Below, one piece after another: positions 1 through 64,000 of a stretch of 64,000 bases of DNA (position 1 is the stretch's first letter; each line of letters starts with the position of its first letter). A program made the translations under genes and the position numbers. Source of the DNA: Tridacna crocea. Taxonomy: Eukaryota > Mollusca > Bivalvia > Cardiida > Cardiidae. The stretch spans positions 23,760,427 to 23,824,426 of the forward strand of contig OX031065.1 of assembly GCA_943736015.1 (NCBI GenBank), given 5' to 3'. The notes beneath the pieces were generated by a model that saw only the letters and a list, made by a program, of their open reading frames with translations, was not told the origin of the DNA and made no database searches.

Positions 1-61
1 GACCCGGACAGTTTAGGGGACTTTTTGGAGTCAAGGTATAGCACAAAATATGAGTCAGTGA

Positions 62-110
62 AGTATTAATATCAGATTGTTTAGTCTGATCTTTGATCTA
101 CACAGCCCAA
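62..110. repeat. P palindrome, worn
   Basis: tatcagattgtttagtctga followed by tctttgatctacaca matches the P core. Confidence 0.45.
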
Positions 111-175
111 TTATTTTCATGGAGTAAAACACCCAGCTATCACAGTTCTAAGCTTTGTTGGGTCAAAAGATCTTT

Positions 176-407
176 AATAACCCTTTACCACACAATCCTG
201 AGATTTAACGACCCCAAAAAAAGAAACCATTTCAGACCTTTATAAGAAAAGGAGAAATGCTGGCAACCAGCCCTTTCTCCTTTTTCCACAATGTTTACTT
301 TCCTTTCAGAGACAAATTTCTTTATTTGAAGAGCATTTAACTTGTGGTCTGTAGGTGCTTTTAATTTGGACCAGTCAGAAAGATTGCCATGTGGTAAATG
401 CTTAAAA
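176..407. mobile_element. T element (TTAA family)
   Basis: T elements are ~225 bp. They run from TTAACCC(T/A)TTACCACACAA to a reverse copy of that end, with TTAA at both edges, a central hairpin (gagaaaatgctggtaaccag arms) and an arm with gcatttgcagacgacaaaat. This copy has a damaged left end and a clear TTAA at 404-407. Confidence 0.65.
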
Positions 408-692
408 GATGTGATTGTTCAAACAACTTCTGCACACGTAAAGAACTTGACAGAATAATATGTTATTCACCTCACTTTATTCATGTGTATTTTGCCATCC
501 ACTTCATTATATACTGCTTGTGTTGTAATAGTAATTCTTTTGACCTTTGAAATAAAATGGAAATTGCCCAGAACTAATAGAACTGATACAGCCTTTTGAT
601 ACAGCCTTTCTTTTTGACCCACTCAGGGCACATTATAATCTCATTATATTAAACCCTTTTTCCAGATTGCTATTTATTATCTGCTCTAGTCT

Positions 693-921
693 TTAACTCA
701 TTACCATCCAACAAAATTTTAGGTTTGTCCAAACCAAAAGCATTTGCAGACGACAAAATAAAAGTGACTGAAAATTTGAAATTTGTTTTGTGAAGGGTAG
801 AAAACATTGTGGGAAAAGGAGAAAATGCTGGTAACCAGCATTTTGTCCTTTTCCCACATTGTTTTCTGAAGGATTCTTTTTCAGAGTTGCCAAAAGTAGA
901 GATTGTGAGGTAATGGGTTAA
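693..921. mobile_element. T element, complete
   Basis: TTAA at 693-696 and 918-921. Arm with gcatttgcagacgacaaaat at the left, so reversed relative to the copy at 176. Full central hairpin. Confidence 0.78.
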
Positions 922-1451
922 AGCATAGCAGGCTGAATCTTGTTACTTTGATTCAAATGACAGTATAATTAGAAGTTAGATCAAGATCAGACAGCAAAGA
1001 AAATGCAGTCTGATGCTAGAAATGTTTGATTTTATTATACATATTTATATACTTTTGTCCACATGTATAATTATGTAATCAAAATAAATATTTTTTCAGC
1101 TTAAATTACTGGATTATTCCAAGTGTATGCCATCTTCAAAGGCCAGCAGGTTTCTTTTTTACATAAATTTAGGCCCACAAACCTTTGTTTATTGCCATCT
1201 TAGGGCACAGAAGTCTTCAACCCATTACAACCTACAAAAATTTGCTTTTGCCATGCTGCTCGCTGGCTTTGAAGATCATGTAGCAAATAAAGAAATTACT
1301 TTGCGAGCAATTTATCCTTTTGCCACAATAGTCTTTATATGTCATAAAATATCAAATTTATTTGTCTATGTAGATCTATTACCCTTTTTTTTCTAGATTT
1401 TTTTTTTCAAAATCTTAAGCCTGGACTTTGTTTTAGGGGCTAATGACTTAG

Positions 1452-1590
1452 TTAAAAACTTTTACAACACAATCGTGTGTTTTAATGACAATGAGGAAGA
1501 ATCATTTAAAAATATTGTGGGACAAGGAGAAATTGCTGTTAACCAGCATTTTCTTCTTCCATAATGTTTTCCACCATCTCAAGTACTGGT
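1452..1590. mobile_element. T element, partial
   Basis: TTAA at 1452-1455 and the hairpin (aaattgctgttaaccagc). The right half is missing. Confidence 0.6.
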
Positions 1591-1807
1591 AGAAGAAACT
1601 CTGGAAAGCATGGATTATAGGAGACTTCCATAAATTATATTGCTTAAAAATATTTGAAAATAATGTTAAAAGAACAAAGAAACAAATCAAACATTCATTA
1701 GCTTTATTTTACAAGTCATACTACATTATGTTTTTCCAATGTAAAAAAGGTAATAGGACAGTGCACTGATTTCTTAGTGCAAACTGACTTCAAGATCTGT
1801 ACAACAG

Positions 1808-2010
1808 TTAATCCATTACCACACAATCCCTAATTTTGACGACCCTCAGAAAGAAGCCTTTGGAAAACATTGTGGGAAAGGAGAAAATGCTGGTAATCAG
1901 CATTTTCTCCTTTTCCCATAATGTTTCCTACCCCCCACAAATCATATTTCAAATTTTCAGTCACTTTTGTTTCGTCATCTGCAAATACTTTCCATTTGGT
2001 AAAGAGTTAA
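1808..2010. mobile_element. T element, complete
   Basis: TTAA at 1808-1811 and 2007-2010. The hairpin is intact and the right arm slightly shortened. Confidence 0.75.
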
Positions 2011-2071
2011 TACTGAAGTGCTTGTTGGTCAATAGAATTTGATACCACACAAGAATATAATATTATGTCAT

Positions 2072-2328
2072 ATTCTCTGAAATGGGGACTTAATGCATCA
2101 GTGTAAGGTTTTGACCTAGGTCAGCTTGCACAGTCCATGCAGGCTGACCTAGGTCCAGACCTTTTGCTGTAGGCCAATTTTCTGTAATGACCATGGACCA
2201 TTCTACCTCAGGATTCAGATGGTTGTCAGACAAACTTCATTTTATGGATCAATAATTTTGTGATGACTCGGTTGTTATAGTGCACCACAGAGATGCTTTA
2301 AGCCCCCTTTTGCTAGAGCATGGCTCAT
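2072..2328. mobile_element. C element copy 1
   Basis: C elements start near '(a)ggggacttaatgcatc' and end 'gagatgc.ttaagccccctttt..agagcatggctc'. Between them lie a palindrome (agcttgcacagtccatgcag here) and the landmark caattttctgta. This copy looks complete. Confidence 0.7.
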
Positions 2329-2346
2329 TCGTTATCTATCGCTGCA

Positions 2347-2760
2347 TTAACTCTTTACCACACAGAAGAATTTTAGACCTATCCAAATTGAAAGCATTTG
2401 TAGATGACTTCATAGTGGCTTATATGATGCAATTTTTCTTTGATAGAGAAGAAAACTTTGTGGGAAAAAGGAGAAAATGCTGGTAACCTCAGGGGCGTAA
2501 AAAGTTGTCATTGTGTGGTAAAGGATTAACCCTTTACCATGCAGCCTGGAGTTTTAACTACCCTGAGAAATAGACCTTTTGAAATTATTGTTGGAAAAGA
2601 AGAAAATGCTGGTAACCAGCATTTTCTCCTTTTCCCACAATGTTTTCTAGACTATCTGATTAAAATCTCCATTATTTGTGTCATATAATTTTTGTTGTCT
2701 ACAAGTGCTGTCATATTAGACCAATCGAAGATATTGGTGTTTGGAGAAAAGCAAACAGAC
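2347..2760. mobile_element. Two T elements joined at one TTAA
   Basis: The first copy (2347-2529) has lost half its hairpin; the second (2526-2760) is nearly complete with a worn right end. They share TTAA at 2526-2529. Confidence 0.72.
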
Positions 2761-2954
2761 TGAAATTGTTTGTGGTATATTTTATGCATAATATATAACA
2801 TCATGTCCTCTTCAGAAAATGTTCATTTGCCATTTTAAATGTTACATATGTTTGCTGTCAGCATCTTTTATAATTTAAAACGATAAAAAAAATACTGCTT
2901 ACTGGTAAGTGGTTTCAATTATTGTTCTTGTTTACCCCTCAGCACAGAATCCCG

Positions 2955-3222
2955 AGACCAGCCCAGATGGCTCGGTGGTGAGTGTGTTGGACTCATGACC
3001 TGGTGGTTAAGAATTTGATACCCGGTTGAGGCGAACTTTCTTTCCTGCGTATTTTCGACTCTCACCTCTGCTTAAGCTTGTGAGAAAAGTAGTCAGTGGC
3101 TTTAGAAAGAAAGTAGTGTAAGTACCGATGTGAGAAAGCCAGGAAACACGTGTGTCACAGACCGCCATGATATGACCTTAGCTGTTAAAGTGACATTAAA
3201 CCCCAATACAACCAAACCAACA
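2955..3222 (+). mobile_element. tRNA-derived SINE
   Basis: Begins with a tRNA-like head: gatggctcggtggtgag fits an A box and the later tttgatacccgg a worn B box. Then an unrelated body and a tail gacattaaaccccaatacaa of a type common in bivalve SINEs. Confidence 0.65.
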
Positions 3223-3346
3223 GAATCCCGAGGTTTAATCCAAACCCTGCTAAATAACTCAAATGAAATTTTCAATTCGATAGAAAAAACCCCAAATGTT
3301 TTTATTTCAAAGTTGGTTTTTTTTTTGGTAAGTAATATCTCCTTAT

Positions 3347-3413
3347 CAGACAGTGTACATCCAAGATCAGACTGTATGCTCTGTGCAGTCTGATCTTGAT
3401 CTACACTGTCCAC
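3347..3413. repeat. P palindrome
   Basis: ~65-bp palindrome with gacagtgtacatccaagatc arms around atgctctgtgcag. The first well-preserved of about 14 P copies; a worn one lies at 62-110. Confidence 0.72.
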
Positions 3414-3448
3414 AAAAGGTCAGTGAGTCGAACTTAGCAGCATAGTGG

Positions 3449-3620
3449 TTAACATTTCTGACCATCACCATTTTTTTTTATAACATTGTGGGAAAATAAT
3501 CATTTCCCGTAATGTTCTCTTCCGTACCAAAGACAAAATAATGTAATTATTTGAACCCACATTTTTTGTTGTCTTCCAATTTGGACAAGGCTAAAATTTT
3601 GTTGTGTGTTAATGAGTTAA
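3449..3620. mobile_element. T element, shortened
   Basis: TTAA at 3449-3452 and 3617-3620. The hairpin is reduced to ggaaaataatcatttccc. Confidence 0.62.
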
Positions 3621-3998
3621 TTATTATTTCAATAATACATAACTAGATACACATCAAACCTGCTTACCTCGTTTTAACTCTGCAGTATGCAGTTTTGCAA
3701 TTTGTGAAACTAGTTATAGCACTCGTTAACTTTTTTTATCTGGCGACAACATTTTACATTTGTCTGAATTGAGAGCATTAAAGTCACAGTACAGTCCAAA
3801 TGTAAAAAGGCCTGTTTATAAAATGAAAGTAAAATTCATTTTTACGATGTAAAATATGACAATTATTACGACTTTTAGGATATGAAAGGTGCAGTTTGTA
3901 AAAGTTTTGAAATAAACTTCTGACCAAGGTCTACCTGCGCAGTCCGTGCAGACAGACCCGAATCAAAAACTGTTTGCCAGTGCTCAATTTTCTATTTC

Positions 3999-4225
3999 TT
4001 AACCCATTACCACACATACCTACTTTTGACGCCCCTGAGAAAGAAGCCTTTTGAAAACACTATGGGAAAAGGAGAAAATGCTGGTAACCAGCATTTTCTC
4101 CTCTTCCCACAGTGTTTCCACCCTTCCCAGAACAATTTTCTATTTTTTAGTCACCTTTATTTTGTCGTCTGCAAATGCTTTCAAATTGGACCAGTCTAAA
4201 ATGTTCTCGTGTGGTAAAGAGTTAA
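3999..4225. mobile_element. T element, complete
   Basis: TTAA at 3999-4002 and 4222-4225. Good hairpin. It shares its right TTAA with the V element that follows. Confidence 0.78.
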
Positions 4226-4451
4226 CCCTTTACCCCATGAGGCATTTCTATGGTATCTCTAATTGACCCTAAATAACAGCAAGGATGAAGCTGTTTTTTA
4301 TGTGTATTATGACACCTTTTGATGGCATAGAAAACATTGTGGCAAAAGGTGAAATTGCTTGTCACGAGCAATTTCACCTTTTGCCACAATGTTTTCCAAA
4401 GGCTCATACAAGCAATGTGTAGAAATGAGTATCTATGGAGTAAAGGGTTAA
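4222..4451. mobile_element. V element (second TTAA family)
   Basis: Ends TTAACCCTTTACCCCATGA and ggagtaaagggttaa, hairpin gtgaaattgcttgtcacgag. The same layout as T but a different sequence; half a copy recurs at 34755. Confidence 0.72.
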
Positions 4452-4560
4452 AGGACCAGTCTACACCACATGATTCAGTCGGTTATCCGACTGACAGACT
4501 GAATTTTATGGAATCATTATCTATGTATCTTGGTATCATTCATCACAGAGGCACATTCGC
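4452..4560. mobile_element. C element, right-hand fragment
   Basis: ggaccagtctacaccacatg and the following gattcagtcggtt match the C interior; it ends near cacagaggcacat. Confidence 0.5.
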
Positions 4561-4581
4561 CAGAACGCAGATCATATGGTT

Positions 4582-4834
4582 TGCAACACGCGAAAAGGGA
4601 CATTCGGACATGTGCGAAAAGTGTCGTCTAGGATCAGCCTGTGCAGTCCGCAGAGGCTAATCCGGGACGACATTTTCCTGTTTAATGCAATTTTCTGTTT
4701 TGCGCATGTCTGCTGTAGCACAAAATCGAATGAAGTCGTAAAGTGCCGTCTCGGATTAGCCTGCGCGGACTGCGCAGGCTGATCCGAGACGACACTTTAC
4801 GCAGATGTCCGAATGTCCCTTTTCGCGTGTTGCA
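4582..4834. mobile_element. G element copy 1
   Basis: About 255 bp. Inverted ends TGCAACACGCGAAAAGGGAC. Two internal hairpins, each of the ggattagcctgcgc type, are separated by an AT-rich linker with tgtagcacaaaat. No coding function: the ORFs that cross it are repeat shadows. Confidence 0.8.
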
Positions 4835-5130
4835 CATCAATTATTGTGTTACAAGCCTTTTGCCATTTCGCCACAATGGTTTTAAAAGTGGTCTGCTTCA
4901 AAACGACAAGAACTCCCACATCTGATTATGTGTTAATGTTCTCAAGAACGCTTTAAGCTTCCTTTTTCGTGGACGGGGATCCTTCCTGGAGACATGCGTT
5001 TTCTACTGCTTTGCCTCTTTGTTACATAAATATTAGCAGTCTGCCTACAGTGCCCTAATAATTATATATTACTCTGAAATACCAGAGTTGAGTAAATTAT
5101 ACCCTATCCTGCAAAATGAAAACTGGATAA

Positions 5131-6432
5131 TCAGTCTACAGTATTTCGTCTACATAAACAGCAGCACGCGTTAAACATCCGGGTCAGAAGTTTCTTGGCG
5201 TCCAACCGGAAGTTGATGTTTAGAAAACTGTATATAAGAGGATTGATGGCATTATTTATAAAGTACGATTTTACACAAAACTTGATAATCACTTCCTGTG
5301 TGTCCGTTAAATTCTCTTCGAAATCCTTTTTGATGCTCCGCATTACCATAACGATTAAGAATGGCAGAAAACTGATGACATATGCCACTGTCACAGCAAA
5401 GAGAACAATGGTCGTACGCGTTACTTTGATAGTACGCTTTTTTGGCGCTTTTAAGCTGTGTGTCGACACGGAAGACTTGCGCCTGTCTTTGCTGTATTTC
5501 TTTTTCGGCGTGTTTTCTACTATTTGATCTGAAGACATGTCTGTACTGATTGGATCAGACCCATTATCAATCTGAGGATCGGCAGTCACCTCCTCGGCTG
5601 TTGAATGACTTTCCTTTGTTGAACTGTTACTAAATGTTCTTCCCTTAGCATCTGAGTCGATTTGTTCTCCGATTTTAACTTTTTTCTGACGCCATATTTG
5701 CAAACCTATTTTACAGTATGTTATTGAGAAGAAAGTAATACAAGCTAGGAAGAGCAGACCGAGAAATCCGTAATACAGACTGGGATAGTGAGTATGGTCC
5801 ATAGAATCGTCTGTAGAACAGTCAACTCCAACAACATTGGGCTCTAGGTCTGTCGTGGCTCTCCCAAAAATAAAACACGTGGGCCAGGACAAAAGTATGC
5901 CTAAACCCATGGCAAGGACGCAGATACGTTTTGCAGAGGAAACAGATATCTGCTGTCCAAGCTTGCAGATTCGCAAATATCTGTCTACTGCCACTGATAT
6001 TAAAATGACGGAGGATCCAATGGTAGTCACAGATTCTGTAAAACGCAGTAGTTTACAAGCACCGGATGCATAAAACATGTAGGGATAACGGAGATCGGTG
6101 ATTTCCGTAGGCATTCCTATGATACAGGTCAAAAGGTCAAGAATGGCGAGTGCCATGATGAAAAATGTCGATGAAGCTTTCGAATGTTTGTTACAATATA
6201 CAAAACACACCAGAATATTTCCAAACGTCCCTATTACAGTAAGTAAGATCATATATACGATCACCGGAATATATAGTTCAGCTTTAGCGTCGTTATATTT
6301 GACCAGAATCGCTCTATAATCTTTTTCGGTTGGAACAGATATATTGTTCGTAGTTATTCCAGAAACTACCTGTCCACTTCCATTTCCATTTAAGTCCAAA
6401 GGAGGCGACACTGTAAGGATGGTGGTTGCCAT
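5131..6432 (-). CDS. Class A (rhodopsin-family) G-protein-coupled receptor, probably for a neuropeptide-like ligand
   Basis: A complete 433-aa seven-helix receptor in one coding exon. Approximate helices: TM1 53-79 with the G-N pair at 71-72, TM2 88-110 with LAxLD, TM3 126-148 followed by DRY at 150-152, TM4 168-190, TM5 216-240, TM6 337-363, TM7 386-404 with NPLIY at 397-401. Cys126 at the top of TM3 and Cys205 in the second outer loop can form the usual disulfide. N17 and N30 are N-glycosylation sequons. The third inner loop is long (about 247-336), rich in Ser/Thr and basic residues, including a Lys/Arg-Lys-Ser-Ser stretch near 318-322 that looks phosphorylatable. A cysteine cluster at 423-427 could be palmitoylated. 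TM6 has a Phe-Leu-Pro-Phe end but lacks the usual CWxP tryptophan. The ATG has a favourable context (G at -3 and +4) and sits 32 bases after a splice acceptor. Class A membership is clear; the ligand is not. CCK-, orexin- or orphan-like lophotrochozoan receptors are the nearest guesses. Confidence 0.93.
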   Translation of the reverse strand: MATTILTVSPPLDLNGNGSGQVVSGITTNNISVPTEKDYRAILVKYNDAKAELYIPVIVYMILLTVIGTFGNILVCFVYCNKHSKASSTFFIMALAILDLLTCIIGMPTEITDLRYPYMFYASGACKLLRFTESVTTIGSSVILISVAVDRYLRICKLGQQISVSSAKRICVLAMGLGILLSWPTCFIFGRATTDLEPNVVGVDCSTDDSMDHTHYPSLYYGFLGLLFLACITFFSITYCKIGLQIWRQKKVKIGEQIDSDAKGRTFSNSSTKESHSTAEEVTADPQIDNGSDPISTDMSSDQIVENTPKKKYSKDRRKSSVSTHSLKAPKKRTIKVTRTTIVLFAVTVAYVISFLPFLIVMVMRSIKKDFEENLTDTQEVIIKFCVKSYFINNAINPLIYSFLNINFRLDAKKLLTRMFNACCCLCRRNTVD

Positions 6433-6464
6433 GACTGGGGAACTTTCAGAAAATCAAGTTACGT
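6433..6464 (-). other. 5' UTR part of the GPCR coding exon, with splice acceptor
   Basis: On the minus strand a pyrimidine-rich tract (cttttctttcatttcag) ends in AG just before position 6464, 32 bases upstream of the receptor ATG. This predicts at least one upstream non-coding exon and explains why the coding region has no intron. The upstream exon itself could not be located. Confidence 0.6.
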
Positions 6465-6557
6465 CTGAAATGAAAGAAAAGTAGATCTAACATGATACCA
6501 AATGGATGGCTTGTGGTATTCAAACGAGAAGCAAGAGTCGAATTTCTGTCTCAAATG

Positions 6558-6705
6558 TAAAAAGGGGGCTTTATGCATCAGAATGGAGTATCGACTCAGG
6601 TCAGTCTGCACAGTCCGTGCAAGTTAACCTGGGCTGAAACTTTTCTCTATTAGTCAATTTTCTGTATATTCAAGAACTAGTCTACCCGATGATAAGTGGA
6701 TATTT
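6558..6705. mobile_element. C element, left part, upstream of the GPCR gene
   Basis: gggggctttatgcatc, then tcagtctgcacagtccgtgc and caattttctgtata. It lies within the predicted 5' intron of the receptor gene. Confidence 0.6.
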
Positions 6706-7223
6706 AGGAAAAGTGACTCTTGGACCCATAATCATAATATGGAGGATTGCTTGGTGTTAAGTTTCAAGGAGGTGTATTAACTCCCATTTTGCCAATACAT
6801 GACTCAATTAATTATATTTTTATTGTAATCGTATAAATTATACGGTTACATATATTAAATCAGATGTGACGTCATCAGGCTGATTTGAAAACGAATTCTT
6901 GCAACAAACGCGAAGTTCCTTGATACGGATATACCATAAAAATACGTTTTTTCTTACGTTTGTCTGTCTAATTTACTGATGATTTAGAAGCTATCAGCTT
7001 ACTGAGATCAGTTATGATTTTTTTTCAATGTCGGTGAGACTAAAAACACTTGACTAGCTACTTTTAAGCTATGGATAAATAAACCGAATCACCCAATCAC
7101 TTTCTATGGTCGAAAATTCAAGCCACTGAAACTCAAAGAAACCTTTTTTTCGCTCTTACAAGCTAGACTAAATAAGCAGATGTCTCTTTATGTGTCTGTT
7201 TCTCTTAGTCTGTATGTCTTTCT

Positions 7224-7225
7224 GC

Positions 7226-7264
<39 letters not shown>
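7224..7264. repeat. (CTGT)n/(CT)n microsatellite
   Basis: Direct run of ctgt units followed by tc units. Confidence 0.9.
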
Positions 7265-7758
7265 GTCAATGAACCCGATGATTTCGAATAAAGATGAATT
7301 CTCACGATTGAAATTTACCCAAGGTTACATAGTTTAAAAGGTTTAAAGGGAGAATCACCCGAATGACAGAAGGTCATTGCTAAGTGTTTTTTTCCGTAAA
7401 GACACAATACAAGTATCACGATCTTTGACCCTACTCATGTGATCATATCCGACACGCGCTATATTTATCAGTTCGATGATCAGTATTTCTTAGTCATTTG
7501 CCCTTTTCACAGACTTCTCTCGCTTTTAAAACCCCTTGAACGAGCGACTGCTATATGTGATAGCGTCTTTCAGGTTACCATTTGATCCCAAAAGAAGGGG
7601 AATATTTTCATCAACCGTTTCTAAATGTGTTTTGGACAATAAACTGCATGAGTAGCCATCTGATTGGCTGAGACGTTTTGTATCGGCCAATAAGATGGTT
7701 ATTTTTGGAATATATTTTTAGCCCGATATTTGAACTATTACAAGTAAATATAGAACAT

Positions 7759-7848
7759 TGACGTCAAGGAAATCTTGCGCAAAGTGCCAATTACTAGATT
7801 TCACACAGCGCGTGATTCAAATAGACAGTTCGCAGCCTCTTATATAGG
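7759..7848 (-). promoter_or_regulatory. Possible distal promoter elements of the GPCR gene
   Basis: Reading on the minus strand there is a CTATATAAGAGG box at 7837-7848 and a perfect TGACGTCA (CRE-type) site at 7759-7766, about 80 bases downstream. A CCAAT-type ATTGG lies near 7665. The arrangement could serve the upstream non-coding exon predicted from the acceptor at 6464. Such short motifs are common by chance in AT-rich DNA, so this is only a candidate. Confidence 0.2.
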
Positions 7849-8143
7849 GGTTATCAGAATAAGACGAGCAAGGCGACCGCCAAGGTGTCTCACAGCCGTT
7901 TTTCGGACGTGTCGTCTTAATCCTGACCTAGTTTGTTGACCATGATTCATTTCAAGTGTCCTTCTATCAGGAAAATGCGCAGTTTTATCTACTGTTTGTC
8001 ATGCTTATATATGCAAACTTGTTAGCTGTTCATGACAAGTTAAGTGCCTGGTTTGACCTTCTAAAAGCGGTTCTGATATCACATGAAGGAGAATTCGAAA
8101 CTGCTACCTAATAACCTCATATTATTAGACAATTCGAAAAATA

Positions 8144-8338
8144 GACCCCTATTCACCAACCATTCTTAAGAACGTTCATGGTCTCAGTCTCCGGAATTTC
8201 TACATTAGAAAATAACACAATTTCTGATTGGCTAAACCAAATGGTTTAGCCAATTAGAAGTTGTGTTATTTTCAAATTTAGACAATCTTGTAGAATAAGA
8301 CTAAGAATATTCTTAAGAATGGTTGGTGAATACGGACC
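8144..8338. mobile_element. H hairpin element copy 1
   Basis: A ~195-bp near-perfect palindrome with ends ACCCCTATTCACC..GGTGAATACGGACC and centre ggctaaaccaaatggtttagcc. Flanking duplication not clear here. Confidence 0.75.
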
Positions 8339-8539
8339 GTGGTGCCGGTTATACAGAAATATCCTGGAAGGAACAATTAGCAGATAACCGAGACGAAAAG
8401 AACGTGCTTATTCAAATTAAAAATAGATGCAGATGTGAGAGCAATAGGTGCAATACTATATCGGCTATTTATAGACCGACCCAAACCAGTAAACCTATTT
8501 CTTGTCTTAAGTATAACCCAGTTGTCAACACTATCCAGT

Positions 8540-10150
8540 GACATGGCGGGGTGGCGACGTGATCTGACACAGCCGTGAACAAGTTTCCAAGTTCCCTGCC
8601 ACCTGACCGTACAACGAATTCATTATACTGCAAAGTTTTACCCTTTCAAAGCGCGTTAAGAGAAAATTTCACGAATCGAGTATGCTGGCGAAATAGAAAT
8701 TCCTTTCTGAGTGCCCCAATTCAATGAATACTGACGTCACTGGAAACCGATGTCTCCAAAACGTGCATTTTGGTGCATAAACGTGCAGTCTAGTGATGAT
8801 TGACGCCGCCATTTTGGATGTTGCGTTGCACGTGTAGTGATGCTTACGGGGCACTCGAAAGGGAAACTGGCTTTACGTGGTTTTTGCCAAGGTACATGAT
8901 ATATGTTTCGGGCATATTAACCAATCAAATCACGAAAAATTTCTTTGCAGTATAATATTAAACGTTATTCTACTGCAAAGGAATTTTTCGTGATCTGATT
9001 GGTTAACATATCATGTATCCTGGCAAAAACCACTTAAAGCCAGTTTCCCTTTTGAGTGCCCCGTAAACATCACTACACCTGCAACACAACATCCAAAATG
9101 GCGGAGTCGTTCGATCACCAGACTGCACGTTTATGCACCAAATTGCACGGTTCAGTGATGTGATTTTCAGTGACGTCAGTTTTCATTGAATCGGGACACT
9201 CAGAAGGGAATTTCTATTTCGTCAGCATACTCGATTCGTGAGATTTTAAAATAGGAAAATTACGCTTAACGAGCTTCGGCACAGGGCGACATGATTCACC
9301 ACAGCAACCTGATCGTCCCCTGCCACCTGATCGTACAACAAATATTATTATACTGTAAAGAAATTCCTCGTGATCTGATTGGATAATATGCCCCGAACAT
9401 ATAATTGGAGTGCAACACGCGAAAAGGGTCATTCGGACATTTGCGTAAAGTGTCGTCTCGGATCCGCCTGCGCAGTCCGCAGAGGCTAATCCGAAACGAC
9501 ATTTTCCAATTTAATGTGATTTTCTGTTTTACGCAAGACTACTGTAGCACAAAATCTAATGTAGTCGTAAAGTGCCGTCTCGGATTAGCCTGCGCGGACT
9601 GCGCAGGCTAATCCGGGACGACACTTTACGCAAATGTCCGAATGCACCTTTTCGCGTGTTGCACTCCATATATCATGTACACTGACAAAAGCAGCTTACC
9701 TTTCGGGAGCCCCGTATGCATGACTACACCATCAACACAACATCCAAAATGGCGGCGTCATTCAAAATTAATATCAAGTTTAGGCGCCAAGGTGCACATG
9801 TTGGCACGTATTACCAAGGTTTCAGTAATGTCAATTCCTAGTGATGTCAGTTTTTATTGAATTGGGGCACTCAGACAGGAAATTCTACTTCGTCGGCGTA
9901 TCAAATTTTTAGATAGAATAACAACTGGCAAAATTTCGCTTCACAAACGTTTGAATCGTAAAAATCTGCAATATAACAAAGCCGTTGTACGGTCATGTAG
10001 CAGCGAACTTGGAAACTTGTTCACGGCCGTAGTGAATCATGTTGCCCGAAGCCGAAGAAGGCTTGGGGCGACATGGTTCACCACAGCCGTGAATAAGTTT
10101 CAAAGTCCCCTGCCACCTAACCGTACAACTAGTAAAGTAGTATTTGCTTC
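8540..10150. repeat. Inverted-arm repeat, three related arms
   Basis: The arm at ~8560-8960 is repeated in reverse at ~8965-9375 around a short centre near 8962 (shared: ggcactc.aaagggaaactgg, ccattttggatgttg, gactgcacgttta). A third arm at ~9669-10140 follows the inserted G element and repeats the tail with catccaaaatggcgg and cctgccacctaaccgtacaa. No protein is supported. Confidence 0.65.
9406..9668. mobile_element. G element copy 2
   Basis: Complete copy with ends extended to TGGAGTGCAACACGCG. It is inserted in the inverted-arm repeat of 8540-10150 and separates two of its arms. Confidence 0.8.
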
Positions 10151-10619
10151 AGTGGTTAATGCAATACTGTATATTTATTTTATCTAGGGGTGCTGATGCT
10201 TGATGCGCTGGGATGTCCGTAGATAAACGATTCCCAGTAAAACGGATATAAATAATAGTATTTCGGGAAATAAAATAGATCTTACATTTCAAAGCAAGCT
10301 CTCTGACGCACACAAACAAAATGAATGTATTTTTCGTGACCGAAAGCTTACATAAATATGAGCATGATGACTTTATCAATCGTTACATCTAAAAACCATA
10401 AATCCAAGGTTTGAGGGAAAGAAGAGGGTTTTTTTTTTTTGTAATATCTAAGACCCATTCATTTCAAAAGCGGTGATAATGTTTCACCTGGTCATACCAA
10501 ATGTTGTTTAGGTAGAAATGCAAATCTATAAAACAGAACTAGAATAAATCTTAAATACTCGTATAAGCTATGAACTACATTCCCAACTAGGCTATTCATA
10601 AGAGTAAATCAAAATACCC

Positions 10620-11530
10620 GTTCTTTATTTCATGCTTTCCGGTAAGTTATCGAGAAATATCGCTGAAATATTTTTCTGTATATCATGGTTAGGACCAGTG
10701 AAAATACTCATCCTTATATTCTGACTCTTCAATTGATGGCGGGAGCAGTTGTTCCTGCGCATTAGCTAATTAGGTAAAATGCGCGAGCCTCACAACCAGA
10801 TGAAAATATGACGTAATCTACCTTACATTTCCCGCAACCAGATGGAAATATGACGTAATTTACCTTATATTTCTCGCGCTTGACGTAATATTGTAATACG
10901 TCGTTATGCGCAGTGGGTACACCCACGGGGAGTAACTGAACAGAACTGTATGGATTTTGATTAAATTACCCAAAGACAGAATTAAGGTAAGACCTGTGTA
11001 ATGCACTTCCGGTGAACATTGGGCAAAAATTCTAATTGGTTGATGAAAAAAGATAAATAAGGATTTATGCAGAAACAATATTTTTGCACATTTCTAATGG
11101 ATCAGAAATTTCGTTTATGTCTATCTTGAAACTATTTTTTCATACTTTTGTTTGTTTTCTAAAAAGGGAGGTAATTATTATCTCTTTTTGAATTGAGAAT
11201 ATAGTGGTTTTAGATTTATAAATGATAATTCAAAGAAGGAAAAATGGAAAAAATGAAAAGGTGAAAGTAGTTCAATAATACTCATTTTTAATTATAGCTA
11301 ATTTTACAGGATGATATTTTAGTGGAAATAGCTGTTTTCCATTACACAGGTCTTATCTTAAAAGCATGAAATGAATTGACAATTTTTATTTCGGTGAAAC
11401 ATCGAGACTTATTTCATCTCGTGAACATCATCGCTAATATTTTCACGAGTGGCGCAGCGACTCGTGAAAATATTACCGATGATGTTCACGGGATGAAATT
11501 AATTTCGATCTTCACCGTAAAAAACACAAA
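10620..11530. repeat. Dispersed repeat with terminal hairpin
   Basis: The left part (tttcatgctttccggtaagt) and right part (gatgttcac..gatgaaat..atttcgatc) recur at 42580-43000. At 11389-11522 a hairpin has arms cgtgaacatcatcg.taatattttcacgag around ggcgcagcgac. Confidence 0.55.
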
Positions 11531-11595
11531 TATCCTCTATGTATTCTTGTTATTGATTTTTTTGTATGCATAGACATATGACCAAATGCTATATG

Positions 11596-11740
11596 AAAAG
11601 GGGTTTTAATGCATCCCCATAATGCATTGGACCAAGCCAGTCAGTGTCACTTAGTTATGGATCCATGAAACATTATACCATGCAAGTCATCAGATAATTA
11701 TGGATCCGCTTTCATTTTCAGGTAGACTGGTCCTTGGCCA
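11596..11740. mobile_element. C element, fragment
   Basis: Starts ggggttttaatgcatc and includes atggatccatga and gtagactggtccttgg. The palindrome is missing. Confidence 0.5.
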
Positions 11741-11868
11741 GAGAGAGATAGAGAGACAGAGACAGAGAGAGACAGAGAGACAGAGAGAGAGAGAGGGAGA
11801 CAGAGAGAGAGAGAGACAGACAGAGACAGAGACAGAGAGAGAGGCAGACACGGACAAACAAACACAGC

Positions 11869-11906
<38 letters not shown>

Positions 11907-12119
11907 GGAGAGGGAGAGTCAGAGACAGAGAAAGAGAGGACAGAGAAAGAGAGACAGAGACAGAGAGATAGACAGATAGACAAACAGACAGACGGAGAGA
12001 AGGAGACAGAGACAGAGAGAAGGAGAGACAGGACAGAGAGAGAGGGAGGGAGGGAGGGAGGGAGGGAGAGAGAGAGAGAGAGAGAGAGGAGGGGAGGGAG
12101 GAAAGCGAGAGACATAGAT

Positions 12120-12160
<41 letters not shown>

Positions 12161-12178
12161 GACTAGCTAGGAGAGAGT
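11740..12178. repeat. ~440-bp polypurine GA/CAGA tract
   Basis: Almost pure purine on the plus strand (gagaga and cagaga units). It creates long ORFs on both strands that encode only RERERE or SLSLSL-type low complexity; these are not genes. Confidence 0.92.
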
Positions 12179-12440
12179 CCATATTTGAACCTTTGTGTAA
12201 ATATAAACTTGAATAAATATTTTCTCGTTTTCATAAGTATCGCTATAGTTTTACCCCAGTGAATATTTTTTTTGACATCTAAATGCTGTCTGGGAAAAAA
12301 AAAAACATCTGACAGATCGTTAGTAAGATACGGAAAAGTTCGTCCAGTATCTGCCTGACAGTAGATAAACAGTTCCCACAAAATATCTGCTTTTGTTAAG
12401 TTTTTTATGGATTGCATACGATGGGGAAAAAAAATAGAGC

Positions 12441-12626
12441 TTCAGATAAGAGGGAGTGATGGTTTTCTAAAACCGTTATTTCTCTTTCAAACCCTATGTT
12501 GTGGGTACTCATTAGAATCGTCTCGATGAGACGATTCTAATGAGAACCCATAACATAGGGTTTAGTGGAGAATTATTAATATTTCCATTTTTGAAATCAA
12601 AATCACGCCCTCTATCTGGTGCTCTG
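12441..12626. mobile_element. X palindromic element copy 1
   Basis: Arms accctatgttgtgggtactc and its reverse around attagaatcgtctcgatgag. Flanks match the copy at 39478 in reverse (aaaatcacgccctctatctg). Confidence 0.68.
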
Positions 12627-12737
12627 AAAAAAGATGTATTATACATGTAACTAGAAGTGCTGAGCTACAGTGACTTGTAAACGCTTGTTCGATACTTTCA
12701 GACTGTTACATATAATAATAAGTGAAATGACATTTTG

Positions 12738-12914
12738 AACTCTTTACCCAAAGACAAAGTTTTAGACTTGTCCAAATTGAAATCATGTGCAGACAACAAA
12801 AATACGTGACTCACGTGGCTGGTTACCAGCATTTTCTCCTTTTTTCGCAATGTTTTCGGAAGGCTTTTTCCTCTGGGTTGTAAAAAAAAGGGATTGTTTA
12901 GTAAAGAGTTTTAA
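12738..12914. mobile_element. T element, worn
   Basis: Left arm (tagacttgtccaaattgaaa) and half the hairpin (ggttaccagcattttctcct). The edges are degenerate. Confidence 0.6.
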
Positions 12915-12977
12915 GCCTAAAAATATCCAAATTTTGATATTTCACAGAAAGTCTTTGGTTAAAAGTGTCTCCGTATC

Positions 12978-13042
12978 GGACAGTGTAGATCCAAGATCAG
13001 ATTGCACGTTCTGTGCAGTCTGATCTTGATCTACACTGTCCG
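12978..13042. repeat. P palindrome
   Basis: ggacagtgtagatccaagat arms, centre cacgttctgtg. Confidence 0.75.
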
Positions 13043-13195
13043 CAAAAGATCCTCGAGTCGCACCTAACAGCCGAAGGGTTATTTTTTGTTCTATGACTAT
13101 TCTAGCAGCAAATATATAAATGTGAACTCGTTCAACGGTCGAAAATACGACCGCTGAAACAAACAGTTTTATCTCGTAGAATTGACTAAAGAATC

Positions 13196-13260
13196 GGACA
13201 GTATAAATCTAAGATCAGACTCTTCGTTCTGTGCAGTCTGATCTTAATCTATGCTGTCCA
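13196..13260. repeat. P palindrome
   Basis: ggacagtataaatctaagat arms, centre ctcttcgttctgtg. Only 155 bp from the previous P copy. Confidence 0.7.
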
Positions 13261-13638
13261 TATTTGAACCCGCTTTCAACCTTTCCTCAGCATTTAAAAG
13301 TCGGTATACAAAAAAAAAAAGAAGAAAGAAGTCTCTGTACTCGAAAAAAAAACTGATTATAATAAGCTTTTTGTTCTAACATACCCCATCTCGAGTTACT
13401 TATAAACAAACCATTTTGCTTTTATCAGTCAGCACACACTGACGAGAAACCAACTGTTGCTTTTGATTAAATTGATATTTAAGATAGACGCATGCAATTG
13501 AAATGTTTAAATATTTGGCTATGACTTTTTTTTGATGGAAAAGCTTTTCGTTGCTTGAAGTTTTCGGTCGACCAGTGGACTATATGCCCTTTCTAAACTG
13601 TCGAAATTGCAGAGGTGTCTAAATTGAGAACATTTCTA

Positions 13639-13824
13639 GCCGGTGTAATGCAGAGAAATGACCCCCATTACAAAATGACCCATGGGTCATTTCTCTACGT
13701 AGAATAATGACCCTGGTCATTTTCCTACGTAGTGAAATGAGCTCTGGGGTCATTTCTCTACGCAGAATAATGACCCGGGTCATTTTGTAGGGGAGGGTCA
13801 TTTCTCTGTATTACACCGGCAATT
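13639..13824. repeat. Compound palindrome of atgaccc/gggtcat units
   Basis: Outer ends gccggtgtaatgcagagaaa and reverse. Inside, gggtcat..ctacgtagaataatgaccc units repeat four times and form several alternative hairpins. Confidence 0.7.
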
Positions 13825-13829
13825 TAAAT

Positions 13830-14003
13830 GTTGCTTGGACAAAGGCATTTATCTTCTAACGAGTAAAGTACCCAACAAAGAAATAAATGAACAAATGCTT
13901 AAGCAGAAAGACAGGGACAGGGTAGGATTCGAATCTGGAACGCACGAATGGCCACCACTACAACCACTGAGCTGAAGGGAATTCTCCCTAACGCAGTTGT
14001 TAG
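13830..14003 (-). mobile_element. tRNA-derived SINE head
   Basis: On the minus strand cagctcagtggttgtagtgg fits an A box and gattcgaatcctaccc a B box. The body atttgttcatttatttct recurs in the copy at 14260. Confidence 0.6.
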
Positions 14004-14050
14004 GTATGTATTCAACCCTTAAAGCACTGAAAACGACTTAACTTGTTTTT

Positions 14051-14118
14051 GTGGACTGTGTAGATCAAGATCAGACTGCACAGAACGTGCAGTCTGGTCT
14101 TAGATCTACACTGTCCAC
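14051..14118. repeat. P palindrome
   Basis: ggactgtgtagatcaagatc arms, centre cacagaacgtg. Confidence 0.75.
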
Positions 14119-14222
14119 TATTTTGTTACATATTCTGGCAAAGAAAAAACTTGGTACAGCAATATATCAGATGATTTTCCCACTTAAAAATGTTTTTCTG
14201 TTTTAATTCAGCACTTTAAGGG

Positions 14223-14506
14223 TTAAACCTGGATAAAGCCCAGCTTGAAGGAGAGGTCTTTTGTAACAGTATGGCTTGATAATCTAATATACTTGTTACC
14301 TTACATATTCTTACGAACAGAGTCCGTAAAAAGGAAACGAATGAACAAAGGCTTTGCAGAAATATAGGGACCGTTCAGGATTTGAACCTAGAAGGCCCGG
14401 ACGAAAGGCAAACACCAGAACCACTGAGCTAAAGACAATTCTCCCGAACGCAATTGTTAGGTATTGTAATTAAACCTGGATAAAGCCCAGCTTGAAGGAG
14501 AGGTCT
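14223..14506 (-). mobile_element. tRNA-derived SINE between 37-bp direct repeats
   Basis: On the minus strand ttagctcagtggttctgg (A box) and ggttcaaatcct (B box). The 37-bp repeats at 14223-14259 and 14470-14506 (starting ttaaacctggataaagccca) are identical. Confidence 0.62.
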
Positions 14507-14507
14507 C

Positions 14508-14825
14508 CCGTAAAAACCTTTGCAAAGGTAAAATTATCGTTGAGAAAAGAGATACTGCTGGTTTTCAGCAGTTTCTCCTTTTTTTCCCAAAATGTTTTCA
14601 GGAGCATTTTCCTTAGGGTTCGGTAAGGCGTCAATTCAATAGCCTCTTTGCAGACGACAAAATAAAAGTGACTGAAAATTTGAAATTTGTTTTGTAGAGG
14701 GTAGAAAACATTGTAGGAAAAGGAGAAAATGCTGGTTACCAGCATTTTCTCCTTTTCCCATAGTGTTTTCCCAAGGCCTCTTTCTCAGGGTCGTCAAAAG
14801 TAGGGATTGTGTGGTAATGGGCTAA
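14508..14825. mobile_element. Two merged T elements
   Basis: A first partial hairpin (actgctggttttcagcag) is followed by a complete second one (aaatgctggttaccagcatt), with a shared part around 14650. Confidence 0.65.
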
Positions 14826-14899
14826 TCTACATTTAGATATTATATATTAGATACATTAGATATTGTCCTATACATTAGACTTGCGTGGAACAGAAAATA

Positions 14900-15009
14900 A
14901 CGTAAAAACGGAAAGTGTCGTTTCGGATTAGTCTTTGCGGACTGCGCAGGCTGATCCGGAAAGACACTTTACGCAAATGTCGTAATGCTCCTTTTCACGT
15001 GTTGCAGGC
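14900..15009. mobile_element. G element copy 3, right half only
   Basis: Has one hairpin (cggattagtctttgcggact) and the end cttttcacgtgttgcaggcc. The left half is missing. Confidence 0.65.
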
Positions 15010-15155
15010 CATAGCAACAGTGTAATTTATGTATATCATAAAACAGTATTTCAGCTACTTTTTTAATTCATTTTAAACATTTCTACGTATCTTACATCGA
15101 CTGAGAAACAAGTTCTTACAACTTATACCAATATGTCTCGATTCTGTTTCCTGTG

Positions 15156-15247
15156 AAGTACCAGCATTGTCTCCTTTTCCAACAATGTTTTCTAAAGGCT
15201 TCTTTCTCAGGATCGTCAAAAATCGTCATTGTGTGGTAATGGGTTAA
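15156..15247. mobile_element. T element, right half
   Basis: accagcattgtctccttttc to TTAA at 15244-15247. Confidence 0.6.
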
Positions 15248-15451
15248 GGTAAACGCACTTAAGTACATTTGGCGCATCGATGTCTTTGATGCATTCAAAC
15301 AGTTTTTGAATTTTAGTAAGACAAAGCTATCAGAAGTGGATTGACACTATTATATTTTGATACAATGAAGTTAGAAGAAAATATTCTTACGGAGGTTTTT
15401 TTTTTTATTCTTCCAAGTAGATCATTTACCTGACTACAAGAAACTGAACAA

Positions 15452-15652
15452 TGCACTGGGAAAAGGGGTTTAATGCAACACCTTGATGCACCATACCAAA
15501 CAATAGAATCACTTTATTTTAGAACAACTTACTGAATCATGAAATAGCATGGTACTGGGACATACGGAATACTGATCAAGATCAAAAAGTATCGACCCAT
15601 GGGTCGATACTTTTTGCAGATGCACTTAAACCCCTTTTTCACAGAGCATAGC
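15452..15652. mobile_element. C element variant
   Basis: ggaaaaggggtttaatgc at left, gcacttaaacccctttttca at right. The internal palindrome is aaaagtatcgacccatgggt and its reverse, not the usual gcctgcgc core. Confidence 0.62.
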
Positions 15653-16485
15653 TTATCTACAACGAACAGGGAATGCTGCAGTAAGTATCCCATAATACAC
15701 ATGTACATGTAAACAAACGGTTATTTTCAGTTGAAAAAAAAAAACACACACACACACACACGTTGCAGCATCCTCGATGTTTTCATCAGACTATCTGACA
15801 AAGTATGTTTTAGAATTTAGATCAAAGATTAGAATGCACCTTCATTATATTCTGATATCCAGATCAATCCAGATTAAATGCAAATAGAGGTTATTTCAAG
15901 CATTGTGAGAGTACAATGTTGCAACAAAGACGGGCAAAGGTGCATTTACCGTTTCCGCGCACCGAATGCGCACTGTTTCTATAAGAATGAAAAAAAAAAC
16001 AACTGTCAAAATAACAATCAAATAGAAATACCTTCCTTCAGACATACGTTTGTATGTAGATGAAATAATAACCTTCTGCTGCAGAGGGGGAAAATGTATT
16101 ATCCACGCTTCTCTTTTTCACAATATAATTATATCTCAGACATTTACATTCAGTGCTAGTCTAATATCAATTAAGATTCTTATCTAAATCTAGATTATCT
16201 GCAATTAAAGGGTAATTTTTTTGCATTGTAAGTAAAGGTTGTATTATGCAAAGGACGACGAAAAATCGTATTTACCGTTTCTGTGCACCGAATATCCGCG
16301 TGTTTATAACCAGTCACAGGAAGTGAATGTCATGTTTATCCGTCAACTGATAGAGCCAGTCTGATCGCGTCAAGTTAGCAGCGTTTGTGGTTATATCGGG
16401 ACGAGTACCACTTGTCTCCTCTCTGGACGCCGATATTTAGGACTTTTTCCTTTAGACAAACAATTGAAATTGGGAAAAATTATGT

Positions 16486-16600
16486 GAAAAGAGGCATTCA
16501 TACATTTGCAAAAAACATCGATTCAAGTCAGCCTGCGCAGTCCGCGCAGGCTGACATGAATCGAAACATTTTGCTTTTTGTTGAATGTTCTGCATGTTAA
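16486..16600. mobile_element. C element, fragment
   Basis: gaggcattcatacatttgca and the palindrome tcagcctgcgcagtccgcgc, a clean copy of the core. Confidence 0.55.
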
Positions 16601-17150
16601 AGGGCCTGCTGCCTTCTTCGATTCATACTCAAGGAATACTATTACGTTATTTCATTGTTCCGGGCTATTCTTCGAATTATCGCGTAATATATTGGTTATT
16701 AAGAAATTCTCTTAACCCGTTTTTAGAATATTATTATAAAAGTTTCCAGTAGATAGCCAAAATTCGAAATTTTGCGATTTCAAAATTCCTTTTCACGAAA
16801 CGCTGCAAAGTATCACACAATATTTTTAGATCCAAGTTCAGACCACAAGGTCAGAGAATTTTTAATTCCGCACGTGCGTACTATTCTCAGAATCAAAGAT
16901 GACTGGCCGTCTGGTGCATAGGCTACTTTTTCGTAGGCCCAAGTCTTGTTTTGCTATTGTTACGGTGTTCACCGGAAGTAAAAGGTCGCGTTGCTGTAAA
17001 CAACACGTATACTTGCCCGATGAAAAGCAGCGACGTAGGAAGCAAATCAAGATTGGGGGGTGGCTAACTTCGAAATACTGAGATTTTTTGCGTGGTTGTT
17101 TCATTGCGCTGAGAACTCGTATTTTAGTTACTATGATTTTCAAAATTATT

Positions 17151-17181
17151 GGGGGGCTGAGCCCCCCCCAGCCCCCCCCCC
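17151..17181. repeat. G-run/C-run stretch
   Basis: ggggggctgagcccccccca followed by gccccccccc, which can form a short G/C stem. Confidence 0.8.
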
Positions 17182-17287
17182 TGTTCCTACGGGCCTGAAA
17201 AGTAAATCTCTACCGCCATCTAAGAGTTATGTAATTGTTGTTATACCTTCTTTGATTAGCAAAATTGTTGTAGAAATACCTTTGACT

Positions 17288-17546
17288 CATCCTCGGATAC
17301 CCCGGGGTCTCCCTATTTGCTACGCTACATCGACCCCTGGGACAATTAATTGAATTTCCCTCGCTTTACCGCTGGCCGAATGCTGGCTTTTCATTGGTTC
17401 TATCATCATTTTGTGATGGGCGAGTGGACTGTACGCTATGACGTTTCGTAACGATTTTCGGCGGCTGATTCAAAGTTTTATTAGTCAATTGTCCCAGGGG
17501 TCGATGTAGCGTAGCAAATAAGGAGACCCCGGGGTATCCGAGGATG
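17288..17546. mobile_element. M element copy 1 (259 bp, long inverted ends)
   Basis: Inverted ends of about 57 bp start CATCCTCGGATACCCCGGGG. The 9-bp sequence CCTTTGACT flanks both sides (17279-17287 and 17547-17555). Long ends with an 8-9-bp duplication suggest a Mutator-type MITE; hAT or P types also make 8-bp duplications. No coding capacity. Confidence 0.82.
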
Positions 17547-17590
17547 CCTTTGACTACTTTTATTTAGCTTATTAGCTTATTAATTTTCGA

Positions 17591-17810
17591 TTAACTCTCT
17601 ACTAGACGACATTGATATCTAGAATTGCTTAAACTGAAGGCATTTGGAAATGAAAAGTTAAATGTGGCTCAAATGACAGAATATTTTTATGGAGGAACTC
17701 TTTGCGGGAGAAAATCAAAATTGTTAGAAGCCAACATTTTCTCCTATTCCCACAATGTTTTCAAAAGCCTTTTACTTCCGGGTCATTAAAACCGAGATCG
17801 TTTGGTAGAC
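17591..17810. mobile_element. T element, worn
   Basis: TTAA at 17591. The hairpin right arm acattttctcctattccc is present and the left arm is damaged. Confidence 0.58.
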
Positions 17811-18362
17811 GAAAATGGCAATTGTTAGTACCTGCTAAACAAGTTCCACCCGTCTTGTTTCGATTACTTTTGAAAGCATTTTGCCAAAAAGAAAACGTTC
17901 TCCGTGATTTGACAATGTGTTCTATCACCAAACTTTGATTCGTACTAATCCTTAAATTAAGAAAAAGATATTTTCGAAGTTTTGAAGTTTGTTCGCTACG
18001 GGATTATTTTCAAGAGGTCATGCACTAATTTTCGTCGAGATGAAAAAACATATATTTTTTGTCATATTCATATACAAGAATAGAAACAACGCTTTAATTA
18101 GTACAGATACTTTGAGTCATATCATTCACAATGACTTCCGATGCCCCTTCAAGTCCACTTTTGAAGTTCAAATCGCGTGTAGGTCATCAAGTTTTAAAGA
18201 GGGTGTAAGAATACTGTGTTAGGGTGAAAACTGATAGGCCGTGGGAACCGAGTCGCTTAATTTTTCTTTGCCGACGATATAAGTTCGACTTTTTTGCAGG
18301 GTCCATATGGTGATTTCCACCGCATTTGGCGATACCTTTGATCTGATTTTAGAGTGAAATTT

Positions 18363-18432
18363 ATGGATAATGCATATCAAAGATCAGGCTGCATGTTTTC
18401 TTCAGTCTGATCATTGATCTACGTCATCCACA
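18363..18432. repeat. P palindrome, diverged
   Basis: atatcaaagatcaggctgca and cagtctgatcattgatct arms. Confidence 0.6.
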
Positions 18433-18439
18433 AAAGCTA

Positions 18440-18644
18440 CTAAGTGTTTACCACACGAGAAAATTTTAGACTGGTCCAAATTGAAAGCATTTGCAGACGA
18501 CAAAATAAAGGTGACTGAAATATTGAAATTTGTTCTGGGAAGGGTAGAAAACACTGTGGGAAAAGGAGAAAATGCTGGTAAGTGTTTTCAAAAGGCTTCT
18601 TTCTCAGGGGCGTCAAAAGTAGGGATTGTGTGGTAATGGGTTAA
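18440..18644. mobile_element. T element with half hairpin
   Basis: Left arm gcatttgcagacgacaaaat, hairpin left arm only, TTAA at 18641-18644. Confidence 0.65.
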
Positions 18645-18759
18645 GTCACACCACTTACAGTTAAAGTGTTTCTGCACTTTTGTTCGACTTGCACTTAAAG
18701 CGTGCAAATATGTACCATTGTGAACATGTCAATTGTCTTTCTTCTCTGACGACTGTCGT

Positions 18760-18835
18760 CTGTCTGTGTGTCTGCGTGTGTGTGTGTCTCTCTCTCACTC
18801 TCTCTCTCTCTCTTTCTCGCGCGCCCGCTCTCTTG
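18760..18835. repeat. (TG)n/(TC)n microsatellite
   Basis: tgtgtgtg then ctctctct runs, followed by gcgcgcccgc. Confidence 0.85.
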
Positions 18836-19254
18836 TCGCACAAGCATTCGAACAATGTTTGCGCATTAACCCGATTTTTTTTAGGCATAGATGTTTAAAT
18901 TGACTGTAGACCTTCTTTGTCTGAATTAGTCTCGTATAAATAGTGAGTGAAATGCTATCAGTATAAAACTCATTTTCATTCCGCAGGGCTTTTCGCAAGT
19001 TTGTTTGCGGACCCATTTGTGACGTCAAAATGAAAGCATTGCCATTTTCAATATATACCCCATTGCACCCATTCACACTCGAAATAACAATGGGATATGT
19101 CTTGCCCCATTTGTAATTAAGTATTCTTATGCACACTGCGTAGGCTGACCTGGGTAGACGCACCATTTCAACAGAAACTCTTCTTTTTCCAACAATGAGT
19201 CCGATCAACCTCTTATCTTGAAAAATAAATGTATCTAATTCAAAATTAAAGTTG

Positions 19255-19770
19255 TCAACCGTTGTCTGCGTATGTCATACTCTTACAAGTTTAGACCTGT
19301 CTGCTTTGACGTATTACTCCTCCATAAAGAAGCAATAAAGAAAATATCAATACGTTCGAGGAGAAATCAGGGCCCGTATTCACCAACCATTCTTGAGAAT
19401 ATTCTTAGTCTTATTCTCCAAGATTTTCTACGTTTGTAAGTAACGCAACTTCTGATTGGCTAAACCGAATGGTTTAGCCAATCAGAAGTTGTGTTGCTTA
19501 CAAATGTAGGAAAATCTGGAGAATAAGACAAAGAACGTTCTTAAGAATGGTTGGTGAATACGGGCCCAGGCCTGCTTTAGTTCCAGATTTCTCTAAATTG
19601 CTGATCACAGCTGAATGAATCGCACCAGGTAGCGTTTTATTGAGTAAACGTTCATTTCAATTAGTTGAAATTCAAAGTAACGGTTGCCGCGTAGAAAAGT
19701 AGTCCGGTTCTGTACCCAGAATGCCCAACTTAGATAGATGTGTATTTGTAGAATGCCATCTAGCGGGAGA
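19255..19770 (+). repeat. Dispersed ~300-500-bp repeat, copy with H insertion
   Basis: Shares 'tttctctaaa.tgctg.tcatagctgaatg', 'aggtagc.ttttattgagtaaacgtt' and 'gttctgtacc..ggatgcccaa' with 34455-34755 (same strand) and 49190-49560 (reverse). Interrupted by the H element at 19371-19566. Confidence 0.7.
19371..19566. mobile_element. H hairpin element copy 2, inserted in a dispersed repeat
   Basis: A palindrome with ends GGCCCGTATTCACC..GGTGAATACGGGCC. CAG flanks both sides. Related repeats at 34455 and 49190 lack it at the same place, so the insertion is documented within this window. Confidence 0.8.
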
Positions 19771-20074
19771 TAATGAGCTGCTAACAGTATGCAAAATAAT
19801 CGGGAAAAAAGAAGTATTTGCCGGCTTGGATACTTTTAATATTTTTTTAGTCTTATTGAATCATAAAAGAGTTTCACAATTTATATTCCAGTTCCTGTCA
19901 CACAGTCCATTTTTTGAAAAAAAGATCTTTCATGTAAATATTTCACACGCTCTGCCGCTACTGTTCTATCAAATCTGGCTACTCGATTAGAATTAGCCCA
20001 CTTAAACGGGGGCAAGAGGGGTTAGCCATTTACTTAACATGTAATTGAGTAATTCTACACCAATAGCAGCTGAA

Positions 20075-20308
20075 CTAACCCTTTCGTAGAAATCCCAAAT
20101 TTCAAACTCCTCAGCAAAAAGCTTTTGAAAGCACTGTGGGAAAAGGTAGAAAATGCTGATACCAGCATTTTCTCCTTTTTCCCACAATGCTTTCTTTGTT
20201 TTCTACTCTCTCTGATAAAGACTTTCGTCGTTTGTGCCATTTTGAATTTGTCGTCCGCCAATTCTTCCAATTTGGACCTAAGAAATTGTCGTCTGGTGAA
20301 AAGGTTAG
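20075..20308. mobile_element. T element, worn ends
   Basis: The hairpin aaaatgctgataccagcatt is intact and the ends have lost the TTAA. Confidence 0.62.
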
Positions 20309-20689
20309 GATATTATTCATAAATGTAAACATACTTCAGACTTGGGCAAGCTACGCGAACTGAAACACGTAAACCCAAAATAGATCACCTGGAGCGGGGT
20401 GAGAAAGAAAGTAGAGGAAGCGGAAATAAGTTGTTGTTGTTTTTTTCAGTGGTGTATCCTGTTGCTTTCCACATTATTCTATGTATTCTTTGTATGGTGT
20501 TTAGCGCTGTTTTCAACATAATTTCGTTACATCGCAACGGCCAGTGCACCTATCCATGCTTTCCTTGAATTTCTCCTACCAGTACTCTGCACAATACTCT
20601 TTTCAAGCCACTAGCTGATTTCCCACTTAAATATCGTCGAAACAATGGCCAACGGCGAGAGAGCAATAATCCTGTTGCAAAGACTATCA

Positions 20690-20790
20690 TAAATCCTCGG
20701 AAAGAAATTGGCCCCGCCGGAGATCGAACCTTTGACCATCTGTTCTAAAGTAGCTCATGCTAATCCGTGTATGGTCATGCCCATGGAAAG
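20690..20790 (-). mobile_element. tRNA-like SINE head
   Basis: On the minus strand ggttcgatctccggcgggg is a good B box; gattagcatgagctacttt is a weak A box. No full cloverleaf. Confidence 0.45.
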
Positions 20791-20959
20791 GTAAATGTGA
20801 CCAGCCCCCGCTAGCAGGAAACGAACTGGAATTTAATGATAACTAAACCTGGGATTTAAGCTGTCTTTCAGGGAAAAATACCATAGACTCGCGACCTCTG
20901 TAGACGACTATGAATACAATCCTCTGACACTTAGGCAGATTCCTTCTTTTGCAGACCTA

Positions 20960-21156
20960 GGTCCGTATTCACCAACCATTCTTAAGAATATTCTTGGTCT
21001 TATTCTCCAAGATTTTCTGGCTGTGAAAGTAACAGAACTTCTGATTGGCTAAACCGATTGGTTTAGCCAATCAGAAGTTCTATTACTTTCACATCGACAA
21101 AATTCTGAAGAATAAGCCTAAGAATGTTCTTTAAGAATGGTTGGTGAATACGGACC
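20960..21156. mobile_element. H hairpin element copy 3
   Basis: Ends GGTCCGTATTCACC..GGTGAATACGGACC, flanked by CTA and CTG. Centre ggctaaaccgattggtttagcc. A T element starts four bases after its right end. Confidence 0.78.
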
Positions 21157-21160
21157 CTGA

Positions 21161-21605
21161 TTAACTCTTTACCCGACTTTTAACACCCATGGGTAAGAAG
21201 ACTTTTGAAAATATTGTGGGGAAAGGAGAAATTGCTGGTGGCCAGCATTTTCTCCTTTTCCTACAACGTTTTCTTCCCTGTCAAAGAAAAATTGCACCAT
21301 CTGACCCACACTGATATTGTTGTCTGCAAATGCTTTCAATTTGGACCAGTCATATAATATGTCGTTTGGTGAAGAGTTAATTCATTATCAAATGACAAAA
21401 TTTAAGATTTGTCCAAATCGAAAGCATCTACAGACAACAAAAGAAAAGTGACTAAAAATTGAATTTTGTTTTGTGAACGATAGAAAACATTGTCAGTAAA
21501 GGAGAAAATGCTGGTTACCAGCATATTCTTTTTTTCACTAAATATTTTCTGAAGGCTTTTTTTTTCAGGGTAGTCAAATGTAGGGATTGTGTGGTAATGA
21601 GTTAA
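21161..21605. mobile_element. Two T elements sharing a TTAA
   Basis: Copies 21161-21380 and 21377-21605 point in opposite directions and share TTAA at 21377-21380. Outer TTAA at 21161 and 21602. Confidence 0.75.
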
Positions 21606-21610
21606 ATAAG

Positions 21611-21677
21611 AAGACGGTATGAATACAAGATCAAACTGCACTTTTTGAGCAGTCTGATCTTGAATCTATTCCGTCTG
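21611..21677. repeat. P palindrome
   Basis: agacggtatgaatacaagat arms, centre ctgcactttttgagcag. Confidence 0.65.
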
Positions 21678-22074
21678 TAAAAGCTCATGTCTTCTCCACT
21701 GGTGCCAAGAGCTTTAACTATAGTGCCAGCGAGACCCCGGGGACTGACTGCACTCTTTTTTTTCCGAATAAAACGAAAATTAAAAAAATGTTGAAATTTC
21801 ACATGAACAAATAAACGTACAATAAAGTGGTAAGTAAATTGACAAGTATATTGACAGATACAGTTACAGAAATACGATAAACCTTCGAATTCCGACAATT
21901 CAATAGTTTGAACACATCGATTAAGGATAAGGTATCGCAATAGAATTCGTGTAATATCGCCTTTCATCGCCAAAAATCGTACTGATTTGGCAAAGACTCG
22001 GATAATCTGTAATCGGTGCGGGGAACCAGGGTCTATCGGCAGATCAATTACAGATTACCCGACTCATAGCCAAA

Positions 22075-22246
22075 TCCGTACGATTAACAACCGACTTAAT
22101 CATATGGTAGACTGGTCCTTTGACATACAAAAAATTGACCAATAGCGAAAAGTTTCGGCCAAAATTAGGCTGTGCAGTCCGTGCAGGCTGACCTGAGTCA
22201 TTAATTTTTGCAGATGCATTAACCCCCCTTTTCACACAGCGTGGCT
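22075..22246. mobile_element. C element, right part
   Basis: gaccaatagcgaaaagtttc, palindrome gctgtgcagtccgtgcaggc, end gatgcattaacccccctt. Confidence 0.62.
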
Positions 22247-22288
22247 ATTCCTTTTTTTAAACAGTGACTCGAATTTGACAGAAGTAGT

Positions 22289-23370
22289 GTCAAAAAGACA
22301 GGAGGAATCCTCGGTTTTCGGAGCAAAATCCTCGTAGAGCAAAATCCTCGGAGAGCAAAATCTTCGTTGATCTGATGACGTCAATCCATTGATTTTACGC
22401 ACTTTTTCAGGCTTGTTTAGCTGTTTTCAGTTCATCGATGATGTGATAACAGAACGTATAAAATCCATTGATTTTACTCATTGAAGAACAAGAACAAATT
22501 CCTGCAGCATTTAGTTACAAAAGGTAAATAAAGACGAGAACAGTTTTTGGTTTATTCAGCGAATCATACGCAAGAGGAAGTGAAACAAGAAGCTTCAGTA
22601 ATTTGTCGAGTGGCAAGGACTTCCGAAGACATTTAGTAGCTGGATAGACGCAGATGAGGTCAAAGACGTTGGTGAAAACGTGCCGTAAACAGACATGAGT
22701 CTATATATCTATGTTCAAAGTAATGGGAGCAAAGCTTACTCGAAAATAATCAAGTCTTTAAATTTAAAATACATTCAAAGCCTTATTTTTCAGTACCGGG
22801 GATTTGGAAAGTGGTACTAGTTCAGTTTAGCGCCAAGGAAAAAGCAAAATCTAAGCCATGGGATGGTAATAACATATATTCATATCTTTGCAAGTGAAGT
22901 ATTGTGCGCAGATAACAAAGACCATTGCTGAGACGAATTGAAAAAAATGAAAAAATCCGAGAAGAACTACGCATTTGACATTCCGTTCTATGTTCCTGTC
23001 AAATGAAGTGAAGCTTCTTGTTTCACTTCCTCTTTCGTATGATGCGCTGAATAAACCACAAACTGTTTTCGTCTTTATTGACCTTTTGTAACTAAAAGCT
23101 GCAGGATTTTGTTCTTCAAAGTAATACTTATCTAATAAAATTTCTTTTTTCTGATCATCCATCTCTAACAGCAAAACAAAAGATTGAAAACATGCGTAAA
23201 ATCAACTGATTTTTATACGTTCTGTTATGACGTCATCGATGCACTGAAAACAGCTAAACAAAAGATTGAAAAAATGTGTAAAATCTATGTATTGACGTCA
23301 TCAGATCACCGAAGATTTTGCGCAACGAGGATTTTGCTCAGAATCCCGACAATTCCTCCTGTACTTTGAC
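22289..23370. mobile_element. Long-inverted-arm element (~1.08 kb)
   Basis: Arms of ~310-350 bp at 22289-22600 and 23015-23370 are inverted copies: gaggaatcctcggttttcgg region, tgatgacgtcaat, ccattgattttac and gaagtgaaacaagaagcttc match in reverse. The ~400-bp middle has no supported gene. Both ends carry gtcaaa..acaggagga. Confidence 0.68.
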
Positions 23371-23542
23371 CCTACTAACAGAGTGTACAGTAACTTATTA
23401 GCGTACACTGAAACGAACTCCTAAACGGCAACTTTCAGCTATAATTTCCTCTAGACCTTTACTCACGTCCTCTACCTATAAAAGGGACAGCTTATTTGGT
23501 TTCATTTTTTTTGCATAATAGTTGACCCGTCTGAAAATATAC

Positions 23543-23771
23543 TTAACCCATTACCACTCAATCCCTACTTTTGACGCCCCTGAGAAAAAAACCTTTTGAA
23601 AACACTGTGGGAAAAGGAGAAAATGCTGGTAACCAGCATTTTCTCCTTTTCCCACAGTGTTTTCTACCCTTCCCAGAACAAATTTCTATTTTTCAGTCAC
23701 CTTTATTTTGTTGTCTGCAAATGCTTTCAATTTGGACCAGTCCAAAATTTTCTCGTGTGGTAATGAGTTAA
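23543..23771. mobile_element. T element, complete
   Basis: TTAA at 23543-23546 and 23768-23771 with perfect hairpin arms; one of the best-preserved copies. Confidence 0.82.
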
Positions 23772-24329
23772 GCTAAATGCTGAGAGGGATTCATTCAATT
23801 TTTATCGCAGAAGAAACTTATTCGTCGCTCATTCACTCAACACTGTAAATTGAAAATTCAAGCTTTTTAAAACCTCGTGTTGGTTTTTTCGGATAACATT
23901 TTTTTTCACAGAAAATATTTTTTATCTTTTTCTTATTTCTTACAAAAGTTCAGTATTTTATGCTTCTCTTTTTTAGACCATTTTGCCTGGTAGACACCAC
24001 GCATGCGCAAACAACCAGTTTTCTTTTTTTGAAAAAAAAAGTCCTCATAATGGCAATTTCGAGAATCTTTTCATCACAATTTCATGGTTAACGTCTAGAT
24101 ATATGTCACAATTTATTTTTTTAACATTTTTTTACTTGCTCCAATGTATATGAAAAACAAAAGTGGCCGTTTAGAAGTTCGTTTCAGTGTAGCAATATCA
24201 TAATCTGAAAGGTTATGAATTAATACTGTCTGCAATTTGGACGCAAGAATGGTTTATTTTTGGCTGCTAGCGTGCCTATAAATTTGTAAGTCGTATCTGT
24301 TGGTCTAAAACAAGCACGTACAGTAATAT

Positions 24330-25155
24330 GTACGAGCCATGCTCTGTGAAAAGGTGGCTTAACTCTTTACCAAAAGGCAAAACTTTTGACTGGTCCAAAT
24401 TGAAAGCATTTGCAGACGACAAAATGAATGTGACTAAAGAATTAAAATTTGTTTTAAGAAGGGAAGAAAACATTGAGGGAAAAGGAGAAAATGCTGGTAA
24501 CCAGCATTTTCTCCTTTTCCCTCAATGTTTTCGAAAGGCTTCTTTCACAGGGGTGTTATAAGTCGGGATCGTGTGGTTAAGGATTAATGGGTCTGCGAAA
24601 GGTGTCGACCCAAGTCAACCATCAACTGCAGTCCGCGCAGGCTAACCTGGGCCGAAGCTTTTTTCTTTCGGTTTTGGTCAATTTTCTGTATGTCTGAGCA
24701 CAGGCCTTTGAATTTCTATTCATCCATCCAAGAATAATAAAATTTTCTTTGGTCGATCTTTGTACACTTATGAAAGCATATATTGGTGCATCGCCTGTAT
24801 GTATTACGGAATAGTGAAATTTTCAACACCGTTACTATATATAGCACAGTGGCAACTGCCTCTTTGCCGTATATAATATAGAATAAAGAGGGAATCACCG
24901 ATGTGCTATTTATAGCAACGGTGTCCGATAAAAAAGATTCTTCTTTAATCCCTTGATAGAACAATGAAAAATTCTTTATCCCGTAATAGACCAATGGAAT
25001 TTCAGAGGCCTGCGGTCTGAGGAACATTCTACCTCATGTTTCCATTTGTTGTTAGACAAAATAAATTTCATGGATCCGTGATAATGCAATGACTTGCTTG
25101 GTATGATGTATCACGCAGAAACATTAAGCCCCCTTTTTGCGGAGCATGGCTCATA
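24330..25155. mobile_element. C element split by a T element and by another insertion
   Basis: The left end gagccatgctctgtgaaaag is cut at TTAA by the T element at 24359-24587. The C body resumes with ctgcgaaaggtgtcgaccc and tcaattttctgtatgtc, is interrupted again at ~24700-25015, and ends gcccccttttt..gcatggctc. Confidence 0.68.
24359..24587. mobile_element. T element nested in a C element
   Basis: Complete copy with TTAA at 24359-24362 and 24584-24587, placed exactly in the ggcttaatg motif of the C element. Confidence 0.82.
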
Positions 25156-25213
25156 TAAACTTGCTCTTTTTCACTGCACTATTTGTCGATTTTCAAAATA
25201 GGCTCTTATGAAA

Positions 25214-25270
25214 GGCATAGGTAATGATCAGACTGCATGGGACGTGCAGCCTGATCATTGATCTATGTAT
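25214..25270. repeat. P palindrome
   Basis: gtaatgatcagactgcatgg, then cgtgcagcctgatcattgat. Confidence 0.65.
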
Positions 25271-25564
25271 ACTCCTCTTGCAGATCTGTTAATAATTCAC
25301 CACCAAATTGATATATCCGGAACGGACATCTAAAATTTCGTTTACCTCGAACTTCGAAAAAGAGTTGCTTTTAGTTAATTGCAAGCAAACGAGTTACCTG
25401 AAAAACTAAATTTTATATGAATAATAAAAGTATCACCATATTACCTTTAAAGATTTTAAATCCGAAACATTGGTGGAATATTTCTCATTTAAAATTACAT
25501 ATACACGTAGATCTATATCATATCAACTGTAATATGACCAATACAAACGCACTCTGAAACCATT

Positions 25565-26003
25565 CAACCCTTTATCAAACGACAAAATGCTGGACTAGTC
25601 CAATTTTAACACATTTGCAGACAACAAAGTAAATTTGGCTCACGTTATGAACGTTGTCTTGAAAGGTAAGAAAACATTGTGAAAAAAGAGAAAATGCTGT
25701 TTATCAGCATTTTCTCATTTTTCCACAATGTTTTCAGTTTTTTTATCGTGAGGGACTGGTTGGTATAGGGTCAACCCTTCACTAAAAAAAACGATAACTT
25801 ACTTTCATAAGCCTGATAAAGAATACTTTTGAAAACATCATGGAAAAAGAAGAAACTGCTCGTAATGAGCACTTCTTTTCCCATAATGACCGCTACCTAA
25901 TTTTAGCCATATTTATTCGATCGTCTGCTGATGCTTTGAAAAATAGATAGCTCTAAATTTTGTCGTCTGGGGGGTGGGGGCGTGGGGGGGGGGGGGAAGT
26001 TAA
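25565..26003. mobile_element. Two adjoining T elements
   Basis: First copy 25565-25775 with hairpin aaatgctgtttatcagcatt; second 25771-26003 with a worn hairpin. The right end is interrupted by a G-run. Confidence 0.65.
25970..25996 (+). repeat. G-run
   Basis: ggggggtgggggcgtggggg and further G, able to form a G-quadruplex. Confidence 0.8.
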
Positions 26004-26366
26004 TGATCACAGGGACCTTTCACAGAGCCAGCTGAATAAAATAGACATTTTCTATTTAGTCAAACAGTAACAAATATTCTAACTTTCAGACAGATTTGGT
26101 CAGACAATTTAAATTAAAAACAGCGGGTAATTTAAATCTAATATTAGAGGGTACACTCATTATCCTAGCAGTCCGATCTTAATCCACACTGTACAGAAAA
26201 GCCAATGATATTTAGGGGTTAATAGTATACTATGATCGAAGTTACCCCGGGGCGACAGGCGCGATTGATTTTCGAGTTGAAAATTTGACATGTTGTATGA
26301 CGAAATCTGAGTAATCGAAACTGTTTCCAGTTATTTCCTTTATACACGAAATTTATTCTTGCTTAA

Positions 26367-26520
26367 CTATTAACCAAATGACAAATAGTTGGAGTCGTCC
26401 AAATTGAAAGTACTATCTTGAAAGGATTGAAAACTTAGAATTGGAATGTATTTGCAGACGAGAAAAAAATTAATGCAAATACCTTCGCTCTTTTCCAGAC
26501 ATTCTTTCTCTTTAGGATAC
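26367..26520. mobile_element. T element, badly worn
   Basis: attaaccaaatgacaaat at left and gtatttgcagacgag; no hairpin left. Confidence 0.4.
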
Positions 26521-26609
26521 ATATTGAAAAAATATAAGACTTAAATGTGGCTAAACTGATTGAATTAGTACTGCATTTTTTTTTTTTTTATAAATTTATA
26601 TTTCAAAAC

Positions 26610-27014
26610 TACGGTGGCACAAAAGTGACATGGAAGATATATTCTATAATACGTGCGCACGCAGAAGCTAATACGTGCGCACGTAATAAGTAATACGTGT
26701 GCACGCAGTACTATTACGTGCGCACGCAGTAGCTAATACGTGCACACGTAATAACTAAAACGTGCGAACGTAATACTGTTGCGTGCGCACGTATTAGCTA
26801 ATACGTGCGCACGTAATAGTATTAGTTATTACGTGCGCACGTATTAGCTACTGCGTGCGCACGTAATACTACTGCGTGCGCACGTATTACTTATTACGTG
26901 CGCACGTATTAGCTACTGCGTGCGCACGTAATAACTAATACGTGCGCACGTATTAGCTACTGCGTGTGCACGTAGTATAAAATATATCTTCCATGTCACT
27001 TTTGTGCCACCGTA
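26610..27014. mobile_element. Z element: 405-bp palindromic element with 15 ACGTGCGCACGT-like units
   Basis: Ends TACGGTGGCACAAAAGTGAC and its reverse complement, flanked by CAAAAC on both sides (a 6-bp target duplication). The interior has 15 units of ACGTGCGCACGT or close variants (gcgtgcgcacgt, acgtgtgcacgc), spaced about 20-22 bp and separated by linkers such as attagcta. No coding capacity. Confidence 0.8.
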
Positions 27015-27047
27015 CAAAACTGATCAATAACCTTTCAGTATTGAAAC

Positions 27048-27309
27048 CTTAACCTTTTACCACACGATTCCAATTTTTAACGACCTACACGGAGAAGCCT
27101 TTTAAAAATATAGTGGAAAAAGGAGAAACGCTGGTGACCAGCATTTTCTCATTTTCCGGCAATGTTTTCCGAATCTTTCGTGGGGGTCAAACCAGGTATT
27201 GTATATAAGATTCAAGGTCAAACAGGGGATTGTATGGTAAAAAAGATACACAATTGAAAGCTTTTTTTCTCAAGTTCGTAAAACAGGGCATTGCTTGATA
27301 AAGGGTAAA
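27048..27309. mobile_element. T element with duplicated right end
   Basis: Hairpin aaacgctggtgaccagcatt, then the motif caaacaggggattgtatggt and a second similar end. Confidence 0.6.
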
Positions 27310-27496
27310 AGATTCATACTTGTACATCGATGCAAGTTAAAACAATGTGACAAAATACGTCAACTGCAGAGAGGCTACGGAGTGAGGGGAAGGAGTGTCA
27401 ATGTATTTGTCATTTTTGTTTCTTAGCAACTCGTAAATTAATTAGATATCCTTCTTTTGACCCTTAGGCTGCTAAGCGCTACTCAGGGACCTTTTG

Positions 27497-27563
27497 CGGA
27501 AAGTGTAGATCATGATCTGACTGCGCAGAACGTGCAGTCTGATCTTAGATCTTCACTGTCCGA
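27497..27563. repeat. P palindrome
   Basis: gaaagtgtagatcatgatct arms, centre gcgcagaacgtgc. Confidence 0.75.
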
Positions 27564-27649
27564 TAAGAAGATATGCGTTTCTCACCGTATTACTTTAAAA
27601 TAGCAAAAATTCGGATTTTACCATCGGCTTGAAAGTTTTAATGTCATTT

Positions 27650-27735
27650 CGTCGGTTTACTTCAAAAAACCTCGTAACTACAGCTTGATACAAGCTGTAA
27701 TTACGAGGTTTTTTAAGTAAACCGACGATTTATTT
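27650..27735. repeat. Perfect-arm hairpin
   Basis: Arms cgtcggtttactt.aaaaaacctcgtaa and reverse around cagcttgatacaagctg. Confidence 0.7.
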
Positions 27736-27907
27736 AGCAGGAGAAATGTCACTGATCGCACGCGAAAACATTGTGACAAAAATGCTTGCTACAGGCAATT
27801 ACAACATTCTTATTGCAACATTTATTTTTTTTTCTGCAGAAAAACGAAATCAGACGTCTATGCAGAGGTATTGTACAAGTATTTGTCGAATTTTTACGAC
27901 ATTTTAA

Positions 27908-28136
27908 TTTTTTACCAGACTACAAAACTTTAGACTTGTCAAATATAAAAAGGATTTGCAGACGACAAATAAAATATGGTTTAAATAATGACATTTATTT
28001 AAGAGAAAAGGGTAGGAAACATTGTGGAACAAAGGAGAAAATGCTGGTCACCAGCATTTTCTCCTTTTTCTACAATGTTTTCAAAATCCATCTCCGTCTA
28101 GGTCGTTAAAAACTGAAAATCGCTTGATTAAGGGTT
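27908..28136. mobile_element. T element
   Basis: gatttgcagacgacaaataa at left, hairpin aaatgctggtcaccagcatt. Edges worn. Confidence 0.68.
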
Positions 28137-28772
28137 GAGGTTACAGTTTTTAATGGCCATTGATCGGTTTTGAAATAAAAATTTGTACGCCTTCCGAAAT
28201 GACCTACCCTTGCAGCGCTGAAGAAAAATATCCCAGCTTTGAAACAAGATTAAACTGAACAGAACATGCCGTCTGATCTGGAGACTACAAAGTCTGATTT
28301 CCCGACAGACACTAGGACCAAAAAAACATTTAATTCAATCTGTATTGGTATTCTTTTTAATTGACGAATTTGATATTTTCATCTTAATTGTTCGACGTTA
28401 TGAGGGGCAAATAGTCTAGCGAGATTTTATCCAAATATTTTCATTAAAAATGTCAATATATCGGAAATATAATTTGAAGTTTTATGTCTCAAGTCCCTTG
28501 GGTAGATCTATATTACAAATTTGTATGGCATTATTTCTAAAACATATATTTTTCGATGTGGTTGTAATGATTGGAATTTAGCTACTTCGTCAGCAGGGTA
28601 CTAGCCGTGAATGATCGTGATTTCGGACATGCATATTCTGCGGACCGAATTGCGGGCCCATTTGAAATACAAAATTTTGAGAGTTTCTACTATAAATCGA
28701 TACCTCGCCGCGTTTATTCACAACTTAGTAAATAGATATGATAGGAAATAATTCTTTCCTTGAACTAAATGA
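28137..28772. other. No feature seen
   Basis: AT-rich intergenic DNA. A weak P remnant (aagattaaactgaacagaac) near 28250 is the only recognisable item. Confidence 0.4.
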
Positions 28773-29029
28773 CCTGCAACACGCGAAAAAGGGCATTCGG
28801 ACATTTGCGTAAAGTTTCGTCTCGGATTAGCCTAAGCAGTCCCGACAGGCTAATCCGAAACGACACATTCCGTTTATATGTAATTTTCTGTTTTTATGCA
28901 GGTCAACTGTAGCACAAAATCTAATGTAGGCGTAGTGTCGTCTCGGATTAGCCTGCGCGGACTGCGCAGGCTGATCCCAGACGGCACTATACGCATATGT
29001 CTGAATGCCCCTTTTTGCGTGTTGCAGGC
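28773..29029. mobile_element. G element copy 4
   Basis: Complete copy with ends CCTGCAACACGCG..gcgtgttgcagg. Both hairpins are present. Confidence 0.8.
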
Positions 29030-29640
29030 CAGGTAATGTTTATGCCTTATGTTATATCCATTTCTGTACAGTCTATAAGTATTCTCACACCAATTGTTTT
29101 CAGCAGAAACTGCTCCTTTTCCAATTGAAGATTTCAGTTTTCAAGAGTATGCAAACAACGAGGCAATTAATGGCTTGAATGGTTTGGACATGGGTGGATA
29201 CTTTTTGTAGCTACATTTTATAAAGTTATCATGATACCTATGTCGTATCTCGTGGCATAAATATACCACTATATGTTTGCTATCAGTAAATTTTATGCGT
29301 CAAAAGTTTTTTTTTTTTTTAGATTTTCCACCGATAAAGAATAAGCCTAACTTAGGACAAAACTAAAAATCAGCAAATACAAGAAATTCTCACCTAGACT
29401 TCAGCCCAATATTATCCACTGCAACTTCGCTGACTTTGAAGAAATGTATTTTTTATAATCTTTTGAAATTCATGCATACACCGTTTTTACAAAAGAATAT
29501 ATGATATTCCTAACAAGGCACATCTATCGCTATCAACGTCTCGATTTCGTTTGGTATTCGTCTCGAGTAATTTGTGCTACACCAACGTCTGGCATTACAG
29601 GCATTCAGTTAACACTTAGCCAGCTAAGCGCGACTTACTG
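29030..29640. other. No feature seen
   Basis: AT-rich intergenic DNA with no open frame of note, no hairpin and no family repeat. Confidence 0.4.
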
Positions 29641-29647
29641 ACCTTTT

Positions 29648-29715
29648 GCGGACAATGTAGATCAAGACCAGACTGCACAGAACGTGCAGTCTGATCTTGG
29701 ATCTAAACTGTTCGA
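29648..29715. repeat. P palindrome
   Basis: gcggacaatgtagatcaaga arms, centre cacagaacgtg. Confidence 0.75.
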
Positions 29716-29856
29716 TGAGATGACATCATTCTCAAAAAAAAAAAGGTATCTTTGAGATAGGTGGAAGAAGGTTTTTAGTATCAAGTTGAAAGTTTCCTTT
29801 CATTTATTTAGCACGATAAAGGTTAATGACAATTTCCATAAATATGTTTCGACCCT

Positions 29857-32715
29857 TTTCCAAACGGCTATGCGTTTTAACGACCTTGAAAACCAATGCA
29901 GTATTAAAACATTACAGGGAAAAAAGAGAAAAAGTTGGCTAACAAGACTAGCTTCTTTTCTACTTTTGCTAAGACAAGGTCCTATAATTAAGCGACATTG
30001 ATTTTGTCTTCAGAAAATGCTATCAAATTGGAAAAGTTTAAAATTTTGTCGTTTGGTAAAGAGTTAACCCTTTACCAATGATTCAGCATTTTAAAGACTG
30101 AGTTGAAGACACAAAGATTTTCAGATTAGACAATGGCAAAAAAGCTTGTTACAGACATTTTGTCTTTTTCAGACGATGATTTTCACCCTTTCGTGGTGAA
30201 ATTCTATTATTTGAAACATACATAATTTGACGACTACGAATTTCGATCAAATTTGACAAGTTTAGAATTGTGTCGTCGACTGAACACTTAAAAGGTTCCT
30301 ACTCTACTGAATCTATTAATGGTTTAAGTCTCCTTACAATCACAAGATTTCAGACTTGCCCAAATCGAAAGCATTTGCAGACGACAAATTAAATGTGGCT
30401 CCTTTCTTAAGATTAGTCTTTGGAAAGGTAGAAAACATCACAAGAAAAGGAGACAATTTTGGTTACCAGCATATTCTCCTTTTTCCATCATGATTTCAAA
30501 AGCCTTTTCTCCAGTGTCGTAAACTCTTTACCAAACGACAAAATTTTAGACTGGTCCAAATTGAAAGCACTCGCAGACGACAAAATAAACGTAACTCAAA
30601 AATTGAAATTTCCTTCCAGCAAGTTAGAAAACATTGTGGGAAAAAGGAGAAAATGCTGGTTACCAGCATTTTCTCCTTTTTTCCACAATGTTTTCAAAAG
30701 GCTTTTACCTCTGGGCCATAAAAACCAGGTATTGTATGGTAAAGGGTTAAAACACGGATTGTTTGGTAAAGTGTTAGATGCAATGGCATTAGTTTGGCGC
30801 TAAGTTAAGAGTCCGGAATCTTGAGCTGCAGACGCACTGAGGGTTTCTATACTCGTAAATCAATGAGCCACGGCATAAATCCTTTAACTCTTTACCAAAC
30901 GACAAAATTTTAGACTAGTCTAAACTGAAAGCAGTTGCAGATGACAACCTAAGTATGGCTCAAAAATTGAAATTTGTCTTGGGAAGGGTAGAAAACTTTG
31001 TGAGAAAAGGGAAAATGCTGGTTACCAGCATATTCTCCTTTTCATACAATGTTTTCTAAAGGCTTCTTTCTCAGAGTCATCAGGGATTGTGTTGTAAAAA
31101 ATGGGTTAATTCTTTTTTACCAAAAAACCCGTAGCTTTAATTACCCCTAAGGAAAAGCATTTTGAAAACAATGTGGGGAAAGGAGAAAATGCTGGGAACC
31201 AGCATTTTCTCCTTTCCCCGCAATGTTTTCTATCTTTCTAAAATCAAATACAATTAGGTACGTACTTTTGAGTTACATTTATCTTATCGTCTGCAAAAGC
31301 TTTGAATTTAGACAAGTCTAAAAAATTTGTCGTTTGGCAAAGGCTTAAAACATCACACCGGGTTCGAAAAACCATACAAGGCTTTTGAAAACCCTGTGGG
31401 AAATGGAGAAATTGCTTGTTACAAGCATGTTGTAGTTTAACCACTATTTAAGCCCAGTCTAAATTGTCGTCTGCGAATGCTTTTAATTTCGAACAGTCTT
31501 TAAGGTAAAGAGTTGACGTTTGATTGCAGCAGACGACAACGTTCGTACTGCAACAGATCACTTTTGATAAGCTATTTAGCAGGCGACACAGTTTTGTTCA
31601 AATCTTAACACTTTACCACATGATAAACATTTTAGACTTGTCCAAACCCAAAACATTTGCAGACGACAAAATTAAATGTGGCTCAAATTGTAAAAGTTGC
31701 CTATGTTAGGATAGAAAACATTGTGGTAAAAGGAGAAAATGCTGGTAACCAGCATTTTCTCCTTTTCCAACAATGTTTTCAAAAGTCGTTTTCCTCGAGA
31801 TTGTTAGAAGTCGGGATTGTGTGGTGAAGGATTAAAGCGTTTGCAGACGACAAATTCAGATCTCTCAAATGGTAGGATTGGTACTTGTATCCCTTTACGA
31901 AATAATATCGAGTTTCGACGAAACTTAAAAATGGGAGCTCATAGAACCAAGGAGAAATAATTGCTTGTTACAAGTTTTTTTCTAATTTTTTCTACAATGT
32001 TTTCCGTCCCTTCAAAGACGTATTCTATCGGCATAGCTCTACTTTATTTGTAGTGTACATTTCGTTTAAATTCAGACAGTTATTCTTACCTTGTCCTGTC
32101 GTTAAAGGTCATCTAAATAAAAAACGTCGCGGTACATGGCGTCAATTGATGCTTGTTACCAACCTCTTCTTTTGAAATTTTCCACATTTTTATTTATTTA
32201 TTCGTTTATTTATTTATTTATTTACTCATCTATTTTTTCTAACTGTCCCCTGCAGGTCGCGACGTAACGGGATAACCTTTAACCACAAAAATCCAAGTTT
32301 TAACAACCCTGACGGAAACCGCTTTTTGAAAAGGTGTTGAAAAAAGTGGAAAATGCCGGGTTACAAGCATTTTCTCCTTTTCCCATCATGTTTTCTACCC
32401 TGTCCAAAAACTGTTTCATTCATTTCCCCTCTGAATTTGTCGGCTGGCAAATCCTTTGAAGTCAAAAGGTCCAATTTTTTTTGTTTGGTTAAAGGTTAAC
32501 CCATTACCACACAATTTTGATGACCCTGAGGAAGAAGCCTATAGAAAACAATGTGGAAAAAAGAGAAAATACTGGTAACCAGCATTTTCTCGTTTTCCCA
32601 CAATGTTTTCCACCCCGAATAAATTTCAAATTTTCAGTCACGTTTTCAGGTTTTGTCGTCTGCAAATGCTTTCGATTTTACAAACCTAAAATTTTGTCGT
32701 TTGGTAATGAGTTAA
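29857..32715. repeat. Pile-up of about ten T elements
   Basis: Copies run 29857-30067, 30064-30291, 30320-30524, 30521-30750, 30884-31109, 31106-31348, 31345-31515, 31605-31835, a remnant to ~32100, 32270-32499 and 32496-32715. Many share a TTAA with the next one. Hairpins range from perfect (30640-30690) to lost. Confidence 0.78.
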
Positions 32716-32902
32716 CCTATTTTCGAGTTCTTGCGCAATCAAAAGATCATAAAAATTCACAGGATACTGTTATTCTGCTGCGCCCATATATCTTACTTTA
32801 TAAGATCAAGCCAATGTAACTGATCATTTTTTTTCAAATCAAAGTTGTGGGTACCATTCAGAATAAATGAACTTAAATTATACAACATTTATCCAAATAA
32901 CG

Positions 32903-32950
32903 TGGACCATGATCAGACTTGAACGGTTAAGCAGTCTGATCATTGTCCTT
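32903..32950. repeat. P palindrome, diverged
   Basis: gaccatgatcagacttgaac and cagtctgatcattgtcc arms. Confidence 0.6.
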
Positions 32951-33075
32951 GACTCTCTGCAACAGATATCGATTGTCGCTTTCATTGCAAGAAAAGCAGG
33001 ATAAGGGTTGAAATGTAGTTATTTCATAACTCCGGAAAATAATCGTATATTTTTTGTACATTTGATACATATAAT

Positions 33076-33309
33076 CACGCAAAAAGGGACCATCTGGGAA
33101 TTCTGTACATCAATTAGATGAAAACAGATGAACGATAGTGCAGGTCAGTTGAAGTTTATAATTAAAAAATGATTGTATTACAAAGTGCAATGACCACTTT
33201 TCATATAGAAAATGTCATGAAAGCGAAAAGTGTCAACCCTGGTCAGCCTGCGCGATTCGCGCAGGCTGACCATGGTTGACACTTTTCGCAGTTCCCAGAA
33301 GGTCCCTTT
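33076..33309. mobile_element. Element with C/G-type core hairpin
   Basis: Ends aaagggaccatctgggaa and ttcccagaaggtcccttt. Near the right end is the strong hairpin ggtcagcctgcgcgattcgc and reverse, flanked by agtgtcaaccc and its inverse. Confidence 0.65.
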
Positions 33310-33640
33310 ATGAGTAACGGCTCCCATATACACTCAATCTAAGACGTAAACATTTGCAGGTGGTAGCCATAAGCTTGTCATATTTCTTTTAACGCCAAAC
33401 GACTCATGAGAATTAGAATTGATGTAGGTTTTGTAACTACATCATTACTTTGACCCTTCTCTAAACCTTGCCCTCTTTAACCTTCTGTTTTAAGAACTGA
33501 AAAGAGCCCTATTTTCAAATGACTTGAACTACTTTCATCGTCATTACAAACTAGAAAACCATGTACATACATGTAACAATAGCTGACACTGAATAAATAA
33601 CATACATGAAAATACAGAAATCACGCTTCAGTGTAATAAT

Positions 33641-33912
33641 ATGGCTTGCAACACGCGAAAAGGGGCATTCGGACGATTGCGTAAAGTGTCGCATCGGATC
33701 AGCCTGCGCAGTCCGTACAGGTTAATCCGAAACGAAACTTCCCGTGTTTATGTAAATTTCTATTTTGCGCAAGTCTACTGTTGCACACAATCTGACGTAG
33801 TCGTAAAGTGTCGTCTTGGATTAGCCTGCGCGGACTGCGCAGGCTGATCCAAGAGGACACGTTACGCAGTTGTTACGCAATTGAATGCACCTTTTCGCAT
33901 GTGGCAAGCCAT
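33641..33912. mobile_element. G element copy 5
   Basis: Complete copy. Ends ATGGCTTGCAACACGCG..gcatgtggcaagccat, the longest inverted ends of the family in this window. Confidence 0.8.
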
Positions 33913-34454
33913 ATAATTGTGTCACTATGTTCGGCCTGTATAAATCAAGACTGACGCAAAAGAAAGAAGAAGGAAGGTCTCTGATACTATTCATGATTTA
34001 ACGTAATTGCTGTTTTGTAGTCATCGCGTGGCTGAAACTATAATAGGTCGAGGGTGGTCGTGGCCAAATGCACTTTCCATTTGTAAAACAGGCGCCAAAA
34101 CCACAGATATCCGCACTTCAGTTTGAGCCGCCGGAGAACAACGGTCTCGCGCGTTCTCTCATTTCCGGTTCATTTCCATCAAAGTGCAGATATTACTGCC
34201 TGATAAGATGGCCCGTTTATTAAAAAAATAATGCAACTAATTGTGTTGCTAAAAAACTGGTTGGCCGAAAAAAAAAATACGAAGGTTTTTCAGAAATGTG
34301 GCGCCCCCCTGTTTCGTATTTGGTATTTATTTCTAAATATTACCATGCATTACAATAAAAATAGAATTAATTAAACATGAGGAGTGAGGGCGACATGCCA
34401 ATAATACACAATACGCAAATCTTTGCGTCGTTATAAATAGAGAAGAGGGGTGCT

Positions 34455-34755
34455 TATAATGCGTTGTCTGCGCATGTCATATTTTTCGAAGGTTCAACTT
34501 GTCTCATATGACGCATCACTCTCCCCGATATTGGGGAGATTGTATTGATACGCGATATGAAGTAGCAATGGAGAAAATGGCTTTTATCAATACGTTTGAG
34601 GAAAATTCAGGCCAGTTTTAGTCTCAGATTTCTCTAAACTGCTGTTCATAGCTGAATGGATCGCACCAGGTAGCATTTTATTGAGTAAACGTTTATTTTA
34701 GTTGTCGCGTAGAAAATAGTCTTGTTCTGTACCTTGGATGCCCAAATTAGATAGA
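34455..34755 (+). repeat. Dispersed ~300-bp repeat, copy without H insertion
   Basis: Second copy of the repeat seen at 19255. It has the uninterrupted junction aaaattcaggccag where the other copy carries an H element. Half a V element follows. Confidence 0.7.
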
Positions 34756-34893
34756 CGAGCAATTTCACCTTTTGTCACAATGCTTTCTCTGCTATCAAAA
34801 GGTGTCATATTAACAAAAGAAACGGCTTCATTCTTGCTGTTATTTAGGGTCAATTAGAGATACTATAAAAATGCCCTATGGGGTAAAGGGTAA
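34755..34893. mobile_element. V element, right half
   Basis: gagcaatttcaccttttgtc to atggggtaaagggtaaa, matching the V copy at 4222 in reverse. Confidence 0.62.
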
Positions 34894-34969
34894 ATATATA
34901 CTTGGGGAGTCTGAAATAACGATTTAAGAAAATGGGGGATGCTTAATTTTTTTCTAGACGTTTATTGGC

Positions 34970-35215
34970 AAAAGGGGGCTTAATGCATCTCTAGGATCCT
35001 ATGTAACGATCAAACCACCATATACTTATGGATCTATAATATCCACTGTTTGTAACAAACGAATTAATCATGAGGTAGACTGGTCCTCACACATACAACA
35101 GATTGACCAATAGCGACAAGTTTCGGCCCAGGTCAGCCTGCGCGGATTTCGCAGGCTGACCTGAGTCGATATTTTTCAGAGATGCATTAAGATCCCTTTT
35201 CACTGAGCATGGCCC
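34970..35215. mobile_element. C element, complete
   Basis: gggggcttaatgcatctcta at left, palindrome gtcagcctgcgcggatttcg, right end gatgcattaagatccctttt. Confidence 0.72.
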
Positions 35216-35220
35216 ATATT

Positions 35221-35246
35221 TAAAAAAAAAAAAAAAAAAAAAAAAA
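35221..35246. repeat. Poly(A) run
   Basis: About 26 A directly after the C element. Confidence 0.85.
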
Positions 35247-35902
35247 CCTTGTGATACTGTAAAATGGTTTTTTAATAAGAAAACATAAAAATTATGATTA
35301 ATATCAAAAGATGAGTATTTTAAAATAAACAGTACTAAGACAAAAAAAAACCTCATCCAGCGTTGCCATTGGTTGAAAAATAATACAGCTTTAATGAAAG
35401 ATGTATATGAAATTATCAAATTGTGAAAAGCTGGTAAAATACAGGGTGACCCCAAAAATCAGATACCTTAAAATTCTTAATTACTCCTACAAAAATAAAG
35501 CAAAATTATTCAAATGTTGTACGACCAAACTTTTATCTATGTATGTTTATAGGTTATACCCAAAGTTTCAGTAATTAGGATGCACACAAGTTATGATCTC
35601 TCCAAAATAAACTGAATGTTCCACATGGTATACTCGGCGTTAGAGAAAGACTTGCATCTGTTGCACAAAATTGTCACTCTGACACACTCCTCTCGTGGGA
35701 TGTTCAGCCTTGAGTTCAACAAGTGTTTGAGGATTGCTCTGATGATATACGTTGTCCTTCACATAGCCGCATTTACAAAATTCGGGGGCGGGTGGGGTGG
35801 TCAATGAGACGACCATTCGACATCCCACTTTTTGTTGACAAGCCATTCCTGAAATCGCTCTCTCAGAACGGAATGCAATGTGGCAGTGCAGGGAGAGTTC
35901 TA

Positions 35903-36098
35903 GGCCCATATTCACCAACCATTCTTGAGAATATTCTCAGTCTTATTCTCCAACGTTTTCTAATTTTGTAAGTAACACAATTTCTGAGTGGCTAAACCAA
36001 ATGGTTTAGCCATTCAGAAGTTATGTTACTTGCAAATGTAGAAAATTCTGGAGAATAAAACAAAGAACGTTCTTAAGAACGGTTGGTGAATGTGGGCC
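35903..36098. mobile_element. H hairpin element copy 4, inside the mariner element
   Basis: Ends GGCCCATATTCACC..GGTGAATGTGGGCC, flanked by CTA and CTG. It interrupts the mariner element beside the transposase relic. Confidence 0.78.
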
Positions 36099-36529
36099 CT
36101 GGACAACATTTTGGACGACGCACTGGCTTTTTAATCGTTTACCACAAACATTAAAGTGTTCATGACCCTGAAAAAGAGGGCCATTGAAAACAGTGAACAA
36201 TGTCAGGCAATACAAGCATGTTAATTCATTGGCATGAAAGGTAAAATTCTTAGAAAAAAACCTAAATGATAGAAACCTTATTCTGGACTTGATATTCCAA
36301 TCATGTGAGCATACTATTAGCATCAAAATTAGCATAAAAATAAATCACTCTCCCTGATAACAGAATATTTTCTATCAAAAAACTTAATATCTAGCACCAA
36401 TCATGCATCACTACAGTTTGATAATCAAGGGAGGTAAATAGTAACAAACTTTATACCTACAAAAAAAGTTATTTCCCTTGATTAATATTTAAATTGAAAT
36501 GACAATATTTTGAAGCCCATGTTAAACTT

Positions 36530-36882
36530 GTGATCCCTGGAATGGAGCCAATTTTGACCCCAGGCCTATAATATGAAGAAACTTGTTAAAGGTATATTAG
36601 ATAAAGCTACATGCCAAATTCAGTAGCCTTGGGCCTTGTGGTTTCAGAGAAGAATTTTTTTAAGAATGTTAAATGTTATACCAGAGTTTTTGAAGGAATC
36701 AAATTCTTTCAAGAAATTCTGAAGAAATTCTGAAGTTTCATCAGATTTGGATGGGTAGTTTCAGAGAAGAAGATGTTTGAAATAAAACTTAACGCACGAA
36801 CGCACGAACAGACGCACGGACGCACGACGGACACCGGGCCATGACATAAGCTCGCCGGCCTTCGGCCAGTGGAGCTAAAAAT
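36530..36882 (-). mobile_element. R-family element (short form), inside the mariner element
   Basis: Contains one core-repeat-like unit (gaccccaggcctataatatg, then a gagaagaagatgtttg stretch) and the family end with repeated cgcacgaacg and 'ggccttcggccagtggagct'. Its end matches the copy at 61998 in reverse. It is inverted relative to R copies at 44336, 54905 and 61998. Confidence 0.65.
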
Positions 36883-37237
36883 CAAACTGGCTGATAGAGC
36901 GATTTCAGGAAAGGCAGCATTTGCAGGAAAAAAAGAAAGGGAAATCCAAGGAGAAGGGTTTGTCAGAGTGTTTGCCAATTTTGCACAATGTCAGATGCAA
37001 GTAAGTCTCCAACGCCAAGTATGTCATATAGGACATACATTGGAGAGATCACAACTTTTGCGCAAAGCATTATGGATTACTGAAACTTTTGGTTGTAATC
37101 ATACACAGATAGAAGTTGAAGTGGACAAAATAGGAAAAAAAATGTTCCATTTTTGTAGGAAAAATGAAGAACTTTATGGGTTCTGATTTTGTGGTCACCC
37201 TGTACGTACATGATACAACTAGTCAATAAAAGACATG

Positions 37238-37239
<2 letters not shown>

Positions 37240-37284
<45 letters not shown>
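37240..37284. repeat. (TC)n microsatellite
   Basis: Pure tc run, ~44 bp, just after the mariner element. Confidence 0.92.
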
Positions 37285-37289
<5 letters not shown>

Positions 37290-37518
37290 CCTTGAATAAA
37301 TCTAGCCTAAAATACCTTTACTTGTTTCATTGCTTCGCTGTAGGCGATCAAATAGTTTATGAAAACACCTATGACTGAGAAAACTTTGCGTAAAGCTAGC
37401 TTACTACATCTTCCAAATGCATTGTAGAAAGCAAGTGGTCACATCTAAAATACGCTCTGCTCCTAAAAGCTGTGTGGAACATAAGGTAAGATGAGAGATG
37501 AGTCAGGCAGGAGATTAA

Positions 37519-37727
37519 TTAACCCTTTACCACACAATGACTCTTGACGACCCTGAAAGAGAAGGCTTTAAAAACATTGTGGAAAAAAGGAGAAAATGCT
37601 GATAACCAGCATTTTCTCCTTTTCCCACAATGTTTTCTACCCTTCCAATGGCAAATTATAAACCTTTCAGTTATTTTTATTTTATCGTGGACCGGTCTAA
37701 AATTTTGTCATCTGGTAAGGGATTACT
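37519..37727. mobile_element. T element beyond the receptor 3' end
   Basis: TTAA at 37519-37522, hairpin aaatgctgataaccagcatt. Carries the possible poly(A) signal of the receptor gene. Confidence 0.75.
37676..37681 (-). terminator. Possible poly(A) signal of the receptor gene
   Basis: AATAAA on the minus strand, about 355 bases after the stop codon. It is the first one met downstream and lies inside a T-family element, so the 3' end may be supplied by a transposon. Confidence 0.3.
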
Positions 37728-37739
37728 GTTAACAGCAAA

Positions 37740-37830
37740 AAAGATTCGATCCAGGCCAGCCTGCACAAACTACATGAGCTGACCTAGTTCGATACTGTTT
37801 TGCTGATACATTATATTCCCTTTTTACAAA
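37740..37830. mobile_element. C element, fragment
   Basis: attcgatccaggccagcctg, tgagctgacctagttcgat, then gctgatacattatattccc. Confidence 0.5.
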
Positions 37831-38035
37831 GACTGATCCAGTTTTCAAAACACTATGACCCAATCACCATTTGTTTCACAAATAACATTGTTTTAGATTT
37901 CATTCATTTGTTATTGTGAAAACTTAAGTCAATATGCATAATCTGTTCGCGAAAGTTGACTGTTGTTGACTGTAACTGCTTTCAAATTGGATCTGTCTAA
38001 TATATTGTCTTTTAGGAAAGTTAAAGCACCAAAAC

Positions 38036-38305
38036 TTAGTGAGCATGTTTTTTCACATGGTTTCGAATAAAACATCGCACTCTGTCAGCGATCTTTTTCA
38101 CAAGGATTTTACTGATTTCATTGGGTGTTACACCAAACGCTTCTCGTAACTGAGGGCAATCATAAAACTTGGTGTGGATAGTGCTCTCTTTTATTCGTCC
38201 TTGGCAAATTTCCCGTTGGAAAACTTTTTCTATGGTATCTGCTTGGTTTTTACAGAAATATCGTCTTCCATGTTGAGTATGACCTTCTGTCGCTTGTTGT
38301 GGCAT
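38036..38305 (-). CDS. Receptor exon 13: C-terminal helical module and stop
   Basis: The terminal exon begins after ttttctttatcag and encodes 89 residues (MPQQATEGHTQHGRRYF..., ending KKHAH). The segment GRRYFCKNQADTIEKVFQRE, then LREAFGV and KIADRVRCFIRN, reads as a compact three-helix module, loosely like SANT/homeodomain-type folds that end many invertebrate tail regions. The internal Met at the exon start is not a true start, because the frame continues from exon 12. Confidence 0.78.
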   Translation of the reverse strand: MPQQATEGHTQHGRRYFCKNQADTIEKVFQREICQGRIKESTIHTKFYDCPQLREAFGVTPNEISKILVKKIADRVRCFIRNHVKKHAH

Positions 38306-38611
38306 CTGATAAAGAAAATATAACAACAATAGTTCACACATAGTCTTCGAGGCCAAATACAGCACAAGTTGTATAAGTGATTAGATCACTTTTAAACGGC
38401 CCTTTAATGAATAACCCTTAGGCTGCTTATCGCGACTGAATGACCTTTTGCGGACAGTGTAGATCAAGATCAGACTGCACAGAACGTGCAGTCTGATCTT
38501 GGATCTACACTATCCGATGAGGAAATATTACTCCCAGAAACATAACTTTGAAATTGCAATATTTGGGATTTTATTATCGAACTGAAAATTTCTCCTTAGT
38601 TATTCAGCAGG

Positions 38612-38644
<33 letters not shown>

Positions 38645-41600
38645 TAAATAAGCCGCGCAAGGTGGGTTTAATGCATCTTAGTTGTGCTTTACGGTAAGAT
38701 CCTTTTTGTGTACTAGAATATAAAAATCAGTAATACCCGTGTAATATCGAAAAATATTTTCACTGCTAATTCTCAATATCCTACCGGAAAGCATGAAATA
38801 AATAGTGATACTTTTTCTCCATACAGATAATTCAACTAAAATTACAGTTGAAAATGATTGGAGAATATGGATTCCGAACCTTGTTAGAAGAGTTATCATA
38901 GCTCGTGGACCGTGACACAGGAAGTTTCCGCTTCAGACCAATTCCTTTATCTATCTTTGATTCACACTTCTTAGCATCTGTTTCCATGCTGCTTGTTTGC
39001 CTGGCAACCGATTTACAATCTTGGCTTGTGTGTACATTGTGCCCTGGACATTCTGTGGCACACGATTTCGTATTTGTCTCTGACTCTCCCGAATCTAAGT
39101 ATTCCTTTGATATCTAATAATGATAATACATATCATACACCATTAAAACTCTAATCTAAAAACCGACACGGACAAAGAAGTAAGCTATAAATGCCAATGG
39201 AATTGCTCTATGTTTCTTTTTAAGTTTTAATCTGTCTATTTCCGATAAACTCAGAATAAACGTGTTTACTGACGTCCATAACATTAACTGCAACCACATA
39301 ACTCTAACCTGTCAAAACAGAATCATAAACATGTTTACGGGAAATATTTGAGTATGGTATAACCTTAAACCCTAACCTTAACCCTAACCTTTGAGTACCA
39401 TATGAAGGCAAGTGGGCGTGTTGATATAATGCACGTACTGTTATAGTTGAACATTAGTATGTAGAACACTGTCAAAGCTCCAGATAGATGGGATGATTTT
39501 GATTTCAAAATTGAAAATATTAATAATTCTTAACTAAATCCTATGTTGTGGGTACTCAGTAGAATCGTCTCATCGAGACGATTCTAATGAGTACCCACAA
39601 CATAGGGTTTTGAAGAGAAATAATGGATTTAGAATATCATCACTCCGTCTTATCTGATGCTCTGACATTGTGTTCGAGGCCGACAGAGAATTTCATGGCA
39701 TGATAAACTCCAAGTAAGAATATCTATCCCTGACATACATGTATATAGTTCTTAAATCTATATCTAGCATCTAATTTTGGACATCAACTGAAATACGTAT
39801 AATATACAGATATGTAAATTACCTGATTGCCATCGTACGTGAGAAATAGAAACCGTCGGTCAGCATCTTGTATCCGATGTATAACGTCTCTTCTCATTCT
39901 CTCTACGTAGATATCTAGTATTTTCCATTCCTCTTCGAATACTATCACTTTTCTTTCCCCAGTATTTATAATGTGAAGTATCCCATTCCGAGAAGTTGTC
40001 ACTTTCTCACGCATCATAAAATCTTCAAAACTGATGCCAAACAATTCCTGCAGTTCAGTACCAACAAAGCATGTTTGTTGTAATTTATGTAACATAAATT
40101 TAGTAAACAATCGGAATTCAGCCTTGTTTAATTTTTTACACTGGTCTAACTGCAGTATTCGCTGTATCAAATTTACACACATTATATCTTTCTCGGTGAA
40201 CGGAACACTCCCGGGATGCACTGCCATTGCAGTTTTACACAATTCTTGTTTCTGTTTCGATTTAATTTTGTTGGGGATTTTGCTTTTTCGGGGGAATTTA
40301 TACATGTATTTGTAACGCAATCTTCTAAACGGGGGATAACTGTATTGTCGTCGCATTCTGTAATGTTGTTTCCCTCTCCGATAAAAATATCCGTGTCTAT
40401 CTGTACTTTTGTAATCGCATATCAGCAACTCCTCTTGTGCTACTGGTGTAATCACGTGACTCTCTCCGGTGTCCTGTCTTGCGTCAAAGCATGGCAGCAA
40501 CGCCATATCTGTTCTCTGGAAACTTATTCTGTAGTCGAGTTCTGGGATTCGAGCCAATTCTGGGTTCTTAAAGTTAGTTTCTTGACCTGAACCATCGCTG
40601 TGCACGTAGAAATTCCTGTAAATATTACAATGAAAAAAAAAATCTATTTGGATTATTTCTCTTTGGTTTATCTTAGGCTATTTGTTTCGCTAAAATACTT
40701 ATTTCCTTATGTCGATTCCTTTGTAGAATAAACTGATTTAGAAATAACCTTAAATTACGCAAAAGTAAAGTCAGGCTTAATCACGTTGAAGATGATATCA
40801 AACATTGTTTAACTCATCTTAGTCTTTTAATAACATTTTTTTTAAACACTTTAACACCATTTAGAAAAAAAAGTGAACCATTTCATTTCTAGAGTTTTTT
40901 TTTTGACACTTGTTACGCAGTTTTATTGTTTTTAGCCCATTACCTTTTATAATGTATACTCCACTGCAAATCAATCACAGAATTTCATGGTGTATGATAC
41001 AATAATTATGGTGAACTTACTGAACCTCCGTTTTCATATCAACCAGGACATCTTCATGGAATGACCATCCTAGAGCATGCTCGATGTCCTCTAGACTGGT
41101 AGACGGGTGTAGTCTTTTCCAATACCAAAGTATATTGTATAGGATGACTTCAATTTTTTCTCCACCAGGCTGGGTTTTGGAACTGTTTTCAATTCGACTT
41201 ATGGTTGTATTAGCACTCTGTCCATGAGGGAGTCGCGCACCTGGTTTAAAATGCATAAAAGCGTTTGGTGTATTCTTCTACTGATACACTTACTGATTTT
41301 ACCTCGATTGTGAGACAAGTTTTTATATCTTACTCTCAATGACGGCTTCATTGAAACCTCGACCAGTACTGATGAGGACGATTCCAAAGGCTGAGTCCGC
41401 TCGCGTGAATTGAACTCAGAACTATAGGTGTGAGAGGCTGACGCTCTGCCACCTCACCGCACTCTCTTACAAGACGCATTGAAAAGTACCTGTCGTTCTA
41501 GTACCCATTTTGATGATTGACAACATTCCCAAGTTTTAAGTTAATATCTTTAGTCGAAATAGAGATATAACAACATAGTTTCGCACCACGACAATGCTCA

Positions 41601-44600
41601 TGATAAGGACGCAGACAATGATGACAGGGCTACAGCAATACCGCGATCTTTCATCTGAAAGCAGCTGAGATAATGATAAAAGATGATATAAAAGTGTATC
41701 TGACACCTTAGTTATAGATAAACAACTCTGTAGACAATAACTGTAATTAGTAGATATACTGAAGTACGAGTCACGTTCTTCGAAAAGAGGGTTTGATACA
41801 TCTGCAAAACAGTATCAAGCCAGGTTAACCCGGGCAGGCTGACCTGGTTGGACACTTTTGTTTAAATGTCAATTTCCTGTATGTCAAAGGGCCAGCCTAC
41901 CTGATTATTCAGTCGGTTGTTTCAGATTATGGGTTATATGAATCCATAATTACATAATAACTCTCTTTGTAAAATACAACACGGAGATGCATTAAACCCC
42001 CGTTTACCAGAATACGGCTTATACATAAAAAAATATTAATTTATCCATTTTTTCTTATAAAATATAATCAAATAACATTGAAAATTCAAGTACTACCAAC
42101 GTTAGGTTGGTAGCAAAAATAAAAACAGTTTGCAGAATAATAGCAGAATCTTACCGAGCAGATTAATCGCAAAGAGTTTCCAATTATCTGTACAGACTTT
42201 CGGAATAAGAAAACAGAACAGTTTATGCCAGTTAAGTGTCGGGATGACCGCTGTAGCGTTATCCAGGCTTGTGTTGATTGTTTCTAGTCCTGCGTAAATA
42301 CAGATTTAAGGCGATCAGTATATGAGTGTAACATCGTATTATACAGAGAAAATTATACCTTACGATACAGCTCAGGCATTGGGAATGAGTGTACTTTAAA
42401 CAATTAACTCGTCCACAGTAAACGGATGTAAATCGTGCGAATGGTCACAGTTTCTACTATAATAACTAGGTAAAAAAAGTATATGGAAGAACAAAATTAC
42501 ATAGGAAAAATGAGTTTTGTTGGCCTAGTGCAGTAGTTCTTTGATATGACATGACAGGGAAAATATCCGTGAGAGTTTAGTACCATTTATTTCATGCTTT
42601 TCAGTAGTTTATCTAGAAATAAAGGTGGAATATTATTCGATAGTTCATGATTACAACCGAAAAATACCTCTTTGATTGTCTAACTCTTCAACTGAAGGTG
42701 GAAAAATTAGTTTCCACGCACTAGTTACATGTACCTCGGTAAACAGCGCATGCCATCCGGCCATATGAATGTATTACGTAATTTGCCTTATATTTCTTGC
42801 TCTGTACCTAACATTATAATTAATTGTTATGTGGAGGGGGTATGTCGTGTGGACTTTACCAAACCAAAAGAAAGGATTTTGATGTAAGCACCCCCTCCAA
42901 AAAAATGAAATAAATAGAATAAATGTAATTGTTTTTAGTATTATTACCGATGATGTTCACCCTATGAAATGAATTTCGATCAATCACCGGAAAAAATCCT
43001 CTATCTGTTTACTGGTCATGCGGTGAAAAAAAAAAAACAATATATCTGGGTATTGGCAACGGTCAGAATTAGAGACTTTTGTGCTACAAAGTGTATACTT
43101 CTTTCAACCGCAGCTTTATCAAAGAAACTGTCACCTGTTTCATGGCGCTCGTCCGTACTCTCCGCTGTTTTACCAATGCAGTCATCTCCGGCTTTAAGGG
43201 GTGTGACCAAACACACATTCGCTGCTATTTCTTTTTGGATGGAGGATAACTTCTCTTTGCAAACAGTTTCGATGGGTACATGGTTAGTTACAAGCTCGCC
43301 AATAATCATATCGTTGGTTTCCAGCCCACTGGAGTTTGTTTCAACTTGCTTCGTACCTTGTATGGTGTTGTGGACGCTGAGCTTATCTTCTGTCTCTTTA
43401 GAACATAACTCTTCTAACGGTATAATTGGGTTTTCATAAAGGTGCATCTTTGATTCATCCATCAACATTTTTGTAGTTGTCTTCGTATCTATAGTTGCAT
43501 GTACATTCAAGTCCACAGTCACAGCTTGAAGCTGTGTGGGCTTTTCCTCGATATCAGTAAAGTAAGAGAATTTGGAGGTAGAGCTTCTTTTACTAAAACA
43601 AATTATAAGAAAAAGCAAACCTGAACTATTGAGCGTATTCTGAGTGTCTACCGGTACAAACAAAGCTTGTTTAACCCTATAAGCCAACATAGTAAAGGCA
43701 GCGAGTCAGAATGACATCACTCCACTGATTTGATGTTGTTTTATAGTTTAGTGGGGCAACCATTTCTACTGTCGTTTATGTATGAAATTATGACACGAGT
43801 GAAGAAGAGTGCGGTGGCAGTCCTAAAACTTTTTTGCACATAATCTTCATAATCTGAGATCCATTTTTTATCACCCTCTATAAAATATGTGATCTTTATC
43901 GTAGGGCTACTTCTTTTCAACCCACAGAGTTCTTGCCAAACTTAGAGGCTCTGGACCACTGTTTGTGAGGAGTAGCGTTTACATCCTTTTATTTGCTTAT
44001 GTGGATTTAAAAAAATAAACATATCCGACTTCTAATGAGACTAATTGACCTTAAGATTAAGTGTCTATATATATAATCTTGGCTGTGATTTTTTATGTAA
44101 ACCACAGCTCTACACAGAAAACGTTCATTTCCCTAGATAACTTTCGACAGGCAAGTCTGTTGCACATCACTTTTAAAGAACAATACTCTACACGATTCTC
44201 ATGAAATTCTCTTCTTTTACAAAACGCTGTTATGTGTTAGCTGTACTAAATAAAAAGCCTTCAATCCGTTGAAGAATATCTTTCGATAATCCTAGATACC
44301 ATCTTGTGACGGCTATCTAGTTTGGAGACCCTTTGTAGCTCACCTGAGCACAACGTGCTTTAGGGGAGCTTTTAGGATCACCCGGTGTCCGTCGTGCGTT
44401 GTCAACAATTCTTTAAACATCAAATCCTTCTTAACCGCTGGGCCAATTTGGATTAAACTTGGCTGGAATGTTCCTTGGGAGGTCCTCTTTGAAAATTGTT
44501 CACAGAATTTGATTCCATCAAAAACTGGTTGCCATGGCAACCAAATGGAATTTTCTAAGAAATTCTTTAAAAATCTTCTTCTCTGAAACTGCTGGCCAGA

Positions 44601-47600
44601 TTTTAAAATAATTAAACAGAATTGTTCCTTGAGTGACCCTTTTCAAAACTTGTTCGCGAAATTTTGATCCGTCAAGAAACATGGCTCTGGTGAATGGGGG
44701 CTACTTGCACTATACAGGAATGAAGAAATTCTTAAAAAATTCTTCTTCTCTGAAACCGCTGGTCAGATTTTGAAAAGGATGTTCCTTGGGTGTCCCTTTT
44801 AAAAAACTGTTCGTGAAATTTTGATTAATCAAGAAACATGGCTTTGGTGAATGGGGGCTACTTGTACTATAAAAAATGAAAACATTCTTCTTCTCTCGAA
44901 CGGCCTGTCAGATTTTGAAATAATTTCACAGAGATGATCCGTCAAGAAACACGGCTCTGGTGAATGGGGGCTACTTGCACTATACGGACATGAAGAAATT
45001 CTTGAAAATTCTTCTTCTCTGACATGGCTGGTCAGATTTTAAAATAATTTCACAGAAATGTTCCTTGAATGACCCTTTTCAATAAATGTTCGCAAAATTT
45101 TGATTCGTCAAGAAACATGGCTCTGGTGAATAGGGACTACTTGCACTGTACAGAAATTAAGAAACTCCTAAAAATGTTTCTTTTCTGAAACTGCTGGTCA
45201 GATTTTGAAGGAATTTTACAAGTGATCTTTTGAAAATTGCTTGGCAAAATAATGATTTTGTTTCTACTGTTTCAATACCTCAAAAAAGAATGGCTATGGT
45301 CCTCTCAAAAATTCAGGTTAGCGATCCAGGGCCATCTTGGCCCTCTTGTTATATTATTGCTCCGTCATGTTGACGTTGCATCTTTGTTATCCAATAACAC
45401 TCACAAACAAGTTCATTTTCTTAAAAGAAAAAAGCATTTCTCTATATTGTTGTTTATCCCTTTACCAAACGACAAAATTTTAGACTAGTCCAATTTGAAA
45501 GCAGCACTTGCAGACGAGAAAATAAATGTAACTGAAAAGTCGAAATTTGTTTTAAGCAGGATCGAAAACATTGTATGGAAAGGAGAAAATCCTCGCCAAC
45601 AGCATTTACTCCTTTTCCCACAACATTTTCAAAAGGCCTGTATCTCAGGGTCGTAAAAACCAGGGATTGTTTGGTAATAAGTTAATATAGTAGTTTATTG
45701 ATCCTGATATACTAACATCTTACTTAAAGTAATTTGGCGTTCTCTGTTGCAAGAGAAGACTGCGATATTTTTTCTCTTTAATTCTAATCATCTCATTAAA
45801 AGTTTGTTCTTCTAAAAGGTTAGCCTAAATTTATACGTAAATTAGTATTGCAAGATGAGATATACCTTTCAGAAATAAGGTGATGATGTACATAAAGCTT
45901 ACCGTCTGCAGTTTAAACGTCTGCGTAAAATAATCAAGGTACAAACAACGAACAAAATCAGTACCAAAACTATACCACAGGTGTATAGTAGCTCAATGTG
46001 GCTGTTTTCCCTTTTATCTGTAATAGATACAAATATTGAGGACGCTTTCTGGTTTATACGTCTGCGTAAAATAATCATGGTACAAACAACGAACAAAATC
46101 AGTACCAATACTATACCCCAGGTATACAGTAGCTCGATGTAGCTTTTTTCCCTTTTATCGGTAATATATACAAATATCGACGACACTTACAGAATCATGA
46201 ATAGCTTTCGCAGATGGCGTGGATAAAAGTCAGACTGCATAGAACGCACATTCTGACCTTTGATTGGCACCGTCCATTTACTGCAGTCTAAAATATGATC
46301 AAAATATCCTTGTATTTCAAATGGAACTGTTTATAGCCATCAAGGAAGTTTATTTGTTATTTTGACAGCGAATAAGTTCAACGGAAAAACAACCCGATGT
46401 ACCTGAAAAACAATATTTACTCTGGAATTACATATATGTAGAGAAGCAATACTGAAAAAAAAGATAGTAATTTCACCTTGTTTTTTACCTTGATCTCTGC
46501 CTATCAAATTAATTTATACATATTCATTTTACATCGATCGAGAAACAAGTTATATCAACTTATGAATACTAATCTCGCTCGATTCTGCTCCCTGGAACCT
46601 ACACCAGTTCTTGCATCAAATGTGTATAGCATTGTACAGTCCCTAAGTCTCCAATGCTGGCTCTTGGGAAATTCATGTTAGTAAATCTATTGAAAAAGCC
46701 TGGAAAAGGATTGGAATCATGCGGCATTTAAAAACGTGCCTCGGTCGTCTTTCTCTGCAAATCATTTACTTTTCATTTATCAGGCCTTTGAATATGTTAA
46801 TGTCGTGTGGGACAATTTTTCTCAGGGCCCGAAAGATCAACTGGATAAAGTTCAAACTGAAATTCAAATTGACATAGTAACAGGCTGCATCAAACTGGCT
46901 GATTTATACCAAGAAACTGGATGGGAAAGTAAAAGCCAAAGGGAGCCAAAACACAAACTGATTCTCTTCTATAAAATGTTAAATGGACAGTCTCCCAATT
47001 ATCTTGGTGTTCTTTTGCCTCAGACATTCTTCGAAGACCAAATAACTTGCTAATCATGGCTTAAAGAACCAGCTTGTAGTTGGCTTAATCAGCATTTGTA
47101 TTTGAAAAATATAGTCCAGTCGCCCCTTTGTACACGCCGCTCCGTTGTATCAACTCAACATTACTTCTTTGATTGTCCGTTTTACCGAGACATAAGAGTC
47201 AGTCTAAACAATAGTATATGTATAATTACAGGAGTTACTCTTCAAGTCACATTATATGGTGATGAAGATCTGAATCTACCGGATCAAGAAAAATACTAGC
47301 AGCAGTTCATACTTATATTAGTCAACGGAAAGATTTAGTTAGTATAATTTTGCCGTTTTCTTCCTTTGGTTGTGATTTCCTGGCTTCCAAAACTCGGTCT
47401 AAATGACATAGCTGCTTATATACGTATCTCGAAAAGTTACTGCACATTCTTTTATTGATAGCAACCAATATCTACTGATCTGTGATGGTCTTGAAGGAAG
47501 ACAATGATTTGTAAAATTACCCCCAGTTTCAGTCTTCCATTTAAAACATTACACACTAATCTGCTTTTTTTCTTTTTCTAATTTTTTACGGTTTTCTCTC

Positions 47601-50600
47601 AGCACCCATCAAATTACCTCTATTATTTATTTTTCTTACACTAAGCAATATATAATTTTAATAGTGTTCCGGGATCTTGGAGAAGAACCATATAAGCTTA
47701 GCTTTCGTTCTAATCCATTTCGACGGTTATATTTGTTACTTCAATTGATTTGTCATTTAATCTTTGTATTGAACTGATGAATAAAATATCTTGAAACTAA
47801 GCTGACACCCGCCGCTCCTGGGTATCGAGCTCAGAACCTTATGATTACGAGGCCGACGCTCTACTTTATGATCACTAACACCTTTACACCATCAAATTGA
47901 AGCCACGTAACAATATATTGTTATTTTTTACAGTTGTCCCCATCTGATATTTAGCAAGTTAATTGAAACCATTGTAAGACACACCTTTCATCTGTAGCAA
48001 ATGAACTGAGGTAGCATTGAAATGCCTTGCTAATTTTTGACGGATATCTCCTCTGGATGTCCAACAATTTGAATGGAACTTAATCAAAGAATAGCGTAAA
48101 CTTTCACTGATTTTAGCCAATGGCTGTTAGACTATCCACTATTTTTGACTTAATTTCAATACCATGTCTAGAAATAAAAGAAAGCCATACAAACCAGAGT
48201 ATATAATTGTATTTATCATCCGTTCTTATCTTGACGTATTTTGTCCTGGTTTTATTCAGATCATAATCTAATTGGTAATTTATTGTTGATTTCACATTTC
48301 TATCTTTCGAATCGCATTTTTATTCAATGGATTGCTTTATCTTCTTGCATTCAGCATGTTATTTATTTAATAATTTTACCTCTACATATTGTATAATTTA
48401 TATTCGAAGTAAAACGATACTTCTCATTTTTTTTAAATTCATGGTTCAAATTTGATTTCATGTAAGTGAATAGAAACCATGATGATCCGAATTTCTGCTT
48501 TATTTCTACTTTATAGTTCCGGATTCCCTTTCAATCCTGATATTCGACTTGAATATTCAAATAGCAATGGCAATTGACGAATTGTGCAATATACTGTTCT
48601 AGCACGAGGGTGACACAATAACTAAATCAGTTATTTTTAATACCGCTGCCATTCCATTTTCTTTTTTGTTTTTGTTTAGTTTACTAATGAAATATCTCAT
48701 CTCCAGAAATTACAGCTGCAACAAACTGTGTTAAAGGATGAGGATATAGAAATGCAAGTTTGACACGTGCTCGGTTTGTAACTGACCTGTTTTCTGAAGG
48801 CATCTGGGTTCCGGATAAGTCCATCTACCATACCGACAGGAGCTTTGATCGTGACCATCAAGGGTGTAACCAGGGGCACACTCAAACACTACTGTATCGA
48901 TCCCGTCAGCTGTTTTGCTATTGTGTAGCACTCCAAAAGCCGGATTCTTCATTTCAGGACAACCTTTATTCAAATCAAGCAGACGCAACTCTTTACGTCA
49001 CATACACAAAAGTGACAAATGTATATTGGTTTTTTTTACAGCATAATTAAAACATGGGTTTTAAGCATCAGTTGAAATTGATATTTACCAAGCAAGTTGT
49101 GTAACAGTAGCTGCTGATGCGAGCCAAAGGTAATGCTGCGTGTTCGTTTATTTCTGCAAGAAAGCACGGGTTTATATCTACATTTATCATATTATCTCCC
49201 GCTAGATGGTATTCTATAAGTACTCATCTATCTAATTTCGGCATCCTGGGTACAGAACCGAACCACTTTCCTACGCGACAACCGTTACTTTGAATTTCAA
49301 ACTAAAATAAATTTTTACTCAATAAAACGCTACCTCGTGCAATTCACTCAGCTATGATTAGCAGTATAGAGAAATCTGGGGCTAAAGCAGGTCTCATTTC
49401 TCCTCAAACGTATTGATAAAAGTTATTTTCTACATTGCTACTTTATAGAGCGTAATATTACAGTCTGCCCGCTTTTGGGGCTGGTGATGCGTCATATAAG
49501 ACAGGTAGAATCTTCGAAGAACATGACATGCGCAGACAACGACATTTATCATCTTAAAACAAGGTATTTGCTTATGAGCCGCATATTGGGAAAAGAGACT
49601 GATACATCTCGGTGTTCCATTATACCAAGCAAATTTATGGATCCATAAAACTTGTTTGTGTGACAACCGACTAGAAAATTAATAAGGAGCAAAAAGTCTC
49701 GTGCTATGTTAGCCTGCAAAATGGATTGATTAAACTGTCTTTTAACAGAACATGATTTGCATACTGGTTTTATGTCTTACATAAATTATTTTAGGAATTT
49801 TAAAAGGCTGTATATTCTGATGGTGAGAATATTTTTTTTTATTTTGTTTGTATTTGAATTATGTCTTAATATCTTCCCAGGGTAGACTTACAGCATAGCG
49901 TTCATTATTTATTTCTTCACGTTTCCAACGGAAATCGCCTAGAGCATTTGATGTAAATTAGAACAGGAGAACTTACGTTTACGTTCACATTTGGCGATAT
50001 TCGACCAGACGCCAGACGCCAGACATTTTGATTTAGCAGATCCGCTGAGATTAAATCCCTCGTCACATTTAACTGTCAATCTGGATCCATATGTTGTAGT
50101 ATTATATATCAGCGTTGTGTTATCAGCGTAGCTGGGATGGCCACAATCTGTGAAGTAGTACATGTTGTATTAGAGACAATATAACTCTAAACTAACAAGT
50201 AATTAAACCATTGTGTCATTTACTACATGGATATATATATGTCTTACACAGTGAAAAGATATTTCAATGCATCTTGAAAAAAGTATAGCCTGCGTAGGCT
50301 GATGTGGATTGAAACTTTCCAACTTTCTTGTGGTTTTCTGCGTGCAGTTGTGTCTACTTTATCAAAAACGATTTCTTATACCAAAATCCATAGGCTTTGT
50401 AACGAAGATCTTTTTGTCAGCAAGGAAATGTCAGTTTCAAACCATTCTACGTGTACACAAAATTTACTTGAAATACCTTTTATTTGACAACGGGGGTACT
50501 CATCCTCTCGCAGTTCCTCATAACATATGACAGAGGTTCTGCCTTTAAGTTCATATCCACGGTAACAGATCATGTTAACCACCCAGCCGTAGAAATTATC

Positions 50601-53600
50601 ATGGAATGAATGAATGGTTCCATTAGCCGGCTTATACTTATGACGACAATCTGAAAATGTAAATATCAACGATTTATGTTATAATACACGTACACGCAAT
50701 GACCCCCAGGGCTGGGCCAGTTTTGACCTCAAGAACATCATATAAACAAACTGAGAAGGGCTCTACTAGGAGATGCTACATATCAAATATAAAAATATAT
50801 GCCATTTACTTTCAGAGGAGAAGATTTTTAAAGTTTTCCCTCTTTGTTCCTATGCTCAAACTTGTGACCCACGGGGCGGGGCTAGTTTTGACCCCAGGGG
50901 CATCATTTGAACAAACTTGGTAGAGTTCTACTAGGAGATGCCACAAACCAAATATCAAAGCTCTACGCCATCAAGTTTCTGAGGACAAGAATTTTAAAGT
51001 TTTCCTTCTTTGTTCCTATGCTTAAAATTGTGCCCCCAGGGACGGGGCCAGTTTTGACCCAAGGGGCATCATTTGAACAAAATAGGTAGAAGTCCACTCG
51101 GAGATGCAACAGACCAAATATCACAGCTCTACGCTTTCTATTTTCTGAGAAGAAGATTTTTAAAGTTTTCCTTCTTTGTTCCTATGCTCAAACTTGTGAC
51201 CCCTGGAGAAGGGCCAGTTTTGACCCCAGGGGCATCATTTGAAATTTACTTGATAGAGGTCCACTTGGAGATGCCACAAACCAAATATCAAAGCTCTACG
51301 CCATCAAGTTTCAGAGGAGAAGAATTCTAAAGTTTTCCTTCTCTGTTCCTATGCTCAAACTTGTGACCCCAAGGGGCGGGGCCAGTTTTGACCCCAGGGG
51401 CATCATTTGAAATTTGCTTGGTAGAGGTCCACTAGGAGATGCCACAACCCAAATATCAAAGCTCTACGCCGTCTAGGTCTAGAGGAGAAGAATTTTAAAG
51501 TTTTTCTTCATTGTTCCTATGCTCAAATTTGTGACCCCCGGGGTGGGGTCAGTTTTGACCCCACGGGCATCATTTGAACAAACTTGGTAGAAATCCACTA
51601 GGAAATGCAACAGACCAAATAGCAAAGCTCTACACTATCAAGTTTCAGAGGAGAAGATTTTTAAAATTTTCCTTCTTTGTTCCTATGCTCAAACTTGTGA
51701 CCCCCGGGGTGGGCCCAGTTTTGGCCCTATGGACATAATTTGAATATACTTTGTAGAGGTCCACTAGGAGATGTCACATACCAAATATCAAAGCTCTACG
51801 CCTTCTAGTTTCACAGAAGAAGATTTTTAAAGATTTTTTCTTTCCTTTTTGTTGCCATAGCATCCAGAGTTATGGGTGGAATTCAATTCTTTAAATAATT
51901 TTGGTAGAACTTTACCCAAGGAACATTCCTGCCAAGTTTCATCAAGATTGCCCAAGTGATTTAGGAGAAGAAGATGTTTAAAGAAATTGCTGACGGACTA
52001 CGGACATGGGGCGATCATAATAACTCACCTTTAGCACTTTGTGCTATAGTGAGCTAAAAATTGTTTTGTTCTGAAATATGGCGATCGTATTGAGTTCAGT
52101 CAGGATAAAGAAGTCTCCATAAATTCTAAATGTGCCCAGTCACCACATCGCACACATTTTCTCATTGCGGGAGAGAAAAACCCCTTTATAGGTGCAGAAG
52201 CATTCCTTTTCATCTCTGATGAAAGAGGGGTGTTGGTCGTTTTCTTTGTTTAGTTCTAGGTTTGGGTGACTTTTCTTTCTTCTGATTGATTTTTCATTTG
52301 ACTTTGATTGTAAAGTAGACCCCATCTTGTCTTTTGATGTGCAGTTTTGAACTTTGCTGTGTTGGCAACGGTAGTTTTTCTTCCATTTGCTTTCTCCTTC
52401 TCATATTGACGAAGTATTTCTACATTACTTCCTTTTGTAAAGACTTTACCACCTAAAAAGGGATGCCTCTTTAAACTCAGTAGGAAAAGAGAGCGGTGTG
52501 GCTTCACAGTTTTTAGATGCTGATCGGTCTATTCTTCTCAGTAGAAAAATTGCCACTTCTTAAGTTTTTTTTTAATTTCAAAGGGAATGACTCAGCTAAA
52601 ACAAATTTGTCAAGAGGAACAATGTCTGGTTTAAAAAAACAAATTCCATTTTTTTCTAAACGATGCAATGATGCTTGCAAGAGTCAATGTTTTTCCTATA
52701 ACCCTTACATGATATCTCACACATGTTGTTCTTAGTTATGACTTCACCACGCTGCTTGGCCATCCATAAGCTGCATTCACTGTAGAAGGCAGACTTAAAA
52801 AGGCCAAAACATTTGACACCTAGAGGCTGCGGTACACGTGAAGTTCGGGGAGGTAAGACAAACAAAATTATTTTCTTTTCTCTTTTCCATTCAATGACGT
52901 CTAGTATGACCTGAGAAGTATGACCACATTACATTAAAAGAACATGATCATCTGTGTTGATACCAGCTTGAGCATATTGTAAAAAAAGGTCGAGCAGGGA
53001 CATCGTTTATACAGTTTTGTTTGACCATCCTGTCTCTGTCAAAGCAACCGCCAGGCAGGGCACCTTAAAGCAGATCATTATTTATTCGCTTTCAACACAT
53101 AATAAGGTGGCAAAACTGTTCCGCGAGCTCCTCTATGCACAATGACTAAAAACCTCAGTTCTTTGGGCCAGATTTAATTTGGCGTCTATAAATTCGTTCA
53201 ATCTGCACAATCCTGTAATGGCATCATCTGATAAAAAGTTAAATTGTATAAGACGACATTCACATGTACGTCTCATACTAAGTATGACATTGGGGTACTT
53301 TTGGGGTTTAGACGACAAAAAGTACTTACCCTCCTCAGCTTGCATGTGGTATCGGCATTTAGCTCTCAGGCGCCGATGTCGAATCCGATCATGTGCTGTA
53401 TGAACGTTCTTCGTCATTTGAGGGTCACCTACACACAGAAACAAACAGCAAACAGATCTACTTATTACTAGGCCACCAATGCTGACAAGTGAGACTCAAG
53501 CATATTTTGCGAACAATGTAGAAAAAGATGAGACTCCACGACAGTTTTGTCTGACTAGAATTTACACAACAGAAACGGTTTTTTTTTTTGTTTTTGTTGT

Positions 53601-53737
53601 TGTTGTTTTTCTCCCGACGACAAGAAATATCGAAATAGTGTAAGTCATGAGGCTGGAATTTTTTATTTAGATTTAATTGTCTAACCAGTTTAATGATTAC
53701 TGTGCTTCGGGGAAAGGGCGAAAATCGGGGAGGGTAT

Positions 53738-53777
<40 letters not shown>

Positions 53778-56700
53778 CGAGAGAGTGCTCAGTGTTTCTT
53801 GGCTTTAAAAACAAAGGATAACAGACAAACATGCTGCATCTACACGTGTAGGAATTGAAATATGTTATTTATTTATACGAGTACGTATACCATGCATAAT
53901 TTGAGAGATTTATATGCTAGTAATTCTTATCTATACCGGTTAGAATCTTTTTGCAGTGCTGGTGAAGTCTGCCTCTTCCTTGCTTTCTTCTTTCCGGCTC
54001 ACGTACTTGTAGCCCGACATTTAAAGCAACAGCTGTCGCCAGTATGATAAAAACCTGCAATACATCATTAAACCAACCAGTTCGAACTTACAAAATACAA
54101 GTCTACCCTACAGCATATCCTCAGTTTGTGTGAATAACTCGTTGAAATTCCACCAATACCTTTTAGCAACATCACTTAGTCAGTGCACATAAATGTGTAA
54201 ACATGTGTATGTATAACTGAAGTTCATTCAATCAAATATCAAACCCATCAACTATCTAAAAAAAACTGAAAACTGTGTGTCCCTACAGTGCACCCATACA
54301 TAAACCAACAGTTATTTTCATTATATCTGTAGACGGTTGATATGTGCTTTCGGCAGAATCAAATATGTGAAACTTCAGCTGTTTGAAGTACACTCTATCC
54401 CCACAATAGAATCAAATAAACCAAGATATCTGACAAACCCCTTAAACCAACAGCTATGTAGGCTAAAATTTGTTACCACGCTATGTCAATGGCAATTTTC
54501 ACATGAAGTCAGTACCAGGTAGAATCACTTCAATTGTCACAGCATGCAACAATGCCGCGTCTCATGCTAGTACCGAAACGTTATCTTAAATAGTTTTCAC
54601 CTGTATTTTTTTCTGTGTAACGGGTTCACCCAACGTCTTTGGAGGTGGATAAAGCCTTCATACACATTTTACAATAACATAGATCCAAATATTATGACGA
54701 TAGTAATGTCCATTAAGTCTGCCTCGATATATATGCAAATCTACAAGGGTATTCTATCCGTCATTGTGACCCCAAGCTATTCCCTAACACAAGTCTTAAT
54801 CCACCTCCACGCCGTTAAGATATGGAACTTTCGAAGGTCAGGGTACAGAAGAAAAATCATTTTGAACCTATCTGCACCGATAACTACGTGTATTTGTCCA
54901 TTTTAGCTCATCTAAGCACAAAGTGCTCATGGTGAGCTTTTGTGATCGCCCAATGTCCGTCGTCCGTCGTGCGTCGTCCGTCGTTCACAATTTCTTTAAA
55001 CATATTCTCCTCCCAAACCACTGGGCCAATCTTGATGAAACTTGGTAAGGATGTTCCTTGGGTGAAGCTCTACCAAAGTTGTTCAAGAGATTGAATTCCA
55101 GCTATAACTCTGGTTGCCATGGCAACCAAAAGGAAAAAAATAGCAAAATCTTTGAAAATCTTCTTCTCTGAAACTAGAAGGCGTAGAGCTGTGATATTTG
55201 GTATGTAGCATCTCCTAGTGGACCTCTACCAAGATTCTTCATATAATGTCCCTGGGGTCAAAACTGGTCCCGCCCCGGGGGTCACAAGTTTGGAACATAG
55301 GAACAAAGGAAAACTTTAAAAATCTTCTTCTCTGAAAGCAGAAGGTACAGAGCTTTGATATTTGGTATGTAGCATCTCCTAGTAGACCTCTACCAAGATT
55401 GTTCATATGATGCCCCTTGGATCGAAACTGGCCCAGCCCCGGGGGTCACAAGTTTGAAACATAGGAACAAAGAAGGAAAACTTTAAAATTATTTTTCTAT
55501 GAAACTGGAAGGGGCACAGCTTTGATATTTGGTATGTAGCATCTCCTAGTGGACCTCTACTAAGATTATTCATATGATGTCCCTGGGGTCAAAACTGGCT
55601 CCGCCCCCGGGGTCACAATTTTGAAAAATAGGAACAACGAAGGAAAACTTTAAAAATCTTCTTCTCTGAAACCAGAAGGTACAGAGCTTTGATATTTGGT
55701 ATGTAGTATCTCCTATTAGACCTCTACCACGATTGTTCATATGATGTCCCTGGGGTCAAAACTGGCCCCGCCCCGGGGGTCACAAGTTTGAAACATAGGA
55801 ATAAAGAAGGAAAACTTTAAAATTCTTGTTCTATGCAACTAGAAGGGGCACAGCTTTGATATTTTTCATGTAGCATCTCCTAGTGGACCTCTACCAAGAT
55901 TGTTCATATGATGCCCCATGGGTCCAAACTGGCCCAGCCTCGGGGGTCACAAGTTTGAAACATAAGAACAAAGAAGGAAAAACTTTAAAAATCTTCTTCT
56001 CTGAAACAAGGAGTAGAGCTTTGATATTTAGTATGAAGCATCTGCTAGTTGACCTCTACCAAGTTTGTTCACATGATGTCTCTGGGGTCCAAACTGACCC
56101 AGCCTCGGGGGTCCAAGTTTGAAACATAGGAACAAAGAAGGAAAATTTTAAAAATATTTTTCTCTGAAACTGGAAATCCTAGAGCTTTGATATTTCATTA
56201 TGTAGTATCTTTTAGTGGATCTCTACCAAATAGGATACGATGATCTTTTCGGAAAAGAAGAATTTTCATTGTAGACCTTTACTGCTTAGTGCTCAGGTGA
56301 GCGACATAGGACCATCATGGTCCTCTTGTCTTTAATTGTTAGATGATCGACCAAGGACAGTTTTAGTCATCCGTGATAGACCAATAGAGCTTCAAAGGCA
56401 CGTGGGATGGTTGGAATCTTTTAAATCTCTATAAACGTTCACATTCAAAGCCACCACACATGTATTTTCCATTTAAAAGCGTAACCCCTAGGCTGCAAAG
56501 CGCAATTCTCTGACCTCCTGCAGGTCAAGGTCAGACTGCACATTCTGTGCACCCAGATCTTGCATGTACACTGTCTAATAAGGTGTGTTTCCCCTTTGAA
56601 ATCAATTATGAAAACAGTAATTGAATTTTTACTTTTGAACGGATGTTTTTTTTTTTTGTCTCATCTATTCAGCAGTTCAACTTAACAAATAAGGCCAAAA

Positions 56701-57123
56701 GTAAAAAATAAGGGGGATTAAATGCATTCAAATCTATATGATACCGTTCAAAAGTATGGAAGTCATTGTGTAGATGACAATATGTCATTGTGCAGTCGGC
56801 CCAAGTCTCAGTTGCTAATAGACAAATTAGTTTCCAAAAAATGTTAAAACATACCCTGTAGCTGTGTTTATTAATTGCCTAATTTTATAAATTATTTTGC
56901 CAGCGACTAACACATAGTTCGGCCACACAGAAACTGATTGTCATCTTCACAATTTTTCCATACTTTTAAAATAGTAATATTTGAAGTTAAATGTATTATG
57001 ACACATCCTTTGATATTTTGGCCTCTACTGTGCCTTTAAGGAATAACAAACCTGTAAAAGACGATGACGATGCATGTTTCTATGCTGTCATTAACACCAA
57101 ATTCCATAAAGTCATGTGAAGCT
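38036..57123 (-). CDS. Sushi-domain, transmembrane, death-domain receptor: 13-exon gene (whole locus)
   Basis: Joining the exons 57123..57052, 54054..54003, 53428..53330, 50650..50477, 50147..49977, 48963..48787, 46185..45903, 43592..43099, 42289..42155, 41240..41021, 40615..39823, 39113..38880 and 38305..38036, with translation from the ATG at 57075, gives one open frame of 1041 aa and a stop at 38036. Every junction has GT/AG and matching phase. Domains: signal peptide ~1-22; partial CCP-like segment 27-58; sushi domains ~59-116, 117-173 and 174-230; transmembrane exon 234-327 with two near-identical 47-aa copies; Ser/Thr-rich cytoplasmic linker 328-492; death domain ~507-602; tail 610-1041 with a very basic stretch at 686-735. 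Death domains recruit other death-fold adaptors to drive NF-kB-type or apoptotic signalling, and sushi domains bind proteins or glycans, so an immune-type surface receptor is likely. The exact ligand and family are unknown. Introns hold a pogo relic, a LINE relic and three arrays of the R repeat. Confidence 0.82.
38451..38517. repeat. P palindrome in receptor intron 12
   Basis: cggacagtgtagatcaagat arms, centre cacagaacgtg; nearly perfect. Confidence 0.78.
38611..38643. repeat. (AAT)n microsatellite
   Basis: Eleven aat units. Confidence 0.9.
38880..39113 (-). CDS. Receptor exon 12: low-complexity tail segment
   Basis: A 234-bp phase 0-0 exon between ttattag and AAG|GTTCGG encoding 78 polar residues (ISKEYLDSGESETNTK...). 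Several Cys and a short LKRKLP basic motif are visible. There is no recognised domain. The frame is closed in the other two readings, which supports this one. Confidence 0.72.
39359..39392. repeat. Short interstitial telomere-like stretch
   Basis: aaaccctaaccttaaccctaacc, the CCCTAA telomere motif interrupted by ccttaa units. Confidence 0.6.
39478..39668. mobile_element. X palindromic element copy 2, receptor intron 11
   Basis: Same element as at 12441, in the opposite orientation: the arm gattttgatttcaaaa lies at the left here and at the right there. Confidence 0.68.
39823..40615 (-). CDS. Receptor exon 11: long tail with basic stretch and helical region
   Basis: The largest exon (793 bp), residues 611-874, from tatttacag to CAG|GTAATT. 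Residues 686-735 are packed with Arg, Lys and Tyr and could act as a nuclear-localisation or acidic-lipid-binding stretch. Residues ~748-812 (starting VPFTEKDIMCVNLIQRIL and ending LQELFGISFEDF) and ~834-870 (FEEEWKILDIYVERMRRDVI) look helical and resemble the module in exon 13. I recognise no named domain. Confidence 0.8.
41021..41240 (-). CDS. Receptor exon 10: second half of the death domain
   Basis: The G|GT junction joins LLG to ARLPHG in frame. The exon carries the remaining death-domain helices: ISRIENSS, then EVILYNILWYWKRLHP with the conserved Trp, then TSLEDIEHALGWSFHEDV. This matches the family order in which a W-x-x-x-x-P segment is followed by T-x-x-x-L-x-x-A-L. The donor CA|GTAAGT leaves two bases that pair with G of exon 11. 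Confidence 0.84.
41385..41475 (-). mobile_element. tRNA-like SINE head, receptor intron 9
   Basis: On the minus strand ggtgaggtggcagagcgtca (A-box-like) and agttctgagttcaattc (B-box-like). Confidence 0.5.
41787..42017. mobile_element. C element, receptor intron 9
   Basis: gaaaagagggtttgatacat at left, half of the palindrome lost, gagatgcattaaacccccgt at right. Confidence 0.68.
42155..42289 (-). CDS. Receptor exon 9: first half of the death domain
   Basis: A 135-bp exon (acceptor tatttacgcag, donor CTCG|GTAAGA) encoding LETINTSL and then the helices LNWHKLFCFLIPKV and NWKLFAINLLG. The NW-x-x-L-A pattern followed by LG is the typical helix 2-3 signature of death domains. It is too short to appear in a simple ORF search. 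Confidence 0.84.
42580..43000. repeat. Second copy of the 10620-11530 repeat, receptor intron 8
   Basis: tttatttcatgcttttcagt, ctaactcttcaactgaaggt and gatgttcac..atgaaatgaatttcgatc match the first copy. The hairpin is deleted. Confidence 0.55.
43099..43592 (-). CDS. Receptor exon 8: Ser/Thr/Glu-rich cytoplasmic linker
   Basis: Begins after the tract ataatttgttttag and encodes residues 328-491, a hydrophilic linker with no recognised domain (for example YENPIIPLEELCSKE). The donor AGAA|GTATAC leaves one base that joins GA of exon 9 to give Arg. Other GT sites further on are out of phase. The open frame extends upstream of the acceptor, but that part reads through the pyrimidine tract. Confidence 0.74.
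43700..44335. other. Receptor intron 7, no feature seen
   Basis: AT-rich intronic DNA between exon 8 and the R element, without recognised repeats. Confidence 0.4.
44336..45355 (+). mobile_element. R-family element in receptor intron 7
   Basis: Begins tagctcacctgagcacaacg and ends ggccctcttg. The interior has about five degenerate units, each with 'cttcttctctgaaa', 'ctggtcagatttt', 'atgttcctt' and 'ggtgaatgggggctacttg'. Same orientation as the copy at 54905 and inverted to the one at 50690. Confidence 0.7.
45455..45685. mobile_element. T element, receptor intron 7
   Basis: ccaaacgacaaaattttaga at left, worn hairpin, TTAA at 45682-45685. Confidence 0.7.
45903..46185 (-). CDS. Receptor exon 7: transmembrane exon with tandem-duplicated helix
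   Basis: The 283-bp exon encodes two almost identical 47-residue units. Each starts SSIFV.ITDKRE, continues IELLYT and ends with the helix GIVLVLILFVVC..IILRRR. The first helix is ~256-272 and the second ~302-319 of the predicted protein. Positive residues after each helix mark the cytoplasmic side. The two units are 141 bp each and highly alike at DNA level, so the duplication is recent. The phase is 1 at the acceptor and 2 at the donor (CG|GTAAGC), matching exons 6 and 8. Confidence 0.8.
46204..46274. repeat. P palindrome, diverged
   Basis: cagatggcgtggataaaagt and a tgacctttgattggcaccgt arm, 20 bases upstream of the transmembrane exon. Confidence 0.5.
46600..47335 (+). pseudogene. Truncated non-LTR retrotransposon (reverse transcriptase 3' end) in receptor intron 6
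   Basis: Fragments in shifting frames match the end of LINE reverse transcriptases: IEKAWKRIGIMRHLKT near 46690, then VVWDNFSQGPKDQLDKVQTE, LYQETGWESKS, KHKLILFYKMLNGQSPNYLG, and a later FFDCPFYRDIR motif. Frameshifts and stops make it non-functional. It lies antisense to the receptor gene. A tail near 47770 (gatgaataaaatatc) may be the 3' end. Confidence 0.72.
47805..47900 (-). mobile_element. tRNA-like SINE head, receptor intron 6
   Basis: On the minus strand taaagtagagcgtcggcctc and ggttctgagctcgataccca resemble A and B boxes. No full cloverleaf. Confidence 0.5.
47910..48780. other. Receptor intron 6, no feature seen
   Basis: AT-rich intronic DNA; no hairpin families or open frames worth calling. 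Confidence 0.4.
48787..48963 (-). CDS. Receptor exon 6: sushi/CCP domain 3
   Basis: A canonical sushi exon, phase 1-1: Cys in GCPEMKN, FECAPGY, SSCRYGR and PRCLQK, with Trp in GRWTY. It is the membrane-proximal domain, directly followed in the spliced frame by the transmembrane exon. The acceptor (ttgaataaag) has a weak pyrimidine tract; the donor is G|GTCAGT. Confidence 0.87.
49190..49560 (-). repeat. Dispersed ~300-bp repeat, reverse copy in receptor intron 6
   Basis: Reverse copy of the repeat at 19255, including the ctggg-tacagaaccg end. It also lacks the H element at the matching position. Confidence 0.7.
49977..50147 (-). CDS. Receptor exon 5: sushi/CCP domain 2
   Basis: A canonical sushi exon, phase 1-1. 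The four Cys are in CGHPSYA, VKCDEGF, SKCLAS and AKCERK, and the Trp is present in SGVWS. Three N-glycosylation sequons (NTT, NTT, NLS) indicate an extracellular location. The acceptor is tacttcacag. The donor GTAAGT after 49977 was preferred to a weaker GTAAAC six bases earlier; both keep the phase. Confidence 0.87.
50235..50320. mobile_element. C element, small fragment in receptor intron 4
   Basis: aatgcatcttgaaaaaagta, then gcctgcgtaggctgatgtgg. Confidence 0.4.
50477..50650 (-). CDS. Receptor exon 4: sushi/CCP domain 1
   Basis: A phase 1-1 exon, one domain per exon as usual for sushi modules. The four Cys are in the contexts CRHKYKP, MICYRGY, VICYEE and PRCQIK. The conserved Trp between the third and fourth Cys is absent. 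N68 is in an NGT sequon. The acceptor tttacattttcag and donor G|GTATTT bound the exon. Confidence 0.82.
50690..52062 (-). mobile_element. R-family element with ~165-bp core-repeat array, receptor intron 3
   Basis: About seven tandem units of ~165 bp. The landmark 'cttgtgaccc..gggg' recurs near 50865, 51028, 51195, 51360, 51532 and 51698. The right end reads gcactttgtgctatagtgagct. The layout of a tandem core with unique ends resembles the pearl/CvA-type Helitron-like elements of bivalves, but that placement is inference. Confidence 0.8.
52140..53110 (-). pseudogene. Pogo/Tigger-type DDE_1 transposase relic in receptor intron 3
   Basis: Between exons 3 and 4 the minus strand holds broken pieces of a DDE_1 transposase C-terminal half. 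The pieces VLPPRTSRVPQPLGVKCFGL, the following CSLWMAKQRGEVITKNNMCE, and in another frame NGICFFKPDIVPLDKFVLAE match the order seen in pogo-like transposases of molluscs. Stops and frameshifts interrupt it, for example between the segments at 52870 and 52650. No intact ends were found. It is on the same strand as the host gene. Confidence 0.7.
53330..53428 (-). CDS. Receptor exon 3: partial CCP-like segment
   Basis: A 99-bp phase 1-1 exon between tgtgtag and GTAAGT. It encodes DPQMTKNVHTAHDRIRHRRL and the following residues, with a single Cys inside an AKCRYHM motif that resembles the second-Cys region of a sushi domain. It is too short and Cys-poor to be a complete sushi domain, so either half of a domain has been lost or a partner exon was missed. 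Confidence 0.6.
53741..53773. repeat. (GA)n microsatellite in receptor intron 2
   Basis: Pure ga run. Confidence 0.92.
54003..54054 (-). CDS. Receptor exon 2: hydrophobic core of the signal peptide
   Basis: After the acceptor tgtattgcag the frame reads VFIILATAVALNVGLQV, which with exon 1 makes a typical secretion signal: basic n-region, hydrophobic core and small residues near the cleavage site. The donor GTGAGC after 54003 leaves one base (phase 1), fitting exon 3. A second in-phase donor GTATAG after 53937 would add 22 residues with a basic, furin-like run and one Cys. Confidence 0.62.
54905..56330 (+). mobile_element. R-family element with ~165-bp core-repeat array, receptor intron 1
   Basis: Starts tagctcatctaagcacaaag, then repeated cgtcgtccgtc, then about seven units with 'agcatctcctagtggacctc' recurring near 55207, 55370, 55540, 55708, 55870 and 56035. 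Ends ccatcatggtcctcttg. It is the inverted counterpart of the array at 50690-52062. Confidence 0.8.
56515..56580. repeat. P palindrome
   Basis: caggtcaaggtcagactgca, centre cattctgtg; receptor intron 1. Confidence 0.6.
57052..57123 (-). CDS. Receptor exon 1: 5' UTR tail, start codon and first 8 codons
   Basis: An acceptor (ctgttttatttcag) precedes 57123, so an earlier non-coding exon probably exists. The ATG at 57075..57073 opens MHRHRLLQ and the donor CAG|GTTTGT follows in phase 0. This start was chosen because it alone continues in frame into the hydrophobic stretch of exon 2. Two upstream ATGs in the same exon are in other frames: one hits a stop and the other joins exon 2 out of frame. 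Confidence 0.68.
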
Positions 57124-57257
57124 CTGAAATAAAACAGTATAAAGACACCACTAACTCTGTTACTAGACATTTATTTCGACTCAGCCGTATTAACACTTAG
57201 GCTGCTAACCGCTACTCACTGACATTTTGCGGCCAGTATAGGTAAAAGTCCATTTTT

Positions 57258-57283
57258 AGCGGATTTGCTATAGCAAATCCGCT
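57258..57283. repeat. 26-bp perfect palindrome upstream of the receptor
   Basis: agcggatttgctatagcaaa and its completion form a perfect inverted repeat 135 bp before exon 1. It may be the end of a transposon or a regulatory site. Confidence 0.6.
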
Positions 57284-57940
57284 TACTGTGACCGTTTTGA
57301 CCGGAACCAGATACATCATGCTTAACGACGCATGCGCGGTCACTTTCAGTTTTGCATGGCTGATGAACAGGCGAATAACGCAGATCTACAACTGGTTTCA
57401 GATCTGACTTTAATCAATTCATACAAACTATGTATGGTTTCGTTATTGAAATTTGTTTAGAACTAAAAGTCTATCAGTTTAAAATACTATTAATACTTAA
57501 ACAAAGCTTTTTTTTGTTTAATATTGCCATGTGCATATGAACATTGTTTACATAGACTGGCCTTGTTTCATGCAAGAAGCATTCATTCACAACTTTTGCC
57601 GTCCATTCTCAAAATAAACAATGAGATTTTAAGCACTTAACTTTTGAACATTTTCAACTTAGCACTATATCAAATATCATTAACTGTTCAGATAGCTACC
57701 CAGAATTTGACCGTAAATGATTTAAAGCTATTTCGATAATCCATAACGTCAATTCGGCACCTTGTTACCGCTCTTCGTATATCGATGAATGTCCGAAGTG
57801 ATTGAAACATTTCGGTGAAACTTTTAAAGAAATCAGTATCATATGGTATATCGACAGAAATTTATTTGACGGTATTTTTGCAAGATTGTATTGGAAAAGC
57901 TTCCACGATTTCTCTCCATTTATCGAATGAACATGAAGGA
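57284..57940. other. Upstream of receptor exon 1, no feature seen
   Basis: Would hold the non-coding first exon or promoter. A gcatgcgcggtca motif near 57342 resembles an NRF1-type site, but nothing decides the start of transcription. Confidence 0.3.
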
Positions 57941-57944
57941 ATCA

Positions 57945-58040
57945 TTCGTTACAAAAGGCCCCGATCAAGTACGAACCCGTGACAAAAATTTATGCTGAGG
58001 ATTCGTGTCCTTCTCAATGAACTAGACATCCACTAACTTT
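57945..58040 (-). mobile_element. tRNA-like SINE head
   Basis: On the minus strand tctagttcattgagaaggac and cacgggttcgtacttgatc resemble A and B boxes; related to the copy at 20690. Confidence 0.45.
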
Positions 58041-58533
58041 ACTAAGGGATCATATAAACAACCTAATATTCTGGACTTTAAGCCTCAGAGACTTGCAATT
58101 GTCATCAATGTGTAAAGTCCTTCCAATACGCTTGAATTTTACTTTGTTGGCTTTCATGCAACAGAATAATTTAGAATAGGAATGCAGAATTTGCAGATAG
58201 ATTTATGATAAAGAGTCCACAGGAACTAGTCTATACCTTTTACTGTTTGGACATATAGATTTAAATTCCCTGATTCATTATTGATGATTGGTATTTTGAA
58301 GTACATGTACAGAGCAAATTTAGAATATTTACACCTTTTGCGTTATATAATTTGTTATGATGAACTACTGCTGCTCAACCCAAATCAAAAAAAGAAAACA
58401 ATGTGCTTCATGTAAACAGCTAGTAATTCAAACCTTAGAATGAAAGTATGCCTATAGTTTCAAAGTTTTATAGAGTGACAGAATTCTTTTAATCCTTAAG
58501 CCGCTAAATGCTAGTCAAAGACATTTTGCAGAC

Positions 58534-58592
58534 AGTGTAGATCAGGGTCAGATTGCACAAAACATGCAGTCTGATCTTGATCTAGATGCTGC
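58534..58592. repeat. P palindrome
   Basis: gacagtgtagatcagggtca arms, centre cacaaaacatg. Confidence 0.7.
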
Positions 58593-58615
58593 CTGGCAAG
58601 GAGGTATCCACCCCC

Positions 58616-58617
58616 CC

Positions 58618-58648
<31 letters not shown>
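58616..58648. repeat. Poly(A) run
   Basis: About 30 A after a short C run. Confidence 0.88.
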
Positions 58649-58649
<1 letters not shown>

Positions 58650-58749
58650 ACACAAACTATTTGGATTTTTTACAGCAACATGAAAGTTTCATTTTGGTTA
58701 ATTCATTTTGGTTAAGTAAAAGTCAATTTTTATTTTGCTTGTCAAAGTC

Positions 58750-58960
58750 ACAGTGTGTGTATCTTGATCCATTTCTTTGGGAAGGAAAAAAATCTGGACT
58801 CTGTTCTGCAAGGTTATGAATGATGATTTTAATTCTTTTCTTTGCACAATGAAAATGGATTCATCCAAAACTGCATTGGGCTGTAATGAATGGCCTTTCT
58901 ACCAATGCGTTAATATTGAATTTCAAGTATCTGATAATGCTACATCAGTTTTTTTTTCAC
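58750..58960 (+). repeat. Dispersed ~200-bp repeat, copy 1
   Basis: cttttctttgcacaatgaaa, then atggattca.ccaaaactgcat and ttgaatttcaagtatct; matches 63255-63450 in the same orientation. Confidence 0.7.
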
Positions 58961-58979
58961 ATGTCCCTGCGACATCACC

Positions 58980-59070
58980 TAGTTACCAGCATTTTCTCCT
59001 TTTCCCACTCTGTTTTCTAAGGGCTTCTTTCTCAGGGTCGTCAAAAGTAGGGAATGTGTGGTAATGGGTT
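58980..59070. mobile_element. T element, right half
   Basis: ttaccagcattttctccttt to gtgtggtaatgggtta. Confidence 0.62.
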
Positions 59071-59074
59071 ACAG

Positions 59075-60690
59075 TTGCACCCAAATAGTGGTGAAATTAC
59101 ATAATCTCATTCATTTATTTAGTGAGGTGCTTTGAGACTGTGGTTGATTGGTGAAGGTGTAGGATGTTGCAGAAAACCAGCCTGACCCTATTACAAACAG
59201 AGAGGTACACAAAATGAATTTTTGTCACTGTAATAATGAAACAGTGCTATTCAAAGCTAATGTAATCACCAGAAATCTGTATCAAATTACTCTTGATGGT
59301 AGTTACAATCTATTTCATTGTTTGTGGCACTGCATGAGTTGACCTTACTTTTGTTTTGTGAAATCATTATTTGCTTGATTTATGTCTTTATGATGATACA
59401 AGATAAATTTTCATATATGTAACAGAAGGAAGGCTCATTCAATATTCATAAATTTAACCTGGCCTATATCTTAGAAAATACTGAACATACCATTTAGTTT
59501 TCACCTTTCAGACCATTACATAACATTACATAACATTCTTAAAGTTTAGAAATGAAACCAAGAACATTCTTTTCAAAGAAAAGAAGAAATCATTGCATCT
59601 GAACAACCTCATATTGTTTCTAATTTGACTTTTACGTCATTTTGAAATTAGTACATGAAGGTTGAAGTTGTGCAGTGGTAAGGAGGAACCCTTGATGGGA
59701 TTTCTGGGTGTTAGAGTCATGGAAAAGACAAGGTGCTTTCAGTTAGAAATTGCATATAAAATAGATCTACCACTGTTTCTATTTTTCATAGAGGACTCCT
59801 GGTTGTGTGTGTGTGGGTTTTTTTTAGACCTAAAACATAGTTCCAAATTGAAACATACTTTATACCTCAGAATAAGGACAGTTTATTTGTAATGTAGCAA
59901 AAGTAGATTAGATCAGACAGCCTAGCATAGTAAAATTCCATTTATATAGGCGTACTGTTTTAGATTTGAACTCTTTGCAGTCTATATGATTATATCCACT
60001 ACATAAAAATTTAAAAAATGTGTTTGTAGTCTAAGCAGATTTGTACATGTAGTGCGTTAAATGCTATGGAAAAGAAAGATGTAGCCATCAATTTTTCCAA
60101 TCTGAAATAATGCATAATCTTACATCAAAACCAACTTCACTAGTTTTTCTGACAACCCTTAATTTTTAATGTAGCTAAATAAAGCTCAGCCAATTGGATA
60201 AGCTTTGTGAAAAGTTTTTTCCAAACTTTCTTCAAAATAGGATGATTTAACCACACTTACCTTAGTAAAAACACTTTGTATTCTTTATGTTGTGATGGAA
60301 CGGGGAAAATGACTTTAGTAAGAATGGAAAAGCTGAAAATTTTGTTGGCCTACCAATGTTTTCAAAAATTTAAGAGCTACATTTTGCAAGACTTAAGGAA
60401 ATGTTAGATAAAGGTTACCCTTGCAGGCCAATTTTAGATCCACATGGACGAATGGTGTTTAATGTTGCTTTCAGTATTATTTGAGTCGTTATAACTGTTA
60501 CATCTAGCTTAATTATGTATATCTAGATTTCAGCTGTACAAAATTATGTATATCTAGATTTCAGCAGTACTAGGCTAGGGCTTTGTTCAAAGTGTCTTGC
60601 CTAAGAACACTCCCGCAGTAAAACATGCAGCTTCATGTAAGTCTGAAACCTAGACTATAAGGAAACAAGTCCTACACATTACTGGTGAGC
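59075..60690. other. No feature seen
   Basis: AT-rich intergenic DNA. A short direct repeat (attatgtatatctagatttc) occurs near 60515 and 60545. Confidence 0.4.
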
Positions 60691-60691
60691 C

Positions 60692-60950
60692 CATCCTCGG
60701 ATACCCCGGGGTCTCCCTATTTGCTACGCTACATCGACCCCTGGGACAATTAATTGAATTTCCCTCGCTTTACCCCTGGCCGACTGCTGGCTTTTCATTG
60801 GTTCCATCATCATTTTGTGATGGGCGAGTGGACTGTACGCTATGACGTTTCGTATCCATTTTCGGCGGCTGATTCAAAGTTTTATTAGTCAATTGTCCCA
60901 GGGTCGATGTAGCGTAGCAAAATAGGGAGACCCCGGGGTATCCGAGGATG
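60692..60950. mobile_element. M element copy 2 (259 bp)
   Basis: Nearly identical to the copy at 17288, same length and orientation. It is flanked by the 8-bp duplication GGTGAGCC (60684-60691 and 60951-60958). The few differences between the two copies point to recent movement. Confidence 0.82.
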
Positions 60951-61261
60951 GGTGAGCCATACAGGACCTAAGATCCACATTTAGAGGGGAGTTAATTTTT
61001 GTAAGATTGCATAGATTAGTTTATGCCTACATTCCACAATCTGTGCATAAGTTACTTTTTGTTTTAATAAAGAATGGTAATCAAATGGATGCCATTCCCC
61101 ATATGACAAGTTTTAGCCTCTTTAAATGCATCTGCGTAGAAAAAGTCAGACAATTATACAAAATGGGCTGAATTTTACTCGCATGTTTCAAAACACTGTT
61201 AGAACAGGAGAAACTACTGCATAAAAAAGGACCATGAGGGGACACTCTTACAGAGGTAATT

Positions 61262-61345
61262 TTTATAGCAATATGGTAGAGCATTTGCATTAGGACCTGA
61301 AGGTTCTGGATTCAAACCTAGCCATGGGCAGCTATTTAACAGAAC
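61262..61345 (+). mobile_element. tRNA-like SINE head
   Basis: tggtagagcatttgcattag (A box) and ggttctggattcaaacct (B box) at about the right distance. The stems do not close. Confidence 0.5.
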
Positions 61346-61474
61346 TCACAGTTACAGATTCATGTAATCAGTATTCAGAAGGGATAATGGTTTATCCATC
61401 AGGCCTATATTTGACCCTTGGATTCTGTATCATACATGGTCAAATTGTGAGAATTTGAGGACGTTTCTTTCTTT

Positions 61475-61640
61475 AGCCCTCTACCACATAATAAACCTTA
61501 TGTTTTTTTTAGGTCTGTGTGAAAGGGCATGTGAAAACATTGTTGGTTAGCAAGACATCAGTACTTTTCTTTTTTTCTTCCAGAATATTTTCTACCCTGT
61601 ACCAATACAAACCACATAATCTGAGCCATATTTATGGGAA
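61475..61640. mobile_element. T element, badly worn
   Basis: agccctctaccacataataa at left and tattttctaccctgtacc; hairpin lost. Confidence 0.35.
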
Positions 61641-61997
61641 TGTTTGTTAATACTCAAAAAAGGGAGCTATTTAGTTTTTATGCAACAAGTCATTTTTTTT
61701 TTGTAAAAGGCAAATAAACACTACCGCATATATATTTCTTTTTAAATACAGTGTGCGGTTGGATTAAGTAAAATGATGCAAGTTTGGGCGTTTTATCATG
61801 GTATTGTACCTTAGCAATGGATCACTTTGTTTATTTTTTGTTACGCCAGGTATGTTGTCTTGATTCTGATTTGAATATGAATCCTTGTCGATGGTGCTTA
61901 TTGATTATGTACTATTCCCACAAGGCTTTCCAGATGTGGCATGAAATCTATTGATACTAAAGAGGCTATGTAGCCCGTTAAGTAAATATCATATTTT

Positions 61998-62325
61998 TAG
62001 TTCCACTTGCTGAAGGCTAGCGGGCTTATGTCGTGGCCCTGTGTTAGTCTTACATCCGTCCATGTGTGTGTGCGTCCGTCTGTCTGTGCGTGCGTGTTTT
62101 TTTCAAACTTTTTCTCAGAAACTACCGATCAAAATTTGATGAAACTTCACAGAAATGATCCTGCCATGGTCCTCATTAGAATTTCTTGAATGATTCCTTC
62201 AAAGACTCTGGTTGACATGGCAACAAAACTGAAAAAATGTTGCACATCTTTGAAACTCTTCTTGTCTGAAACCATAAGACCCAGGGCTTACAGGACTATC
62301 ATGGCCCTCCCCTCTTGTTTCTAAA
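61998..62325 (+). mobile_element. R-family element (short form)
   Basis: Begins tagttccacttgctgaaggc, has the gtgcgtccgtctgtctgtgc run and one core unit, and ends catggccctcccctcttg. It is the same subfamily as the copy inside the mariner element. Confidence 0.65.
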
Positions 62326-62329
62326 TCTC

Positions 62330-63250
62330 AACTTTCTTCTTTACTAATGATTTTTCAGCTAGAATTCAGTGGTAAGTCATTTTTGAGTTTGGTGAAAGTA
62401 GGATAATCTAAATAGATGTTTTTTTTGGGAGGGAGGAGTAGTAGGTTTTGTCCTCTGGTAAAGAGTTCAACAAGAAGGCACAAAAACTTCATATTGTGTA
62501 CATGTGTAAGTAGCAATATCATTTACTCTTTGATCAAATTTGTCCATGTTTTCTGAAACTGACTGACAGTTGAAGACCTTAACACTTTGCTTTAACAGAA
62601 TTACTGTACAATCATTGTTTTACTTTCTAGTATGTTTACATGCAGCTACACAACACCATTCTGCTACGAGGAAAAAAAATAAATATTTTGACGAATTTTT
62701 AACTATTAGAAAGACCGTAGAATTCTGACAAAGTAAGCAAGTGTACATAAAACATTTTTTTTATATAGAGCCATGATTACCTCTCAAACTTCCTTATTTT
62801 ATGCTGGTGTTAGCCTTGAAAATATTTCTCTTTTCAAGACTGCACAATGTTACCAGTTTGACCCAAACCAGATGATGTCATGTATACATGTTTGCACACT
62901 TACCACATTACTTTAAACTTTTATCTGGTACACCCCAACTTCATTTTTTTGAAACATGATATACAGACCTTCAGATGCATGTTTAGAGTCCGAAATATAA
63001 TACATCATATAAATATGTCAAATCGTTGCATCAATTACTACTCTAATAAGTAGCTAAATAAAATTGCTGCATAGCACACTTGGTAGAACAACTTTGACTC
63101 CCATTGTCCTTGCTTACTCTACTAATTACTTGGAAATTATACATGTATTCCGTGTGATATTTTGGGGGGAAAAAATCATTCCATCTAATCATAGCTTAAA
63201 ACTGTTCAACAAATCCGCTTTTCAGGACTTTCAGTCCTTTTATTACTTTG
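62330..63250. other. No feature seen
   Basis: AT-rich intergenic DNA with only a T-end remnant (cctctggtaaagagttcaac) near 62453. Confidence 0.4.
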
Positions 63251-63254
63251 CTTA

Positions 63255-63450
63255 TCACACTATGTGTATCTTGATCCAATTTTGGGGGAGGAAAAAGATC
63301 TGGACTATGTTCTGCCAGGTTATGAGTGATTTTAAATTCTTTTCTTTGCACAATGAAAATGGATTCACCAAAAACTGCATTGGCCTATAATGAATTGCCT
63401 TTTAACCAACGTTGATATTGAATTTCAAGTATCTAATATTGCTACATCAG
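63255..63450 (+). repeat. Dispersed ~200-bp repeat, copy 2
   Basis: Second copy of the repeat at 58750. A further stretch at 63835-63930 resembles 56710-56825 (caaaagtatgg.a.t.at, gatgacaat..tcattgt). Confidence 0.68.
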
Positions 63451-64000
63451 TCTTTTCTCTGTATATGCCCCCAAAATGGCTCATTTTTGCAGTACATATA
63501 CATGTATGACTGTCCAAGTCATTAGGACATGGCTCAAAACTTCAAAAACAACCCTAGATCTGTATGTTTGAAGAAAACTTACATCATCAGACAAAATTTC
63601 AAACTCCCATCATTCTTCAACTGTCTATTCCAATATATGTGAGACTAACGCCTACTTTTTACATGGTGTTTATTCACACCTGTATTATCTGACTGAATAG
63701 AAATAGACCCAAGAATGTAAAGTCCGACTTTGCGTACTACTTGTAGATCTATATTATGTTTTATGTGATACTCATAAAATAAACTTGGAAGTTATTAACG
63801 TAACAATAAAAGCCAAATATAAACAGCAGGTTTTTAAATGCATTTTTATTTATATCATACAATTTAAAAGTATGGCAATTATTATGAAGATGACAATCTC
63901 TCATTGTATGGTCGGTCCAAGTATTAGCTGCTGAAAAAACCCTGTAAGGTAGAGCTCTGTGACTTTTGATAACTCTTCGCCAGATTTTAAAATTATGTTG

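Follow-up and report, generated by a model that had tools for sequence, protein, structure and literature searches.

Death receptors of the TNF-receptor type, including Fas, TNFR1 and DR6, are type I proteins with recognition modules outside the cell, a single membrane pass and an inner death domain that gathers adaptors. Complement regulators and the alpha chains of the IL-2 and IL-15 receptors carry sushi modules on phase 1-1 exons, pass the membrane once and typically end in short cytoplasmic tails. The current study describes a gene that shares features with each of these groups. As in TNF-receptor-type death receptors, its predicted product is of type I, with recognition modules outside, one membrane pass and a death-like module inside; however, the outer modules are sushi modules rather than TNFR cysteine-rich repeats, and a long linker precedes, and a 431-aa tail follows, the putative death-like segment. 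The phase 1-1 sushi exons and the single membrane pass are shared with the complement regulators and the interleukin receptor chains, whereas the short tails of those proteins contrast with about 700 cytoplasmic residues here, which include the death-like segment.

A precedent in kind can be found among the hybrid immune genes of amphioxus, which include a cDNA-backed TNFR-caspase membrane protein (PMC2575513). In that case as well, module shuffling couples outside recognition to a cell-death part within one membrane protein, although TNFR and caspase modules are combined there and sushi modules and a death-like segment here; the text of PMC2575513 does not contain the word "sushi". No sushi-transmembrane-death protein was found in the literature searched, which lay mostly outside the subscription journals, nor in the portions covered of PMC5094078, PMC8260672, PMC11788884, PMC9334734, PMC2575513, PMC6526094 and PMC11797021. 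On balance, and with modest confidence, we read the present gene from its sequence as encoding a type I single-pass sushi receptor with a strongly diverged cytoplasmic death domain.

Gene model and outer half

The window, i.e. the whole stretch of 64,000 nucleotides that was analysed, corresponds to C10:23760427-23824426, and genome searches covered 1.05 Gb in 31 contigs. When exons were joined from the DNA letters, 13 minus-strand exons formed a single frame from the ATG at 57075 to the TAA ending at 38036, which reproduces the gene outline proposed in the first-pass annotation. Each of the 12 introns has GT at its start and AG at its end, and the exons are phase-matched at every junction (phases, in order, 0,1,1,1,1,1,2,1,1,2,0,0). 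The product begins with a signal-peptide-like start, followed by three sushi modules, of which two are clear and one is weak, a TM helix with RRR directly after it, a linker of 153 aa, a death-domain-like segment of 118 aa spread over two exons and a basic tail of 431 aa. The individual features are as follows, with copy 2 denoting the second genomic copy of the gene.

57052..57075, minus strand: E1, opening 8 codons with the ATG (MHRHRLLQ); ends in phase 0; 24 nt, too short for a standalone test; joins E2 as a signal-peptide-like start, with 0 differences in copy 2 and the donor GT retained
53937..54054, minus strand: E2, signal-peptide hydrophobic core, then the beginning of the mature chain; phase 0-1; identical in copy 2
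53330..53428, minus strand: E3, a short exon of basic character; phase 1-1; identical in copy 2
50477..50650, minus strand: sushi module 1, four Cys, the stretch from Cys 3 to Cys 4 lacking Trp; phase 1-1
49977..50147, minus strand: sushi module 2; phase 1-1; Pfam Sushi 2.8e-9
48787..48963, minus strand: sushi module 3; phase 1-1; Pfam Sushi 1.5e-8
46044..46158, minus strand: dead tandem copy of the TM exon, directly upstream of it, 100/115 bases identical; CCG replaces the CAG acceptor and the donor is lost
45903..46017, minus strand: TM exon, TCGIVLVLILFVVCTLIIL then RRR; phase 1-2; based on hydropathy and the splice scan
43135..43592, minus strand: IC1, acidic linker of 153 aa on the cytoplasmic side; phase 2-1
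42155..42289, minus strand: DDa, first part of the death-domain-like segment (helices 1-2); phase 1-1
41021..41240, minus strand: DDb, second part of that segment (helices 3-6); phase 1-2
39823..40615, minus strand: C1, basic tail exon, 264 aa; phase 2-0; no domain
38880..39113, minus strand: C2, tail linker; phase 0-0; splice sites and frame retained in copy 2
38036..38305, minus strand: C3, last exon, 89 aa and the stop; frame and stop retained in copy 2

Our reconstruction gives a product of 995 aa, as opposed to the 1041 aa stated previously. The death domain, formerly placed at residues 507-602, corresponds here to a segment at residues 447-564 with helix 1 near residue 464, and this offset of about 45 residues indicates that the discrepancy in length lies upstream of the death-like segment, where about 45 aa were not reproduced. 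Certain parts of the model are weaker than others. E3 was chosen as the top of three phase-1 candidates found from 63900 to 50700 by our own splice scan, while a home-made splice matrix gave low acceptor scores to sushi module 3 (-3.4) and C2 (-1.7) and low donor scores to sushi module 1 (0.7) and DDb (1.0). C2 and C3 are so short that neither is conspicuous as an open frame; C1 lies within an open frame of 297 aa. The sushi matches, the 297-aa open frame around C1 and the retention in the second genomic copy all go beyond chance.

The outer half of the product can be described with greater assurance. E1 and E2 together read MHRHRLLQVFIILATAVALNVGLQ, a signal-peptide-like start. In a Kyte-Doolittle hydropathy scan, only two peaks stand out: the signal-peptide-like stretch at residue 7 (1.98) and the membrane helix at residue 267 (3.15), the most hydrophobic stretch being residues 267-285, directly followed by RRR. 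The single membrane region anticipated by the first-pass annotation is thereby confirmed. Sushi modules are usually encoded by a single phase 1-1 exon each, and all three modules adhere to this arrangement. When the joined N-terminal 564 aa were compared with Pfam, Sushi was matched over three stretches at 9.8e-17 (61.5 bits vs a cut-off of 20.7), and the listing at E<=10 consisted of Sushi and weak others, with no TNFR repeat among them. Modules 2 and 3 pass the cut-off singly, whereas module 1 falls below it (no match as an ORF; 0.11 and 13.4 bits when trimmed) and is included among the three Sushi stretches of the joined chain. With Sushi over the cut-off, and with a signal-peptide-like start and one TM helix in one frame, the product classes as a Sushi-domain type I membrane protein. 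The predicted outer half, comprising the signal-peptide-like start, the sushi modules and one membrane pass ahead of a long cytoplasmic region, is therefore well supported.

The death-domain-like segment

DDa and DDb together read LNWHKLFCFLIPKVCTDNWKLFAINLLGARLPHGQSANTTISRIENSSKTQPGGEKIEVILYNILWYWKRLHPSTSLEDIEHALGWSFHEDVLVDM, which resembles a set of six death-domain helices, the second and fourth of which contain Trp. The first-pass annotation had called a death domain here and had named the lack of a Death hit as grounds for abandoning the call; Pfam Death (PF00531) indeed gave no match at E<=10, either with the single exons or with the joined DDa+DDb segment. A genome-wide Death search listed 26 places, none of which is at this gene, and a PDB sequence search with the death-like segment returned 0 matches.

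A profile of our own was assembled from 20 of the 26 Death places in the genome, chosen because they pass Pfam. Against this same-genome profile, the death-like segment scored 5.5 bits (E=0.0012 for one sequence), above every open reading frame of at least 40 aa in the window (714/714, the best reaching 4.3 bits) and above 2990/3000 shuffles; the remaining 10/3000 reached 5.5 bits, the best of them 11.1. The match falls in helix 2 and helices 4-5. Among six other parts of the protein compared with the profile, four scored, none above 0.4 bits, and two were without a score. In leave-one-out comparisons with the same profile, 20/20 of the left-out death domains scored above the segment at 20.4-56.1 bits, a range that is biased upwards by their selection for passing Pfam. 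AlphaFold applied to the DDb exon alone placed helices at 25-43, 49-56 and 62-65 (mean pLDDT 64, pTM 0.39). In this low-confidence half domain, the helices sit where death-domain helices 4-6 would be, and a Foldseek search with the same model gave 7 matches, the best at E=4.1, with no death domain among them.

It is conceivable, albeit unlikely, that the receptor is real and that residues 447-564 are not a death domain, in which case they and the tail would form an orphan cytoplasmic region acting through another signalling route. Such a region would be in keeping with the missing Pfam, PDB and PHROGs matches of segment and tail, with a profile score far under those of the 20 true death domains and with the DDb model having no structural match, whereas it would leave unexplained why the segment surpasses all 714 window ORFs and 2990 of the 3000 shuffles, why the match coincides with helix 2 and helices 4-5 and why DDb displays this helix pattern. 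The earlier call thus fails with Pfam, while the same-genome profile and the arrangement of helices continue to favour it, albeit weakly. We infer that residues 447-564 may form a strongly diverged death domain, which is probably the best single reading of this segment; as such, a death domain is plausible rather than proven.

By analogy with other sushi proteins and with death receptors, a most likely mechanism can be proposed for a receptor of this kind. The cytoplasmic region of about 700 residues lies in the same frame as the sushi modules, behind a membrane helix with a basic stop-transfer. Firstly, the sushi modules would engage either a ligand or a surface, complement-like or microbial, and the receptor might then cluster in the membrane. 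Secondly, the death-like modules of adjacent chains could gather death-domain adaptors, which would set off signalling of the caspase or NF-kB type. A docking or regulatory function would presumably be added by the basic tail of 431 residues. With respect to the original proposal of an outer recognition part coupled to a death-domain signal, the receptor layout is well supported and the death domain only weakly so. The gene could conceivably represent a new class of invertebrate death-domain receptor, with sushi modules of the complement type on the outside and, on the inside, a death domain that has diverged strongly and a unique tail, basic and 431 residues long; such a receptor would join complement-like recognition directly to cell death or NF-kB at one locus with a near-identical second copy, although we regard this broader proposal as tentative and somewhat doubtful.

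If the death domain is true, complement-style recognition would be wired into a death-domain pathway within one protein, creating a new entry to apoptosis or NF-kB signalling in an invertebrate. Furthermore, the gene would constitute another innate receptor derived from module shuffling across pathway levels, after the amphioxus hybrids of PMC2575513. If it is false, the gene still encodes a sushi receptor whose cytoplasmic region, about 700 residues long, goes unnamed by the libraries searched.

Second copy and constraint

A second copy of the whole gene, which the first-pass account leaves out, is located 309 kb away. The genome search placed the partner of C1, 98% identical, at C10:24109120-24109911, and the duplicated stretch spans at least window 29747-61501 (the fetched copy begins at 29747), with its partner at about 24.099-24.134 Mb of C10. 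Six long aligned pieces of this stretch are 93.4-98.7% identical, mostly 97.5-98.7%, and copy 2 contains about 3.05 kb of extra sequence at window 43823/43824. The introns around C1-C3 (window 38.4-40.7 kb) exhibit a copy divergence of about 5-7%, several times that found elsewhere. The left edge of the duplication should lie within 6.4-29.7 kb, since a 1201-base piece of a GPCR gene (5.2-6.4 kb) has no second full copy; this piece gave one full genome match and a 59-base partial match on C7. The GPCR gene itself is an intronless class A open frame of 440 aa on the minus strand at window 5131-6453 (Pfam 7tm_1 9.6e-35). The second copy may be a true duplication, or the two copies may be haplotypes included on one contig.

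In copy 2, 12/12 acceptors and 12/12 donors are intact, as are the frame and the stop. Exonic sequence differs between the copies by a single indel, a 6-nt in-frame insertion in C2 of copy 2, whereas 51 indel events separate the introns. Together with one indel at the border after the stop, the exon events compare with 9.7 expected (P=0.0035 for two or fewer), and no frame-breaking indel or stop occurs in either copy over 2988 nt of exon. The retained splice sites, frame and stop, together with the scarcity of exon indels, lend good support to a type I receptor gene.

Substitutions between the copies number 0/241 in E1-E3, 1/522 in the sushi exons, 1/115 in the TM exon, 5/458 in IC1, 4/355 in the DD exons, 9/793 in C1, 9/234 in C2 and 7/270 in C3. 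For all exons combined, the count is not significantly lower than in the introns (36/2988 vs 252/15690, p=0.057). E1-E3 and the sushi exons amount to 1 substitution per 763 nt, with their flanks at about 1.4-1.6%. Compared with their own flanks, substitutions are fewer in E1-E3 (p=0.035), the sushi exons (p=0.0035) and C1 (p=1.9e-8; 9/793 vs 76/1342 in adjacent sequence) and are not lower in TM, IC1, DD, C2 or C3. The low substitution relative to flanks argues that the outer half and C1 have been held constant. Synonymous and non-synonymous changes stand at 14:22 overall, with 26.7 non-synonymous expected (P=0.058). Non-synonymous changes are 14 vs 18.4 expected in C1-C3 (P=0.042) and 7 vs 6.9 expected in IC1-DDb. 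By this comparison of sequences, the frame of the IC1 linker and the death-like segment is intact in copy 2, but no protein constraint is apparent.

One might suppose that the inner half of an old receptor is decaying, its cytoplasmic part being no longer important, and that domain calls fail because this half drifts. IC1 does contain 5 non-synonymous and 0 synonymous changes, and the inner exons hold 34/36 of all exon differences; however, a decaying region would hardly be expected to stay free of frame-breaking indels and stops over 2988 nt in both copies, to include an exon as clearly less diverged than its flanks as C1 or to show the deficit of non-synonymous changes in C1-C3, and we consider this scenario very improbable.

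The IC1 open frame continues past its donor to a stop at 43016, giving 229 aa in both copies, which leaves room for an isoform that ends before the death-like part. A receptor isoform of this type is possible. The same extension could signify that two genes or isoforms were wrongly joined, with a sushi receptor ending in or after IC1 and a separate cytoplasmic gene comprising DDa-C3, an arrangement for which the several weak splice sites and the different constraint on the outer and inner halves could also be cited. It is nevertheless a rather improbable one, given that all junctions are in phase, every splice site is retained in copy 2 and the IC1 donor is good; in addition, a non-systematic look noticed no start exon for a separate gene.

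Basic tail and genomic surroundings

The tail encoded by C1-C3, which is absent from the first-pass account, comprises 431 aa and is basic, with a pI of 9.4. Nothing convincing was matched in Pfam at E<=10, PHROGs gave no match for C1 or C3 and neither exon has significant relatives in the genome besides the second copy. C3 matched the genome weakly at L034-L037 (E 1.3-5.3), as did C1 at L003 (E 0.21), with no sign of a related gene; by our reading, L035 and L037 appear to sit in reverse-transcriptase-like ORFs. Two PDB matches of C1, both to Era, are at chance level (E=1.5), a search for C1 in viral contigs yielded 7 pattern matches with 0 confirmed, and the AlphaFold model of C1 alone was unusable (mean pLDDT 36). 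An internal repeat between C1b and C3 is not claimed, as 293, 72 and 153/3000 shuffles scored as high at gap costs of 11, 8 and 6.

The tail was also compared with tyrosine-recombinase-like genes, to which a likeness had been presumed. Such genes are present in the genome at 5 places (best 3.4e-9, with a hand-written query), and C1-C3 could in principle be a relic of a mobile gene of this type fused to the receptor. This origin is already unsupported and highly improbable: when the tail was aligned with the best such gene (L038), 599/1000 shuffles for C1b+C2 and 82/1000 for C3 reached the score, and neither Pfam nor PHROGs gave an integrase match.

Returning to the receptor as one 13-exon gene, all genome matches to its first 446 aa outside the two copies fall within residues 81-260, i.e. 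the sushi part, and a genome search with the death-like segment returns the two copies only. The gene therefore appears to occur once, in two near-identical copies. The closest Sushi-Death pair elsewhere, found by eye among 150 scored of 952 sushi candidates and the 26 Death places, is about 770 kb apart, a comparison in which equally diverged sister genes would be missed, since both lists omit the window's own exons.

Several further features were encountered. In the window, two arrays of repeats of about 170 bp at 50700-51993 and 54901-56229, in opposite orientation, flank E2 and E3. On C17, twin open frames of 783 aa with a Death domain lie about 28 kb apart, at 32310999 and 32338686. Tandem arrays of near-identical sushi exons are present on C5 at 53.16-53.23 Mb, and long intronless sushi open frames of 972 and 732 aa are found on C4 at 62.94 Mb.
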